A stretch of DNA of 64,000 bases from Hysterangium stoloniferum (taxonomy: Eukaryota; Basidiomycota; Agaricomycetes; Hysterangiales; Hysterangiaceae), in assembly GCA_015178975.1 (NCBI GenBank), contig WHVD01000032.1, positions 717,884 to 781,883 on the forward strand. Direction: 5' to 3'. A program made the position numbers and the translations under genes. Each line of letters opens with the position of its first letter. Positions within the stretch are counted from its first letter, which is position 1. The notes below the pieces were generated by a model, which was not told the DNA's origin, did no database searches, and saw only the letters and a program-made list of their open reading frames with translations. Shown in pieces: positions 1 through 64,000 of this stretch.

Positions 1-84
1 ATGTATACTGTGATGGCCGACCATCTGCAACATGAGGAATGAATCGTACTTCAGATATTAACTCAGGCAGTATCCAGAAAGGAT

Positions 85-3000
85 TTGTTGGAACCTATTG
101 TTTTTGCAAATGCTGCCAATGTCACCAAGAGGAAAATATTAAGACCTAAAAGGAGTCAATTAAAAAATGGAGGTATTGAAACAGTCGAGCATACTTCAAT
201 GCAGCCCAAGGAGTTTACTCGGCAGCTGCCTAAACCAGTTGTCATTGAAGCATTTATTAATGGATGACCTGTGAAAGCCCTAATTGATAGTGGGTCACTC
301 ACAGATTTTATGTCCACAACATTGGTCGATCAGTTAGGAGTTATTAAGGATCCACTGCTCAAACCACTCACCGTGCAATTGGCTGTTCATGGGTTGAGAT
401 CTAAGATCAATTATTCAGCAACCACTCAGTTTGTGTACCAGAACATAAATTGTTCATGTTGTTTTGATGTAGCCAACCTCAATTCTTATGATTTGATTTT
501 AGGGACTCTATTTATTTTTCAACATGATGTGATGCTTGGCTTGAATCCTACAAGAGTTAACATTGGGTCAGGCCAGCCACTACCAATGGAAGGGGATACC
601 ATTGAGACACTGCGGTCTGCCATTGCTGAAGTTTTTGAGGATGAGCTTGACAGTTTAAAGGCTGAGTTGCGAGCTGAAGCAGCCAACTTAGACCCAGACA
701 CTGCACTGACAGGGCTGCCTCCACTAAGGGCAGTGAATCATACCATTCCGATAATCGATGAGGATAAAATCTATTCATGGTGGCCATCTAAATGTCCAGA
801 AGCAATGAGGGATCTATGGCAGGAAAAGAAAACAGTGTACCTGAGGAATGGGAGATGGTGGGTAGCCACGGGTACAAATCCATGTCCTATGCTCATCATA
901 CCTAAACCTCCAAAAGCTGATGGAAAACTGCAGATTCACATGGTAGTGGATAAATGTGAGCAGAACGCTAACACATATAAGCTGACTACACCTTTGCTGG
1001 ATATTGAAGCCATTCTGAGGAATATTGTATGGCATAAGTATCCGAGTTTAATAAATGGAAAGGATGTATATGAGCAGATTCGCATGGTGCCAGAGCATGT
1101 CCATAGAACATTGTTTACCTCTCCTGATGGCACTATGGAAAGCCTAATATTACAGATTGGTGATTGCAATGGGCCATCGACATTGATGAACCACCTATTT
1201 GCTCCTTACATTAGTGTTTTCATGGATGTCTATCTGGATGATATAGTTGTATATTTAGATTCCATTAGCGATTATGTGAGCATTTACACACTGTGTTTAA
1301 GGTGCTCCATCAAGAGAAGCTATACCTGGCTGTCGATAAAATGCACTTGTTTGCTCCAGAATTGCAAGTTCTAGGACATGTGGTAAATGATAAAGGGATA
1401 AAAATAGACCCCCATAAGGTGGACTCAATCATGAACTGGAAAATTCCAATGAACAAGTTGCTTTTGGCTGGGTTTTTGGGGACAGTGGGATACCTTGCAA
1501 ACAACTGTGAAGGGGTAAGGATCCTGATGGCCATCCTGGCCAATCAGACAGGGGTAAACAGGCCATGGAGGTGGGTGTCACGAATTGATTATTTTTCAAT
1601 AAAGTCGAATAATATTCTACTAATCGAATTCGAAAGCCTCGTTCGATGAAGTATATATTCGACCTGTCAATGAAGTAAGAGGCTATTACCAGTCACGAGA
1701 ACTCACGGAAGTATTTGTCAAAGAAGTTACGACAAGATAGATTACTAATATCACTAATATACAGATATTTCGACTGACTTCCCTCGCTCCTTTCATAGCC
1801 CTTTTATGCTTTTCATCATATTGTTATGACTATGTTATGAACTAATAATGAAATCATACATGACATCGAAATGAGACATGTTGAAAGAGATTCAATGGTG
1901 TTGAATAATGTTCGGTTTTGTTGAGTTGAATTCAATAAGTCAAAGAGTTGTCAAAAGTTACCTTTGAATGTTTGTGACAGTGGGGTGCAACTGAGCAACG
2001 TGCCTTCGAAGACATTAAGCAGATTGTTCAGTCTCATTGTGACAAGTATCAAATTGCATTAGATTACTCACCAGGCATTCCACCATTAATTTGGTAACAG
2101 ATGTTTGCTTAATGGGAGTGAGTGGCATCCTTAGCCAAAGGGAAGACGTTCAACAAGTGGCTGTGGTGTCCTTTTGGTCTGGGAAATTTAACTTGGCTTA
2201 ACAAAACTATCCTGTGCATGAACAGGAGCTCCTAGCCATTGTGGAATCATTGAAGCGGTTTCAGCCACAACTGTTGGGGGTAAAATTTTGGATTTGTACT
2301 GACCATAAGGGAATAGAATATATACTTATGCAAAAAAGTTTGTCCCCAAGGCAGACACGGTGGCTAGATCTGCTAAACAAATTCAATTTCGAGATCCACT
2401 ATATCCCTGGCCAGTTGAATACTTTTGCTGATGCACTGTCCCACATTTACAGTGATGAACCACTTGGGACCATTCAGGTGGAAACAGAGTACATAAGTGA
2501 GACCCCTGAGGTGGATGAGGAGGACAGAGGAGTACCTTACAGGCCACAAGGAGGCTGCCTCAACAGTGTGTCAACACCACTGTATACAGGGTTAGCAGCA
2601 GCAGTGCTAACAGAGGCAACCAGACAGTCTATCAGGCTGGCCACATGTCCATGCCCATCATATGCAACACTCACAGGGTTGGAGACACAGGGAAAGAGAC
2701 GTAAGGAACAATTGGGACAAGTGGTGGACAATGCAGATACAGAATGCGCCACAGCATCTAGTTTGCAAGAAGGGCCTGATATGTCAGGCAAGGTTAGTCA
2801 TCAGGAGGACACTGGAGATACCTCACAATTGACAATGGGGATTCAGACAAACTCAGGTTCCAAGTTTCCACTAGCTGGGATAATCCCAGAGGGTCACCCA
2901 GGCATCCACATCCCAGATGCCCTTCAACAACAGTATGAATTGGATGACTTCTTTTCAAAGATATGGGCAGCACCCCTGGAGTATAAGGGGTTTATGGTAC

Positions 3001-3329
3001 AGGAGGGCCTCTTGTTTTTGAATTTAGAAAAGGTCAACTTACTGTGTATCCCAGACATTATGGTGGGCAATTGACGGGTGTGGGAAATAATTATCTTGCA
3101 GGCTCACTCGATCGTGGCACACTTAGGGGCAAGGAAAACTGCCACATACCTACGATCTAACATTTGGTGGCCATCTTTAACCAAGGATGTTGAGTTGTTT
3201 TGCAGGTCTTGCAGTGTGTGTGCGATGTCAAAATCAGATACTCAGAAGCCTCAGGGACATCTTCGCTCATTGGAGGTGCCATCACAACCATGGGAGGCAC
3301 ACCGGGGAACAGAGCTGTGCCTGGCATGA
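85..3329 (+). pseudogene. Ty3/gypsy pol remnant (protease-RT-RNase H-integrase zinc finger)
   Basis: This is a decayed retrotransposon polyprotein. In order I see a retroviral-type aspartic protease site (ALIDSGS, near 280), a reverse transcriptase with the catalytic YLDD box (near 1230), the RT connection region (1293-1570), RNase H (2000-2440, with the DHKGIEY and IPGQLNTFADALS segments) and an integrase HHCC zinc finger (3100-3215, ending CRSCSVC). It is broken by a TGA at 265-267, a frameshift near 1290-1370, the solo LTR at 1576-1979 inserted at the start of RNase H, and a TGA at 3072-3074. The integrase core is missing: coding similarity stops near 3295, so the 3' part was deleted or rearranged. 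The gag lies off the window to the left, if it exists. The domain order PR-RT-RH-IN is that of Ty3/gypsy. It cannot be active. Confidence 0.88.
1576..1979 (-). mobile_element. Solo LTR, family A, copy 1
   Basis: A 404-bp insertion begins TGTCACGAATTG and ends TTTGTGACA, so it has TG...CA ends and a short terminal inverted repeat. It is bounded by an exact 5-bp duplication GTGGG (1571-1575 and 1980-1984). Removing it and one GTGGG restores the RNase H reading frame of the host gypsy element. Sense is taken as minus because the related copy at 58685 has a TATAAAAGG box in the opposite direction. It is about 30 bp shorter at one end than copy 2. Confidence 0.92.
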
Positions 3330-5114
3330 GCAACACCAAAAGGCTCTAGTGGAAAGGCTGTCTTTACACCCAGACAGGTCCCATAGGCCCCCAACAAGGC
3401 ACCAACAGCATGATTCGAGTGCTTCCCGTCACCAGACCAAGCCATGTAAGAGTGCCCCAACACAGTCAGCACCATCTCTTTTGCACGTCGAAATTTTGAA
3501 AATCTCAGAATCACATGGAAATGCATTTTTAAGCATTCAGAGACTCAAAAAAAAAGTCAAAATTTGTAAGTCCTACTACTTGGCAAGGGTGAATTATTTT
3601 TCAAGTTTTAAACCTGGGAACTGGAGGAATGGATTCCAACCCCACGGTGTAGCCAGCATCATGCTGTGAGCCGCTGTGTGGTCGACCTTGCATGCTGAGC
3701 AAGTCGATGTCTGGCCTGTATTGTAGGAATCATGGATGTATGTAGATGCAGTGTCACTCAGCAACTTCTGAGTATGGGTAGAGGAGTTCAAGTGTGGCTA
3801 ACCCTGTTGTAGGAATGGTGGATGTAGATGCAGTGTCACTCAGCAACTTCTGAGTACTGGTAGAGTAGCTCAAGTGTGGCTAACTCTGTTAAGACAAGTT
3901 TGAGTGCAACTCTCTTGGTTTGTGAGGTGTGGTATTGGTGAGATTTTATGCTATAGATATTGTCAAGTAAGGAATTTGTAAGAGCTAGGCATCGGGGCCC
4001 ATAACCTGTTGTAAAAGTAGGCTATGTGCACAGGGTACAAGTTCCTAAGACAATATCTGGATCAACCTCTTCTGTAGTGCATGCTTCCTGTCTACTTTAT
4101 ACTACTTTGTGTCCATTGTTCTATCTAAATAGGTGTAACAAAAGATGCATAAATCCACAGCTAATATGCCACTTAGAATAAGGGGGACAATGGGAATCTA
4201 AAAATAAATCAAGTGGCTGTTGTACTCAGCGGTAGTTCAATCACTATGCTTTCTTTTACAACAACACTCAATGTCAAAAACCCCTTTGGTTTTGGAATTA
4301 AATCAGTGCAAACTGTAGCAGAGGTTTGGAATGAACTTACTACAATGTATGATGTTATCTCTGACATTGGTCATTGAAACATAGAAAATACCCTGTTGTC
4401 ACAAATGGGAATGGAGCAGGAGACTAGAAGATCTGTACATACATCTGTACTTAACCAGGAGGTCTGGTTCTTAAAGACAAGTGGCTTCAACTTATGTCCT
4501 CACATGGACTGTCTAGGTGCTCTGGTATTTTGAAACAAACAAGAAGTACATCTTGAACAAAAGTAATCAACATTTAGCTAATAATTAGGGGTCCAAAGTC
4601 TAAGGTCAAGGAATGGGTTAAGTCTCAGGCTGGCTGAAGACTAGAGTACAAAAGTAGGATGTTGGGATTCTCATCTTTTCAGGCCCCTGTAACTTGTTTT
4701 CACTCTGGCAAATCTCCAGCATCCTGGTATCAGTATCCCTGACTACAGTATCACTGCCTTTGGCACTCCAATACTTGGTTTACTATAGATTAACCTTTTA
4801 GTCATTCCATTCCACTTCTGTCCTGATGCTTTCCCATTATCTGCCCTATGTATACACATCATTTGCCATCTCAAACTCTTTTTAGTATCTTCCTATTTAC
4901 TTTGCATTTAGTTCCTATCATCCTCCATTTTGTCACTTGCTTCATTTGATCCATTTGTCTTCTTACCTCCATGATCAGCCTCCCAACCACCTATCTTGTT
5001 TTAGTATAAAAATTTCATCTTGTATACTACAGTTCTTTAGTTCAAATATTGACTAAAGTTCCCCAACTCTTTACTTAATCCTCTTCAAGATGTCTTTGGT
5101 CAGCCAAGATTCTT
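3330..5114. other. Retroelement debris without intact genes
   Basis: I find no supported gene here. The stretch after the truncated integrase holds a short tandem duplication (3724-3889). It also holds AT-rich sequence whose parts (about 4400-4620 and 4660-4760) resemble pieces at 7340-7470, 56050-56300 and 58590-58680, so it is probably old LTR or internal retroelement sequence of another family. Open frames are short and look random. Confidence 0.5.
3724..3889. repeat. Two-copy tandem duplication, about 83 bp per unit
   Basis: Units 3724-3809 and 3810-3889 both begin GTAGGAAT, share a long identical core over GCAGTGTCACTCAGCAACTT, and end GTGGCTAACYCTGTT. They differ by a few substitutions and a small indel. 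No coding role is visible. Confidence 0.8.
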
Positions 5115-5288
5115 GTTAAGTGCTATGTCGGGAACATATTCTGGAACTATTGGAAGGTGACTGGAAACTTGGGAACTTTCAGATAGAGTCAGGACATTGG
5201 CTTCAGCTTATGTGTTGTACCCCTATGCAAATGCTCGGAATGTCCTTAATTTCAGAGATGGGATTTACACAGGAAGATTATAGATATT
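5115..5288 (-). mobile_element. LTR family B fragment
   Basis: The stretch starts GTTAAGTGCTATGTCGGGAA and continues collinearly with the family B LTR at 59231 (for example CATTGGCTTCAGCTTATGTG) for about 170 bp. It is then interrupted by a degenerate family A LTR near 5289. Many CpG sites of the 59231 copy appear here as TpG or CpA. Confidence 0.65.
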
Positions 5289-5370
5289 TGACATGAATTG
5301 AATTTCTTTTTGACAAAGTTGAATACCAATTGAATAATATTCTATTTATTGAATTCAGAAGCCTCGTTTG

Positions 5371-6837
5371 TGTTAAGGAGTGCACAGAGCTTCTTGGAGG
5401 GTTCCAGAGAAACCTGTGGGAAAGCCGGTAGGACTTGGCTTCAACTTATAGGCTGCACCCTCGTGACATTGTGATGTCCAATTTCAAACAGGTGGAGGGA
5501 ATCCCAGGGAGTCCGGGAGTAGTTGATGGTTGAGGGGTCAGGCAGTGATGAGTTGGAGGTTGAATGATAGATGGGTTGGAGCCCATGGGCTCTGACGAGG
5601 TAAATAGTGGTGTGTTTCAAAGAGGAGATTAGAGTGGAAAATGTACTGAGATTACTGGGGGGGATCTAAGCTGATTTTCTGACTGGATTGTATGTACAAC
5701 ATCTGCCAGACTATATAAACTGTGGAATGTATAACATACCAAATCCAGTAATAATGAAATTCAAACTAGTAATCATGAAACGAGATAAGTAAACACCAAA
5801 TTTGGTGTTAGGAATGGAACAGAGTGGAGCAGAGTCCGAAATGTGACAGGTCATTAGACCATAATGGAGGATATCTGAAAACTATTAAGTATACCAAATT
5901 CTAATATACTCTAAAGGTCATTTAAACATCTGGGATGTGATTCAAACATAATTTGGTTTTTAAAACTTTCAAAAAGTTTTAAACTCTTTCGTACATTACA
6001 AACTAAAGAATCTTTCCGGATACGAGTAGACAATAAATAAAAATTAGTAGTTTGAAACACTAATACTTTTAAAAAATAGATACCTTTAGATAGTCCATTC
6101 CATGCATATGTATTACTTCGGAATGGATCTGTCAATCTGAACAGATTTCTACTTGATTCAACATATCCAGAATATATAGGGGGTTTTACTTAATAAAGAC
6201 AGCTATGGTATGAAAAATTTCCAATAATATTTTACATATTTTACATGGAAATAACTACATTACAACTTTTAAAAAACAAAGTACTAATAAAAGTATTAGT
6301 AGGTATCTATAAAAGGAAGGAAATTATATACAATGGAATTTGTTAAATAACTATGGGTTGTATAAGATGTAATATGGAGAACTATTTCTGATGGTTGTCT
6401 TTTGATGATATAACTGTTTCAGAATAGATATCACTATTTAAAGATGGAGTTTTGTAAAAATAAGACTTTTATTAGTAAATATTTGAGATTATAGTAATCA
6501 TAAACACCCTCCAATGGGAACAGGGTGGGAGTGGAGTCCAAAATATGACAGGTCATTTGACCATAACGGGAACAGGGCTCAGTTAGAGAGCTGTCAGGTT
6601 TTCTGAGAGGAGTCTGGTGACTGGTACAGTATGTGGGACAGGGTCGGAGATAGACAGGTATGGGTCCTGGCAGTTATTCCAGTGACTGATACATGAAGTA
6701 ACAAAGGTCGAGCATGGACAGGTCTGATGTCTGGAGTCCAGCAGGTATTCCAATAAACTGATGACTGGTGCATGTAGGGTGCGGGTGTATATATGTAGGG
6801 TAGGGCCTGGAGTCCGGCGGGTTTTCTGGTCATAACA
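5371..6837 (-). mobile_element. Solo LTR, family C, containing a nested AT-rich insertion
   Basis: It starts TGTTAAGGAGTGC and ends GGTCATAACA. It is flanked by an exact 5-bp duplication GTTTG (5366-5370 and 6838-6842), and it splits a family A LTR cleanly. The sequence is the reverse complement of the copy at 8492-9343 over most of its length. It is longer (1,467 against about 850 bp) because of an AT-rich insertion near 5868-6512. Confidence 0.8.
5868..6512. mobile_element. AT-rich MITE-like insertion
   Basis: About 645 bp of strongly AT-rich sequence is absent from the family C copy at 8492-9343. It interrupts a duplicated CCATAATGG/AATGGG segment. AATGG occurs at both edges (5863-5867 and 6513-6517), and the ends read AGGATATC and ACCCTCC. 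No coding frame looks real. It could be a MITE or another small non-coding element. Confidence 0.4.
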
Positions 6838-7195
6838 GTTTGACAAAGTCCTGTTGATAAAGTAAGTGGCTAATACTAGATGCAAAGGCTCACTGATGTA
6901 ATGTCAAAAAGTTATCACAATATAAGACTCAGATTATTAATACAGGAACTAATACATATACAGATGGTGGTTGAGATTTTCTGACTGAGGTCCTTCACTC
7001 TTCTCATTGCCCTTTTATGCCTTTCTTCATTAAACTATGATTATACTATGACCTATGAATGAAATCATACATATATGATATTGAAATGAGACAAGTTGAA
7101 TGTAAGTTGAATGTTCATTGAATATTTTAAATAAGAATCCTAAGTTAATGGACTACTGACACACTGAATCCCTTATATTTCATAGTTGGTATTTT

Positions 7196-7538
7196 TAAAC
7201 TACTGCTAAGTACTTAAGAATTCCCAGCCTAAGCAATACATCACAATTCCCCAATTCCCCACTTAAGCCCTATTCTAGTCTTAGTACCAACCCTACAGTA
7301 TGTTAAATTCTATATTTCTAAGGCTAAAGAAGATGGAACACTGGAGGTCTGTAGAGTTAGAATGTACATACTTGACCAGGAAGTCCAATCTACAGGACAA
7401 GTAGAGCTTGGCTTCAACTTATGTGTTGTGCTCTGGTATTTTGAAACAAGCAAGTAGTATATAGGTAATAGACTAAAGGTCCACACTTAGTGAAATCAAC
7501 CAGGAGACCAGAATGCTAAGAGTTGGAGTGATGAGAAT
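7196..7538. other. Retroelement debris
   Basis: No gene is seen. Part of it (about 7320-7480) resembles 4400-4560, including the GGCTTCAACTTATGTGTTG type of segment found near LTR ends of this genome. It is likely an old LTR fragment. Confidence 0.45.
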
Positions 7539-7912
7539 TGTTATGACCCATTCCCAGATACTTCAATCTTCCATAATTATCCAACTTTCCACCCCTGACT
7601 CTCCAACCCAACTTTCTGACCTGACTTCTGACTATGGAACATTTATAGTTCCCATACTTCTGAACCCCATTTTTGTTCCACATTTGGTAACTTGTCAGTT
7701 GAAAAGTATTCATTTGTTTGTTTGTTGTATTCCCATTTCAGAATACTTGCCTTAATCCACCTTATTATCCTAGTTTGTAGTACAAAAATGAAAGAACTTA
7801 TACATATTAGTTTCCATGAATTTGTACTTTACCTTAGATCTGATATTGACTTAGTTTCTTATTCCTTCCTTCTTTCTATATCCTCAATATTCAGAACTCT
7901 TCAGAACTCTGA
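7539..7912 (+). mobile_element. LTR family B remnant, inverted relative to 57262 and 59231
   Basis: It begins TGTTATGACCCATTCCCAGA, matching the reverse complement of the end of the LTR at 59231-59813. It stays collinear through the TAGTTTCC...TTTGTACTTTA...AGATCTGATAT segment to the AATATTCAGAACTC segment near 7890. The other end is lost. Decayed 7-bp units (TCAGAAG and TTGGAGAG type on the complementary strand) are visible near 7580-7640. Confidence 0.65.
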
Positions 7913-8491
7913 ATATTGTCCTACCTGTCATAATCACAACATTATCACAAAAACATTCAAAAAAACATTCGACTCATCTTTAACAAAATACTCTAACTCA
8001 ACATTCTATTTGACATTTTCCACACCCTCATGAGAAGAAAGCTCAACTCAAGGAAACAAGACAGTCAACAGATTGGCAAGGAGAGTATTCGACTTAAGCA
8101 CAATGTGTGGACCTGGTAGGCTAGTGTAGCTAAATGAGCAAGTGATGTGATATTGACAATGATAATGTAAATACATGATTTGAGCCTGTATTTATACTAG
8201 TCCAGGATCCTGCTTACTAAGTAATGTGACTAGGAGAATCAGTCAGTATTTCCCATACTGACTCATAGGTGGATTCAGAGTCATCTGATCAACTATGACT
8301 ATGTATCTGAGTCATAGATCATCCCTACTCACAGCCTATTGATATGACTAGTCATGAGTCAATGAGTCATCTCCCTCAGTATGTAGTCAAGAAGACAAGG
8401 CAGATTACATACTACAAGGGTTAGAGACACCTGATTATGTAATCCATGACTCTGCTGGTTTCCACAGGATTACTATGGCAATGCCACCTAG
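7913..8491. other. LTR family A scrap followed by sequence with no visible gene
   Basis: About 7925-8040 resembles the sense 5' part of family A (CACAACATTATCACA, ATTCGACTCATC). From 8041 to 8491 I see no gene and no clear repeat beyond many ATGAGTCA/TGACTCAT-like words. Confidence 0.4.
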
Positions 8492-9343
8492 TGTTAAGAC
8501 TGGATACCCTGCCAGACTCTGGGCACTAACTTATATGCACCTACACCCTACACGCACCAATTATTGGTTTACTGGAATACCCACCGGACTCCAGACATCG
8601 GACCTGTCCATGCTCAACCTTCATTACTTCATGTATCAGTCACCAGAATACCCACCGGGACCTGCATCTGTCTATCTCTGACCCTGTCCCACACACCAGT
8701 CACTGAACTCCTCTTGGAAAACCCGACAGCTCTCTAACTGAGCCCCATTCCCATTATGGTCAAATGACCTGTCACATTTCAGACTCCACTCCCACCCCAT
8801 TCCCATTATGGTCTAATGACCTGTCACATTTCAGACTCCACTCTGCTCCATTCTGTTCCTAACACCAAACTTGGTGTTTACTTATCTCATTTCATGATTA
8901 CTAGTTTGGATTTCATTATTACTGGATTTGGTATGACATACATTCCACAGTCTATATAGTCTGGCAGATGTTGTACATACAATTCAGTCAGAAAATCAGC
9001 TTAGATTCTCCCCAGTAATCTCAGTACATTTTCCGCTCTAATCTACTCTTTGAAACACACTGCTATTTACCTTGTCAGAGCCCATGGGCTCCAACCTATC
9101 TATCACTCAACCTTTGACTCATCTCTGCCCAACCCCTCGACTTCCACAGAATTCCCGCAGTCAACCCTCCAACCTCACAACCCACCAACTACTCTCGGAC
9201 TCCCCAGGATTCCCATCCACCTGTCTGAAATTGGACAACATGATCTCATGAGGGCACAGCCTATAAGCTGAAGCCAAGTCCTACTGGCTTTCCCGTGGGT
9301 TTCTCTGGAAACCCTCTGATAAGCTCCGCACATGCCCTTAACA
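8492..9343 (+). mobile_element. LTR, family C
   Basis: It starts TGTTAAGACTGG and ends CATGCCCTTAACA. It is the inverted counterpart of 5371-6837 without the AT-rich insertion. Shared landmarks include GGTGTTTACTTATCTCAT, the central TCTATATAGTCTGG (TATA-like) and GCCTATAAGCTGAAGCCAAG. The flanking 5-mers do not match, so a target duplication cannot be shown. Confidence 0.7.
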
Positions 9344-9557
9344 GTATTTTCTGACTAAGTGTGAGAGGTACGGCAAAATATACTCCAGAAATATAGTCTG
9401 GACAAGCTCATACTATATTTCCATTATTATTTCTATTTTTTCTCTATTTTATTATACGCATATAATTAGTTCGATGACCTATGCATTCGGTACATTGACT
9501 CTTGTGGGTGCATACATGCCAGACTTATGTATTCTAGCGCCAGTAGTTAGAACTCAG

Positions 9558-9991
9558 TGTCACGAATTGATTATTCTTCAATAAAGTCGAATAATATTCT
9601 ACTAATCAAACTCGAAAGCCTTGTTCGATGAAGTATGTATATATTCGCCCTGTTGATGAAGTAAGAGGCTATTACCAGTCACAAGAACTCATGGAAGTAT
9701 TTGTCGAAGAAGTTACGACAAGTAGATTACTAGTATCACTAATTTACAGATATTTCGACTGACTTCCCTTGCTCCTTTCGTAACCCTTTTATGCTTTTCT
9801 TTGTATCGTTATGACTATGTTATGAACTAATAATGAAATCATACATGATGTCGAAATGAGATATGTTGAAAGAGATTCGATGTTGTCGAATAATGTGCGG
9901 GTTTGTCAAGTCAAATTCAATGAGTCGAAGAGTTGTTGAAAATTACCTTTGAATATTTGTGACAGTTTTGTGACTTGTGACAGTTGTGACA
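9558..9991 (-). mobile_element. Solo LTR, family A, copy 2
   Basis: A 434-bp LTR starts TGTCACGAATTG and ends CAGTTGTGACA. It is bounded by an exact 5-bp duplication CTCAG (9553-9557 and 9992-9996). It is nearly collinear with copy 1 but carries a further run of TGTGAC-type repeats at the right end before the duplication. Confidence 0.92.
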
Positions 9992-10512
9992 CTCAGACAC
10001 TTTTTACCCTGCAACCATGACTTACCCAGACACCCAGTTAGTGTCCTGTAAGTTGTGATTGGGGTATTGTCTCGACCGTCACAGACGTGCTTTAACTACT
10101 AGTGCAATCAGAGCTTTGAACTATACTAGTTGAAACTCAAACCATTATCTCAATCCACACGGACTACATCCACGCTACTCTGTTATTTGACTCTCTCGTT
10201 ATGCTCTTCAACACTTGAGCAGTCATTCAGAATCATACTTTACAGTCAATTCTCCTTTATTCGTTTTAGCTCTCTATTCTACTTTAGATAGCTAATTCAC
10301 TTGACCATATTGAACTAAACAGTCAATATGCATTTGGTCTGTATTAGACTTAGATAGTCAATACATCATTGTGTCGTACCTAAACGGTCGATATTCTTCA
10401 TATATAGAATGGTTAGAACTTCCACCACTCTTCACAGTGGTGATCCAGGCCAGACTGCTCTTTCCCTATGAAGAAAATGTTACTCTATGACTATTAATTT
10501 CTAAGCACGCAA
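9992..10512. other. Leader-like sequence upstream of a gag remnant
   Basis: No ORF is supported. It lies directly upstream of the gag ORF and may be the 5' untranslated leader of that element. I could not identify a 5' LTR or a tRNA primer site with confidence. Confidence 0.3.
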
Positions 10513-13500
10513 ATGACCACTGGCAAGAACCAAACACCAAGATCTTCAACAACCCCAAGTAGTTCAACACCTTGTCAAAGACCTGCTAGTCTGGAACCAC
10601 CCCATAACATCACCATGAGGAAGTCTTTGTTGACTTTTAAAAGACCAGCCCCTCCTGAGAATTCCCCTGGAGCAGCAGCTGGACCATCAACAGATACTCT
10701 CCCTGATCCACCTGAGGAACATCCATCAACTAGGCAGTTGAGCACCCCTGGAGCTAATGTCAAGCCTACCCATGCACCTGAGCCTGTTCTCGTGTTCCCA
10801 CCAAGGCAGGTCATCCGTAAGCAGTTCCTTGGGGGTCATATGGTTTACGCTGAGCCTATCAATGTGAAGAGGGACACATACTACACCGATTGAATCTCTG
10901 CTGATCAGCTTACTCCTTTTGTGGAGGAGTATGAAACGGATTACCCTTCTTTGCTGGTGACTGTAGCAGTCTGGTTAGGTCATTATCAGGCATTGGCACG
11001 GGACTTATTCATGTGACCAGGAACCCTTGAGGATCTGACCCACTCGATTCCCGAATGGTCGAGTGATGTTACATCCGTTATGGAAGGGAGAAGGATGATT
11101 TTTAGGTGGGAAGTGTTCTCTTTATTCCTCGAAGTGCTTTGTACACACGATGATGCGCTGCAAATCCTTCACATCCTACTCGGTGGGGATCACGTCATGT
11201 CCAAGGTCGACTACCAGTATATGTACATCCAAATGTTGGAGGAAACTCTTAACAGAGTCACACCAAATCTATTGTTCGCGTACTTTACTCTAAGGGGCCG
11301 GTTAAAGTGAAATCAGAGGAGGCTTGATAAAATGGTTTTGGAGGTACTTTACCCTTATAATAATTTGATTCAAGTGCCCGATTCGCCCCTCTCCATGACT
11401 AATTCATTTGTTTGCAACCTAAATGGGTCTTTTGATACTCGTTTCCTCCATTCACTCAATCATCCTGTTGTTTTGCAAGACTTCCCGTTGGATATGAGGA
11501 TGCAAGTTATAGATTGCTTTCAGGAAAAGGGGATTGAAGTCTGTGCTCCCTTCCATCAGCCTCAGCCATGTCAGCCTTTGAATACAATCAAAATTGAGAG
11601 AGGAATCACGATGGAACCCAGCCCTATGCCCTACCAGGGGATTCATCACTCTCGTGTCATGTTCGAAAGAATTTCGGATAATCCCAACTTCAGTGATGAA
11701 CAACCCATGATTAGGAATCGATCGGTCGCCAACAGGGGTTGACCATCTTTCTCTACCACATTCACTGAGGGTATAGCTGGTCAGGTTGCTGGTCGAGGAT
11801 TGCTGAATCCAGACGATCCCCACCATTCCCTGCTGATCTCCTCGAATCCCTTTCTGCCACCAGGAGGACCCCCTAGCAGTTCATCTGGGAGAGGGAATTC
11901 AGGATGTGGGGGGCATCATGGTGGAGTACCTAACTCCCCCTTTCGAACTCTGACACAGTCTCAAGCCAGCGCATTTATTGATGACTTACCTAAGGATAAG
12001 AAGATTGCTCTTAACACCAATGACATCAAAATAAAATGGTCTGACCTTCCCGAATACGATGGAACTCAATCCAAGGCTTTGGACTATATCATGGATATCA
12101 TGAGTCTCTCGGAGATATCAGACTCCATGAGCATGTTGTTAGGAGTTGCTCTGCCAAGACAACTCACCAGCAATGCCAAGGTCTGGTGGAGCACCCTGGA
12201 CCATGAACATCACACTGAATTCAATCAATCTCATGGATTGTTCCTTTGGGGCATCGTAGGGGATTACTTGGAACTCATTGGCATGAATCCTTAGCCTTAG
12301 AATGGGAAGCCATGAAATTTCGACAATCTGGCCACAATCGTGAGACACCCATTCACTACATTCAATGGAGAATTAAACTTTATCGATTCTTGTATGGGTT
12401 CCACCAAAATCAAAAGGACGAAATGTGCAGACTCATCCTAACACTGCCCACAGAATGGCTTTACCTTCTACAAGGACAACCCATCGATGACATCATGAGC
12501 TTGCTAACAATCTACAAGAGGCTCTGATTAATGCTTGGGTCCAAACACATTGAGAGCATTATTGGTTTCAGAAGCCCAGAGTCATGATCACCGAACAGGA
12601 AAAGTCGGATCCCTGGCATGAGGAAGAACACTCTAGAGGAATTGACCCCACTAATTGTGGTCATGTCTTTCTCAGCGAAACTGAAGATAAAACCATACCT
12701 AGGAGATCTAATGTGAAACAGGGTAAGAAACACAGCAAGTTCTTTTTCGAACGAAGCGACAAGAAAAGTGTCGCTAAACCCCTGAAGGAGTGCTGGATTT
12801 GCGGGAGTTTGGAGCATTTTAAGATCGACTGCCCTCATGTGGGTAGGATGTCACATTATGTCTCTATTAACAAATGCTCCGTGCAGAACCCAACCAAGGA
12901 GGTGGAGGATCAGAGGGCTTATGAAACAGTTTATGGATTACGCATACAGGGACAAGTACATAATGTTGATGAGGAATCAATTTTCATTTCTGTCTACCTT
13001 CCTCAATCAGAGGACGACGTTGTTTTAGATGCGAGTTCACCTTCAAATGAGAACGAAGCATCACAAGTCTATGTCTCCATATCAGACTGTGATTTCCTCA
13101 AGAAAGGAGACTGGCTGGATGCTCATCGTCAGAACTGGAAAGGTCTGACTGAGATGGAAGCCTTATTGCAATCTGAACCTCCTACCATTGAGGAAATCGT
13201 CTACGAGGAAGTATTTGCGAACCAATCTAAGGAAATAAGTCAGACCTACATTATAGAAGACCCCTCTGAGTTAGAGGGATCGGAGGAGGAGAACTTCCCC
13301 TTCGACCCAGGACAGTTACCCACCCTAATTCCTTGTGAGGAGTCAGACTCTGAAGTGGACAACTCCATTCCAAATGCTATGCCCAAGGTACCTTATGGTA
13401 GACGCATCAGGAGGGATGTCAAACTGGCCACAAGAAAGGAAAGCAAAAGACCCAGGATCCAATACCCTCGATCCAGTCGGCTTATGAAGGAGGATTTGAC

Positions 13501-13666
13501 CATCATTTACCACAGAAGGGATCGATACTCCAGTATTGGGATCTCGGCATTACACGTCTACAGACGTGTAGGGAACTCAGAAGCCTCTAGTCCTATTAAA
13601 ATCAGGCTGGACACTGGGGCTGACCTCTTCTTAATTTCAGAGGATTTATATAAGGAACTAGAGGAC
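10513..13666 (+). pseudogene. Ty3/gypsy gag-protease remnant
   Basis: The ATG at 10513 opens a Ser/Pro-rich N-terminus, followed by a long gag-like region. Near 12040-12500 it reads like a gypsy capsid (WSDLPEYDGT, then AKVWWSTLDH and ALEWEAMKFR). A CCHC zinc knuckle C-X2-C-X4-H-X4-C (CWICGSLEHFKIDC) sits near 12790, and a retroviral protease site DTGAD near 13610. It is inactivated by in-frame TGA codons at 10891, 11014, 11308 and 11740 and by frameshifts near 12250 and 12535. It is cut off inside the protease by the LTR starting at 13667, so RT and integrase are absent. The protease motif differs from that of the element at 85-3329, so this is another family. Confidence 0.85.
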
Positions 13667-14117
13667 TGTTACAACCAGAAATCCCACCAGACTCTGGGCA
13701 CTAACTTATACACACCCACACCCTATATACACCCATTATCAGTTTACTGGAATTCCCGCCAGACTCTATACGTCAGACTTGTCTACATTTGACTTTGTTA
13801 CGTTGTGTTTCAGTCACTGGAAAACCCACCAGACTCCATCTCTGTCTATGTCTGACCTCATCCCACATGTCAGTCACCGGACCCTGCTCAGAAAACCCGT
13901 CTTCCCTCTAACAGAGCCCCATTCCCATTTTAGTCAAATGACCTGTCACGATTCGGACTCCGCTCCCACTCCATTTCCCATTATGGTTTATGATTTGTCA
14001 CTATTCAGACTCTCCTCTGTTCTGTCCCATTCCTAACACCAATTTGGTGTTTACTATTCCCGTTTTATGTTTTGCTCATTTTGTTTCATCATTACTGGAT
14101 TTGGTATGTCATTAGTG
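13667..14117 (+). mobile_element. Partial LTR, family C
   Basis: It starts TGTTACAACCAG inside the protease region and follows the family C LTR (CCAGACTCTGGGCACTAACT, then GGTGTTTACT and ACTGGATTTGGTATG). It breaks off where the hAT terminal repeat begins near 14118. The downstream half of the LTR is not found on the far side of the hAT element. Confidence 0.7.
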
Positions 14118-16876
14118 TGGGTGGCAGAATTGTTTTTGGAAAATTTCTGCCATTCTGCCGGCAGAACAGCAACTGCCAGGTGGGGCAGAATCGGGCAGAA
14201 AGATTTTAGGGTTAAACAAGAATCCTACATGCTCAGTGATGATTACACAACTGATTACAGCCTCCCTACAGCTAATATGTCCCAGTCATCATCATCTGCT
14301 GTTCCGATGACATCCATATTATCCACAACGAGGGTTGGAACTTCGCCATTATCAACTTTAGCTAGTTCTTCAAAGTCATAAACCTTCCCATTGAGAATCC
14401 CCTCTCCTGGTAGAAACTCCTCACCCCTGTGTTCAGCCTCGATGGTTTTGTCTAGCTCGTCAAAGGCAGTATCAAATTCATCCAGGGAAATGTCTTCTGG
14501 CCCAGCTAAAACATCTTCGTCATCCTCAGCTGTCGAAAAGGGTGGCTTCCACGTAAATGTCTTGTCAAGGTCATTGACAAGGCCTGCGTTGATACCGGAT
14601 TGATCTCAGGTATGCATATGGGCATGGCAACGATGCGTAGTCTTCCCAGCCAGGCGATCTCATTCATATAGGTGTCGGCAATAGTTAGCGTGAAGTTTTC
14701 CAAGAGTCTCGAATGTCGAAACCGAGAGATTACAATGTTTGCAGGTTTGTGTACCACCAAGAGCAGAAAACAGTCATTCAACTTCGCCCGCATGAGGAAC
14801 AATTGATAAGATACGGATTGCAAGCTTCTTCAATGGATGAATGTCTACGTTCACGGCAAGATGTCACCACCAATAAAGACCGTCATTTCCACCACCCGTA
14901 AATGGTGCTTTGCTCTGATAATAGTGCTTGACATCGGCTGCAAGCCGGGTTGCCTGCTCCTTGCTCCATCTCCATTGCTTTGCAAGACCAAGAGCAGTGT
15001 CGACCATAAACTGGAGTGACCGGCCTTTTGCTGCTTCATTGATGGCAAGCTTTCGGCATAGAGGATGAAGAAAAAGGGCAAGTGAATGGATATTCATGTT
15101 CATCGAGTGGAAGCGACGGTTGAACACAGTCCATGCATGCAACAAGAATGCAGCATCATCTCCCTCTTCTGTGGCCACACGAAGCATCGCTTATGCACAA
15201 TGGATAAGTTCCAGCATGCAATCAGCCAGCGTTGCATCTCGGGATTCAACATTCCCAATGGCATCAACGAGAGGCTTGATTACTCTGATTAGCTGGTTCA
15301 AACGGGGCCAGAAATCTCGGTCATGAAGCACAGTCTCCACAACATCAGCCGCAACAGGAGATAAGCCTTTCTCTTTCTTCTGGGCATCAGGCCGAAGACA
15401 GGTATGTGAGAGTGGTGTCCTGGACTACATTTAATTTGACAAGGATAAAGTATTCAATTGATCAACATGCCTGTTCGACTGCACACTCTGGGCTTGGAGT
15501 GAGAGCGCGTAAAATCTTGTCTCACAATTCTTCTTCAAACCTCGGTTGACATGGCATTTTTTGGCCTCTTCCTTCAGCTGACCACCCCAATAATGGGAGC
15601 TATTGAAAAAGGTGACCACACGATTTGCCTGCTTGATGATTTGCTTCATTGAAGGGAAGGCACAGATTTCACCGATGATCGTGTTCATCTGATGCAGAAA
15701 GCATGCAAATGCCTGTAATGAAATGACTTGTGAATTACTAATATCAATACACTGCAAATTTTCTTACGAGAACCCAAAAGTACTTTTCTTGGCACTTGGA
15801 ACGAAAAGCCTGCATGACTGATGGATTATCAGTTGTCACTGCAATGAAGTTCTGACCATCTTCCAGCTGCATTGTCTTCATCGCACCCTGTGCAGCTGCC
15901 ATGATATTGTCAGCTGTTCCCCGAGTGCCAGTCATGTTTGTCAGGCTCAGAACTGAAGGATATTGCCCAACTTCGGCTCCAACACATCCATAGAGACTTC
16001 ATTTGAGAATATCCTCCCATCCATCAATCAGCAGAGTCAGCATTTTCCTGTTCCTCATGTATTCGATCTCCTCTAACTCTACTCTTGCAGCCTCAGCATC
16101 CATTATGGAGTGTGATAAGATGTAGCAGCTGGGAGTCTCGTACAATGGCCGAAGCTCATTAAGGAAATCTCAGAAAAACCAGTTCTCGGCAATGGAAAAT
16201 GCGACATTCGCATGGACCACAAACCTGAGTCATTCAATGAGCTCACAGAAGGGCATTTAGGATGGAACAATGGACCGGAATAGTTTCATATTTGCCCGCT
16301 TTTGTTGCTCTTCCAAGAGTGGGTAATCAACCATCCCTGCCAGTGTTCCGGACCTACGTTTCTTGATGGGGACAAATGTCGCATCACCTGTTGTTACGTG
16401 TAACGTTACAATGGTGAGAACCAAGAGCTTCTCTAAATACAAACTTGTAGATCCAGCAGTCATAATCAATGACTCTGCAGCATTTTTGCCTGCCAAAAAG
16501 GTTAAGGCTTGTTTACGGATATCTGAAGATGCATTGGGGCATTTCTTGGGATCAGCAAGATGCTTGATATGGTTGTTGTCACGGTTCTGAATGTGATCGC
16601 TGTCGGGACCACAATGTTTACACAGCAACCAGTATCACCCAGATTTATCCTTCTTTTTCTCGAGAACAGTAAAGGTGTCAGTGACGATGGTAGGCTGCTT
16701 TCGACCAGACATAGAGGATAGGATTTACAATTTTTTATTCTCAAATTGTCGTACGATCAGGACAATAAGGACACAGCCACATTTTTCTGCCAAATTCTGC
16801 CAGCGCCCCCCTGGCAGTAGCCAGGCTACTGCCGGCAGTTGGCAGAATTCGGCAGAATGGCAGCATTCTGCCAACA
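14118..16876 (-). mobile_element. Decayed hAT-family transposon (BED-like and DUF659-type transposase)
   Basis: On the minus strand, broken frames give an N-terminal BED-like zinc finger (near 16628-16560, CKHCG...HIKHLADPKKC) and then a DUF659-like start of the hAT RNase H fold (LLIDGWED, near 16040). They continue through GTRGTADNI and TTDNPSVMQAF (15790-15920), a CFLHQMN segment (15690-15725) and a C-terminal region towards 14500. Several frameshifts and stops, for example near 16250 and 15990, plus possible introns interrupt it. Ends are rich in TGGCAG/CTGCCA repeats and form imperfect terminal inverted repeats (TGGGTGGCAGAAT and, inverted, TTGTTGGCAGAAT). Flanks CATTAGTG and CATTAACG match at 6 of 8 positions, a weak 8-bp duplication. 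No intact transposase can be read. Confidence 0.65.
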
Positions 16877-17318
16877 ACATTAACGCTGTGACTAACGGTT
16901 CAGTTCAGTTGTCGGTCGAGGGTCAGTACGGTTTGAGTTTCGGTTCAGTGACAATCCAGTCAGAATGGCTTCGGTTTCGGTTCAATAAGAATTAGTCGTG
17001 TAGTTCTTTACTGTTTAGCAGCTAGGGACGGGACCATATGTAACCTACAACAAATAGCATATATACCAAAAGAAATTAGCACGCTAACAAAGGAAAAGAC
17101 CCATTCGTGAGTAACATACCTCAATTGACACGCAGGAGATAATTGACTAAGGTACGAACATTTAGAAATGCGAGTAGTTATATGAGAAAAAACAATGGGA
17201 GCCAAAGACTACGTGGCAGTAAGACATTGTAGAATAAAAGAATAAAAAGAACAAAAGGAACAACTCATGGTCTGCCAATCCGAATGAGATGCGATCGGGA
17301 GTACGTATTAGCCTCTAT
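16877..17318. other. No gene seen
   Basis: Between the hAT end and the first gene of the island there is no supported ORF. About 16885-16990 contains imperfect CGGTTCAGTT/CGGTTTGAGTTTCGG words, possibly another old repeat. Confidence 0.4.
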
Positions 17319-18088
17319 TCACAACACGAAGTCATCAGGTTCGTGGATTTCGGAGCGAATTTCGGCCTCCTCTTCTTCTTCCATCGGACTTTTAATAATT
17401 CCAGAATCCAACCCATCTAACACTTTTGAAAAGGTACGGGGATCTTCGACGGAAAACCCAATGCGGAATATGTCGCCTTTGACCTTAATTATGAAACTTC
17501 TTCCCAGGCCACTGCCTATGCCAATAACGCTGCCCCCACGGCTCCAATCTCTCGCCCATATTATACCCTTCAGGGATAACCCCTGTGGTCTAACGCCAAA
17601 GCGCCGTACGACTTCTTGAGCAGGGCGGGCATATAGTATATTAGGAATGTGGATCTTGTGTGTAGGTTTGGTGTTCAGATAGTGTTTGATGGTTAACGTA
17701 AGTGTTTTGGGATCCACTGATACAAATTGGTCAGTATAACTATCAAGCCGCGGGCGGAGTGGTTGTGTGTCCTCTGCGTTCATAGAGGTCTAATGCAATG
17801 TTGCCATGGGAGATGTCGAACGAAGCACCCTTAAAGGACCACCAAAGCCCAGCATGCGATGCACAGTGCCTCCTGAGATTGGCCGGTGTTCGCTTTAGGA
17901 ATTCGACCCAATCTGTTCTTGTGACACCCATAAATCTGATGATCGCAGAAGGCCGCAGCCAAAACTCTGTGTCGGTATTGGGAATTAGTGCAGGTATAGC
18001 TGTGCACTAGATAGTCGATATCCAGCGCGAGCAATCCTCCCAATTCCTCTAGTACCCAAGAAATCAAGTCTAAGCTGGACAACATCAT
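17319..18088 (-). CDS. Hypothetical protein locus, structure uncertain
   Basis: I do not recognise this product. The downstream piece (17783-17319, 154 codons with an ATG) is a compact sequence. It reads like a small beta-rich PH-like fold (HKIHIPNILYARPAQ, GLGRSFIIKVKGDIFRIGF) and ends in an acidic run EEEEEAE. An upstream piece gives MLSSLDLISWVLEELG from about 18085. After a candidate intron (GTGCACAG...CACAG, near 18000-17960) it continues in another frame (SAIIRFMGVTRTDWVEF) to a stop at 17743. These two pieces overlap by about 40 bp in different frames, so either an exon boundary is missed, a frameshift is present, or there are two genes. Partial function: none assignable. Confidence 0.4.
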
Positions 18089-18189
18089 ATATGCTTAGAC
18101 CGACACACAATCCGAGAAGAATTAATAGTTTTTAAGGATTGGCACTTCACTGTGAATGCGGTGTCTCCTGACAGATCTTCACTGTCCAT

Positions 18190-18498
18190 ATGCTTCCGGA
18201 GGACATCTTCTTAGAGCTCCGATGGCATCAAGCTCGAGATTCTATTCAAGTTCACCAGCTGTTCTACCATTGGTACCATACGTCCCCTAACGCCATCAAT
18301 GTTCTGGTGCCCTACCGCAATATGTTTCCCGAGTCCTTTCGCCTCTGGCTCCACGCGGACATCTGCCATTATTCCAACCCTGCCCCAGAGGGGATCACCT
18401 ACGGTGATAATTTCAACAAAGCCAATACAATGAGATCAATGCTTCCATTCTATGTGACCCCCCGGAAACCGCCTCGAGTCGCTTGCTATGAAAGTTGA
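18190..18498 (+). CDS. Hypothetical small ORF, F-box-like start
   Basis: This is a 102-codon ORF with an ATG. Its N-terminus (LPEDIFLEL) resembles the opening of fungal F-box motifs, but the rest has no further recognisable repeat or domain. It could be a fragment of an F-box gene, an exon, or chance. It sits alone in a gene-poor stretch, and no intron signals tie it to neighbours. Confidence 0.25.
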   Translation: MLPEDIFLELRWHQARDSIQVHQLFYHWYHTSPNAINVLVPYRNMFPESFRLWLHADICHYSNPAPEGITYGDNFNKANTMRSMLPFYVTPRKPPRVACYES

Positions 18499-19891
18499 TG
18501 TGATATACACAATCATGTCACCCAGTAGTATTGATCATATTGATCATATTATTGTGTGAAATCATATTTTCACTACACTATTTGACAGAGAGGGGGACGG
18601 GGATGGACTTAATGGACTTAATGAGCTTAGGTTTGTGGTTACTAATTTACAAGGGGTTACAGGTGTCATTCAGGAGAAAGCCTAGAAATGGGACTTTCAT
18701 AGGTCAACACAGCACGTACACATCTACGTGTATTATAAAACCAGTTCCCGGAAACTAGGGAAAACCACCACTCTAGCCAGACATGTGAGAAATGAACTGT
18801 GTTTGGTACCCGTCCTGGCACGAATATCATTGCCATTGGCCGGCGATGTGAATTGCTTCCTATTAGGTCGACAATCATAACGTGCTCTTTAGTGGGCCAT
18901 GAGGAAAGTTTGACTCGCTATTGATTGTATAGGCCCACTGCCAGTGGTACCATCGACCGTTGTTTCCCAGTCAATGATTAGATGATGACTTCAACATAGC
19001 AGGACCAGAGGAAATGCAGGTCGTCGAGCATTTGTCTATATTTGTCGAATTGCGGCCTTTCTACAGATCATCACGAAAATAACAAACTATTATTCAATTA
19101 TAAATATATGAAACAATGTGCGTTTGTGAGTTGCACCGCAGTGGTTTAATTCTCCTACCGCTAAAAGCATCATTTTGGGGGCCGTAGCAAAGAATTAAAG
19201 GAAGTGAGAGTGTACAGGGCCCGGATACGACATGACATAGCAAGCGTAAATCTTCTTTGTAGGTCTTGGGTGAAAAGTCCCCCAGGGGTCAACCAATCCT
19301 GCAAAAAGCGAGAGTATACTACTGATCTTCAAAGTATACAAAAGGGCCTGACTTATACATCTACTATTAGACGACTTTGCATAGTATCGAGTCCAGCATT
19401 TTTTGAGTGTATCGGGTTTGATCCTAGCAAGCTTCTGTTCTACGCGATGTATCGGGAGGCATCGTACAGACGATAGCATTTGTTATTCGCGAGCACTTAC
19501 CCCGACTGCAGGAAGAAGGGATACCCGCAGAAACGAATCTAAATTAATACCTCTTGACAATCTTGATCCACCGCCATCCGCGAGGTGTGGAGTCAAGGCC
19601 CAACGTACCGAGGGTATAACCCCTGCCAAGTGCCGCTTCGCTACCTATTGTAAGATTATCCTACTGTCGGAGAGGTCGACGTAGAGCATGCCAGCCCTGG
19701 CTAGATGAGACTTACCAGATCCTGATAATGTATGTTGATAATGATTAGCAGAAATGCAAGGATCTTTTGCGGTGCCGGCGCCAAGTTCGCGATCCTTTGA
19801 TAATTCGGATGTATATGGGGCGGGACGACACAAACTCCAAGAAACAGAGTACAGCCAATACCAGGTACAGCGATCAAATTCAGTAAGTGAA
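18499..19891. other. Intergenic stretch with no supported gene
   Basis: Short frames on both strands show no domain and no consistent exon pattern. Nothing else is seen. Confidence 0.4.
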
Positions 19892-21513
19892 CTAAGCACA
19901 GAAAATATTTGTCCATTCGACCAATATCTTCAAGCCAGTTTTTTTTAGAGTATGAACGGGTAGAGTTGTAACATTTATACATGTATGTATCCAGGAGTAT
20001 GTTATGTTCGTGGCACGACACAATGTCGGGTTCACTCTTGCCAGGAGTGACCCTGGACGTCGTAGGAAGGTAATTTCCTTGCCCATAGATTACACCTATT
20101 CATGGTCCCGAATACCGACTGCCCATAGCACGACGGTCATGATAATCCACAACCAAGTTTTGTCCGTTAGTCGCTTCAGTTTCATCAGCCATAATTTGGC
20201 AAGTGTTCGCGCAAGATCACGTTTCCGTCGTCGCCCATTTCTAAGATACGGTATTGACGAACCGGGGTTGGAAACCACAGGATACCCAAAATATGGATTT
20301 AGGGAGGACATAGAGGGTAGGAAATTCGTTAAATTGACATTCAGAGTTGTCGGAATTGGAAGTGGAACATTCGGTGGGGAAGACGGCGGGGAGTCCATCG
20401 ATAAACTTAGTGCATAAGATGATACATTTGCATCTAACGATGCTAGGTGTAGTTGTCCCCCGTACTCTGAAAAGATTTACATATTAATCCAGACATATGC
20501 GACCACTGACACGAGAACGAACCATCAGGCAAATATTGTTTGTCAAAACAAGCGAGGAGTTCGGTATCGATTGGGAAATGGATACGAGCCATCACGTTGG
20601 CAGGAAGTAACCGCCTGTTTATCGCGAGTCTTCAACACGTGTACTGAAAATACTGACATAAGACGACTCACTTAATTATATTGTACACTCCATACGACCA
20701 TGAATGATTCATAACAAAAACTGCTGCGCACATTCCCGGAAATCGAGACGCAACTTCACGAATGAACCATGAAATAAGTTCGACGGCCTGTTATACAAAC
20801 AACATACTTAGCTGACGCCACGTATATATGGATATTCAGCATACCACACTGCGGATCGATGCGTCTTTTGAGTCGACGAACATGACATATTGTAGTGTTG
20901 TTCTGGATTCTTGTTCAAAACATAAACGTTGCCTCATTTCCTCGTGGACTCTAAAAATTTCATTTTTAGTCTCATTAGATGCATCCGTAAGTAAGCCCAG
21001 CTGTAGTAGAATGACTGGGTGTCCGAATATATCACAGACAGGATCGGGAAGACAGCGGATGAATCTCCGATCACAGTCGTGTGTAGCCTGAAAGAGGGGC
21101 GCCAGGTACGATATTCGCCATCGTAGCGTACGTTCTAATACAGTCCGAGTATCATTGAAATTGTATTTGTGCTTCTACAGAGATTGCGTTGATTATGATG
21201 AGCCCGCACACATGATACAGTCATCACACTACCTTGAGCATTCGAAATATTGATCCTGCTCAGGGGCACCTTATTAACAGATTGTCATGCTTACAATTGC
21301 AGGTCATAAGACCTACTTGAGAAAATGTTACATACCTTGATCAGCAATCCATTTCAGCGCTTGTTGCGAAGTTGGTTCGTCGAGATCTAGTTCATCCCTC
21401 AAGTGGGGTAATACTTCATCGCGAAGCAAAGTTTGTAAGGACATAACGGAATTGCAATTATCCTGATACAACTCCATGATTGTGTCATGCTTTTCTTGGA
21501 GGTGGGAGAGCAT
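19892..21513 (-). CDS. CRAL-TRIO (Sec14-like) lipid-binding protein with C-terminal membrane segment
   Basis: Predicted phosphatidylinositol/lipid-transfer family member. The ATG at 21513 opens exon 1 (LLRDEVLPHLRDELDLDEPT), ending at 21336. A small exon (IFRMLK) near 21233-21255 is followed by KHKYNFNDTRTVLERTLRWR, the CRAL-TRIO-N helix pattern. The CRAL-TRIO core follows (GHPVILLQLG, then FPGMCAAVFVMNHSWSYGVY and the ending LPDEYGGQL). After the domain come a Pro/Ser-rich linker and a hydrophobic segment (WLWIIMTVVLWAVG) near 20110-20140. A last exon after an intron reads to a stop at 19892. A tail anchor or two-pass C-terminus is plausible. Introns are short, so ends of the small exons are estimates. 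The start is the first ATG before the N-terminal helix; an upstream exon is not excluded. Confidence 0.75.
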
Positions 21514-21742
21514 AATAACATTAGAACAGTCAAAACCGGCTTCAGTTCATGAAAGACAGGGATAGAAAGCGGAGCCAAATTGAATTCTTGCTGCTCGGTA
21601 TGAGTGCCGAACGCTTCCCACCGGAAATGAAGGTTACAAACCCTATTGACCATGTGGCGCCACGCACACTGCATTGGCATCAAATAATATGGAATTACAT
21701 ATTGTAGTCTAAGATATATGTACTACATCCTATCGACTTTCC

Positions 21743-23097
21743 TTACAAAAAGTATTCCGGAAGCTATGAGACATGCTGATTAGTATCGGCAAAAATAGAA
21801 ATGATAAAACTAAATAGCACCTTTCCGCCAGCGTTTTGCGCAGCTTGATGGCTTGGTCCATCTCTTTCATTTTCTGGTGCAGCCTCAAAGACATTAAAAT
21901 GCATGGATCCCTCCCCTGGACCAACTTCTAAAATGCTAGCCAGGTTACCGCAACGGTAACAGTAGTTCGGTGCTGACCAAACTGTGGACAGGTGGTTGTC
22001 ATATAAAACACTAAATCCTTCCATACACAGTTGATGTGCGCGAAGGATATGTGACATTCGATTGGCCTCAAGGAATTTCCGGACGATGCCTGAGCCAAAC
22101 GTATATCCGGCACCGCTAAAAAGATACGCCTAAGATCCCAGCCAGTAAAGTTCGCTAAAATGCTCACCGAGGTGAAATGGCAAAGTCTTCTTTATCTGGA
22201 TCTGGATCCGACCACACTAGATCCGCCATCGGACCTTCATGTGGTATCTCTAGGACAACAACAGTCAGCCGCCACATGCCCAAACTAAGGTGTAATGGAG
22301 GATGGCTCTACCTCGAAACCGGTCTACAACTTTGATTTGATCTATGGAATGTATGGAGGGTGACAAACCTGCGAGCCAGAGATAAGCGCGCGGATAGATA
22401 TCCAAAACCGAATTAACAAACCTCCATGGACACAAAATATACGGTCGTCGATGACTACCGACAAGGTTAAGAAATCAAACATATCTGTAAAATATGTCCA
22501 CACGTGCGAGGATCCATATTTCCGCACGCACTCGGTATAGAAGCCATATGTCTATTGCACGAGACACATGCATAAGCGCCTCGGCGAGAACGAAATACGC
22601 CACAGAGTAAAGACTGACCTGTGTTACGGCCCTTGACTCGTGATTGCCCCTGATTAATTGTACACGATCGGGATATCGAAGTTTCAAACATGTAAGGAGG
22701 GATATGGTCTCCACGCTGAAAAGACCTCTATCAACATAGTCCCCTGAATGATGGCTCTTAACTGTTCGATCATACTCCTCGAAAGGTACCGGACGCACCG
22801 AGGAAGAGATAATTTGTATGAGGCGCATAGCCACCTATACGAAATATTTCAATGAGATCATAGAACTGTCTTATAAGTTGCAATAGTTAGGGAATGCTTT
22901 CGTATTCAAAAAAGATTATGAATAGCTCACCCATGAATGTCTCCTACGACAGTCACCGGTGCGCTCACATGTACGACATTCGATTCACGCATGAGAACCT
23001 CCTTCGTCTTGGCACATATTTCTCTTAGCAAAGCTTCATGTAAAAGCTGTTTTTGGAGAAGCCGAGCAATGCAAGCATCGAGGTCAAAAGGTGCCAT
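21743..23097 (-). CDS. PPG1: Ser/Thr protein phosphatase, PP2A-like, PPG1 subfamily
   Basis: Metallophosphatase that removes phosphate from Ser/Thr. All signature motifs are present across about eight exons: GDIHG (exon 1, 23097-22931), GDYVDRG and RGNHESR (exon 3, 22743-22619), [17 protein letters not shown] (exon 4), HGGL, the [20 protein letters not shown] region, RAHQLCMEG and [12 protein letters not shown] final mini-exon gives LPEYFL before TAA (21743-21745), the conserved C-terminus that is carboxymethylated on Leu in PP2A enzymes. The N-terminus ([14 protein letters not shown], then [19 protein letters not shown]) and the [14 protein letters not shown] stretch fit the PPG1 branch better than PP2A, PP4 or SIT4; that subfamily call is inference. 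Yeast Ppg1 is associated with the Far/STRIPAK-type complex and glycogen control. The catalytic residues are intact. Confidence 0.9.
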
Positions 23098-24366
23098 GTC
23101 ACATCAGGTCACAATGTTTACAAACATTTGGTCACCCACACCAAAAATGGCATTAATGTGGTGGCGGCTGTCCCGCATACTATATCGCATCACGACTCGG
23201 CTACAATTCTGACATCTCTAGTCTCAAAATATACCAGTATAGTTCCGAGATAGAACGCCCCCCTTGACATTTATAGGACTTGTCAAAAATATTTTTGCTG
23301 ACAAGGTGCCATGGTACTCACTCAGGAGTCCAGGGAGGGAAGAGTGAATACATCCACTCCAGCCCAAAACTCAGACTGGCAGAAGCTTTGTATGCCAAGT
23401 CTTTGACCATAAACACAGTGATGATCGGTCGATCTAGCCCGCTAACGCCTGAAGATAAGGTTGGACTCTATACGGTGCTTGATATTGGAATTTACAATCC
23501 GCCACCACATGAAATGAGATAGAAATGGCGATCCTCCCTTGACATTTACATAACAATACTTGTGGCGCTCTGTTCCTCTGTTACTGGCATTGTACTGTTG
23601 GGCACTTACGTTACTACGCATTTGTCCTTGGAAATGTCAAAATTCAAATCTGTTGGCACTATATTCACCCCGGCTCTCTCAATAGAAAAACACCTTTTAG
23701 ACAGTTTAAACCCGAAAAGACTCCGAGTTGACTTCAGGTCCCTATGCTATATTTGCTAGGGACTTCAGAGCAGATCTCTGAGCTCAAGACTCCACATTTG
23801 ACAACCCTGGGAGAGCTGAACGGCTGATTTTCTGAGCATTGCATTACGATGGAATGCTGAGAGATGGTATCAATCTCGGTTTTGATACACGTTCCCCCCC
23901 GGGCCGTACTCAGAGAGAGATTCAAACTTCAGCCCTAGACGCACATGTGCTTGATTATGAGGACAAAAACAGGCCACCCGGCTCCAATGGATGCACCTAA
24001 AAACCCGTGACTACTGGGGCAAAAGTGTAGTGATGCAAAAGTGTTGATGGTAAATATCGTGGTAAGAGGGTGAAGATATGTCCTTCGCAGGATCTAGATT
24101 AAAAATAATAATCTAACAACACAAGGGCGACTTGTCCTCGTCCAATGTGGAGGTATAACGTCATTTGTAAGTCCATCATATTTATTCTTACAGATTTGAT
24201 AGGGCATGAATAACCCGCTTCACTCGGGAGGCGAGACAACAAGCGCCAGAATGTCCTGATAAAGATATCATTGGATCGATCCATTGGGTGAGTTGAGAAG
24301 ATTAAATTAGGTGTTCTAAGATCAAGAGCTGTGTCGTGGAGAGACAGGTCATTAGCATCTCACCTA
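23098..24366. other. Intergenic stretch with no supported gene
   Basis: Frames such as 23280-23522 are short, show no domain and lack exon support. CCTTGACATTTA recurs (about 23260 and 23538). Nothing else is recognised. Confidence 0.4.
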
Positions 24367-25097
24367 TCAGGTAAGAGTGGTACGAGTGCCTTGCGAAGAG
24401 GAGACTATATTAATCAATGCCCGGAGGAAGTTAGCCTTGTCTAAGTATATAAGGCTTGCAGGTCGATGTGCCGTGGCCGCCGCTAGCCTTGCATCAATCG
24501 CCTTGTACAGATCAAGCCTCAGCGGTTGTGGCCATGCACCGGAGGGGTCACGAGATGGGGCCTTGGACAGCATAGGATAGGATCCAGATTCAGGCATATA
24601 AGGCAAAATGTGGTGGAAGGGCGACAACCAAGGAAGACCAATGATCTGGAGTAACACGCTCACGTTGAGTAAGGTTATATCGGGATGTGTCGTGGTAGTA
24701 TTGTTGCTCGTCGCTAAGGCCCTGCCGGCAGATTTTAGATCTGGGCATCGATCTCTGTCCCTGACTGTGGCGTTGTCTTGGACCTGTCGAGCGTCTCTCC
24801 CCATCTCCTCCAGAATATTTGCTATTTCCTTATATACTAAAGCGGAACGTTCAAATCGAGGTCGGGCATTAATCAACGCCACAAATGCAGATGCGGCACT
24901 AGCCATGCATTCACTCGTTTCCACGCCCTGCCCCTTATTATTTTGCATTAAGCCCATACCAAATGAAACAAACCTGCAAATAACCAAGTACAAACATTCT
25001 CCTAAACTAGATCCTCATCTACGGCTTAACCCCTGATGGACTGCCGACTGCTGTGACACTCCAAATCAAACCTATAAAGCTGACTGAGCGCAGCCAT
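24367..25097 (-). CDS. Hypothetical conserved-looking protein (unrecognised)
   Basis: An ATG at 25097 gives MAALSQLY. An intron with a 3' end at TTGCAG (about 24975) then joins to FVSFGMGLMQNNKGQGVE and a frame open to the TGA at 24367, about 210 residues. The middle has an amphipathic helix (ALVYKEIANILEEMGRDARQ) and the C-terminal half is Pro-rich, then helical again (LYKAIDARLAAATA). I do not recognise a family. A further small intron inside the 24750-24800 region is possible. The start codon lies only 29 bp from the start of the divergent C2H2 gene, so promoter elements must be shared or lie within the coding sequences. Confidence 0.5.
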
Positions 25098-25126
25098 TCT
25101 TCATCTACAGACTCCACATATTCGCT

Positions 25127-25939
25127 ATGTCCTCTTCGTACCATCATCGCTCAGGCTACGACGACCTTACGTTGCCGCCTATTCGGGACCCGTCTTACGC
25201 CTCTTCGCCTCGCGCCCGTCCTAATCCACGCTGTTAGTTTGTCTCTATCTCGTTCCCCCTATAATTATAGTTAATCAATAATAAAGATGTGACAACTTTG
25301 GAGCCTCCAACACACACGTCCAGCACATACCCTCGAAGTGGTTCGGGGGTCCCTTTACCGCCTCTTCGTCATACTGAACGTTCCGGATCATCCTTCGCTC
25401 ACAGTTCTAGCACATACCCCTCCCTCCCGCCCATCACAACTTCTACGTCCCGACGACCTTCTCAGACGGAGTATCCTTCCCAAATATCCTCTTCACACCG
25501 TCCTTCGACCTCTCATCATCATCGTTCGTCCATATCCGATGACTACGAATCACCATCTTCATCACGCCACCAGTCCTCATCGCAAACACCGTCCAGCGGG
25601 CACCATGCCTCAAGTTACAGTTCTCCAAGCGCACAAACTTCCCGAGCCTTCGCCTGTGATATATGTGGCGCGTCGTTTAGCCGTGCTTACGACTGCAAGC
25701 GTCATCGAGATATTCATACCCGTCAAGGGGGACATGAATGTCCTTACTGTCACAAGACTTTGAGTCGCGCAGATGCGCTCAAGCGCCATATGGAGCGTGG
25801 TTGTGCGGGAATGGAAGATGATGACGCCGAGGATATTGATCGCGACCGGGAACGAAGACGGGACCGGCGAGGTAGCATGGGAGCTCTTGATACTCAATCG
25901 AGGCAATATTACACCAGTTCAAGCAGTCGACAACGCTGA
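25127..25939 (+). CDS. C2H2 zinc-finger protein, probable transcription factor
   Basis: This is a 252-residue protein from two exons (25127-25232 and 25287-25939) separated by a 54-bp intron (GTTAGT...AAAG). Splicing keeps the frame and replaces an in-frame stop. The first 140 residues are extremely Ser/Pro/His-rich, probably disordered. Two zinc fingers follow near residues 150-200: CDICGASFSRAYDCKRH with a second His (C2H2), then CPYCHKTLSRADALKRH with final Cys (C2HC variant). The tail is acidic, then basic (EDIDRDRERRRDRR). The tandem fingers with an HTRQGGHECPYC linker fit DNA binding, so a nuclear regulatory role is inferred. No target is predictable. Confidence 0.75.
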
Positions 25940-26099
25940 TTATTACAATAACTTATATGCCCTTTCCATTCATTGCACACATATTATGTTGTTCTAATTG
26001 TACTACTATGACTTTGTTCTTACTGTTCTATACTCATATATCCTCCCCACACATCCTCATACATATAATGTAATTGGTTTAATAATAATTTATAAATTT

Positions 26100-27174
26100 T
26101 CATCGTGAGTCACTGCCGTCTGAATCCTCAGCAAGCCCCTCCAACTTGATTTGATCTCCTGTCGGACTCTCCGCTTCCGCCTCATCCTCCTTATCTCTCT
26201 TGGCATTTACTTTCTCAATGACCCTGTCTGCACGGTTGAATATTCCACCTGTCGGTCCACCGCACGCTAAGCATTTTGGCGTCTTGCTGAAGCGTTTGAT
26301 AGCACAGCTACTACAGAAATAATGACCGCATCTTGTAACCACCGGGTCCGTGTAAGGTTTCCGACAAATAAGACAAGCGAACGGAATATCGGCATCTGAA
26401 TCTGAATCTGACTCCGCTTCCTCCGCATTGGCATTAGACTCAGCCAATTTATCAAGCTGCCAGCCTGCCAAGTCTGTTGTGACAGTTTTCAGTCTACCTT
26501 GCTTTAGAAGTACGATAAGGTTACTTACAGGTCCCACGATCGTGGAGGAATTTACAAGTATCACCAAAACCACAGAACCCCGTTTCTGCATACCGAATGT
26601 CAGCCACGTTCCAGGATACCATGGTAAATGAGAATGAGGACGTACCTTTGTAGTCTTTACAGACATCAGGTTGATAGTCCACGATAGTAACAGTCCGTAT
26701 TGTACTGGTAGATTTCTGTGGACCAACCCGCATCGCCTTGGGAATTTCTTTACTCTTTGTGATATGGCTTTTGTATGCTGCCTGGCCACGGTATAACCCA
26801 TCGTCTGGTCCAAAATCTTCATCTTCTCCGTTATCGAACTTGGCACGTTTCCGAGCTAACAGTGCTTCGGCCTCGTCTCCTTCTAGTATATCCAACGCTG
26901 CGTTAACGTTCGAGGATGATCCAGCTGCCCAGTTGACATCTACCCGATCGGTCTCTTCTTCGTCCTCATCTTTGCGTGCACGCTTAGTTCCTTGACTGAG
27001 AATGCGTGATGGAGCTTTGCGAGTGGGTATGATGACTTGTGAGCCATTAAAGTCACTGGTTCCTTCGAATGTAGACGTTGGCTGCGCCACTGGTGGCGGT
27101 GGAGAACGTTGACGAGTCGATGTGGGACGTGTCTTTCCCTTTTTAATGAAGGATACTCTTGGTATATCTGCCAT
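26100..27174 (-). CDS. CWC24: Pre-mRNA splicing factor CWC24 / RNF113 homologue (CCCH + RING)
   Basis: Spliceosomal factor of the Cwc24/RNF113 family, which binds the 5' splice-site region in activated spliceosomes; the RING can act as a ubiquitin ligase in animal RNF113A. Three exons (27174-26646, 26585-26529, 26473-26100) give 319 residues. The basic/acidic N-terminus contains RILSQGTKRARKDEDEEE. Next come the family linker ([20 protein letters not shown]) forming a CCCH finger that ends DTCKFLH, then GWQLDKL and a C3HC4 RING (CLICRKPYTDPVVTRCGHYF through CLACGGPTGGIFN). Both introns fall in or next to the CCCH finger. The intron 2 donor is GTAAGT. The tail is acidic. The start is the ATG before ADIPRVSF, which begins the conserved part. 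All zinc ligands are visible. Confidence 0.93.
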
Positions 27175-30155
27175 CAGGATGACGACGAGGGTGTTGTGGA
27201 CGTTACAGACAGAGAGTGCGACTTGCTCAGTCAGCCACAAGTATGAAATTAGAGCGCCGTCTGAAGCTTAGTCATCATATATGTCTTAAAAGGCCATCAT
27301 TACTTCAAGTACACACAGGACTAGTGAGCTATTATCCTTTTGCAAGAGGTCGCTCATATTATCATAAAATTATGGTTTAACAAACACAATCTAATTGCAT
27401 CTTTGGGATAGAACATATTTGACAGTTTACATCAGTACAGCGTGGATAAGTGCTGTCGAACTTGAAACGATCGTGAGCCAAACCTGAGCGCTCACTGTCG
27501 AATCCAGTTACCCCAGTAACCTTAACTTTGGCATGGGATGTTATTGTCCATTTACAATTTTGTCTCTTGGCTGCTACTGCACGATTTCGCGGGAGATCGT
27601 TACTATGACCGCCAAGATTGTAAGGCGCACATTCCAAATGAGCCAACAATATGACAATTATGCTCCAAAAAACCAAGATGTTTCGCTACGTGTAATTGTA
27701 CTTGGACCGTTTTTAATAATTGACTACATCAACAAAGGCTAAAACACAGTTTGAACTGTGGTTTCCTGCACATTGAACTGTTGTCACCTGGCGTCTTTCC
27801 AATCCCTGTATCATATGCTAATTATGGCTATACTATAGTATGTAATTGGCCGTTGAATGATATCTCGCATCAATTGTTCAAATCATTCCTTGTGATTGAT
27901 AGGGTTTCTTATTGGCATTCCTTCCGGCGATTTCCCTTCATCTCCGTCTTGTCAAAAGCTTTGAGCCGGCTGTGTATGCGAAGGGATGAAAAAAGACTAC
28001 CGTTCTCACCGTTGGCGCCTTCTCGACCATCTTTCGCACCTGCTGCAGCTTATCTCTCCTCGGTATCATTTCACTAACCGGGTCTTTAGAACGTGTTCAT
28101 TTCAGACGAATCACTGTTTTTTTGGATCCGCAGTCATTTCCAAATGTCGGATCTGAACCCGATTAACGTTCGCGTTTTCATTCCTTCTTACAAGAGTTAT
28201 TTAAGGCTAGCCTTGATGTACACAACCATGGCCTCAGGTGACCGACTCCCTCACGATCAAGTGTCACTGTCTCCTGATTGACTGACTGTTCACATGTAAT
28301 ATTGTACCCCAAACGGGACCGCTGGGAAACCAGATGCTAGCTCGCCGTGTATATCCCCATGTCTGCAATCGCCAGGGTTCATTGATTCCCCATGCATCAT
28401 TGGTGCCCGGAGGGCAGGCTCTAAATGAGTCTATCCGTTTATATCGGACTTCATTTCATTCTAATTGTCATTTTGTTGCTCCTTACAACGACTGGGCTTG
28501 TCGTGCATGTCACGATAGACGCTGACACCATCTGATATGGCAAACTTTTCATGAAAGTAACCTTTTATATTCTAAATATATAACAGCGACTATGCTACTC
28601 AAAATCAGCGAGATACAACTTTTGGCAAGCTATGTATTACATGGATGGCACGCCCGACAGGGTGATTTCATCATCATCTTTTGTGTACTGGTACAGCACA
28701 ACAGTAACATACATCATGAGCTCAGGGCTTTTGCTATGGTTTCATTTTCACTGCAGCTTACAGAGTTCGTGCTAGGCGATGCAATATTCACCTTCCATGG
28801 TGGCTATTATTAAATCGACAACAAAGGTACTATTCCTGAATTCCGTCTTTCATTGGACTTGGTAGACCCATGACATATTTGTATTTTTCACACTTGACCC
28901 CCAAATCCAAGTGACCTGTGTCTTACTGCGATGAGATTGAATCCGCCCAATCGCAGGTCAAGGCACAATCCCATCAAGAAAAGGATTACACTGATCAGGG
29001 CGTAGCGATTCGTACCGTGTGGTTAGAAAAGTCTGAGCCTAGGAACATCGCCTGACATTCTAAGCTCCCGGGGCGGATCCATCTCAAAGAGTGCAAGCAT
29101 ACGAAATAATATTTATCTTCAATCACTCCACGCCACACGCCACACGACAGCCGAATGGCAGGTCTTGGCTTAGTATATCCATTTTATTCAAATGCACACC
29201 CGTCCTTTCCGGGAATGAAAATGACGTCGATCCTGTGTCGCGAAATATTAGAATAATAGCACTCTGTCACCCTTTTTTTCATTCATGACATGTATTGCAT
29301 CGATAGATGGCTCAAAACTCGGCGACAGGTTGAAATATGCATGATTTCGGCAATATGGTTTCCTTCCTTCGGGCTAAGTGTTCCTCGACAATTTCATTTA
29401 GGCCAACCCTGAAACGCGAGATGGTCTTATGATGCTATTCCCAGATATAGCTATACCGAAGTCCTTGTGGTTTTGATCCGTCACAAACAGGGACCGATGT
29501 GCCCACGGCCTTTCATATCCGCCACTAACTAATCATGCAATATCATGAGCCGAACCTCGAAGCTCTCGGGTGCCTTGTTGATCACCCCTTGTCGAGGTCT
29601 GCTATTGACAATACTATTCTGCAGTCCTTCGCATTTGCCAGTATTATTTGTTGCGTCTGGGTTTATAAATCAAGCAGATGCGTCGACTGACACCAATATT
29701 ATTCTATCCGCTCTTGTGACTGTAGCCCATCATCAAAGCAATTGTCAAAAGGTCATGAGACGGGCATGGTAGCCCACTCAGGGAGTTTATCGCATTACCG
29801 CATCAATAAAAACTGTATGCGAGAGTCAAATCCAATGTCTGTGCGAAGAATGCATATGGTCACATTCAAATGATTATGGCCCCACACTCTTCGTCGAAGC
29901 TGAGCCCTGAGATCTTCGGTTAACGGATACAGGTCACCAGGGTAAGACGGCGATGATATCCCAATATTTCTCCATCAAGTTGTCATACATTACGGTAGGG
30001 GCTATGGCAAGGAAGTAAGGACATCCCATGGAATTTGATGTTATGGTATTACGGAATTCCAGAAGGAGTGTGAAATCCTCTCATCTGAAAGCGGCGATTA
30101 CTCTCAAGGGCGGCCCAGCTCGTTTGGCGTAAATGGTGTATCGTCTAACAAACCT
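27175..30155. other. Long gene-poor stretch (about 3 kb)
   Basis: No gene could be supported on either strand. Frames of 60-110 codons exist (for example 27751-28077 plus, 27377-27676 minus) but show no domains. The minus one lacks an ATG. No LTR of families A-C is recognised here, so unlike the flanking blocks this is not obvious transposon debris. Confidence 0.4.
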
Positions 30156-31000
30156 CTAAGAAGGCATATCTTGTGCCTCCAATTCCTCTCCGGGAAGCGG
30201 TGATTCCTTTTTCTTGAGGAGAGCTTCCACACTTCGAATTGAGCTTTCCCTTGCTTTTATTAGGCGGCGAGCTTTAGGTATGTCTGATGTTTCGAGTAGT
30301 ATTGAATAATCGTGTGACGGAGGGGTTGTACCGTTGCTCGGGCCTAATTTCTCTCGTATCCCCACTAATGTCTGGTCTAGAGTTTTCAGACGCTGTATAT
30401 AGCCTTCAAGCTCTTCGATGGTCTTGTATTGAGCACAAACATCATTTGTGCAGCTTTCGATGTGGGTGAACCGTGAAGGTCCCAACATCGTTCCGCCGTA
30501 CCTTCAAAGTCACCAGATATAATGTAGCCTAAGTCTCCCCCCAATGTAAAAAAATTTGATGAAAAACTCACCAACGACTCACGACGATCACTACATCCAA
30601 AATTCCTTCTTTTTGCATAATTCTCAAGATTTTTGACCCACCATACTTTTCACCGTCGTCTTCAGAACCGGCTTAGGCACAAGTGTATATTAGTAGGAAG
30701 CTCGGATTCAGTGGCCTTCAGAATAATTTTCCTACCTTGTACTTGGAAGTCGTCAGGACCATCCAGACCTGTACGACCTGCTTTCAATGTCATGGTTCTG
30801 TATGCCATCATTTCATGCGACGCAGGATTTGCCGCATGTAAAACATTCTTGACGTATTTGGTGGTTTTGTAGGCAATAGTAGGAGACGTAGCTCGAAATA
30901 GATTAGCGACAAAGGTCGAATCACGATCCTGAATGGACCGGGATGTACACACTAACTGAGGGATTGGATCTGAGTGCTGGATGTAGGAGTCTATCGACAT
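30156..31000 (-). CDS. IMPACT/YIH1-type UPF0029-family protein
   Basis: Three exons read on the minus strand. Exon 1 (from the ATG at 31000) gives SIDSYIQHSDPI and the UPF0029 fold start (DRDSTFVANLFRATSP, HEMMAYRTMTLK). After an intron ending CTAAG (near 30675) comes EDDGEKYGGSKILRIMQKEG with VVIVVSRW. A second intron inside the Trp-Tyr junction leads to YGGTMLGPSRFTHIESC. These are the IMPACT-family hallmarks (DDGE-YGG, SRWYGG). The C-terminal 90 residues form a coiled coil (TIEELEGYIQRLKTLDQTLV). Yih1/IMPACT inhibits Gcn2 activation through Gcn1. No N-terminal RWD domain is visible here, so this may be a UPF0029-only member with another role. Confidence 0.82.
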
Positions 31001-31260
31001 GACGATGAGGCGTGTGACTACCCTATATGGTAAAACATAGTGATTGGATCTCCTCTCCGTGAATTTGTAACTTAGCAAATTTAGCAGGCCGCTGTACTAC
31101 AATGTAACGGAAATGATATTTAAATAACGCTGAGGATGACATGAAGTCCAACACTTTATCTGCTGCCAATCACTCAAATTAATCTTCTTGTCTTCAATCC
31201 GCAATCGCTGCCTAACCAAACTAGGGGAGGGGGTTAAAGCATGTTCCACCTTCAATAATA

Positions 31261-32062
31261 TCAGAATGCACCTACATTAGACAGATAGGACTCCGCCACA
31301 ATACGTGCCCGAGCATTTAGACTAAGTTTCATCTCACTAATTTCTTTGTCAACATCTTCCATGAATCTGTAGATGGTGTATAAGCTGGTGTTAGAAGACA
31401 AGTGAGGAGGTGAACACACTGGATAATGAAATCTACTATTTTGTGCTTTAGCATAGTTTCTGAATGGAAGTTAGTGATGAGGAAAGAAATATCATAACCC
31501 TGTGATATAGAGTCAACAGAATTCACAGCATGCAATGTATACCTACGTACAGCTATCGGTTTTCTCCGTAATACAATGAAACTTTCTGCTCGCTGCATCA
31601 TGAACCTGGTAAACTGGTGACATAGGATTCGCTCAATTTCGTCGGCTTGCTTAATCTTGATACTTAAACGAATCGAATTGACAGATGGTTCAATAAGAAC
31701 GCGCTCGTTTTCGTTACGTGAAATGGTAAGAGGGTTTAATAGGACCTCCCGAGATCCACTACAAAGATGTGAGGATGTATTCGTTAAACAAACAATTGAG
31801 GTCATAAGCACCACTCACCCAGCTTCAACTTCTGGCTTGTTATGACGCTCCACGACCTGAAGGCGTGTAAGTCAATTGTGGTCCTTGCTAAAGTTGATAC
31901 ACATAAAAAGGAAATAGCCATACCTGTGAAGAGAAATTCTCGAGAGTCAAAGCTGCTGTCAGAGTTGCCCGGACGGCCGCGAGATAGGGCCTTAGGACAT
32001 TAGACTAATTTAAAACACCTATCAGTTTTGCAATACGGAGAGGATACTTAATGGCCTACCAT
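31261..32062 (-). CDS. ARPC4: Arp2/3 complex subunit 4 (ARPC4, 20 kDa)
   Basis: Structural subunit of the actin-nucleating Arp2/3 complex. Spliced exons give the nearly invariant sequence: an ATG alone in exon 1 (32062-32060), then [20 protein letters not shown] (32004-31924), [13 protein letters not shown] (31856-31819), [20 protein letters not shown] and [30 protein letters not shown] and [19 protein letters not shown], ending NVGAF before TGA at 31261. Length matches the family (about 168). The introns are 50-60 bp and all are GT...AG. The start codon separated from the second codon by an intron is unusual but reads perfectly (ATG|TCTAAT). The product acts at cortical actin patches and endocytic sites. 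Confidence 0.95.
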
Positions 32063-32126
32063 TGTACAAGTCGCTGTGGTCGTATGAGCGCTCTCCAAGA
32101 TTGATTCCGCGACTGTGATCACTTTT

Positions 32127-32666
32127 ATGTTTGTCACCAATGACTTGGATTATGGTTTGGTATGCGCTTTGGAAGACGTAAATCCTTCATTAACAGGCAA
32201 GAAGCTGCGGGTTGCTGGAAAGTGAGTAGCATTGGCAGCAAATAACATATTTTCTGTAGCAAACGGATTTGATTAGAATCCTCTCATACGATCCCTCCAC
32301 ATACCTGCTCCTCATTGCTGATCTTTCCTCTGGTCTTCTAATCGATCTGAGGCTTTGTTTGGATCCTGCTCAAATGATGCCTTTCCTGCATGAAATGAAA
32401 GGGACTTTAATGGTACTTGGATCACTTGAGCACGTCGAGGTTCGTGTGTCTCTAAAGGGATATGCCTTAATTATTTATGCTGTTATTTATGTTTGTAGTT
32501 ACCTCTCCAGATACCTGCACTCCCTAAATTTGTTGATGTCCCTGCTGTGGACTCCCGCATAGTGATTCGTGCTATTTTAGTGAACGAAGTTAACGATTTA
32601 AACCTAGAACAGTGGCGTAAAGGTGTACAGGCAATTCAGTGTCAAGTTTTGACATCTCAACAATGA
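32127..32666 (+). CDS. TEN1-like OB-fold protein (candidate CST-complex subunit)
   Basis: A small gene of three exons (32127-32221, 32277-32439, 32499-32666) gives 141 residues. Reading through both GT...AG introns yields a single OB-fold pattern. It reads KKLRVAGKILSYDPSTYLLL, then LIDLRLCLDP, KGTLMVLGSLEHVE, DSRIVIRAILVNEVNDLNLE and a final helix (QWRKGVQAIQ). This order and size resemble TEN1, the smallest CST (CTC1/STN1/TEN1) telomere-capping subunit: basic beta-1 (LR-x-GK), YD turn, VLG-x-L strand, RAR-like strand then NLxLLEQ-type helix. Identification is by pattern, not search. The start is the first ATG after an in-frame TGA; an ATG at 32084 is in another frame. It is divergent from ARPC4, with 64 bp between start codons. 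Confidence 0.6.
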
Positions 32667-32894
32667 TATTAATCATTAACCAATGCGTGTGACCTATTTG
32701 TATAAAGGTACAAACGCGTATCTTGTAAATTGGAATGAAGCAAACGGAGACAGGAGAAAAATGGGATAATTTGGGTACATCCGGAATAAACAACGGAGGG
32801 TATAAAAACAAGCTAGTGAGACAATGGGCGCCCCAGAGCAAATGGATAAAGGGGACATAAAATGAGCAGAAAATATACATTGTGCAAAAGCTAA

Positions 32895-35800
32895 TCAGGT
32901 TTCCTTGGATGTCCGTCCTAGGTTGAGAATACTGAATTTTTTCAGCGTGTTACGTAGACTTCCACTACCGGATTGTGCAATAGATACGCCGGAATTTCCG
33001 GCAGCAGCCCCATTCACGAGACTCGACTCGCGAAGTGAGTTTACTGAATGCTCATCGCTACCCCCGACATTTGGACGATCGTTAGGACCAGATGAAACAC
33101 CAGTCATGCCATAACGAGCCAAATATGCTAGATGTTTTTGCAATGGCGTCTGATTGCGTCGCCCAGACATATCCACCACACCTATATGGCCATAAGGAGT
33201 TGGGGAGATCGATGTACCTGGGAGAGTTTTTGATCCAGGTAAAGACGGTGAAGTCAATGTACGCTCTGGGAAAGAAGACACCGATTGTTGGTGTAAAAGG
33301 TGCTGCTGTGAAATGGGTCCCGACGAGTTGGAGATCCCAGAAGATAAACGGCCAATCATATCAAGATTCTGCCTTGGTTCAGAAATCGGATCCAAAGGCA
33401 GACGCAAAATCTCCTCAGAAAAGTTTTTTTGGAAAAGACGCTCCAAAGTCTCGTGGAATGGAAGCATTTCTTGGGGGCATATCTGCCCATGGAGTTTGAG
33501 ACAACTATCCAAAACCCGAGCCTAAAAAAATGATAGGTAAAGGCCATGATGAAGCGGGAGGGGTCTATAATGGCATTACCTGTTCATCTATCGCCTCTCT
33601 TAATTTATGGACGAGTTCGGCACGTTCCGGATGACGTTCTGTGTAGCCGGGTGTAAAAAATACATGACGATAGTGCGGTACGCCTTCCTCCATGGGGGCA
33701 TCCACGACGGCATTTAGGCTCATAGACAGTGCATTCGTGGAAATGGCTTGACCCGTCTTCAACATTGTAGCATACCTGCGTTCCAAGGCAGCCACTTTCC
33801 TTGTTCGTTCCTCGACTTCATTGAATGCATGTTCCAAAGGTGAGATCTCGATGGATGCCGTGTCAACAACTTCCGAACGCCTCATGACAGTAGGAAATAA
33901 TTCTTCGGTTGTGTAGTAAGTCTTCCCAATCCAAATCTCTTCTTCGCCATCTTCCCCGATCGTTCGCACGATCGGATTGGACGAGCTGAAGACATTCACT
34001 CCGCTGGAATATTCGAATTATTGAAATTATTGATTATATTCCATTGTCAGCAACTTACCTATGCTCGTAAAACTTTCGGACTGCCAGTGGGACGTCTGGA
34101 TTCGTGAAAATGGCAGATTCACGATCCGGCTCGGGTTCGACCGGGACGATGACAATGTATTGCGTGAGGGGATCGTCCATCTGGTCGGACATGGTCCGCT
34201 GAAGTTGGGCCTCTGAGTGCTTGTTCAACATTCGTTCACAGAATGCAGAATATCTTTCCCATTCATAGCCCCGATACTGATATGATCGCATAATTAATTG
34301 AGTTTCATTATAACCTGGAAAAAAGAAGCATACAATATACTGTTTTCCTCGCAATGCATCTGGGAAATTGCCAAAGAAAGCGACCATGAAATAATCGGGA
34401 TAGTGCCTCTGATCAGTCACAATGTGTTCTAGTAGGGTAGCCTGGTGTATCAAAACCTCCGCCAAACGTCCGCTGAGTACAAGTCAATTCATAATCAAAA
34501 ACGGATGATTCGATACGCACTAGTTAAATGTAACATCAGAATGCTGGAAGGCAAGCTCCTTACAAATATCTACGGCGCTCTCCCAAGCTTTCCCTTTGCC
34601 TGATTGTATCGTGTGAGTTTCGAAATCAACCGCTGTCGAACAAACGGACCTAAATAATCCAAAATAAGCAGACTTAGCGTCTCTTTTCGGGCGAAAGCTG
34701 TTTGGCGAGGAAGTCCAAGGTCTTCCATTGGGTCGACATATATATTTACGTCCCATTCATGAAGATCTGAATGTAACTTCAATGTTAGCGCTGCCTCAAC
34801 GTAGTTCTGGCTTTGCAAGTGCATCTGTGGTCAGAAAGATAAGCGATAAGCGATAGAAAGGTGAAGTATGGGTATCCATGCTCACGTTAACCAGTTGATG
34901 TACATATTTTATGTAAATCTCGTCCCGGCCAATTCTTCGAATAAAGTTCATCAAGCGAAGGGTAGCGATAACTCGATCATCTTGGAATTCCTCTCCTTCG
35001 GGAAGAGCACGAACATTGAGCAGCAACTCCAAAAATAGATCAACCGATTCTAGAAACCTCGCCACACGTTGTCGTAACGCATCGTCCACCGGGGAATTAT
35101 CGAAAAGATGCCTCAATTGTCCGATAAAAAAAGCACGTGAGATATCGTCTCCTTTGCTATCCGACATGAATAGTGAATCCAGTTTGGTCACTACTTCATT
35201 TTCGATATCGTCAAACTGGCCAGAGAGGTGATGCTCTGAAACGATCATTGAATACAATATTTGGGTTGAATGTGCCCGTAACAGATCGTGTTTACTGAGG
35301 CATAGATTGACGACATGTCCGACCAAAGCGTGTAGCGAGACCTGGTAGCCCTGCAACAAAATTAATTATCTGCGCTACAGTGATGACGCCGTAAAAACGT
35401 ACGCCATAACGAATAAGAGATCCGGCGTCCGCTGAGATCGCTTCAGGCCACCCCAAGGCTTCCCACAGCTTTAACAGTATAACGGCTCCTTCTCCCCTAA
35501 TCTCTCCGGAAAGGCGCCAAACAGCTCTTCGTTTCTTTCAAAGACATCAGCCTGAATCACCTGGAAAATAAAATAAAGCTTACTTGAGGACTGAAATCTT
35601 CAATTACAAGCTGATCAGATGATAACAGCTTCAACAGCATGTAAAAGGCTTCGCGCCAAAGGTTTGCGTTAAACTCGAACGATGACTCATGCTCCGGTAC
35701 AAAGTCCCGGATCAAAAGCTCTGCTATCGGATCAACAATTTTCAAAAGGACTTTATGGGCCAAAACATCAAGGTTCAGCCAATTTTTGGGCCAAGCCTCA

Positions 35801-38800
35801 TTATTGAGAATAGAGGTGGCCATTTTAAAGAACTTGGAAAGAAGGAAAACAAAATTATCTTTCCCTTGGATGTCTAGAGTGGTTTCTAGGAAGTTGGATA
35901 GATGCGACCGTGGCGAGGATAATACCAAGGTGAGAAACACAACAGCAGTCTCGGCGAGTGTGCAATTGAAAAGAGTGGGTTGATCGTTAGGAACATCCGG
36001 TGATTGGGACGGTTTCGCGACGGGAGGAAGGCTAGCCACAAGGGAAAACGGGTAAGATTCAGGAAACGCCACGGGAACCCCAATAGCTAAAGTGGCGGGT
36101 GATCTGACATGTTCTATAGCTTTCCAAAAAGCTATACTTTGCAGTTCCAGATAAGAATCCAGAATCCTAAAAAAATATTTAGTAAGATAATTAGACATTA
36201 GAAACAAATGGAACCTTGGCATTAGTGACAGTAAACACTCCACATGCTCTTGTTCTTGACGAAATAGTTTGGAATCAGCTTGAATAGATGGATCTATCAG
36301 GCTACTCTGTAATTTATCAAGCATAATGGAAATAATTGTGACACAGAGACGTATGCCTTGAAGCCAATCAATCCGCGCATTATGCCGGGTGCTTTCTAGC
36401 TCATCTGTTTGAGAGAATTCATCAAATCGGCCGAAATGAGGTTTGATCCACAGAACAACAGCGTCGACGAGCAGCGTGCGAGATTGTGGAAGATCAAATA
36501 AGAATCCCTTGACGATTTGAAGATACATGATGAGCTTCCAGATCACAATTTTACCTTTTACAGACTGTATGACGTTTGCGAAGTCAGATACAATAGTCAC
36601 CAGTTCTACTGTAGTGAAAACTTCCGCAAGGTCGGGCAAAATATATGTGAAGTTCTGGAGAGCAATAGTTTGAGTTCCTATAATTGCGGAAGGCGAAGGG
36701 CTCGCCATCATTTCGTTCACATCAGCCAAGTGTATGGATACCTCCCGTTTAAAAGTCGCTTCGATGGTTTCGGCGAAAGTACCTTTACCCAGGCCACTCT
36801 CACGTATTTTCTGCAATTCTCGGGACCGTGTAATGAACTTGAAGAGGTAATGCCAGACTTTGAGGGCAGAACGTAATGGCTGAGCATTTGTTGAACTGGT
36901 TGGGTCTGCGATGAGTCGGTTCATCGAGTGGAGTATATGCAAATAGGCAGTAGGACACGAGAAATGCTTCTCGATATAAACGTCGAGGACTGGTTGAAAA
37001 TTGCTGAAACGATGATCCTGGACAATTCCAAGAACTGCTACTAATGCGTTGAACACAAGATCGTCGAGCTGATTGATGCTGTTACTTGGAGATATAAGAA
37101 TTGCGAACAGCGAATTGAATATATCTCCCAGGAATTTGACGATCTCCACCTCCCCAACAAAGGTAAACTTTGACAATACAGTCAATAATTCATCGTGACT
37201 TGTTAAATCCTCCCAGTGCAAAAGGCCCAATAAAACAGAATTCTGGGTGTACTTTGTCGAGCACAAATACGACCGGATTACCAAACTATCTCGCATCGGA
37301 ACGGCTGTGCGCTGTATGTGAACTGGAATGGTCAATGCGTCAGGGCGTTGGCCAACAGGTAGGATGGCAGGTGCACCATAGTAATCGGAGGGTGAAATGA
37401 TGTTAAGGAGTTTGTCGGCTCGGTATAACACTAGGCAATGGCTACCATCTTGCACGAAGGCTCGACTATCCGGGAATAACGGAAGGTATGCAAAGGCAAA
37501 CGGACGATCAGCGCCATCCATAGATGCTCTATTGCTGACCAACTTTTCCTTGGATGTACGATGGCGAAAGGTGAAAAATAAGTGGTATTTGGGAGGGACA
37601 TCAGTGGGAAGGAGAAGCTTAATGAGTTCCCCATATGTAGGCGAATTATTCCTGTGGAAGACCATTGATCGGAACTGCGTTACAGTGGGCTCCCCACTGC
37701 CGGGAGATATGACACGTTCTACAACTCCGCTGCTGTTTCGAACCTCGACTACGACTTGCACGTTGAACGGCCCAGTAGCGGTCCCAGGTAACAGATTCAT
37801 GCTTCTCCTGTATGACCTTCCACCAGTGCCTGTGAAAAATTCGCCACTCCAAAGTTTAATATAAACCTCGTTGCGAACGTCCCCAGGGAAAACAACATCA
37901 GGAAAGCCGAGGGGAGATGTCAAGGGAACTTCATGAAGTAAAGAGGGGTTCTCTTTGACGATGGTTGCCGCGTGTCCTCGAAAGACTTTGATCGATACAG
38001 CCATCATTTCAGCCCTTGAAACACTGTTGAATATTCTAAGCCATAAAATCAAAAGAACTGCTCTCACCGGGGTGACTTCGTGAACTCTCTAACCTTGCTG
38101 GCAATTATGTCCTGGTGGAGAGTGGAGAACGCGGCCTCGGTAACTGGAACGAATATTTGCATGGAATGCTCCTTCGTTGACGAAACATCCGCTTGTTCGG
38201 CATAAAGTTGATTTAGTTGGCTGAGCTCAAGTACAGCACAACCAAAAGGGCGTCGGAAGCACTGTACTTCGAATGGATTCCCCTGTTGTCGCTGAGGGGA
38301 CATTGGAACTAACGTACTGGCCTCACTCCAGGTGGGTGTAGCGCCTTCACGCACAGTTGTTTCGGATGCTCTTCGTCCGTCAGCTTGTTGACCACTTGAA
38401 CTAAGCATGGTTGGCATTTTCATCGATCCGTTGCGAACGATACGACATACGAGATATATCGACTCCTGTACGTCAGTTTGTGCCAAATCAGTGAATAATG
38501 TGCTTAGTCGACCGATGCGCCCGTCAGCGGGCTCGCGGGCTGACACTCCATTATGGTTTAGAACAGCACAGAAGTCTTCACTAAGGAAGCGTGCATCAGC
38601 TTTGTTGTAAAGCGAGAAATAGAGCTCTACTGTCTCCCCGGGTGAGCAAAGAGAGGCAACGAAGGCACGCAAGTCCAAGAATACATGGTAAAATCGAACG
38701 GCTGTTTTCGTCGGAGGAGACGGTCCTAGAGAGCCTGTGGGACGTGCCCGTGGCCTTCCGTATTCAGGAAATGCCGACTGTGCGGGAGTTGGTAGCGGCT

Positions 38801-40030
38801 TGGAGGCATACTCTAGAGGTAAACCCACAGCAGGATTCCTCGTAATCCCAGTAGTTGATGTTGTCTCCACATAAGCCAAAGACGACTGCATGGCATACAT
38901 GCGTACACCACTCACCCAGCTACGAGTGTCGGCCTCCCCTTCAACATCAACTGTGACGAGTCCACCCCATGCAGGATGTCGCACAATAACGTCTAAACCT
39001 TGAATGATGTTACCAGCAACTAATCTTGCGACGCAATCACGTCGTAAGTTCATTGTCTCTTCTTTGCTCAACGTTTGAGCAAGTAATTGTCGCCGACCAC
39101 GGTGTAGAGCTTCGATATGGTCGCACACCGTATGGAATAGCTTGTAGTCCCTCTGTTTGAGGTATGTGAATATGAGGCCATACCACTCACGCAAAGCAGA
39201 AGCGATTTCATCGATGATAGGTTGGTACGAGCCAGAAATAGTCTCATCACCTGATTTAAGCGCAGGACGAGGCGGTATGGGTTTTAGGGCATTTTGAGAT
39301 TCTGAGGGTGAAACGGAGCGAAGGCTGGGAGTTGCTCGCGTTGATGATATAGGACCTCGACCCCCAGTAACACTCGCTAGTCCCGGTGGTGGGCCAAGAC
39401 GGTGTGATCGACGAGACATTGCTGCCTCTATTTCTTCCTCTGTTTCTTCGAGGAGAGTGCTCATGGCTGCCCCAGAACGGTGGACATGAGGGAACTCAAA
39501 ACGGTTGGGCGACGCCGAAGTTACATCCTGAAGACGTCCTTCTTCGTCTGAAAACTCCTCCCGAACATGAATATGTGAAGCTGGGAAAATACCAATGTAT
39601 ACTTCTTGCTGTTCAGGGCAGGGGCCAGGGTTGCACTGTAGGTTAGTGTCTGATCTTCTCGATGTACATACAACGTATCTGTTAAATTACGGGGGGAAAC
39701 CAACAGATTAGAGATCTAGGCATTAGCTAAGTAGGCAAAAACATACCCTCTGTACCAAATTCCGTCTGCCTCTTTGCCTTTAGGCACATATCTCTCGAAG
39801 GCATACACGTCGTCTCCAACATCCAAAGCCACTATCATTTCATGAGATGCAGACTCTTCTTGGTCCTTGACACCATTAAGTGTCCTAGAGTCGCCATTGG
39901 CCTTGGAGTCGTGCAATGATTCTCTGCGTTGGCTAGTGCTGAGAGGATGTATCGCATAGCCGTACAAGATAGCAGGGAGAGGCTCCCATACTCCCCTTCT
40001 TTGAGAGCCTTGAGTGCCCGCTGGGCTCAT
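32895..40030 (-). CDS. DOCK-family guanine nucleotide exchange factor (Dock180/Dck1 type)
   Basis: Large Rho-family GEF of roughly 2,200 residues in about ten exons. The N-terminus (40030 onward) is an SH3 domain (LPAILYGYAIHPL, LDVGDDVYAFERYVPKGKEA, GIWYRGY). A helical region (39464-38064) and the DHR-1/C2 domain follow (about 37960-37400, RNEVYIKLWSGEFF, HLFFTFRHRT, FAYLPLFPD). After a long helical stretch comes the DHR-2 catalytic region (35359-33565), with YVEAALTLKLHSDL, YFMVAFFGNFPDALRGKQYI, YERYSAFCERM-like and HVFFTPGYTERHPERAELVH segments. The C-terminus is Ser-rich and basic. Adjacent exons join through short introns (for example near 38055). Yeast Dck1 works with Lmo1 (ELMO) on Rho5; animal DOCKs activate Rac. 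The start at 40030 is the first ATG before the SH3, and the gene is head-to-head with WDR83. Confidence 0.92.
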
Positions 40031-40144
40031 GCGCGGCGGTGGAGGGAAGACTTAAATTTATACTGTGTCCACCAGTCGCGGATACACTCCGGAGGCTATT
40101 GGGAATTGTTTGCACTTGTGGGCGCGTATTCTAAGACCAACACA

Positions 40145-41463
40145 ATGGCTGTTCGTGGTCCTCCTGCTTTACCACGAACTTTGCACACAACCCTTGAGAA
40201 TCATACGGGGGCTGTTCACGTCGCAAGGTACGCAAAAGGCGCCGCAAAATACATTCTTACAGGTGGTCAAGACCGCACCATCCGCTTGTGGAATCCAAAC
40301 TTGGGCACAGAGATCAAGGCCTACAAAGGACATGGTTACGAAGTGCTCTCCATCACTGTGTAGGCTTTTTTGCGCCTGACGGGGCCCCATTCATTGCCAT
40401 CTCAACGTTATCAATCCTTAGGTCCCCAGACAACGGTCGCTTTGCCAGCTCTGGTGGCGATCGAACAGTTTTTCTTTGGGACGTTGCAACTGGCAACACT
40501 ATTCGACGGATTTCAGGGCATCTGGCACGCGTGAATGTTGTGGAGTTCAACTACGACGCTTCGATTGTTGCAAGTGGTCAGCCCTTGTGCATCAATGAAT
40601 ATATAATTCGTTAACACTCAGTAGGAGGATTTGATTCGACTGTTAAACTATGGGACTTGCGGTACGTAGTTTCAGTTACATATTGTCAGCTTGTACATAT
40701 TCTTCATTTGTAATAGAATGTGCTGTCCAGTAGCGTTGTGCACGTTGCCGTTCTGATATGATTTCGCTCCTCTGACCAGTGGCTTACTGATTGATTTTCC
40801 TCAGAGCCCAAAATCGACAACCAATTCACAATTTGGATGAAGCGCGTGATGCGATTCAAACGCTTCATGTTGGATCAACTATGATCATTTCGGGATCGGT
40901 CGACGGGCAGGTCCGCACATACGATTTGCGTAAGGGTGAACTACGGTCAGATTACATAGGAAGTAGGGTCGCACTATCCACAACGCCTTGAATCTTGTTA
41001 ACGGCTCGATTAGATCCAGTTACTTCCGTTGTTCCTACTGCAGACGGTCAGACATACTTGGTGCAAAGCCTCGACTCAACGATTCGACTGATGGATGCCG
41101 ACAACGGGAAATTACTCAACACATTTAAAGGGCACGTCAACGACTCTTATCGTTCTCGCGCATGTTTTGGGCATGCTGAGGCGAGCGTCGTGAGCGGCGA
41201 TGAGGAAGGTCGCGTGTGGGCATGGGATCTCGTTGATGTCAGCTGCTCCATTTTTAATTCTCGTGGTAGCCTCTTTGACAACCAATACTCTTCAGGCAAC
41301 GCCCCTTGCCCCAAATCCACCGCCGAAGGTCCATGAAAAGCTAATCACTTGGGTAGAACACCATCCAATAGAAGCAAATGAGATGATCACTGCCAGTTCT
41401 GACGGAACTGCAAAGGTTTGGAGGACTCCTATTCAAGCAGATAATAATGTGGCCCCGGATTAA
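40145..41463 (+). CDS. WDR83: WD40-repeat protein, WDR83/MORG1 homologue
   Basis: Seven-bladed WD40 scaffold of the MORG1/WDR83 family, associated with MAPK scaffolding and with spliceosomes in animals. In order: HTGAVHVARY, ILTGGQDRTIRLWNP, YKGHGYEVLSI, FASSGGDRTVFLWDVATGN, ISGHLARVNVVEFNYD, FDSTVKLWDLR, the family-typical LDEARDAIQTL, ISGSVDGQVRTYDLRKGEL, LVQSLDSTIRLMD, FKGHVNDSYRS, VVSGDEEGRVWAWDL and ASSDGTAKVWR near the end. The LDEARD and GSVDG-x-VR-x-YDLR pairs are characteristic. Exons join in frame through short introns (donors near 40364, 40577 and 40967), including GTAGGC after codon GT of SITV. The start ATG at 40145 begins just before the first blade. It lies 114 bp from the divergent DOCK start. 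Length is about 330 residues, as expected. Confidence 0.92.
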
Positions 41464-41674
41464 TACGCGTACGAGTTTTTACAATGTATGCATGTGGCAT
41501 ATTTAACAATATTAATATTTTACTTTGCAAGCTATAACAAGTACCTTATGAAAATGTTTGGCATACGCGAATAGATGTCCGGATTTATTTAATGTTATAA
41601 TGAACGTCGTATGGGGAAAGGATGGGGAAAACAAGATTTAGTAGACAGGCAAGCTATCAGAAACGTCTTTCCAG

Positions 41675-44201
41675 TTATTGCAGCTTCAAAAACAAGTTTC
41701 AAATATAGTTAGGGAAGGATATGAAGTGCATACGTACTTCCTTCGGCAATGAATACCAATTGGGACAAAGCTGACTCCATTCTTGAGAAGGATGGATGGC
41801 GTTGGGGCCTTTCCGTTGATGCTCCGGGTCTTCTGCAAATACTGAGAATGCCTCTTCATATGCAGCGCCTAGTCACTAAATATGTACTTCGTACGCACCC
41901 ACGGCGAGACCAGCTTCTAAATGCCAGTCCTTGTGACTACGATACGGCTTAGCCCGACTATATTGTACTTAGTGAAAATATACCAATGCAGGAACTGCAT
42001 AATATATGCCAAGTCAGTTTATGCATCTGAAACTGGAAACAGGCATGGTACCCAAGGACCAGGATTGTCGGTTCGGAAACGAATAGTAACGGGATTCAGC
42101 CGATCATTGCTTGTGTCAACTGTATCGCGGATGGGGGGATTGAGCAAGTTTTGTGGTCCAGTAGCTGACTGAATAACAGAAAATGTGTGTCCGTGCTAAA
42201 GATTATCTCATTGCTATGGGTCTGAATGCATATACGAGGGGATATACCAGATGGAAAGGGTGCGCAGCATCTCCTAATAAGCGTACCTCGATCGTCTTGT
42301 TTAAGGGAAGGATATAGGTTGCTTGGCTACGAGAAAAGCTTGTTCTTGACATCCCTGTTAAAAACACGGAAAAATATAATATACCAGCCTTACGCATTCG
42401 TATGTCCTCCACTCAAAATTTTTAGAAGTGTTGGAAGCGTAGGCGATATGTACTGTCATAAAAAGCGGTAAAAAAGATTGATATCAATCCACAACACGTA
42501 CTTGTTGGCCGTTAACTACCCAACGATTACCTACTCCGAGAGTGCTGCTGTCACCAGGTCTCGTGGTGGTAAAGTTCAAGGTTACAATAACATCGGGGGT
42601 GATCTGGCTCGGGGGAGTTTGTTTCTTCAACGGCTAGATATGAGGAGTTAAAAAAATGGAGGGTGCATGATGTGTTCATCCTCACTATTAGCTGATACTC
42701 CTGTAAAGCCCCGGACAGCCCTGGGATGCCGCTATTGTACAAAGTCAATGCTGGTGTAGTGGGTTCTCGATACGGAGCACCCTTGTAGCGCAATATTGCC
42801 CATGCATCACTCCCGTTATAATTACTATTAGCCGTCGTCGTGCTATTTCCCAAAAATAAGCTGGGGTAGGCAATCCAGTAGTTTGCGATTGGTTGATCTG
42901 CCTTGAGTACGGCGGAATATCTCTGGCCCGCCGAAATGGACAAGGACGTTGCAGTGAGTGGCTGATGATTAACACCGTCTGCCTCAATGATCGTGAAGTA
43001 GTGGCCCTCGATCGCGAGTCGGAATGGAACGATGGCGCTCATATTAATGATCCTAAGTCTGTAGCGCTTTCCTGGAAGATAGGCTCTAATTATATATGTG
43101 AACACCAAGGGACAAAGGATCCACCTCTTTCCACGTTGACAACCGCTCTTTCGATAGAAGGCCCTTGTTCATAACGTCCAATGCCTAATTTATATAACAT
43201 ATAAGCAAAAATAAATAGAAAATTAGTTAAATGGGTATATACCGTTCAAAAGGACAGAATCGGGCACCGGTTCAGTGATTAAGGCCCCCATCCAGTCCGC
43301 TGACACGCATATATCAGCTTAGGTGGCATACATGATACATACCAAGAAGACGTACCAGCTAGTTGCTCACTATACTCGTGATACCAGTCGGTAAGAGTGA
43401 TTATGGTGGACTGGTCATCAACATCGTATAGATGCTTATGTGGGTCATGTGGATCTGCGAGGGTGTGAGCGGGTCTGGGTTGGGTAAGCCATCATGATAT
43501 CGGGTGGCAGACCATAAATAATAAGGGGTCCTCGGAGGCCATCTATATACTGGGTGCTAAGATGGCTGTGATACCTACCGACGGAGTCTCACGGCGGAGA
43601 AACGTGCATAATAAATTTGGACTATACCAAAATGTCCCAGCTTGTTCTCCCAGGTCAAGAAGATACGAGTACGAATTTCTACAAGGATAACAATCACCTC
43701 GAAAGGTAACTGAGTAATGGAATCTCACTTTGGAGCAATTGGACACTGGGTGATATTTAGGGCATGAATGCGGACAGTTAGGAGGGTGTTTGACCGTACC
43801 TGTGTAACTCCCGCTGGGCCGTCGTCTTGAGCACGCTTCTTTTGGTACTGAACGGAGACATTGGATTTAATTGAATCATTAGGCTGATTTCTCACTATTC
43901 CATGCCAATGCACTGTCGTACTGCGGCGCATAAGTGGATCCTAAGCCATACAGAGCATTAAGGACAAGTTGCTATTGCGCAAGAAGCTTGATCTTACCGC
44001 CAGACGATTTGATACATTCACCATTATAGAATCGCCCTTTTGTGCAGTGATGCAAGGACCTGGGGTGATATTATTAACTGTTACGGCAGAGCGTTGAAAA
44101 CCATCCGGGGAAACGAGACCATCGGCGATTTCGAAGGAGTAATAGCGGGTGCGAGCAAAGACGATGCCAAACAGTAGAATTATTATAAACAAGGAGCACA
44201 T
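41675..44201 (-). CDS. Secreted multicopper oxidase, laccase-like
   Basis: Copper oxidase that couples one-electron oxidation of phenols (or metals) to reduction of oxygen to water. It starts with a signal peptide ([16 protein letters not shown], from 44201). After splicing at least ten short introns, all four copper-ligand motifs are complete: L1 HWHGI (43900 region, followed by [12 protein letters not shown]), L2 [19 protein letters not shown] (43560-43640), L3 HPFHLHGH (42190-42250) and L4 [18 protein letters not shown] (41880-42060). The type 1 axial position is Leu. [18 protein letters not shown] and [14 protein letters not shown] identify domains 1 and 2. Most laccases have Cys in the L2 QYCDG segment, where this has Ile. 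The C-terminus reads [11 protein letters not shown]; the last exon ends near 41675. Neighbours give no pathway context. Confidence 0.88.
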
Positions 44202-44786
44202 ATTGATGTTAAAGTGTAAAGAGAAATGCAATTGGACAGATGTTGTGGCGTAGCAAACGATGTGACGAGATATTGGTGAAGGAGAAGATGTGGAAGCTGG
44301 GGAGTCTCGGGCTGGAGTCGCAGAAGCAGGCTGGCGGGATGTCTTTATTCTAGAATTAGCGCATCTACGCATATCTGATAAGCATCGAATATCGAGAAGA
44401 CATGCGAATCATTGTGCCAAGTTTTGAAGTATCGTCCACGACAGCCTCAGCAAGCAGTAAATAGTCAATATTTTGAAAATATATCCAGTAAATAGTTTAG
44501 CTAAAAACGGCTATTTTTCCTCACGGTCAGCTCGCTGTTGTGGAGGTAGGAGCAGTTGGAAATCGATATATAATGTGGACCCGTTGAGAAGGGGCGCCTA
44601 AAAGTTGTGAAATTTCCTATTACTGCCGCCTGATCGCGGACGTCCTCGAGAGCCTCATCCTGGAACTTTCGTCTGGTTCTGTTTATTAATTTGATTGAGG
44701 TGTATGTCAATTTAGTCCATTGCTATTTTCAGACCTAATAGAAGTCATTTCAATGTAGTCTTTGGCATCCTAGAAATTAGTCAAAT
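44202..44786. promoter_or_regulatory. Divergent intergenic region between oxidase and RRP12
   Basis: These 585 bp separate two divergent start codons and must hold both promoters. No TATA box or named motif is clear to me. No ORF in it looks real. Confidence 0.4.
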
Positions 44787-47700
44787 ATGTCTCTTGCTGC
44801 TTCCCTATCCAAGATTCGGCCTCATACTTCTTCTACTCTCGCACACCAGAAAGCACCAGCAAGTCTGCTTATTGCGTTGGAATCCACTTTGACTGAGCAA
44901 GGTGCCGAGCACACCTCCACGGCTTATTTCGCGGCACTCCTTACCACCCTCGAATCATCCAAAAGCAACCCTTCGTTTGAGGAGGGTGACAGAATACCCG
45001 CTATCCTCTATCTCCTTGCTCTCGTTACTCCACATGTTTCTCTTGCAGTCATCCGCTCATACCTCTCAACCCTACTCACACTTTTAACGCCATTATTTCC
45101 TGCGCTATTACCACATGCCCCAGCATTACGTTCACATCTGACACTTTTTAGCCCCATAATCCAAGCTCTCGATGCTTCACAACTCGATATCCCAGGGGTT
45201 CGCCAGACATTCAACCTCATCTTGGATCTCACTTTGGATCCTCGTCCAAAAGTGCGAAGAAAGGCAGCAGATCTCGTTCGTGAAGTGTTGGCAAACCCAC
45301 CATCTCCATTACTTCGCCATCCATATGGGGAAAGGGTTGGTGAATGGTTGGTTGCTGCCCTAACTACTGTGAGTTCGGGTGCAGGGACATTCGGAAAGCA
45401 TGGCAAAAAGGTTGTTGGCAGCGATGCCCCAGAATCCGGAATCCACCTCATTACAGCTATCAAACCCATAATGACGTATTTACCACCTGATGTAAGCGTC
45501 CTCTCTTGAATATGCCACGCGATATCGGTGGTAGGACTAAAATGTACTCTTTATCCAGTATCTTCCTGCCATCACCTCTGTTGTTCTCTCTCTTCCACGT
45601 CTAGGAAATCCCTACTTGGCGCACTCATCGTATACACTTCTCGCTATCTTGGTTACTAATGATTCACCATCAACCGACCTGTCACCTCTCATAGCAGCTT
45701 TACTGTCATCTTCCCCATTAAAAACTGATGTAGCTCAGACACCGGCATGGTTAGATCTTCTTCGTGCGGCATTTGCGTCCGGTCCTGTTTCCTCAAGCTC
45801 CACCAGTCAACTTGATGTCATATTCAAATCCATTTTTGAATACTTGGAATCTACAGATATTAATGTTCGTAATAACGCCGCTCAAGCTCTATCTGCCCTT
45901 CTTTCAAAGTCTATCACAAATTCTATGATAGAAGCTGCTGTAACAGAAGCAGAACAGAAAAAGGCGAAGTCGCCTGTCGGTAAAATCATTGGACTCACCA
46001 GGACATCTCTCGACGCTCTGCCGTATGCACGTGCTGTACCTCAATTGCTCACAGTAGTGGCATCTCTTCTACATGCACTTCGACATCGTCCCCCGAGCAA
46101 GAGTTCTAGCCCACGGCCTACTGCTGCCGAGCTTCTAGTCTTGGATTTAGTACAGAAAGCTGGCGAGTTGCGCATCAAAAAGGGTTTCGAACATAAAGAA
46201 TCTGTTGATGAGGTTATCAAAGCTGCGATGAGTGTGCTTGGCCCCGAAGTCATTCTTCGTGTGCTGCCACTTGGGCTATTACCGGAAGAAAGGTGCGCGA
46301 GTTTCAACTTAACATGCTGGAATAGGAATATACTTTATACCCCATTCTCAGAACTGCAGGATTGGAGCCTCATGCGTATATCCTTCCTTTACTGGCTATT
46401 CCTCATCCTTCCCCACTGTCACACTTTATAAACTATTTTGTGCCGCTGTCAGAACGTATGTTCGACCTACAGCAGACGGCAGAAAGAGAGAAGCGCAACA
46501 ACGAGGCAAAAATGTGGGATGTGCTCATAGGTCAGATATGGTCAGGTCTGGTTGGATATTGCCATGCTACTCAAGATCTCCCGGAAGTTCGTTGTCTACT
46601 TAAAAAAATGATGTCTGTTCTATTTCCTTACTTGACATTTTAGACATTTGATGCGACCTTTGCACAATTATTGTCGCAAATACTGTATAATCAGCCCCAT
46701 CTTCGTCCAGCAATTCTGAAAGCCCTCAAAGTCGTCGTAGAGTCCAACTTCTGGGTCACATCTGACATCGTAACAGTTTCACATGCGAATAGAAACCTAG
46801 AACATCTACGAAGTCAGGCTGAGAGCTGGTTTGCTGTTCTCTTTAACGTTTTTGGCAGTGTCGGTCAAGACGCAAAGGGAATGGTTGGTGATGTAATCTC
46901 GGCATGGGCCAAAATAGCTGGTGATGAAGTAGGTGCCATCATCCTGACCCCCTCTTCAATTATTTATGTCTTGCCAATAGGAGGTCGTCAAAATGTACCA
47001 AAAAGTGGTCACGCTGTTCCAGCAAAACCTCGCAAATCCGGTCACCAAAGAGCCCAAGAAGCCCGAAGGCTCAAATATAACTCTAATGACACAGGATCTT
47101 TTAATTTTGCTCTTACCATACCTTCCTAAAAAAGAGTGCGAAGAACTATGGATACTGTGTGTCTCGCGTGCTGTCATCAGCAATGCGGACGCCGGCGTCC
47201 AAAAACGGTGTTACCGGACATTATCAAAATTGGTGCAAGCTGGAAAATTGTCCTCCGTTCTTGATGCGGAGAAAGTATTGACAGAATTAATTGCTAGTGC
47301 AGAAACCGTTGGCGCCTCTGCAAAGCGAGTGCGTTATTCTTCTTTTACCCTTAGTTCCGATAGGTGATATATTCGTTGCCATAAAGGACCGTGTTACATT
47401 GCTGTCATTACTATTGCCGTCTTTACCCACGACATCTCTACATCTTATCCCCAGTTTAATTCCGGAAGCTGTCTTAGCCACGAAAGAACCTGCTGAGCGC
47501 ACTCGAGCTGCCGCATTTGACCTTGTGGTCGCCTTGGGACAGAAGATGAAGGATGGCGGCGTGGTCAAACGCAGTCGTATGGACGGGATGGATGAAGATG
47601 ATGAAAATGCTACTGAAGGTTCGTTTGTCTTAGTCTCTCTTTTTCTCCAGTGGATGCTTCTCATTGATCGTATCAAGTTGAGGCCACAATCGAAGAGTAT

Positions 47701-49096
47701 ATGACGATGGTGGCAGCAGGTCTAGCTGGTGCAACGCCGCATATGATCAGTGCCTCTATAACGGCCATCTCTCGCCTTGTATTCGAGTTCAAAGGCGCGT
47801 TCAGACATTTTCGTTCAAACATGTTGACTTATTGCGTCTCCGGTTATAGACGACCTGCAGCCCGATATGTTGGATGAGGTCCTCTCAACAATGCTCGTCT
47901 TCCTCGGATCTGCCAACCGTGAAATTGTCAAATCTGCTCTGGGGTTCATCAAACTCTCAGTCCACACACTCCCAGTCGAAATGGTCATGCCACATCTCAA
48001 ACAGCTTGTACCAGCATTACTGAATTGGTCGGGAGATCATAAGAATCACTTCAAGGTGAAGGTTCGCCACATCTTCGAGCGCATGATTCGCAGATTTGGA
48101 TGGGAGGCTGTATATGGCTGCGTTGGCCACGAAGCAGATGAGAAGGAGAAAGGCAAAGTCTTGCTCAATATCAAGAAGCGTAAGGACCGTGCGAAGCGGA
48201 AGAAGGCCAAAAATGTTAAAGATGGAGAGGATGACGAGGATGGTGAAGATGTGCGTTTCTCTTTATGAATCCTATTTTACTTCTTATCCATAATCACCCA
48301 TAGGCGACTGCGATACAAAAGACAGGCGACGCATTCGAAGATGTCTTGTACGGCAGTGAGAGCGAAATCGAGGACGACAGCGATGATGATGCAGGCGATC
48401 ATCCACAGTCACATCATGCCACTGGCAAAGGTCGGGGCGCACGACACGAAAAAGGTGTCCGAATAAGAGTCGACGACGACGAGCCCATGGATTTGTTGCA
48501 TGGCGCTGCTGACAAATTGACGAGTACGCTACTTCATTTGTTTACAGATATGAAATTAAGGCAGATGATTTTTTACAGGTGGCTCGAAGAATCGTCGTCG
48601 CAAGCCTGGTCGAGACGCATCGTCGTTTAAACTAGATGAGACAACAGGTCGTATGATTATCGAGGAAAAGGACGAAGATATCGAAATTTCGGCTGGTGAT
48701 GAACTCGCAGGTGAAGCGTACCGAGAAACATTGACCTCTGTTGATGGGTTTACACGCGGTCCGAATGGTCGCATTAAGTTCAACAAGGACACTAAAAAAC
48801 GGCGACACGCCAATGAAGCCCACGAAGACGACGATGTGGAGATGGCAGACGCGACGAGGCCTGCAACAACAGCAAACAAAAAAAGGAAGAAAGATCCTAA
48901 ACTTGGACACGAGTTCAAAGCAAAGGTAGCGTTGTTTTACATGGATGATTGAGTACGTTTCTGACCCTTATATCAGAACGCTGGAGGAGATATGAAAAAG
49001 GGCGGTATGGATCCATATGCGTATCTACCGCTCTCGCAAGCGGCGAAGAAAAAAGGTGGAAAGGCTTCACGTGTTAACGTGGTTGGCCGTCGGTAG
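44787..49096 (+). CDS. RRP12: Ribosomal RNA processing protein RRP12
   Basis: HEAT-repeat karyopherin-like factor required for export and maturation of 40S and 60S pre-ribosomes in the nucleolus. The ATG at 44787 opens a helical-repeat protein of about 1,270 residues with roughly eight short introns. The N-terminal region (LLIALESTLTEQGAEHTSTA, PAILYLLALVTPHVSL) and the repeats IPGVRQTFNLILDLTLDPRP/KVRRKAADLVREVL are typical. Later segments (FEYLESTDINVRNNAAQALS, VKSALGFIKLSVHTLP, VKVRHIFERMIRRFGWEAVY) match the family order. The C-terminus is the diagnostic Lys-rich/acidic tail (IKKRKDRAKRKKAKN, YGSESEIEDDSDDD), ending GMDPYAYLPLSQ and VNVVGRR before TAG at 49094. Exon joins near 45490, 46290, 46640, 47330 and 48250 use GT...AG. 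Essential in yeast; housekeeping expression is expected. Confidence 0.9.
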
Positions 49097-49451
49097 ACTT
49101 CGTATATCTTTAAAAAATCAGGATTTCATGCCACTAGTGGTTACACATTTGCATCGTTTATCTTCTAATCCGGTTTAAGACTTGAGATTGCCAGATGATT
49201 TTGTACTATATGATCCACTACTCGTGTTTGACGTCCGTCGGGTGGGCTTGGACTTTGACACCAACCAAATGTTTAATTTTGAAAGTAAAATGACACTTGC
49301 TGGGCTACGATATAATATGTACACACGCCAAGCAATCTTAAATATGTAGGTTAGTATTCAACCTAGTGGCTATAGTTACACCAGCTTTATGATGATTTAT
49401 CAGCTCGATTAGTGGGCTCCATACTTAAAAGTGAAGGAGGGAAAAATATAC
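49097..49451. other. Intergenic, no gene seen
   Basis: This is AT-rich 3' flank of RRP12. No ORF, repeat or LTR is recognised. Confidence 0.5.
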
Positions 49452-49532
49452 TCTCAGGCGGGGAATTGAACCCCGGTCTCGCGCGTTCGCAATAATGACA
49501 GGCGCGAATACTAACCACTATACTACCTGAGA
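49452..49532 (-). tRNA. tRNA-Asp(GUC) with a 10-nt intron
   Basis: On the minus strand the 81-nt sequence folds as a tRNA. The acceptor stem is TCTCAGG/CCTGAGA, with D-arm GTATAGTGGTTAGTAT and anticodon stem CGCGC/GCGCG. The loop is CTGTCA-C with anticodon GTC, and the T-arm CGGGG-TTCAATT-CCCCG. Between A37 and the next base lies a 10-nt insert (TTATTGCGAA) at the canonical position for eukaryotic tRNA introns. Mature length is 71-72 nt. Anticodon GUC decodes Asp. Confidence 0.95.
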
Positions 49533-49638
49533 TACACTACACGGGCCCTAACTGTCAATATGATACCTTCGGTTCCCCCCATGACGTCATTGGAGCCTAA
49601 TTAACTTGTTATTCTCTAGAGTGCTCTCCGATCTCGAA

Positions 49639-50653
49639 ATGCGCAAGGTAGCTTTGGAGCAATCCCCACTCTCTTTCTTGTCTCACAATATTTTTAGATT
49701 CCCTATCTGATCGGTTTTATTGGTGTTCTGATCAGCTTTGTACTGGTATGTACATTCAATAATATGTCAAAATCGTGTTGGGAAGGCTGAGAGAAAACCG
49801 GCAGTCATTTACATCATTCGAGGTCCCCGAGTGGTATGTAGAATACCATTAATTCCTGTCATATTCTGATTGTTTATGGATAGGGTTTATGTGCAGTCAC
49901 CTCCGGACTTTCCTCTAGTGCAGAATATTAAATGGGGTTTATACCTTGTACGAAGTTTTGACCATCCACTTATTCCTCGCTATTTCATTCGTTCGACTAG
50001 CGATGCGAACGCGTCACAATCAATGGACCTAGTGGACGTCTATATTCCGAGTATAATTGCCGTGAATTTCCTACCCAAAAGAGTCGTGATTGCCAGGCAG
50101 AAATCGATAACTTCTGTATCTTATGGTGAGTGACAGTATATAAAGATCCAGGAAAATATTTTTTACTGCTTTACTTCATTCAGGCAGACTGCAGGATATT
50201 CTGCGCAACTTGGTCTTGTGTTTGCTGGTGCTGCATTAGTTGCTTTGCTACTGGTGACGACTGGCTTCAGTACTCGCGCCAGGCGCAGAACTGCTTGGCA
50301 GGGCATTGTTGCTTTGAGTGGATTGCACGGTTCGCACCGCAAACAAACAAGCTCGGTTTTTTCTTACATGCCCGCATTTTTAGGAGCTCTACAGATAGTA
50401 ACAACAGCAATCATTGTTTATCTATACCGGACTTCTGACCAACTTCTTGGAAAAGGCAAACTAAGTAAGTTGGCTGTCTTCATACCTTCATAACCATCTT
50501 ACTGTCTGTGAAGGCACCTCCTTCTACTTGTGCACGATTTCATGTTGTTTGGATCTCCTCGTCATCGGCGGGTTATTATACACCGCGTTTGCCGCCAAGT
50601 CTGGTAAAGCATGGGCAGCTGGGAGGATGGGTTACCAGCCCATACGAGGCTAG
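49639..50653 (+). CDS. Putative multi-pass membrane protein
   Basis: Exons read from a short first exon (ATG at 49639, MRK) to a hydrophobic segment IPYLIGFIGVLISFVL (49699-49745). Later come a long stretch with LVFAGAALVALLLVTTGF (50210-50270), basic RARRRTAWQG, a second helix LGALQIVTTAIIVYLY and a final exon with LDLLVIGGLLYTAFAAKSG ending MGYQPIRG at the TAG (50651-50653). Four membrane helices are therefore likely. Exons between 49790 and 50170 are uncertain. I do not recognise the family. It starts 106 bp from the tRNA on the opposite strand. Confidence 0.55.
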
Positions 50654-51309
50654 TTGAATAAAGGGGTTCTAGTATAGCATTAATCGTACATCAACATTAC
50701 CCTCTTGTACCAATAGTATGCATCTCGACATATCTCCCAAGATAGTTATTCTTCGTGAGACCAAATACAGAGAATCTCGCTCCACTATGGTATCCAGTTG
50801 GACTCTTTCTTTGTATATCACGAATTTCACGTACGTCGCGTTTCTTTCGTCTCTGGATAGAGAAATTGCTTTCCCATGCACCCTGCACCCTGCCCTTTTC
50901 ACAATCGCCCTCTCCGAGAAGAACTTATCAAGATTATCTGGTAACTCTAAAGTTTTGACATACTTCCTTACATCTTCCTACTTCGTTATAAAGTCTACAT
51001 CAACACAATCGCTCTAGCCCTAACTTGTGCTTCTTTCCTGATGTTGATTCCAACTTTGTCTAATTTTCTTGAAGCTTCCACAAACGTTCTTACGACTTAG
51101 TATGATCATCACCAAGTGCCATTTTCGTCCAAGAGGGGTATATATACAGACTCTGGCCACGAGTGGCACCCTCATCTAGAGTGCCGGCACTGATCTGGTT
51201 TGCCAAAACGTTTGTCAAAGTTTTGATGACCCCAGAATCCACCGGTGCAAGTAAGTTTGGGTGTTTGTAATGCATTGGTGTCTGTTGTTGGGCATCATTA
51301 GAACATACT
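50654..51309. other. Intergenic, no supported gene
   Basis: Short overlapping frames on both strands lack domains. This is the edge of the gene island. Confidence 0.4.
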
Positions 51310-51800
51310 GGCGAGTTATCGTACGTTTGGAGAGAACTTGACAGGAGGATTGAATCTGACAAGCACGTTGGAATGAAAATGATGACGATGCCTAGATAAT
51401 TTCAGGGAGTTACGTAGCTGAAGTGTGGAATTGGATAATCGACATGTATGTTATAGAACAGGTCAAAGGGTGATCTCATAATTTGGATCATCTCGACATC
51501 AAGTAAGGGTTTCAGAGATTATTCGAGTAGCTCCTGTCTCAAGGGGTGAAAGAGCAGGTAAGTAGCGACTCATTCCTTCAGGAAATAAAAAAATAGCATT
51601 GCCATCCTCTAATGCCTGTACACGATGAAATCTTGTATGAAATAAGGATGTACAGTAATGAAACATACATTGTAAAGCTTATCCATGACAACAGTACTGT
51701 CAATGTTATCTAAATTCAGAAACTCCATATGACAGTGTAATGGTAAAGCACCTGAGGATTCAATGAGCCGACTGCTGAAAGTGCCTAACAACAGGAGAAT
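51310..51800 (-). pseudogene. Glycerolipid acyltransferase-like relic
   Basis: On the minus strand near 51460-51620 a frame reads ALEDGNAIFLFPEGMSRYLP then ALSPLETGATRIISETL. It carries the FPEG box and following PL-x-x-G-x-x-RI pattern of PlsC-type glycerol-3-phosphate/DHAP acyltransferases. Further down, HSNVLVRFNPPVKFSPN (about 51320-51375) resembles the later strand of that domain. Neither piece extends into a full domain: stops intervene (for example TGA after SETLT) and no splice sites rescue them. The catalytic HX4D box is not visible. It is probably a decayed gene copy at the transposon boundary. Confidence 0.5.
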
Positions 51801-52100
51801 TTAGATTGGAAAGAGCAGATGCATTGAGATGAAATTCCTCAGCTGCACAGGGGGATCCAATGCAACCCTTAGCCTGTGTGGAGGTCCAAAGATTGCTTAT
51901 GCTTGTTTTGTCTCAATTGTACAACTCTTAGTAATTCAGCCCTCCAGTTGATTGAGCTAAGGATTGATCTTTGTCATATCATACTATCCACTCTGTTTGA
52001 AATATTGGAGCATCCTAACAGTTCATGCAAGGGTGCAACATATAAGTTGAAGCCAAGCTCCACTACATTTATAGAGTCAGACCTCCCAACTAGTACAACC
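51801..52100. other. LTR-like debris flanking a non-autonomous element
   Basis: About 51880-52095 is roughly the reverse complement of 56050-56270 (AGTTGAAGCCAAGCTCCA against TGGAGCTTGGCTTCATCTTA). It is probably an old LTR fragment of a further family. Confidence 0.5.
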
Positions 52101-52435
52101 TGTCAGGGATTGAGATCACTCTCAGATGAAGGTATAGCCAGAAAGCCTAGGTGATAACAAGCTAGCAAAAGTACATGAGCTAGCTACTCCTATATAGCCA
52201 CTAGGGCATAGGGTACACTAAGTATAGCAATCCACTATTGTAAGGCTGGAGCCTGAATCACAGATCAATGGATAACATTCATTGATGGTGATCAGAAGTA
52301 TCAATAATAGTTGAACTCTAAACTACTAATCAGGTGAGTGGAACAATATTTAGGAAGTGCATGCTATGCTACTGGTCTCGTGGGTGTCAGATAGCTAGGT
52401 AAGCAGGGTATGCATCCACAACACGTACCCTTACA
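52101..52435 (-). repeat. LTR (3' LTR in minus sense) of the TR-GAG-like element
   Basis: It matches 55624-55960 nearly base for base from CTCAGATGAAGGTATAGCCA through ATATTTAGGAAGTGCATGCT. Differences are largely transitions. A purine-rich tract abuts it on the internal side. Confidence 0.75.
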
Positions 52436-53241
52436 TCACCCCCCCTTTATTGTTCATCGTCTCGATGAACTAGGTGGTCACTTCCCACCAGGGGTGGGAG
52501 GAGTCTGTGGTGTCCACTTGCCAAATGGATTGGAGGGAGATCCACACCTTCTTGCGATGTTTCACTGCCTGGTATGGGTCATACCAATAGACTGCATTGG
52601 TGAGCCCACATTAGAGGAGCCCACAGAAGGTGAACTGGTAGCGGTAGCAGGAGCAGATGGCATATAAATGTCGTTGCTAAGGGACTGAGCCGGGGTTGTG
52701 GTAGGCAAACCCTTGGGCATATAGGATTGGCCATGGGAGTAGACAGGAGTTTTCGATGGAGTCAGCTGCTTACTTGTGTCTGGAGAGAACTGCAAGGGTG
52801 GAGGTTTTGCAGTGGTAGTCAAAGTGGAAGTCTTAGATTTCACAGTAGACTTCTCCTTTTTCAATGATGGGGTAGTGTCACGAATCGATTATTCTTCAAT
52901 AAAGTCGAATAATATTCTACTGATTGAACTCGAAAGCCTTGTTTGACGAAGTATATATTCGCCCTGTTGATGAAGTAAGAGGCTATTACCAGTCATGAGA
53001 ACTCACAGAAGTATTTGTTGAAGAAGTTATGACAAGTTAGATTACTAGTATCACTAATTTACAGATATTTCGACTGACTTCCCTTGCTCCTTTCATGGCC
53101 CTTTTATGTTTTTCTTCATATCGTTATGACTATATTATGAACTAATAATGAAATCATTCGTGGTGTTGAAATAAGACATGTCGAAAGAGATTTAATCTTG
53201 TCAAATAATGTTTGGGTTTGTTGAGTTGAATTTGATGGATC

Positions 53242-54523
53242 TGTTACAACTGTGTCGCAACCCGACGGTCCCCAAGGTTATCACCACCTATTGACGATTC
53301 AAGTCATTGTTCAAGTCATCATATCGGAAACTGTCAGTCTCCTGATGCTGATGTATGCTTTCGCGGTGATCAAACTCTGTTTACGCCCCCATCAAAATAT
53401 ATTCATACTATCTGGTTAAACTCTGATACGTCCCTGTCATGAACGTACAAACTCAAATTTTAATAATATTCAATTTAATATTTCTTCGACATTTCTTCGA
53501 CATTTCTTCGACATTTCTTCAACATTTCTTCGACATTTCTTCGACATTTCTTCGACTTTCCGACTCAACTTCCGACTTGACTTCCAATTTGACTATTCTT
53601 TGACAATATCTTCAACAATCTCGAATATCTTCGACTTGTCTCAGGTTGATGTCATTGATGATTTCACTTTGATATCATATTATCATCATAGGTAAATGAT
53701 ATATAGTATATAAGGCAATGATAGGAATGAAGGAAGTCAGTCAGAAAACCTGTATTATATTATATTATTACTGTATTACATAATCGTCAAACTTTTTCCG
53801 AGCCTTTCTTTGACTTATTTATTCATGAGCCTCTGTGTCCTATCTTTGCCTCATGCTTTATCAACAGAACGAATTAATACTTCGTCAAATGAGGCATCTT
53901 TATTCGATATTGTTGAATATTCTTCGATTGTCTATTCGACTTTATTGAGTAAAATTTGATTCATGACAGTCTTCTTTTATTATGATGATCTGTTCTACTC
54001 TATGTTTCACATATGTCTATATATACTTATAACCCTCAGACTATTTTCTTTTCTCGTAATCCTGCTCTCGGTTATTTCACGGCCTCCGAACTAATTGTAA
54101 CCTTCCTGTTCCTAGTCAAGCTTATTTGTCAATACCATTTTCCACTCTTCTCCTAATTAGTATTTTCTAGATGCTGAATACTTGTATATGAACCTGTTGT
54201 AGTTGTAGTTACTAGGCAATCAGAATATCAACTCAGAATACCCTCTTACACCTCTAGAAGTCTCATAACTAAGTATCCCGCTATCCGCCTTCACATGTGC
54301 TCACCCACTCTCGGTTCCTGACCCCTTGGCCTGACACTCAACTTATCCTTCGGTTCCAATCAGTAGTTTGCTGAGAGGTACTTGTTAGGACTAGTCTTCA
54401 CCTGTCCGAAATTTAAGGACACCCGATGGATAATTGCAAGGGTGCAGCACATAAGCTGAAGCCAAGTCCTTCCGATTGGTCCCCATCAGCCTACCGACAT
54501 TAGTCAGTTTTCAGTTCTTAACA
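53242..54523 (+). mobile_element. Nested composite LTR (family E)
   Basis: A 1,282-bp insertion begins TGTTACAACTGTG and ends AGTTCTTAACA, with an exact 5-bp duplication GGATC (53237-53241 and 54524-54528). Its first about 727 bp resemble a distant family A LTR in sense direction, ending TTTGATTCATGACA near 53968, and include a TATATAAGG box near 53718. The last about 555 bp end like families B and C (CACATAAGCTGAAGCCAAGT...TTAACA). It may be a recombinant LTR. Confidence 0.7.
53480..53556 (+). repeat. Seven tandem copies of an 11-bp unit
   Basis: ATTTCTTCGAC is repeated seven times without gaps; the fourth unit has CAAC instead of CGAC. It lies in the U3-like part of the nested LTR, upstream of its TATA-like box. 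Confidence 0.9.
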
Positions 54524-55014
54524 GGATCAAAGAGTTGTCGAATATTACCTTTGAATGTTTGTGACAATATTGTGACTTGTGACAGTTGTGACAGGTAGGG
54601 GTGGCAGTAGAAGATTTCTTCTTAGGGAGGTGTACATGTCAATGTGCCATACACTTGCCAATAGCTACAAGAGCATCACCAATCTGACAATAAGTGCCCC
54701 TAATAGTGACTTGACAATGAGCAGCTTGACCTCTTGGAGAAAAGGTCACCATTGCCTTTGAGATGTCATGGATCTGTTTCAATCTGATCCTGTCTCAACC
54801 AATAACATGTCCAGCCTGTGTCTCTGGGACAGCAATGGTACATATTATCTTCATCTGGATGTCTGATTTAGATAAAGCAGGGAGACACTTTGGATGGCAG
54901 GCACCCTGAATTGGGGTGGAGGTAGTTGGCTTGGCCTTCGAGGAACGAGGTTGAGGGTTGCATGGCATCATAAAACAGTTGATGTGAGGTGGTAGGGTGG
55001 CTATGTATTTAGAG

Positions 55015-55587
55015 AGTGGAGTGGAGTGTAGGCCTAGAGTGGAGTGGAGTGTAGGCCTAGAGTGGAGTGGAGTGTAGGCCTAGAGTGGAGTGGAGTGTAG
55101 GCCTAGAGTGGAGTGGAGTGTAGGCCTAGAGTGGCGTGGAGTGTAGGCCTAGAGTGGAGTGGAGTGTAGGCCTAGAGTGGAGTGGAGTGTAGGCCTAGAG
55201 TGGAGTGGAGTGTAGGCCTAGAGTGGAGTGGAGTGTAGGCCTAGAGTGGAGTGGAGTGTAGGCCTAGAGTGGAGTGGAGTGTAGGCCTAGAGTGGAGTGG
55301 AGTGTAGGCCTAGAGTGGAGTGGAGTGTAGGCCTAGAGTGGAGTGGAGTGTAGGCCTAGAGTGGAGTGGAGTGTAGGCCTAGAGTGGAGTGGAGTGTAGG
55401 CCTAGAGTGGAGTGGAGTGTAGGCCTAGAGTGGAGTGGAGTGTAGGCCTAGAGTGGAGTGGAGTGTAGGCCTAGAGTGGAGTGGAGTGTAGGCCTAGAGT
55501 GGAGTGGAGTGTAGGCCTAGAGTGGAGTGGAGTGTAGGCCTAGAGTGGAGTGGAGTGTAGGCCTAGAGTGGAGTGGAGTGTAGGCTA
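55015..55587. repeat. 23-bp minisatellite, 25 units
   Basis: AGTGGAGTGG/AGTGTAGGCCTAG is repeated 24 times at exactly 23 bp plus a last unit of 21 bp lacking CC. Only one internal substitution stands out (GGCGTGG, unit six, 55130-55152). Each unit contains the palindrome AGGCCT and a purine-rich run. It lies between the 5' LTR and the gag-like ORF of the non-autonomous element. Confidence 0.95.
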
Positions 55588-55623
55588 GAGTGGAGTGGAT
55601 GTGGTGCTAGTAGCTTGTTATTC

Positions 55624-55960
55624 TGTCAGGGGACAAGATTACTCTCAGATGAAGGTATAGCCAGAAAGCCTAGGTGATAACAAGCTAGTGAAAGTACATG
55701 AGCTAGCTACTCCTATATAGCCACTAGGGCATAGGGTACACTAAGTATAGCAATCCACTATCATAAGTGCTGGAGCCCAAATCACAGGATCGATGGATAA
55801 CATCCATTGATGGTGATCAGAAGTATCAATAATAGTTGAACTCTAAACTACTAATCAGGTGAGCAGAACAATATTTAGGAAGTGCATGCTATGCTACTAG
55901 TCTTGTGGGTGTCAGATAGCTAGGTAAGTGGGGTATGTGTCCACAACATGTACCCTTACA
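55624..55960 (-). repeat. LTR (5' LTR in minus sense) of the TR-GAG-like element
   Basis: This is the direct repeat of 52101-52435. It starts TGTCAGGGGACAAG and ends TACCCTTACA, followed by CAATC. Confidence 0.75.
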
Positions 55961-57261
55961 CAATCTCTATCATCAGCCCCTAATTGACTCAGTTACCATC
56001 ATCAGCCCCTCTGACTTAGAGCCTCCTCTCCCCATTTTGTTTAGATCTTAACAGTACTAGTCAGGAGGTCTGACTCTATAAAATGGGTGGAGCTTGGCTT
56101 CATCTTATGTGTTGCATCCTTGTATGAACTGTTAAGGTCCTCTTGTATTTCAAACAGAGCAGATAGTATGATAAGAACTAAAGACAACACTTAGCTCACT
56201 TGACTGGAGGGCTGGAATACTAAGAGTTGTGGAAGAGTTGTGGCTTGTGTTAAGATCCAAGTCATTTGGCCCCCTGCAACCTCATTCTACTCTTCCCACC
56301 CCCCAGTGCCCTACTATTGATACCCCCAGCCAGAGTGTCACTGCCCATGGCACCCTGACACTTGGTTCACTATGATTTTCTCTTTTTATCATCCCATCCC
56401 ATCTCTGTCTTGACATTCTCCTGTCACACATTCTACTTGTAAATGTTATTTGCCACCTCATACCTTCTAGAATATTTTTACTACATCATATTTAATTCTA
56501 GTCTGATCTGTACCCCTTCCCATGCTTCCTTTGACCCATCACTACTTCCCACTTCCTTGATTGGCTCTTCACTCATCCATTACACCTTTGTATAAAGTTC
56601 CTACCATGTGTGCTACTACTCTTCAGTTCTAATATCAACTTAGATTACCTCCATTTTATTAGAATGAAGAAGGGAGGTGGATGTGAAACACAAGAAGTGT
56701 GAGAGCTCAGACACAGACACAGACACCAATGAGTGAATGCAAATTTCACTGGCACACACTACAGACTCATAATGGTACACAACTTGTAGCTACTGTGCTG
56801 AGTCACTAAATCTAACATTCCCACCTGATGAGACACATATCTAAGTAATAACTCCCACCAGACAAAATACTCAAATCCTAAGAATAAATCTGGGGGGACT
56901 AGAAGAAGAAGATGAGGGTGGTGAAGACCTGTATGAATATTTATTAACAATGGTGGAAGATAAAACTTGTTCTGTTTGATAAGCAGTGTTGGTAGAGGAG
57001 GAGGAAAAATATGATGACTTTGGAGGACCACTTATGACCCATTCCCTGAAGACCTTTTGTTTTTTCCTTCTAGATTCCCATCTCTGGCCCTCTGATTACT
57101 CCCTCTGAACTCATTACCATTACTCCTTGTCACCCTATGTCCCTCTTTATCTTCATTCTAGGTTTTCCCTGTCAGCCCTTCATGTTCTTCACCTCAAGAC
57201 TTTATAAGTTGACCTTGTCTTCAATTACCCTGTTTGCCTTTTCAGCCCTCCGATTGCTTGT
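55961..57261. other. Retroelement debris
   Basis: No intact gene is seen. About 56050-56270 is an inverted relative of 51880-52095. About 56250-56400 resembles 4660-4790 (CCCCTGCAACCTC, CACTCCAATACTTGGTT type). The 56759-57031 minus frame is a chance ORF in low-complexity sequence. Confidence 0.45.
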
Positions 57262-57785
57262 TGTTAAGTGCCATGTCAGGAACTATTGGATAGGGTTAGA
57301 ACGTTGGCTTCAGCTTATGTGCTACGCCTCTATGCAAATGCTCAAAAGTCCTTAATTTCAAAGGTGAGACTTATGATGGAAGATATGGATATTCAGAGTT
57401 CTGAAGAGTTCCGAATATTGAGCGTACAGAAAGACGGAAGAGGGAATAAGAAACTAAGTTGATATCAGATCTGAAGTAAAGTACAAATTCGCGGAAACTA
57501 ATATAAGTCTTCTCATTATTGTACTACAAACTAAGACCACAATAAGATGGAAATGGAAGTATTCTGAAATGGGAATATAACAAGACAAATTGGGAAGACA
57601 ATATTCTGAAACAGGAATATAATAAACAAATGAGTGAATACTTGTCAACAGACAAATTACCAAATGCAGAACAAGGGAAGAATGTGGAAGATACGGTAAC
57701 TATGATGTTCCGTAGTTGGAAGTTGGAAGTTGGAAGTCAGAGGTCGGGAGTCAGATATTGAAACATCCAGGAACAGGTCATAACA
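57262..57785 (-). mobile_element. Solo LTR, family B
   Basis: A 524-bp LTR starts TGTTAAGTGCCATG and ends CAGGTCATAACA, with an exact 5-bp duplication CTTGT (57257-57261 and 57786-57790). It is collinear with the LTR at 59231-59813 but shorter and poorer in CpG. Six 7-bp units (TTGGAAG/TCGGGAG type) lie at 57716-57757, the same place as the CGG array of the younger copy. Confidence 0.92.
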
Positions 57786-58679
57786 CTTGTTCACCTTGCA
57801 TTCCTACATTTTGAGATAATAGAAAATCCATACTATCCTCAATTCTAGTCTTTAAGCCTCCATCCACTGCAACTGGCCCCTCCTGCATTTCTACCTCACC
57901 TTACTGTACCAGCATCTCCAGCCTCTCAGACATTTTCTGGCTTTTGGACAACCTGCAGCTCCTTGGGGCATTTCTTGGCCTTTCTTTTGCACTCTTGGCT
58001 TTCCAGGCAATCCTTGGCCTTTAGGCAATCCTAGCCATTTTGGCATCCTTGGCTCATATGGGCATTTTCTGGCCCTTGAGTGTTCCAATTTCTGGCTAGT
58101 CTCATATCCTTGGAGTCCCCAGACTTCCCAGTTCTCATCCAGCATATCCTTGGAACCCAGACTTTCCAGTGTTCATACAGCATGTTCCCAGACCTCCCAG
58201 TTCTATGACATTCAGCCATTTGGGCATTTTCTGGCATTTTCTGGCACCCCTTTTTTGCCTTGGGCAATATTTTGGTCCTTTATGGAAATTCCTGGTCCAT
58301 TCAGGCATTTTCTGGCCTTTCTGGCACTTTTCTGTCCTACTGAGTAGCCTTTTCAGCATTGCCTTGAACTCTTTGTACTTTGGCATTTTGGATTTTCAGC
58401 ACCCCTATTCCCCTTTACCTTGCTCCTCCATTCTCCTACCTCAAAGCCTCTAGCCCTCTGCCTACCTTATCCTCCATCATTCTTCAGCCCTCCAATTTTC
58501 AGTCACACTTTGTTATTTTTATCCAAGGAATTGCATGAGGAATCCACACATCATCTTCCAGAAGGTCTCATAGGGTCTTAACCTAATAAAGGATACTGTT
58601 AGGATCGTCACTCTTTCAGGCCCTCACAACCTGGTCTTACCCTGATAACCTTTCTGGGACCCCAACATCAGTGCCTCAG
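57786..58679. repeat. Degenerate quasi-repeat region
   Basis: From about 57900 to 58380 words of the type CATTTTCTGGC and CCTTGGCA recur irregularly, for example twice in a row near 58225-58250. This makes long overlapping frames on both strands that are not genes. About 58590-58680 resembles 4660-4760 and is probably retroelement-derived. Confidence 0.55.
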
Positions 58680-58684
58680 GATCT

Positions 58685-59114
58685 TGTCACAACTGTCACA
58701 AGTCACAATATTGTCACAAATATTTAAAGGTAATTTTCGACAACTCTTCAACTCATCAAATTCGACTCAACAAACCAAACAATATTTAACAACATCAAAT
58801 CTCTTTCAACTTGTCTCATTTCAACGTCACAAATGATTTCATTATTAGATCATAATATAGTCATAACGATACGAAGAAAAATATAAAAGGGCCATGAAAG
58901 GAGCAAGGAAAGACAGTCGAAATATCTGTAAATTAGTGATACTAGTAATCTAACTTGTTGTAATATCTTCGACAAATACTTCTATGAGTTCTCACGACTG
59001 GTAATAGCCTCTTACTTCATCGACAGGGTGAATATATACTTTGTCGAACGAGGCTTTCGAGTTCAATCAGTAAAATATTATTCGACTTTATTGAAGAATA
59101 ATTGATTCATGACA
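58685..59114 (+). mobile_element. Solo LTR, family A, copy 4 (sense on plus)
   Basis: A 430-bp LTR starts TGTCACAACTGTCACAAG and ends TTGATTCATGACA, with an exact 5-bp duplication GATCT (58680-58684 and 59115-59119). It is inverted relative to copies 1-3. A TATAAAAGG box at 58882-58890 supports this direction as the transcribed one. Confidence 0.92.
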
Positions 59115-59230
59115 GATCTGGAGCTACCACCTTGGGACTCTGACACTTGGTTTATATTGTTATTCCTGTCTTTCAGTCCCTGCAACATGTTTGTACCCTT
59201 GTAACCCTCTGGCACCTGACATTGGAGCCC

Positions 59231-59813
59231 TGTTAAGTGCCGTGTCGGGAACTTATTCCGGAACTATCGGGAAGTCACCGGGAAGTCGGAAACTCGTGGA
59301 TAGGGTCAGGACGTCGGCTTCAGCTTATGTGCTGCGCCTCTACGCAAACGCTCAGTGTCCTTAATTTCGGAAGTGAACTAACGACGGAAGATATGGATAT
59401 TCAGAGTTCCGAAGAGTTCCGAATATCGAGCGTACAGAAAGATGGGAGGAGGAATAAGAAACTAAGTCGATATCAGATCTGAAGTAAAGTACAAATTCGC
59501 GGAAACTAATATAAGTCTACTCGTTATTGTACTACAAACTGAGACCATAATAAGACGGAAACGGAAGTGTTCTTAAAACAGAAATACAATAAGACATATT
59601 AGGAAGACAATATTCCAAGACGGAAATACAACAACAAACGAGTGAATACTTGTCAATGGACAAATTACCAAATGCGGAACAAACGAAGAACGCGGATGAT
59701 ACGGTAACTATGATGTTCCGTAGTCGGAGGTCAAAGTCGGAAGTCGGGGATCGGAAGTCGGGAATGGGAGACCGGAAGTCGGATATTGAAACATCCGGGA
59801 ACGGGTCGTAACA
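59231..59813 (-). repeat. 3' LTR of the chromovirus (family B)
   Basis: A 583-bp LTR: in minus sense it starts TGTTACGACCCG and ends GGCACTTAACA. The polypurine tract lies immediately upstream in that sense. U3 therefore begins at 59813 and contains the phased CGG array at 59737-59785. Confidence 0.9.
59737..59785 (+). promoter_or_regulatory. Phased 7-bp CGG array in LTR U3
   Basis: Seven adjoining 7-mers occur: TCGGAAG, TCGGGGA, TCGGAAG, TCGGGAA, TGGGAGA, CCGGAAG, TCGGATA. CGG stands at 59738, 59745, 59752, 59759, 59773 and 59780, exactly 7 bp apart, with one unit mutated to GGG. CGG triplets are the usual half-sites of Zn2Cys6 proteins. The array lies about 155-205 bp upstream of the TATA box of the antisense gene and 30-75 bp into the element's U3. 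Confidence 0.75.
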
Positions 59814-59941
59814 GTACCCCCCTGTTAGGCCGAAATCCCATAGAGGCGATTAGGTACTGAGTGTTTGAAGCGACGGCTGATTGTTATGTGTCGTGAAATT
59901 TACACAAATATGGAGGTGAGAGTTTCGGCTGTTATTCTGAG

Positions 59942-59949
59942 TATAAAAA
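59942..59949 (+). promoter_or_regulatory. TATA box of the antisense gene
   Basis: TATAAAAA stands 49 bp upstream of the ATG at 59998, in a stretch between the purine tract and the ORF. The position suits a core promoter for plus-strand transcription, opposite to the retroelement's own transcript. Confidence 0.6.
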
Positions 59950-59997
59950 CCTCCAAATATTCGAATTAACGTTTTTGTTTCTTTAACCACAACTTGT

Positions 59998-61152
59998 ATG
60001 TCGATTCGTCGGCCGTTATTCATCACTACCCCGGAAGACTCAGATACCGAAATATCTGTACTTCAAAAGATGTCGAAGGTCGCAGAACTTCAACAAAAAC
60101 GCCAGAAAATGGAGGAGTTGAAGCGACGACAGGAAGAGGAGGAAAGAGCGTTGATGCAGGAGTTGAAGGATGCAGAGGAGGCGGAAAAGCGGGAATTGGA
60201 GCGGGCGAGGGCGGAGAAAGAAAAAGAGTTGGCGAGGTTGCGGAAAGTGATGGAGGATCGGAGGTTGAAGGAAGAAGAAGTGAGGAAACAACAAGAAGCT
60301 GAGGCGGCGGAAAAACGTAAGGAGGTAAGGGAAGGAAAGGTGAGTCCGATTCCATAGATTTCCGTGGTTCCAACCGATAACTGTTGCGTACAGCGAAAAG
60401 CCGTGGAGGTGGAAGTAGAGGGAGAAGCTGGGCCTTCGAGTCCTAAAGTAAGTGTATCTGTAACGGAAACGGTAGTTGTTTAACCTCCGAAACAGAAACC
60501 AAAGGTCAAAGCTCCGGAACGAATGGAAATCGTCCATGAAACTCCGTGTTATCGATGTTCCATACGGAACATGACGTGTTGGAAACAGAAGGTAAAATGG
60601 GGCGGAACTTGCTATCCTTGCGCGGTTCTCAAACTTCCGTGCACCCTTGCCTCAAAAAGGGTTCCGAAAGGTGAGAAGACTCCGAAACCTAACGACACGG
60701 GAAGTTCAGGAGTGGCCAAAGCTACGGAAACTGAAACGTCGAAAATGGATAGTACAGGCATTGAGCTTCTCAAGGACACCGTCGACGCGTTGGTTTTTAT
60801 CGGGACGGAAGTCATGAAAATGCGGGATACAATGGATCGTCATAATGATATCCAGGAGAAAGGTTTCCGTTCGTTGGTCCGGAATTTCCGGAGGCAAAAC
60901 GATTTCCTGGAGAAGATAATGGTTAGCATTGGTGTGATCGCAGTATCCGAGGGGTTTTCCGATAAGGCACGGGAAAAAGCTAATGATCCGTTGGTGGAAT
61001 GTGTTGGAAAGAGGTGGGTGTCGGGAAAAGGGCCGGAAGAATCAGAGAGTGAAGATGAAGAGGTACAGGATATGGTGGAGAGTGCAGAAATTGCTGAAGA
61101 GCCGGAGGTTGGGACGGAAGGTGGATTTGGGGTGTCAGAGACTTTAAGATAG
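59998..61152 (+). CDS. Antisense chromovirus gene: coiled coil plus Zn2Cys6-like cluster
   Basis: Plus-strand gene lying between the chromodomain and 3' LTR of a minus-strand gypsy element. Exons 59998-60339, 60394-60447 and 60496-61152 give 350 residues. Intron 1 is 54 bp (GTGAGT...TACAG) and intron 2 is 48 bp (GTAAGT...AACAG), the latter removing an in-frame TAA at 60481. Residues about 20-115 form a highly charged coiled coil (ELKRRQEEEERALMQELKDA). After a Pro/Lys-rich linker comes CYRCSIRNMTC, ten residues, CYPCAVLKLPC. This is C-X2-C-X6-C-X10-C-X2-C-X6-C, the GAL4-type Zn2Cys6 spacing, with basic residues (KQKVK) in the linker. The C-terminal half is helical then acidic (ESESEDEEVQDMVE). 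A gag function is an alternative, but strand, own TATA box and introns argue for a separate regulator. Confidence 0.75.
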
Positions 61153-61243
61153 ATTTAATAATATTTTTTTTTTTGACTTGTAAAACCTAAAACGAGTGTG
61201 AAAACGGAAATGTCGGAAACTTGAACAGAAAAGAACAGAAAGA

Positions 61244-64000
61244 TTAGAGTGATGATAAAGGTCCGGGTTTGCCTGGATAAGCCGTGTGGAAGTCAGTAAC
61301 AATTTCCATAGCATGTCCAAGTTCCGTGGCCAATATCCATGAAGTTTCCTCGTCGGTACCTTCATAACCTGCCCATTTGACTAAATAGAGCAATTTACAA
61401 GTATGTCGGCAATTGTCGATTTTAGAATCCAATATTTCGGAAACTTCGAATTCGGGTTCTCCATCAATGATGACCGGAGGGGACGGAGGTTGAATACGTT
61501 CCGGGAATGAGTTAGGAACACAAGGTTCTAACATGGAAACGTGGAAAACGGGGTGGACTGCTCGCATACTGTCGGGAAGACGGAGAGTCCATGAAAGTGA
61601 ACCGGCTTGTGCTATAATTTCAAAAGGTCCTAAGAATTTCTCAGCGAGTTTTTTAGAAGGTCAGGTAGTACGGAAGAATTGAGCTTTTACAAAAACCTGA
61701 TCACCAACTTTAAAATTAGGAGGCGGATCCTGTTTTTGTCCGCGGAACGTTGATAATGTTCCTGTGCGGAAGAAATAGCTTTCCGAAGTTCTTGATGTAA
61801 TTCGTCGAGGTCGGTAATAAATTCTTGAGCACGGACAGAAGCCAAATCTCGTTCGGAATGTACTGTGAGATTCGGATTATAGCCTTTATTGGCGAAGAAG
61901 GGAGATATGCCGGTGGTTGCATTCGGAGAGTTATTGTAGGCGAATTCCGTGATCGGAAGAAGGGATTTCCAGTTGTCCTGTTGGTAATTACAATAGATGC
62001 GGAGATATTGTTCCAGTGTTTGATTAACGCGTTCCGTTTGTCCATCACCTTCTGGGTGATATCCCGAGGTGAAGTGTAGTTTCATGTCGAGGGCTTTTCC
62101 GAGGGCCTGGAAGAAATGGGAGACGAACTTGGAGCCTCGATCGGAAGTTACGTGAGATGGAACTCCGTGTTTGGAAAATACGTGAATAATGAAAAGTTCC
62201 GCTAATTGTAAGGATGTGATTGTATCATGAGTGGGTATGAAAATGCCTTGTTTCGAGAATCGGTCCACAACGACTAGAATGGATGTAAAGCCTTCGGAAG
62301 TCGGGAGTTGTTCGATGAAATCCATGGAAATTGAATTCCAGGGTTTTTCTGGTATCGGGAGTTGCTTGAGAAGGCCGTACGGCTTATGCCTCTGGGTTTT
62401 GGAGCGTAAGCAGGTGGTGCATGACTTACAGAACTGAGTTACGAAATCTCGGAGGTTGGGCCAAGTATATTCTCTACGGATTAAACCAAGAGTATTGTTG
62501 ATGCCGTAATGTCCGGAGATTGGATGATCGTGTTTATACTGAAGTACGCGGAGTCGAAGATTGTCGGAATCTGGAACGTAGATACGTCCATCGAGACGGA
62601 TAAAACCTTGAGAGTCTTGTGACCATCGGGGTTGGTTGGGATTGTCGGGAATGTCTAAATGTGGCTTGAGGGCCGGGTCGGAAGTGAGTGCGGAAAGGAT
62701 ATCTTGATGTAATTGTTCAATGTCCATAATCATGACGCTACGCATAATTGGATAGTAAAGGGAAGTTGCTCGGATAGATGCGGAAAGTTGTTGCGTTGTA
62801 AAAACCGGTTTCAGGTTATGTGGATTAACAACAGCGTAGTTACTTTCCCCCTCTTTAGGATAGACGTCCCATCGTCGAGTCATGGCATCTGGTTTTCCAC
62901 CAAGACGTCCGGGTCGGAAACGGATAATCATGTTGAAAGCGGAAAGAAATTCAGACCAACGGGCCTGCGGCGGGTTAAAAGTTTAGTGGTAGAAAAATAT
63001 TCGAGATTTTTGTGATCGGTAACGACGTCAACGGGAGTTGCGGAACCTTCGAGATAATGGCGCCAATGTTTGAAAGCTTCAAAAAATTGCCAAAAGTTCC
63101 TTATCATGAACGTCGTAATTTGAGTTCGGATATCTGAAAGTGTCCGAGAAAGAAATGCGATCGGATGAATTTCACCGTCGGACTCTTGAATGGAAAGAAT
63201 CGCGGCAATTGCATAATCGGAAGCATCGGTTTCCACAATAATCGGAAAATCAGGTTTCCAATGGGAAAAGGATCGGGGCAGAAGTGAAAGCATTTTTTAA
63301 AGTCTGGAAGGCGGAGCGGCATTTGTCGTCAAAAACCCATGGTTGAGTTTTACGGGTAAGACGAGTGAGCGGTACTGTAATATCCGAGTAGTTCCGAATA
63401 AAACGACGGTAAAAGTTGGCGAAACCTAAAAATGATTGAATGTCCTTGACCTTCCGTGGTTCGGGCCAGTCACGGACAACTTGAACCTTGGTTTCATCCA
63501 TACGGAGACCATCAGGGCCGATGATGAAACCTAAGTATTCAATAGAATCCATGTCGAAATAACATTTTTTACCGTTGGCGAAAAGACCGTTTTTACGGAG
63601 TCTTCGGAAGACTTCACGGACCTGTTCATCGTGAAGAGCGGGATCCTCGGAAAATACCAAAATGTCGTCCAAATAGACTATAACACATACGTCAAGCATG
63701 TCGGAAAATATATCATTAACAAAACGTTGAAAAGCGGAAGGGCGTTGGTAAGGCGAACGGCATAACCAACCATTCAAAGGATCCATAGCGAGTCCGAAAA
63801 GCAGTTTTCCATTCGTCACCCTCAGCAATTCGAACCAAATGATAGGCATGTTTGAGGTCTATTTTGGTGTAAATTCGAGCTTTCCGTGGGGCGTCGAGTA
63901 AGTCGGTAACGAGTGGGAGTGGATACTTATCTTTCCGTGTGATGGAATTTAATCCTCTGAAATCGACACAGAGTCGAAGGGAGCCATCCTTTTTTACGGA
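61244..64000 (-). pseudogene. Chromovirus pol (RT-RNase H-integrase-chromodomain), frameshifted
   Basis: RT reads [20 protein letters not shown], then in another frame [20 protein letters not shown] with the YLDD catalytic box (near 63680). RNase H shows ETDASDYAIAAIL and DHKNLEYF. Integrase has the HHCC finger (HPISGHYG...CKSCTTC) and the core acidic residues in SMDFIEQLP, TSDRGSKF and the NQTLEQYLR glutamate. The chromodomain reads EVSEILDSK, LYLVKWAGYEGTDEETSW. Frame changes occur near 63770, 63085, 62955 and 61735, and a TGA stands at 61661-61663. At least two fall at or next to homopolymers (A6 at 63082 region, A5 at 61735 region), so some may be sequencing errors rather than decay. Confidence 0.88.

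Follow-up and report, generated by a model that had tools for sequence, protein, structure and literature searches.

How a retrotransposon comes to carry an intron-containing gene on the strand opposite to its own coding sequence, and what the product of such a gene could do for the element, are the questions raised by one end of the 64,000-nucleotide stretch of Hysterangium stoloniferum DNA analyzed here (referred to as the window). A preliminary description had placed this gene on the + strand, antisense to pol (which runs on the − strand) and between the chromodomain and the polypurine tract of a gypsy element. That position is upheld, with a 3′ LTR found beyond the tract (Table 1), and the coordinates, strand, intron lengths, TATA box, and product size given there are likewise correct.

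Table 1. Features of the element and its antisense gene (window positions unless a locus is named)
Feature	Position	Strand	Remarks
3′ LTR, TGTTA...TAACA	59231..59813	-	92.6% match to second LTR of full C334 copy
Tandem array in LTR, period 21, 2.4 copies	59734..59783	.	several CGG per unit
Polypurine tract region adjoining LTR	59814..59830	-	by eye
CGGAA saturation	59231..64000	.	69 sites on both strands vs 18.3 expected from dinucleotides
TATA box of antisense gene	59942..59948	+	TATAAAA in 40/41 other copies
Antisense gene, 350 residues	exons 59998-60339, 60394-60447, 60496-61152	+	TATA 59942, ATG 59998, stop 61152
Exon 1: ATG and charged helical region	59998..60339	+	dN/dS 0.27
Intron 1, 54 bp	60340..60393	+	donor GTRAGT 40/41, acceptor CAG 41/41, lengths 51-55
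Exon 2	60394..60447	+	length 54 in window copy and 41/41 others; dN/dS 0.14
Intron 2, 48 bp	60448..60495	+	donor GTRAGT 40/41, acceptor CAG 40/41, lengths 47-49
Exon 3: Zn2Cys6-like cluster, helical region, acidic tail, stop	60496..61152	+	dN/dS 0.26
Six-cysteine cluster C-x2-C-x6-C-x10-C-x2-C-x6-C	60547..60642	+	spacing also in P0002 and in families B and C
pol end, SH3-like domain and chromodomain	61244..61660	-	Pfam SH3_Tf2-1 60.2 bits, Chromo 27.4 bits
Integrase	61687..62982	-	Pfam Integrase_H2C2 and rve
RNase H and reverse transcriptase	62928..64000	-	split over frames in window copy, ends at contig end
gag	L082:2673-3536		Pfam Retrotrans_gag
CCHC-type motif adjoining gag	L082:2274-2672		by eye; no Pfam match at E 0.001

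The carrier has the features of a Ty3/gypsy chromovirus, namely the order reverse transcriptase (RT), RNase H, integrase, a C-terminal chromodomain, LTRs, and, in the C334 copy, a target duplication. This full copy, read as two separate stretches (L042 and L082), has an LTR at both ends (99.1% identity over the 339 bases that form the main block of their alignment), the 3′ one with an internal deletion, and a 5-bp target duplication, GATTC; gag, protease, RT, and the intron-bearing antisense gene all lie between its LTRs. The earlier proposal that antisense introns survive retrotransposition fits this copy, in which the duplication and the intron-bearing gene occur together. The window copy and 28 further loci align from the LTR through the integrase. 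Older, CG-poor relatives of the LTR, 77–83% identical, are also found in the window at 57275-57785, 7722-7916, and 5114-5288.

Conservation of the gene was assessed in an alignment of the window copy with 41 other copies from the same genome, comprising L040-L056 and L058-L068, obtained by a DNA search, together with 13 copies of greater divergence (L069-L081); L057, cut by a contig end, was left out. The ATG is kept in 40 of these 41 and all three exon lengths are divisible by three in 36, while intron lengths shift by numbers not divisible by three and the exons mostly stay in frame. Mismatches at codon positions 1, 2, and 3 amount to 0.084, 0.083, and 0.177. Pooled Nei-Gojobori estimates, in which the pairs are not independent, give a dN/dS of 0.26 for the spliced frame, 1.20 and 0.95 for the remaining sense frames, and 1.00, 0.34, and 1.21 for the antisense frames. 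The value of 0.34 is read as a mirror of the gene, because that frame shares its third positions with the gene frame, and with 1.00 and 1.21 in the others a coding gene opposite to the exons was rejected. Divergence increases from the 150 bases upstream of the ATG (0.078) through exon 3 (0.110) to exon 1 (0.129). Searching the genome with exon 3 yielded 1003 first-look candidates, a figure that is no copy count, and the 150 scored were 71–100% identical. That the antisense gene is real and carried by the element is nearly certain, and the predicted removal of its two introns by splicing is supported by the comparison of copies. Its end and that of pol converge on a short spacer with a T run (61153-61302), the length of which differs strongly among copies, from 93 to 150 bases.

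Other copies had been expected to carry the ORF, and they were found not only among the 41 aligned copies but also in sister families. L085, one of five other elements picked as controls, proved to be a close relative and led on to L090 (family B; the family of the window element is referred to as A). In L090 an antisense gene of 298 residues occupies the same place, with introns of 53 and 48 bases that follow REGK and GPSSPK, matching the sites in the window gene, and with the cysteine spacing 2-6-10-2-6. With its exon 3 as query, 151 matches were obtained out of 648 candidates, of which 150 were scored; 8 matches are 100% identical, and a large group lies at 62–65%. L091, taken from the latter group and referred to as family C, has splice sites and spacing as in L090 and introns of 50 and 47 bases. 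The stretch L091:1-2600 (C167:19650-22249) is a chimera, in which LTR and gag are followed by the antisense gene with a truncated exon 1 and by an inverted pol end; the junction is whole in 1 of 40 scored matches and looks like a one-off product. Adjoining the family B LTR, an open frame at L090:2211-2804 resembles, by eye, a Tc1/mariner-type transposase.

A metagenome protein, P0002, is 43% identical over 99% of the window protein and has all six cysteines. Exon 3 alone retrieved no homologue at E 0.001, profile A1 gave three matches at E 10 (P0002 and two H. stoloniferum proteins), and P0002 was the sole match of profile A2. Among the three A1 matches the cysteine cluster is present in P0002 only, the two Hysterangium models aligning to later parts. 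A search of IMG/VR returned no homologue, and among solved structures there was none matching profile A1 and no relevant one for A3. In P0003, one of these two Hysterangium gene models, a piece of the antisense gene is fused with some 80 residues from a different repeat family, for which matching open frames reach 1923 codons; against contig C113 the model is 96% identical over residues 1-92 and 90% over 77-154.

The most informative part of the product is the cysteine cluster, whose codons 1 to 6 are kept in 40, 41, 41, 40, 41, and 41 of the 41 other copies. Zn2Cys6 proteins have the spacing C-x2-C-x6-C-x5-12-C-x2-C-x6-8-C, with a middle loop of x6 in GAL4. The window spacing of 2-6-10-2-6 falls inside this range (PF00172), and Zn2Cys6-type spacing with a middle loop of 5–16 arose in 1 of 200,000 shuffles of the exon-3 protein. 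The cluster announced in the preliminary description is thereby borne out, but not its exact GAL4 spacing, given a loop of x10. Comparison with Zn2Cys6 profiles, which had been proposed as a check, was divided in its outcome: Pfam Zn_clus (PF00172) scores the window protein at 8.7 bits, below the cut-off of 21, whereas hhalign against eight host Zn_clus domains, a pairwise comparison with no database search, gave a probability of 66.8 and a pairwise E of 5.3e-5 with six cysteines aligned. The cluster segment scored 26.3 versus at most 17.2 in 60 column permutations. Weak Zn_clus matches were obtained for 7 of 16 A1 members (best E 2.2) and 2 of 6 A3 members, and a Pfam scan of the family B and C proteins gave no Zn_clus match. 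Because spacing and profile similarity agree but the Pfam score fails, the cluster is referred to as Zn2Cys6-like.

A gag zinc knuckle was rejected as the identity of the six cysteines, since gag sits at the opposite end of the element with a CCHC-type motif of its own; the earlier placement of the cysteines outside that family is thus sound. The window cluster shares its cysteine spacing with the fungal Zn2Cys6 factors and resembles host members in profile-profile comparison, but it differs in coming after a long charged region rather than close to the N-terminus, in being borne by a retrotransposon, and in remaining below the Pfam cut-off. The antisense protein is considered likely to bind DNA. 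The exon 1 product is a charged, E/K/R-rich stretch in which a 3.5-residue hydrophobic periodicity is reached by 79 of 5000 shuffles in the window gene and by 3291 of 5000 in a sister family; a single charged helix fits as well as the coiled coil originally suggested, which is unproven.

CGG is the classic half-site of Zn2Cys6 proteins, and for this reason words in the element were counted. CGGAA occurs at 14.5 per kb in the element versus 1.7 per kb in the host, at 89 sites versus 25.8 expected when part of L082 is included, and at 28, 23, and 15 sites in the element tiles versus at most 6 in 23 host tiles. Its density is 27.5 per kb in the LTR, 16.5 in the gene, 11.9 from chromodomain to RT, and 9.6 from gag to RT in L082, and it is absent from the 186 bases separating LTR and ATG. 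One-base variants stay near expectation, with an excess of at most about twofold (observed/expected: CGGAG 29/14.8, CGGCA 17/8.1, CGGTA 18/9.4), and the positions flanking CGGAA hold little information. Over the LTR array (59734..59783), 18–20 bases per 150-base window are missing in L052 and L056. The density of CGGAA is 0.54 per kb in the copia remnant of the window and 0 in its gypsy remnant, and L086-L089 (1.5 kb each) have 0, 0, 2, and 3 sites; the value of the six control elements is weakened because four of them are CG-poor. Shuffling of synonymous codons reached the observed CGGAA number in 0 of 1000 trials for the gene, integrase, and RT-RNase H, in 13 for protease, 74 for gag, and 84 for the chromodomain. 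Codon usage or protein sequence as the cause is accordingly rejected for the first three and weakly so for protease, and the gag and chromodomain shuffles do not reject it.

In families A, B, and C the density of CGG itself is 41–46 per kb (B 41.2, C 45.8) versus 19.2 in the host. The sisters are rich in TCGG, with 22.4 (B) and 23.5 (C) per kb versus 5.4 in the host, and their CGGAA reaches only 4.4 and 3.5 per kb. Their top tetramers (z 7.1 in B and 6.5 in C) exceed all host tiles (n = 9 and 13), whereas among pentamers none stands out, the top values being 5.5 in B (no CGG word) and 4.3 in C versus host maxima of 5.4 and 6.1. The candidate self-recognition motif is CGGAA in family A, and B and C lean to TCGG at the level of tetramers only. 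CGGAA is biased 63:26 toward the gene-sense strand, where the G/C ratio is 1.34–1.61; TCGG prefers the same strand in B (14:9, 14:7, and 22:9 by part) and likewise in C, with the preference reversed in the A gene (4:8). In the LTR and most coding parts, CGGAA (TCGG in the sisters) favours the strand antisense to gag-pol; the element as such is also strongly skewed in G/C.

Selection acting on individual CGGAA sites was also considered and found no support. Across 28 copies (LTR, gene, integrase), CG was retained no better at CGGAA sites than at other CG sites, with 14 of 28 differences positive, a mean difference of 0.007, and a Wilcoxon p of 0.48. Three measures of retention gave p values of 0.10 (intact word), 0.38 (CG), and 0.011 (other three bases), only the last being nominally low, and in the LTR CGGAA is intact less often than other CG words (0.77 vs 0.82). 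A signal seen with six copies (124/126 vs 324/375, p 3e-5) is gone with 28; the six were a subset picked for an earlier display and restricted to the gene region, and are not counted. Decayed copies keep CG alike in both classes (69/203 CGGAA, 231/606 other).

The gene also stands out by its mosaic variation, as copies that are about 95–100% alike in pol differ in patches of it. Divergent blocks extend over about 60390-61050 in C517 (69–90% identity), about 60131-60330 in L060 (72–84%, with the LTR partly at 87–91%), and about 60831-61030 in L052 and L056 (79–87%). The highest mean pairwise differences per 100 bases, 0.196 and 0.138, fall in the gene, versus 0.015–0.086 in the remaining intervals. 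Within the exchanged blocks dS is 0.56–0.66 and dN/dS 0.20–0.29, versus a dS of 0.06–0.07 in the other exon of the same copy (C517 and L060); old functional alleles therefore appear to have been swapped into these copies, most simply by template switching. No accompanying motif switch was seen in the LTR and pol of the C517 copy, which keep CGGAA despite an altered cluster loop. The gene region holds 14–15 CGGAA sites in L070, L073, and L074 and 19–25 in L058-L068.

As a CGG-type protein fold and a CGG-type saturation share one element, the most economical account is a protein serving its own family through these motifs. The reading considered close to an even proposition is that the element encodes a sequence-specific, VANC-like DNA-binding regulator that recognizes its own family. 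The TATA promoter beside the 3′ LTR would drive an antisense transcript, from which the host spliceosome would take out the two small introns; because these are antisense to the genomic RNA, reverse transcription would copy them intact. The protein, predicted to consist of a charged N-terminal helix, the Zn2Cys6-like cluster, a helical region, and an acidic tail, would bind CGG-type motifs, CGGAA in A and TCGG-type ones in the sisters, which pervade the element and reach their greatest density in the LTR. Like VANC for Arabidopsis VANDAL, it might serve as an activator or anti-silencing factor that keeps its family expressible, and it might feed back on the promoter of its own gene, which adjoins the LTR array. 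Activation or anti-silencing is favoured over repression, since the gene persists in families that have several identical copies and the motifs fill both body and LTR. Counting against self-recognition are the Zn_clus score below cut-off, the single CGGAA sites that are not kept better, the weak outcome of the codon shuffles for protease, gag, and chromodomain, the unchanged motif in LTR and pol of C517, the want of an outstanding pentamer in B and C, and a strand bias not expected from simple DNA binding.

A broader and more doubtful reading, judged less likely than not, is that of a fungal LTR lineage with self-recognition, in which each family has an antisense spliced zinc-cluster gene and an element-wide target motif, protein and motif shift together between families, and gene blocks are exchanged. 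Fast divergence and block exchange of the gene would fit such a moving protein-motif pair. Confidence in this broader reading was lowered slightly because the family-specific motif rests on tetramers only.

That the protein acts instead on RNA, particles, or integration targeting, with CGGAA as a separate matter such as an RNA element or a compositional trait of the lineage, is somewhat unlikely. The gene-sense bias of CGGAA with its G/C ratio, the indifferent retention of single sites, and the lack of any DNA-binding Pfam family above cut-off speak for it, but the excess is one sharp pentamer, extends to the noncoding LTR and beyond codon usage, and is more than skew suffices to explain, and the cysteines are spaced as in a DNA-binding fold. 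HBZ, a bZIP protein of the animal retrovirus HTLV-1, is a repressor. By analogy, the antisense protein could act on the LTR motifs as a self-limiting repressor, lowering synthesis of genomic RNA and bounding copy number or host damage. The anatomy agrees in the points examined: the window gene is antisense and adjoins the 3′ LTR, it has a TATA box of its own, and the LTR contains a cluster of motifs. PMC11963269 describes HBZ as nuclear and encoded antisense; like the window gene, it belongs to a retroelement, lies close to the 3′ LTR, and probably has a regulatory role. However, the motifs occupy the coding body besides the LTR, and the gene is kept in families with several identical exon-3 copies, which an activator fits at least equally; a repressor is thus judged unlikely. 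A captured host gene without a role for the element is very improbable: the cluster does resemble host Zn2Cys6 domains, yet the gene is under purifying selection within the family, is present in three highly divergent families, and has no host copy among 42 Zn_clus matches, all of which lie elsewhere. A chance antisense ORF, for which the want of a confident Pfam family could be cited, has a negligible probability and is ruled out by the dN/dS of the spliced frame, splice sites, frame keeping, and cross-family homology.

The preferred reading, a regulator of the element's own family, has partial parallels in known systems. Plant Tat-lineage elements (Retand with TRP28, maize Grande, rice RIRE2) have an antisense gene between pol and 3′ LTR that is kept across families, as here; according to the accessible part of PMC11963269, TRP28 is a predicted DNA binder and the Grande product is nuclear and, by a title, has its own promoter. 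Unlike these non-chromovirus plant elements, the window element is fungal, and it combines a chromodomain with an antisense gene that has two conserved introns and encodes a Zn2Cys6-like cluster; the text of PMC11963269 contains none of the words intron, fungi, and zinc. Pfam scans gave no TRP28-type match, the Pfam content for a TRP28 domain being uncertain, and the chromodomain argues against the Retand lineage. VANC/VANDAL is the model for motif accumulation (PMC5735166, PMC10398659, in the portions available): there too an element-encoded protein with conserved and variable regions is associated with a short motif, accumulated partly in tandem repeats and differing between families. VANDAL, however, is a DNA transposon with a different protein, its binding and anti-silencing are demonstrated while here they are proposed, and the VANC21 motif lies in noncoding parts whereas CGGAA occupies coding parts too.

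A further likeness is offered by nuclear group I introns of myxomycetes, whose antisense homing endonuclease genes contain a small spliceosomal intron (47 nt) and are expressed in vivo (PMC9548176, in the part available), although element and protein type differ. An algal DNA transposon with an opposite-strand gene is described in the accessible text of PMC12477816. Among the titles and abstracts of the matches listed, subscription papers being mostly outside, no such gene was found in a fungal LTR element, nor did a term search of the available text of a Laccaria TE paper bring up any ORF described as antisense or additional.

New in this analysis are the CGGAA saturation, densest in the LTR, the sister families, and the block exchange. 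The element offers a testable case of a retrotransposon with its own predicted sequence-specific DNA-binding protein and candidate sites, and illustrates how retrotransposition can carry along an intron-containing gene of host type. It would unite plant antisense accessory genes, retroviral antisense regulators, and transposon anti-silencing factors. If self-recognition is true, LTR retrotransposons would have a counterpart to VANC/VANDAL that is based on a fungal transcription-factor fold, and if the protein binds CGGAA, host genes near the LTRs could come under its control.

A few further features were noted along the way. In the window, a minisatellite of period 23 (25.6 copies, 99% matches) extends over 55013-55599, and 57880-58340 is occupied by a degenerate, CTTGGCATTTTCTGGC-like repetition that includes several tandem repeats, all of them weak. 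Elsewhere in the genome (G000), L002 (C115:73449-76550) and contigs C56 and C209 each show several Zn_clus matches within about 1 kb; some of these share an open frame and the layouts are alike at several places, possibly reflecting a multi-cluster gene family or another repeat.
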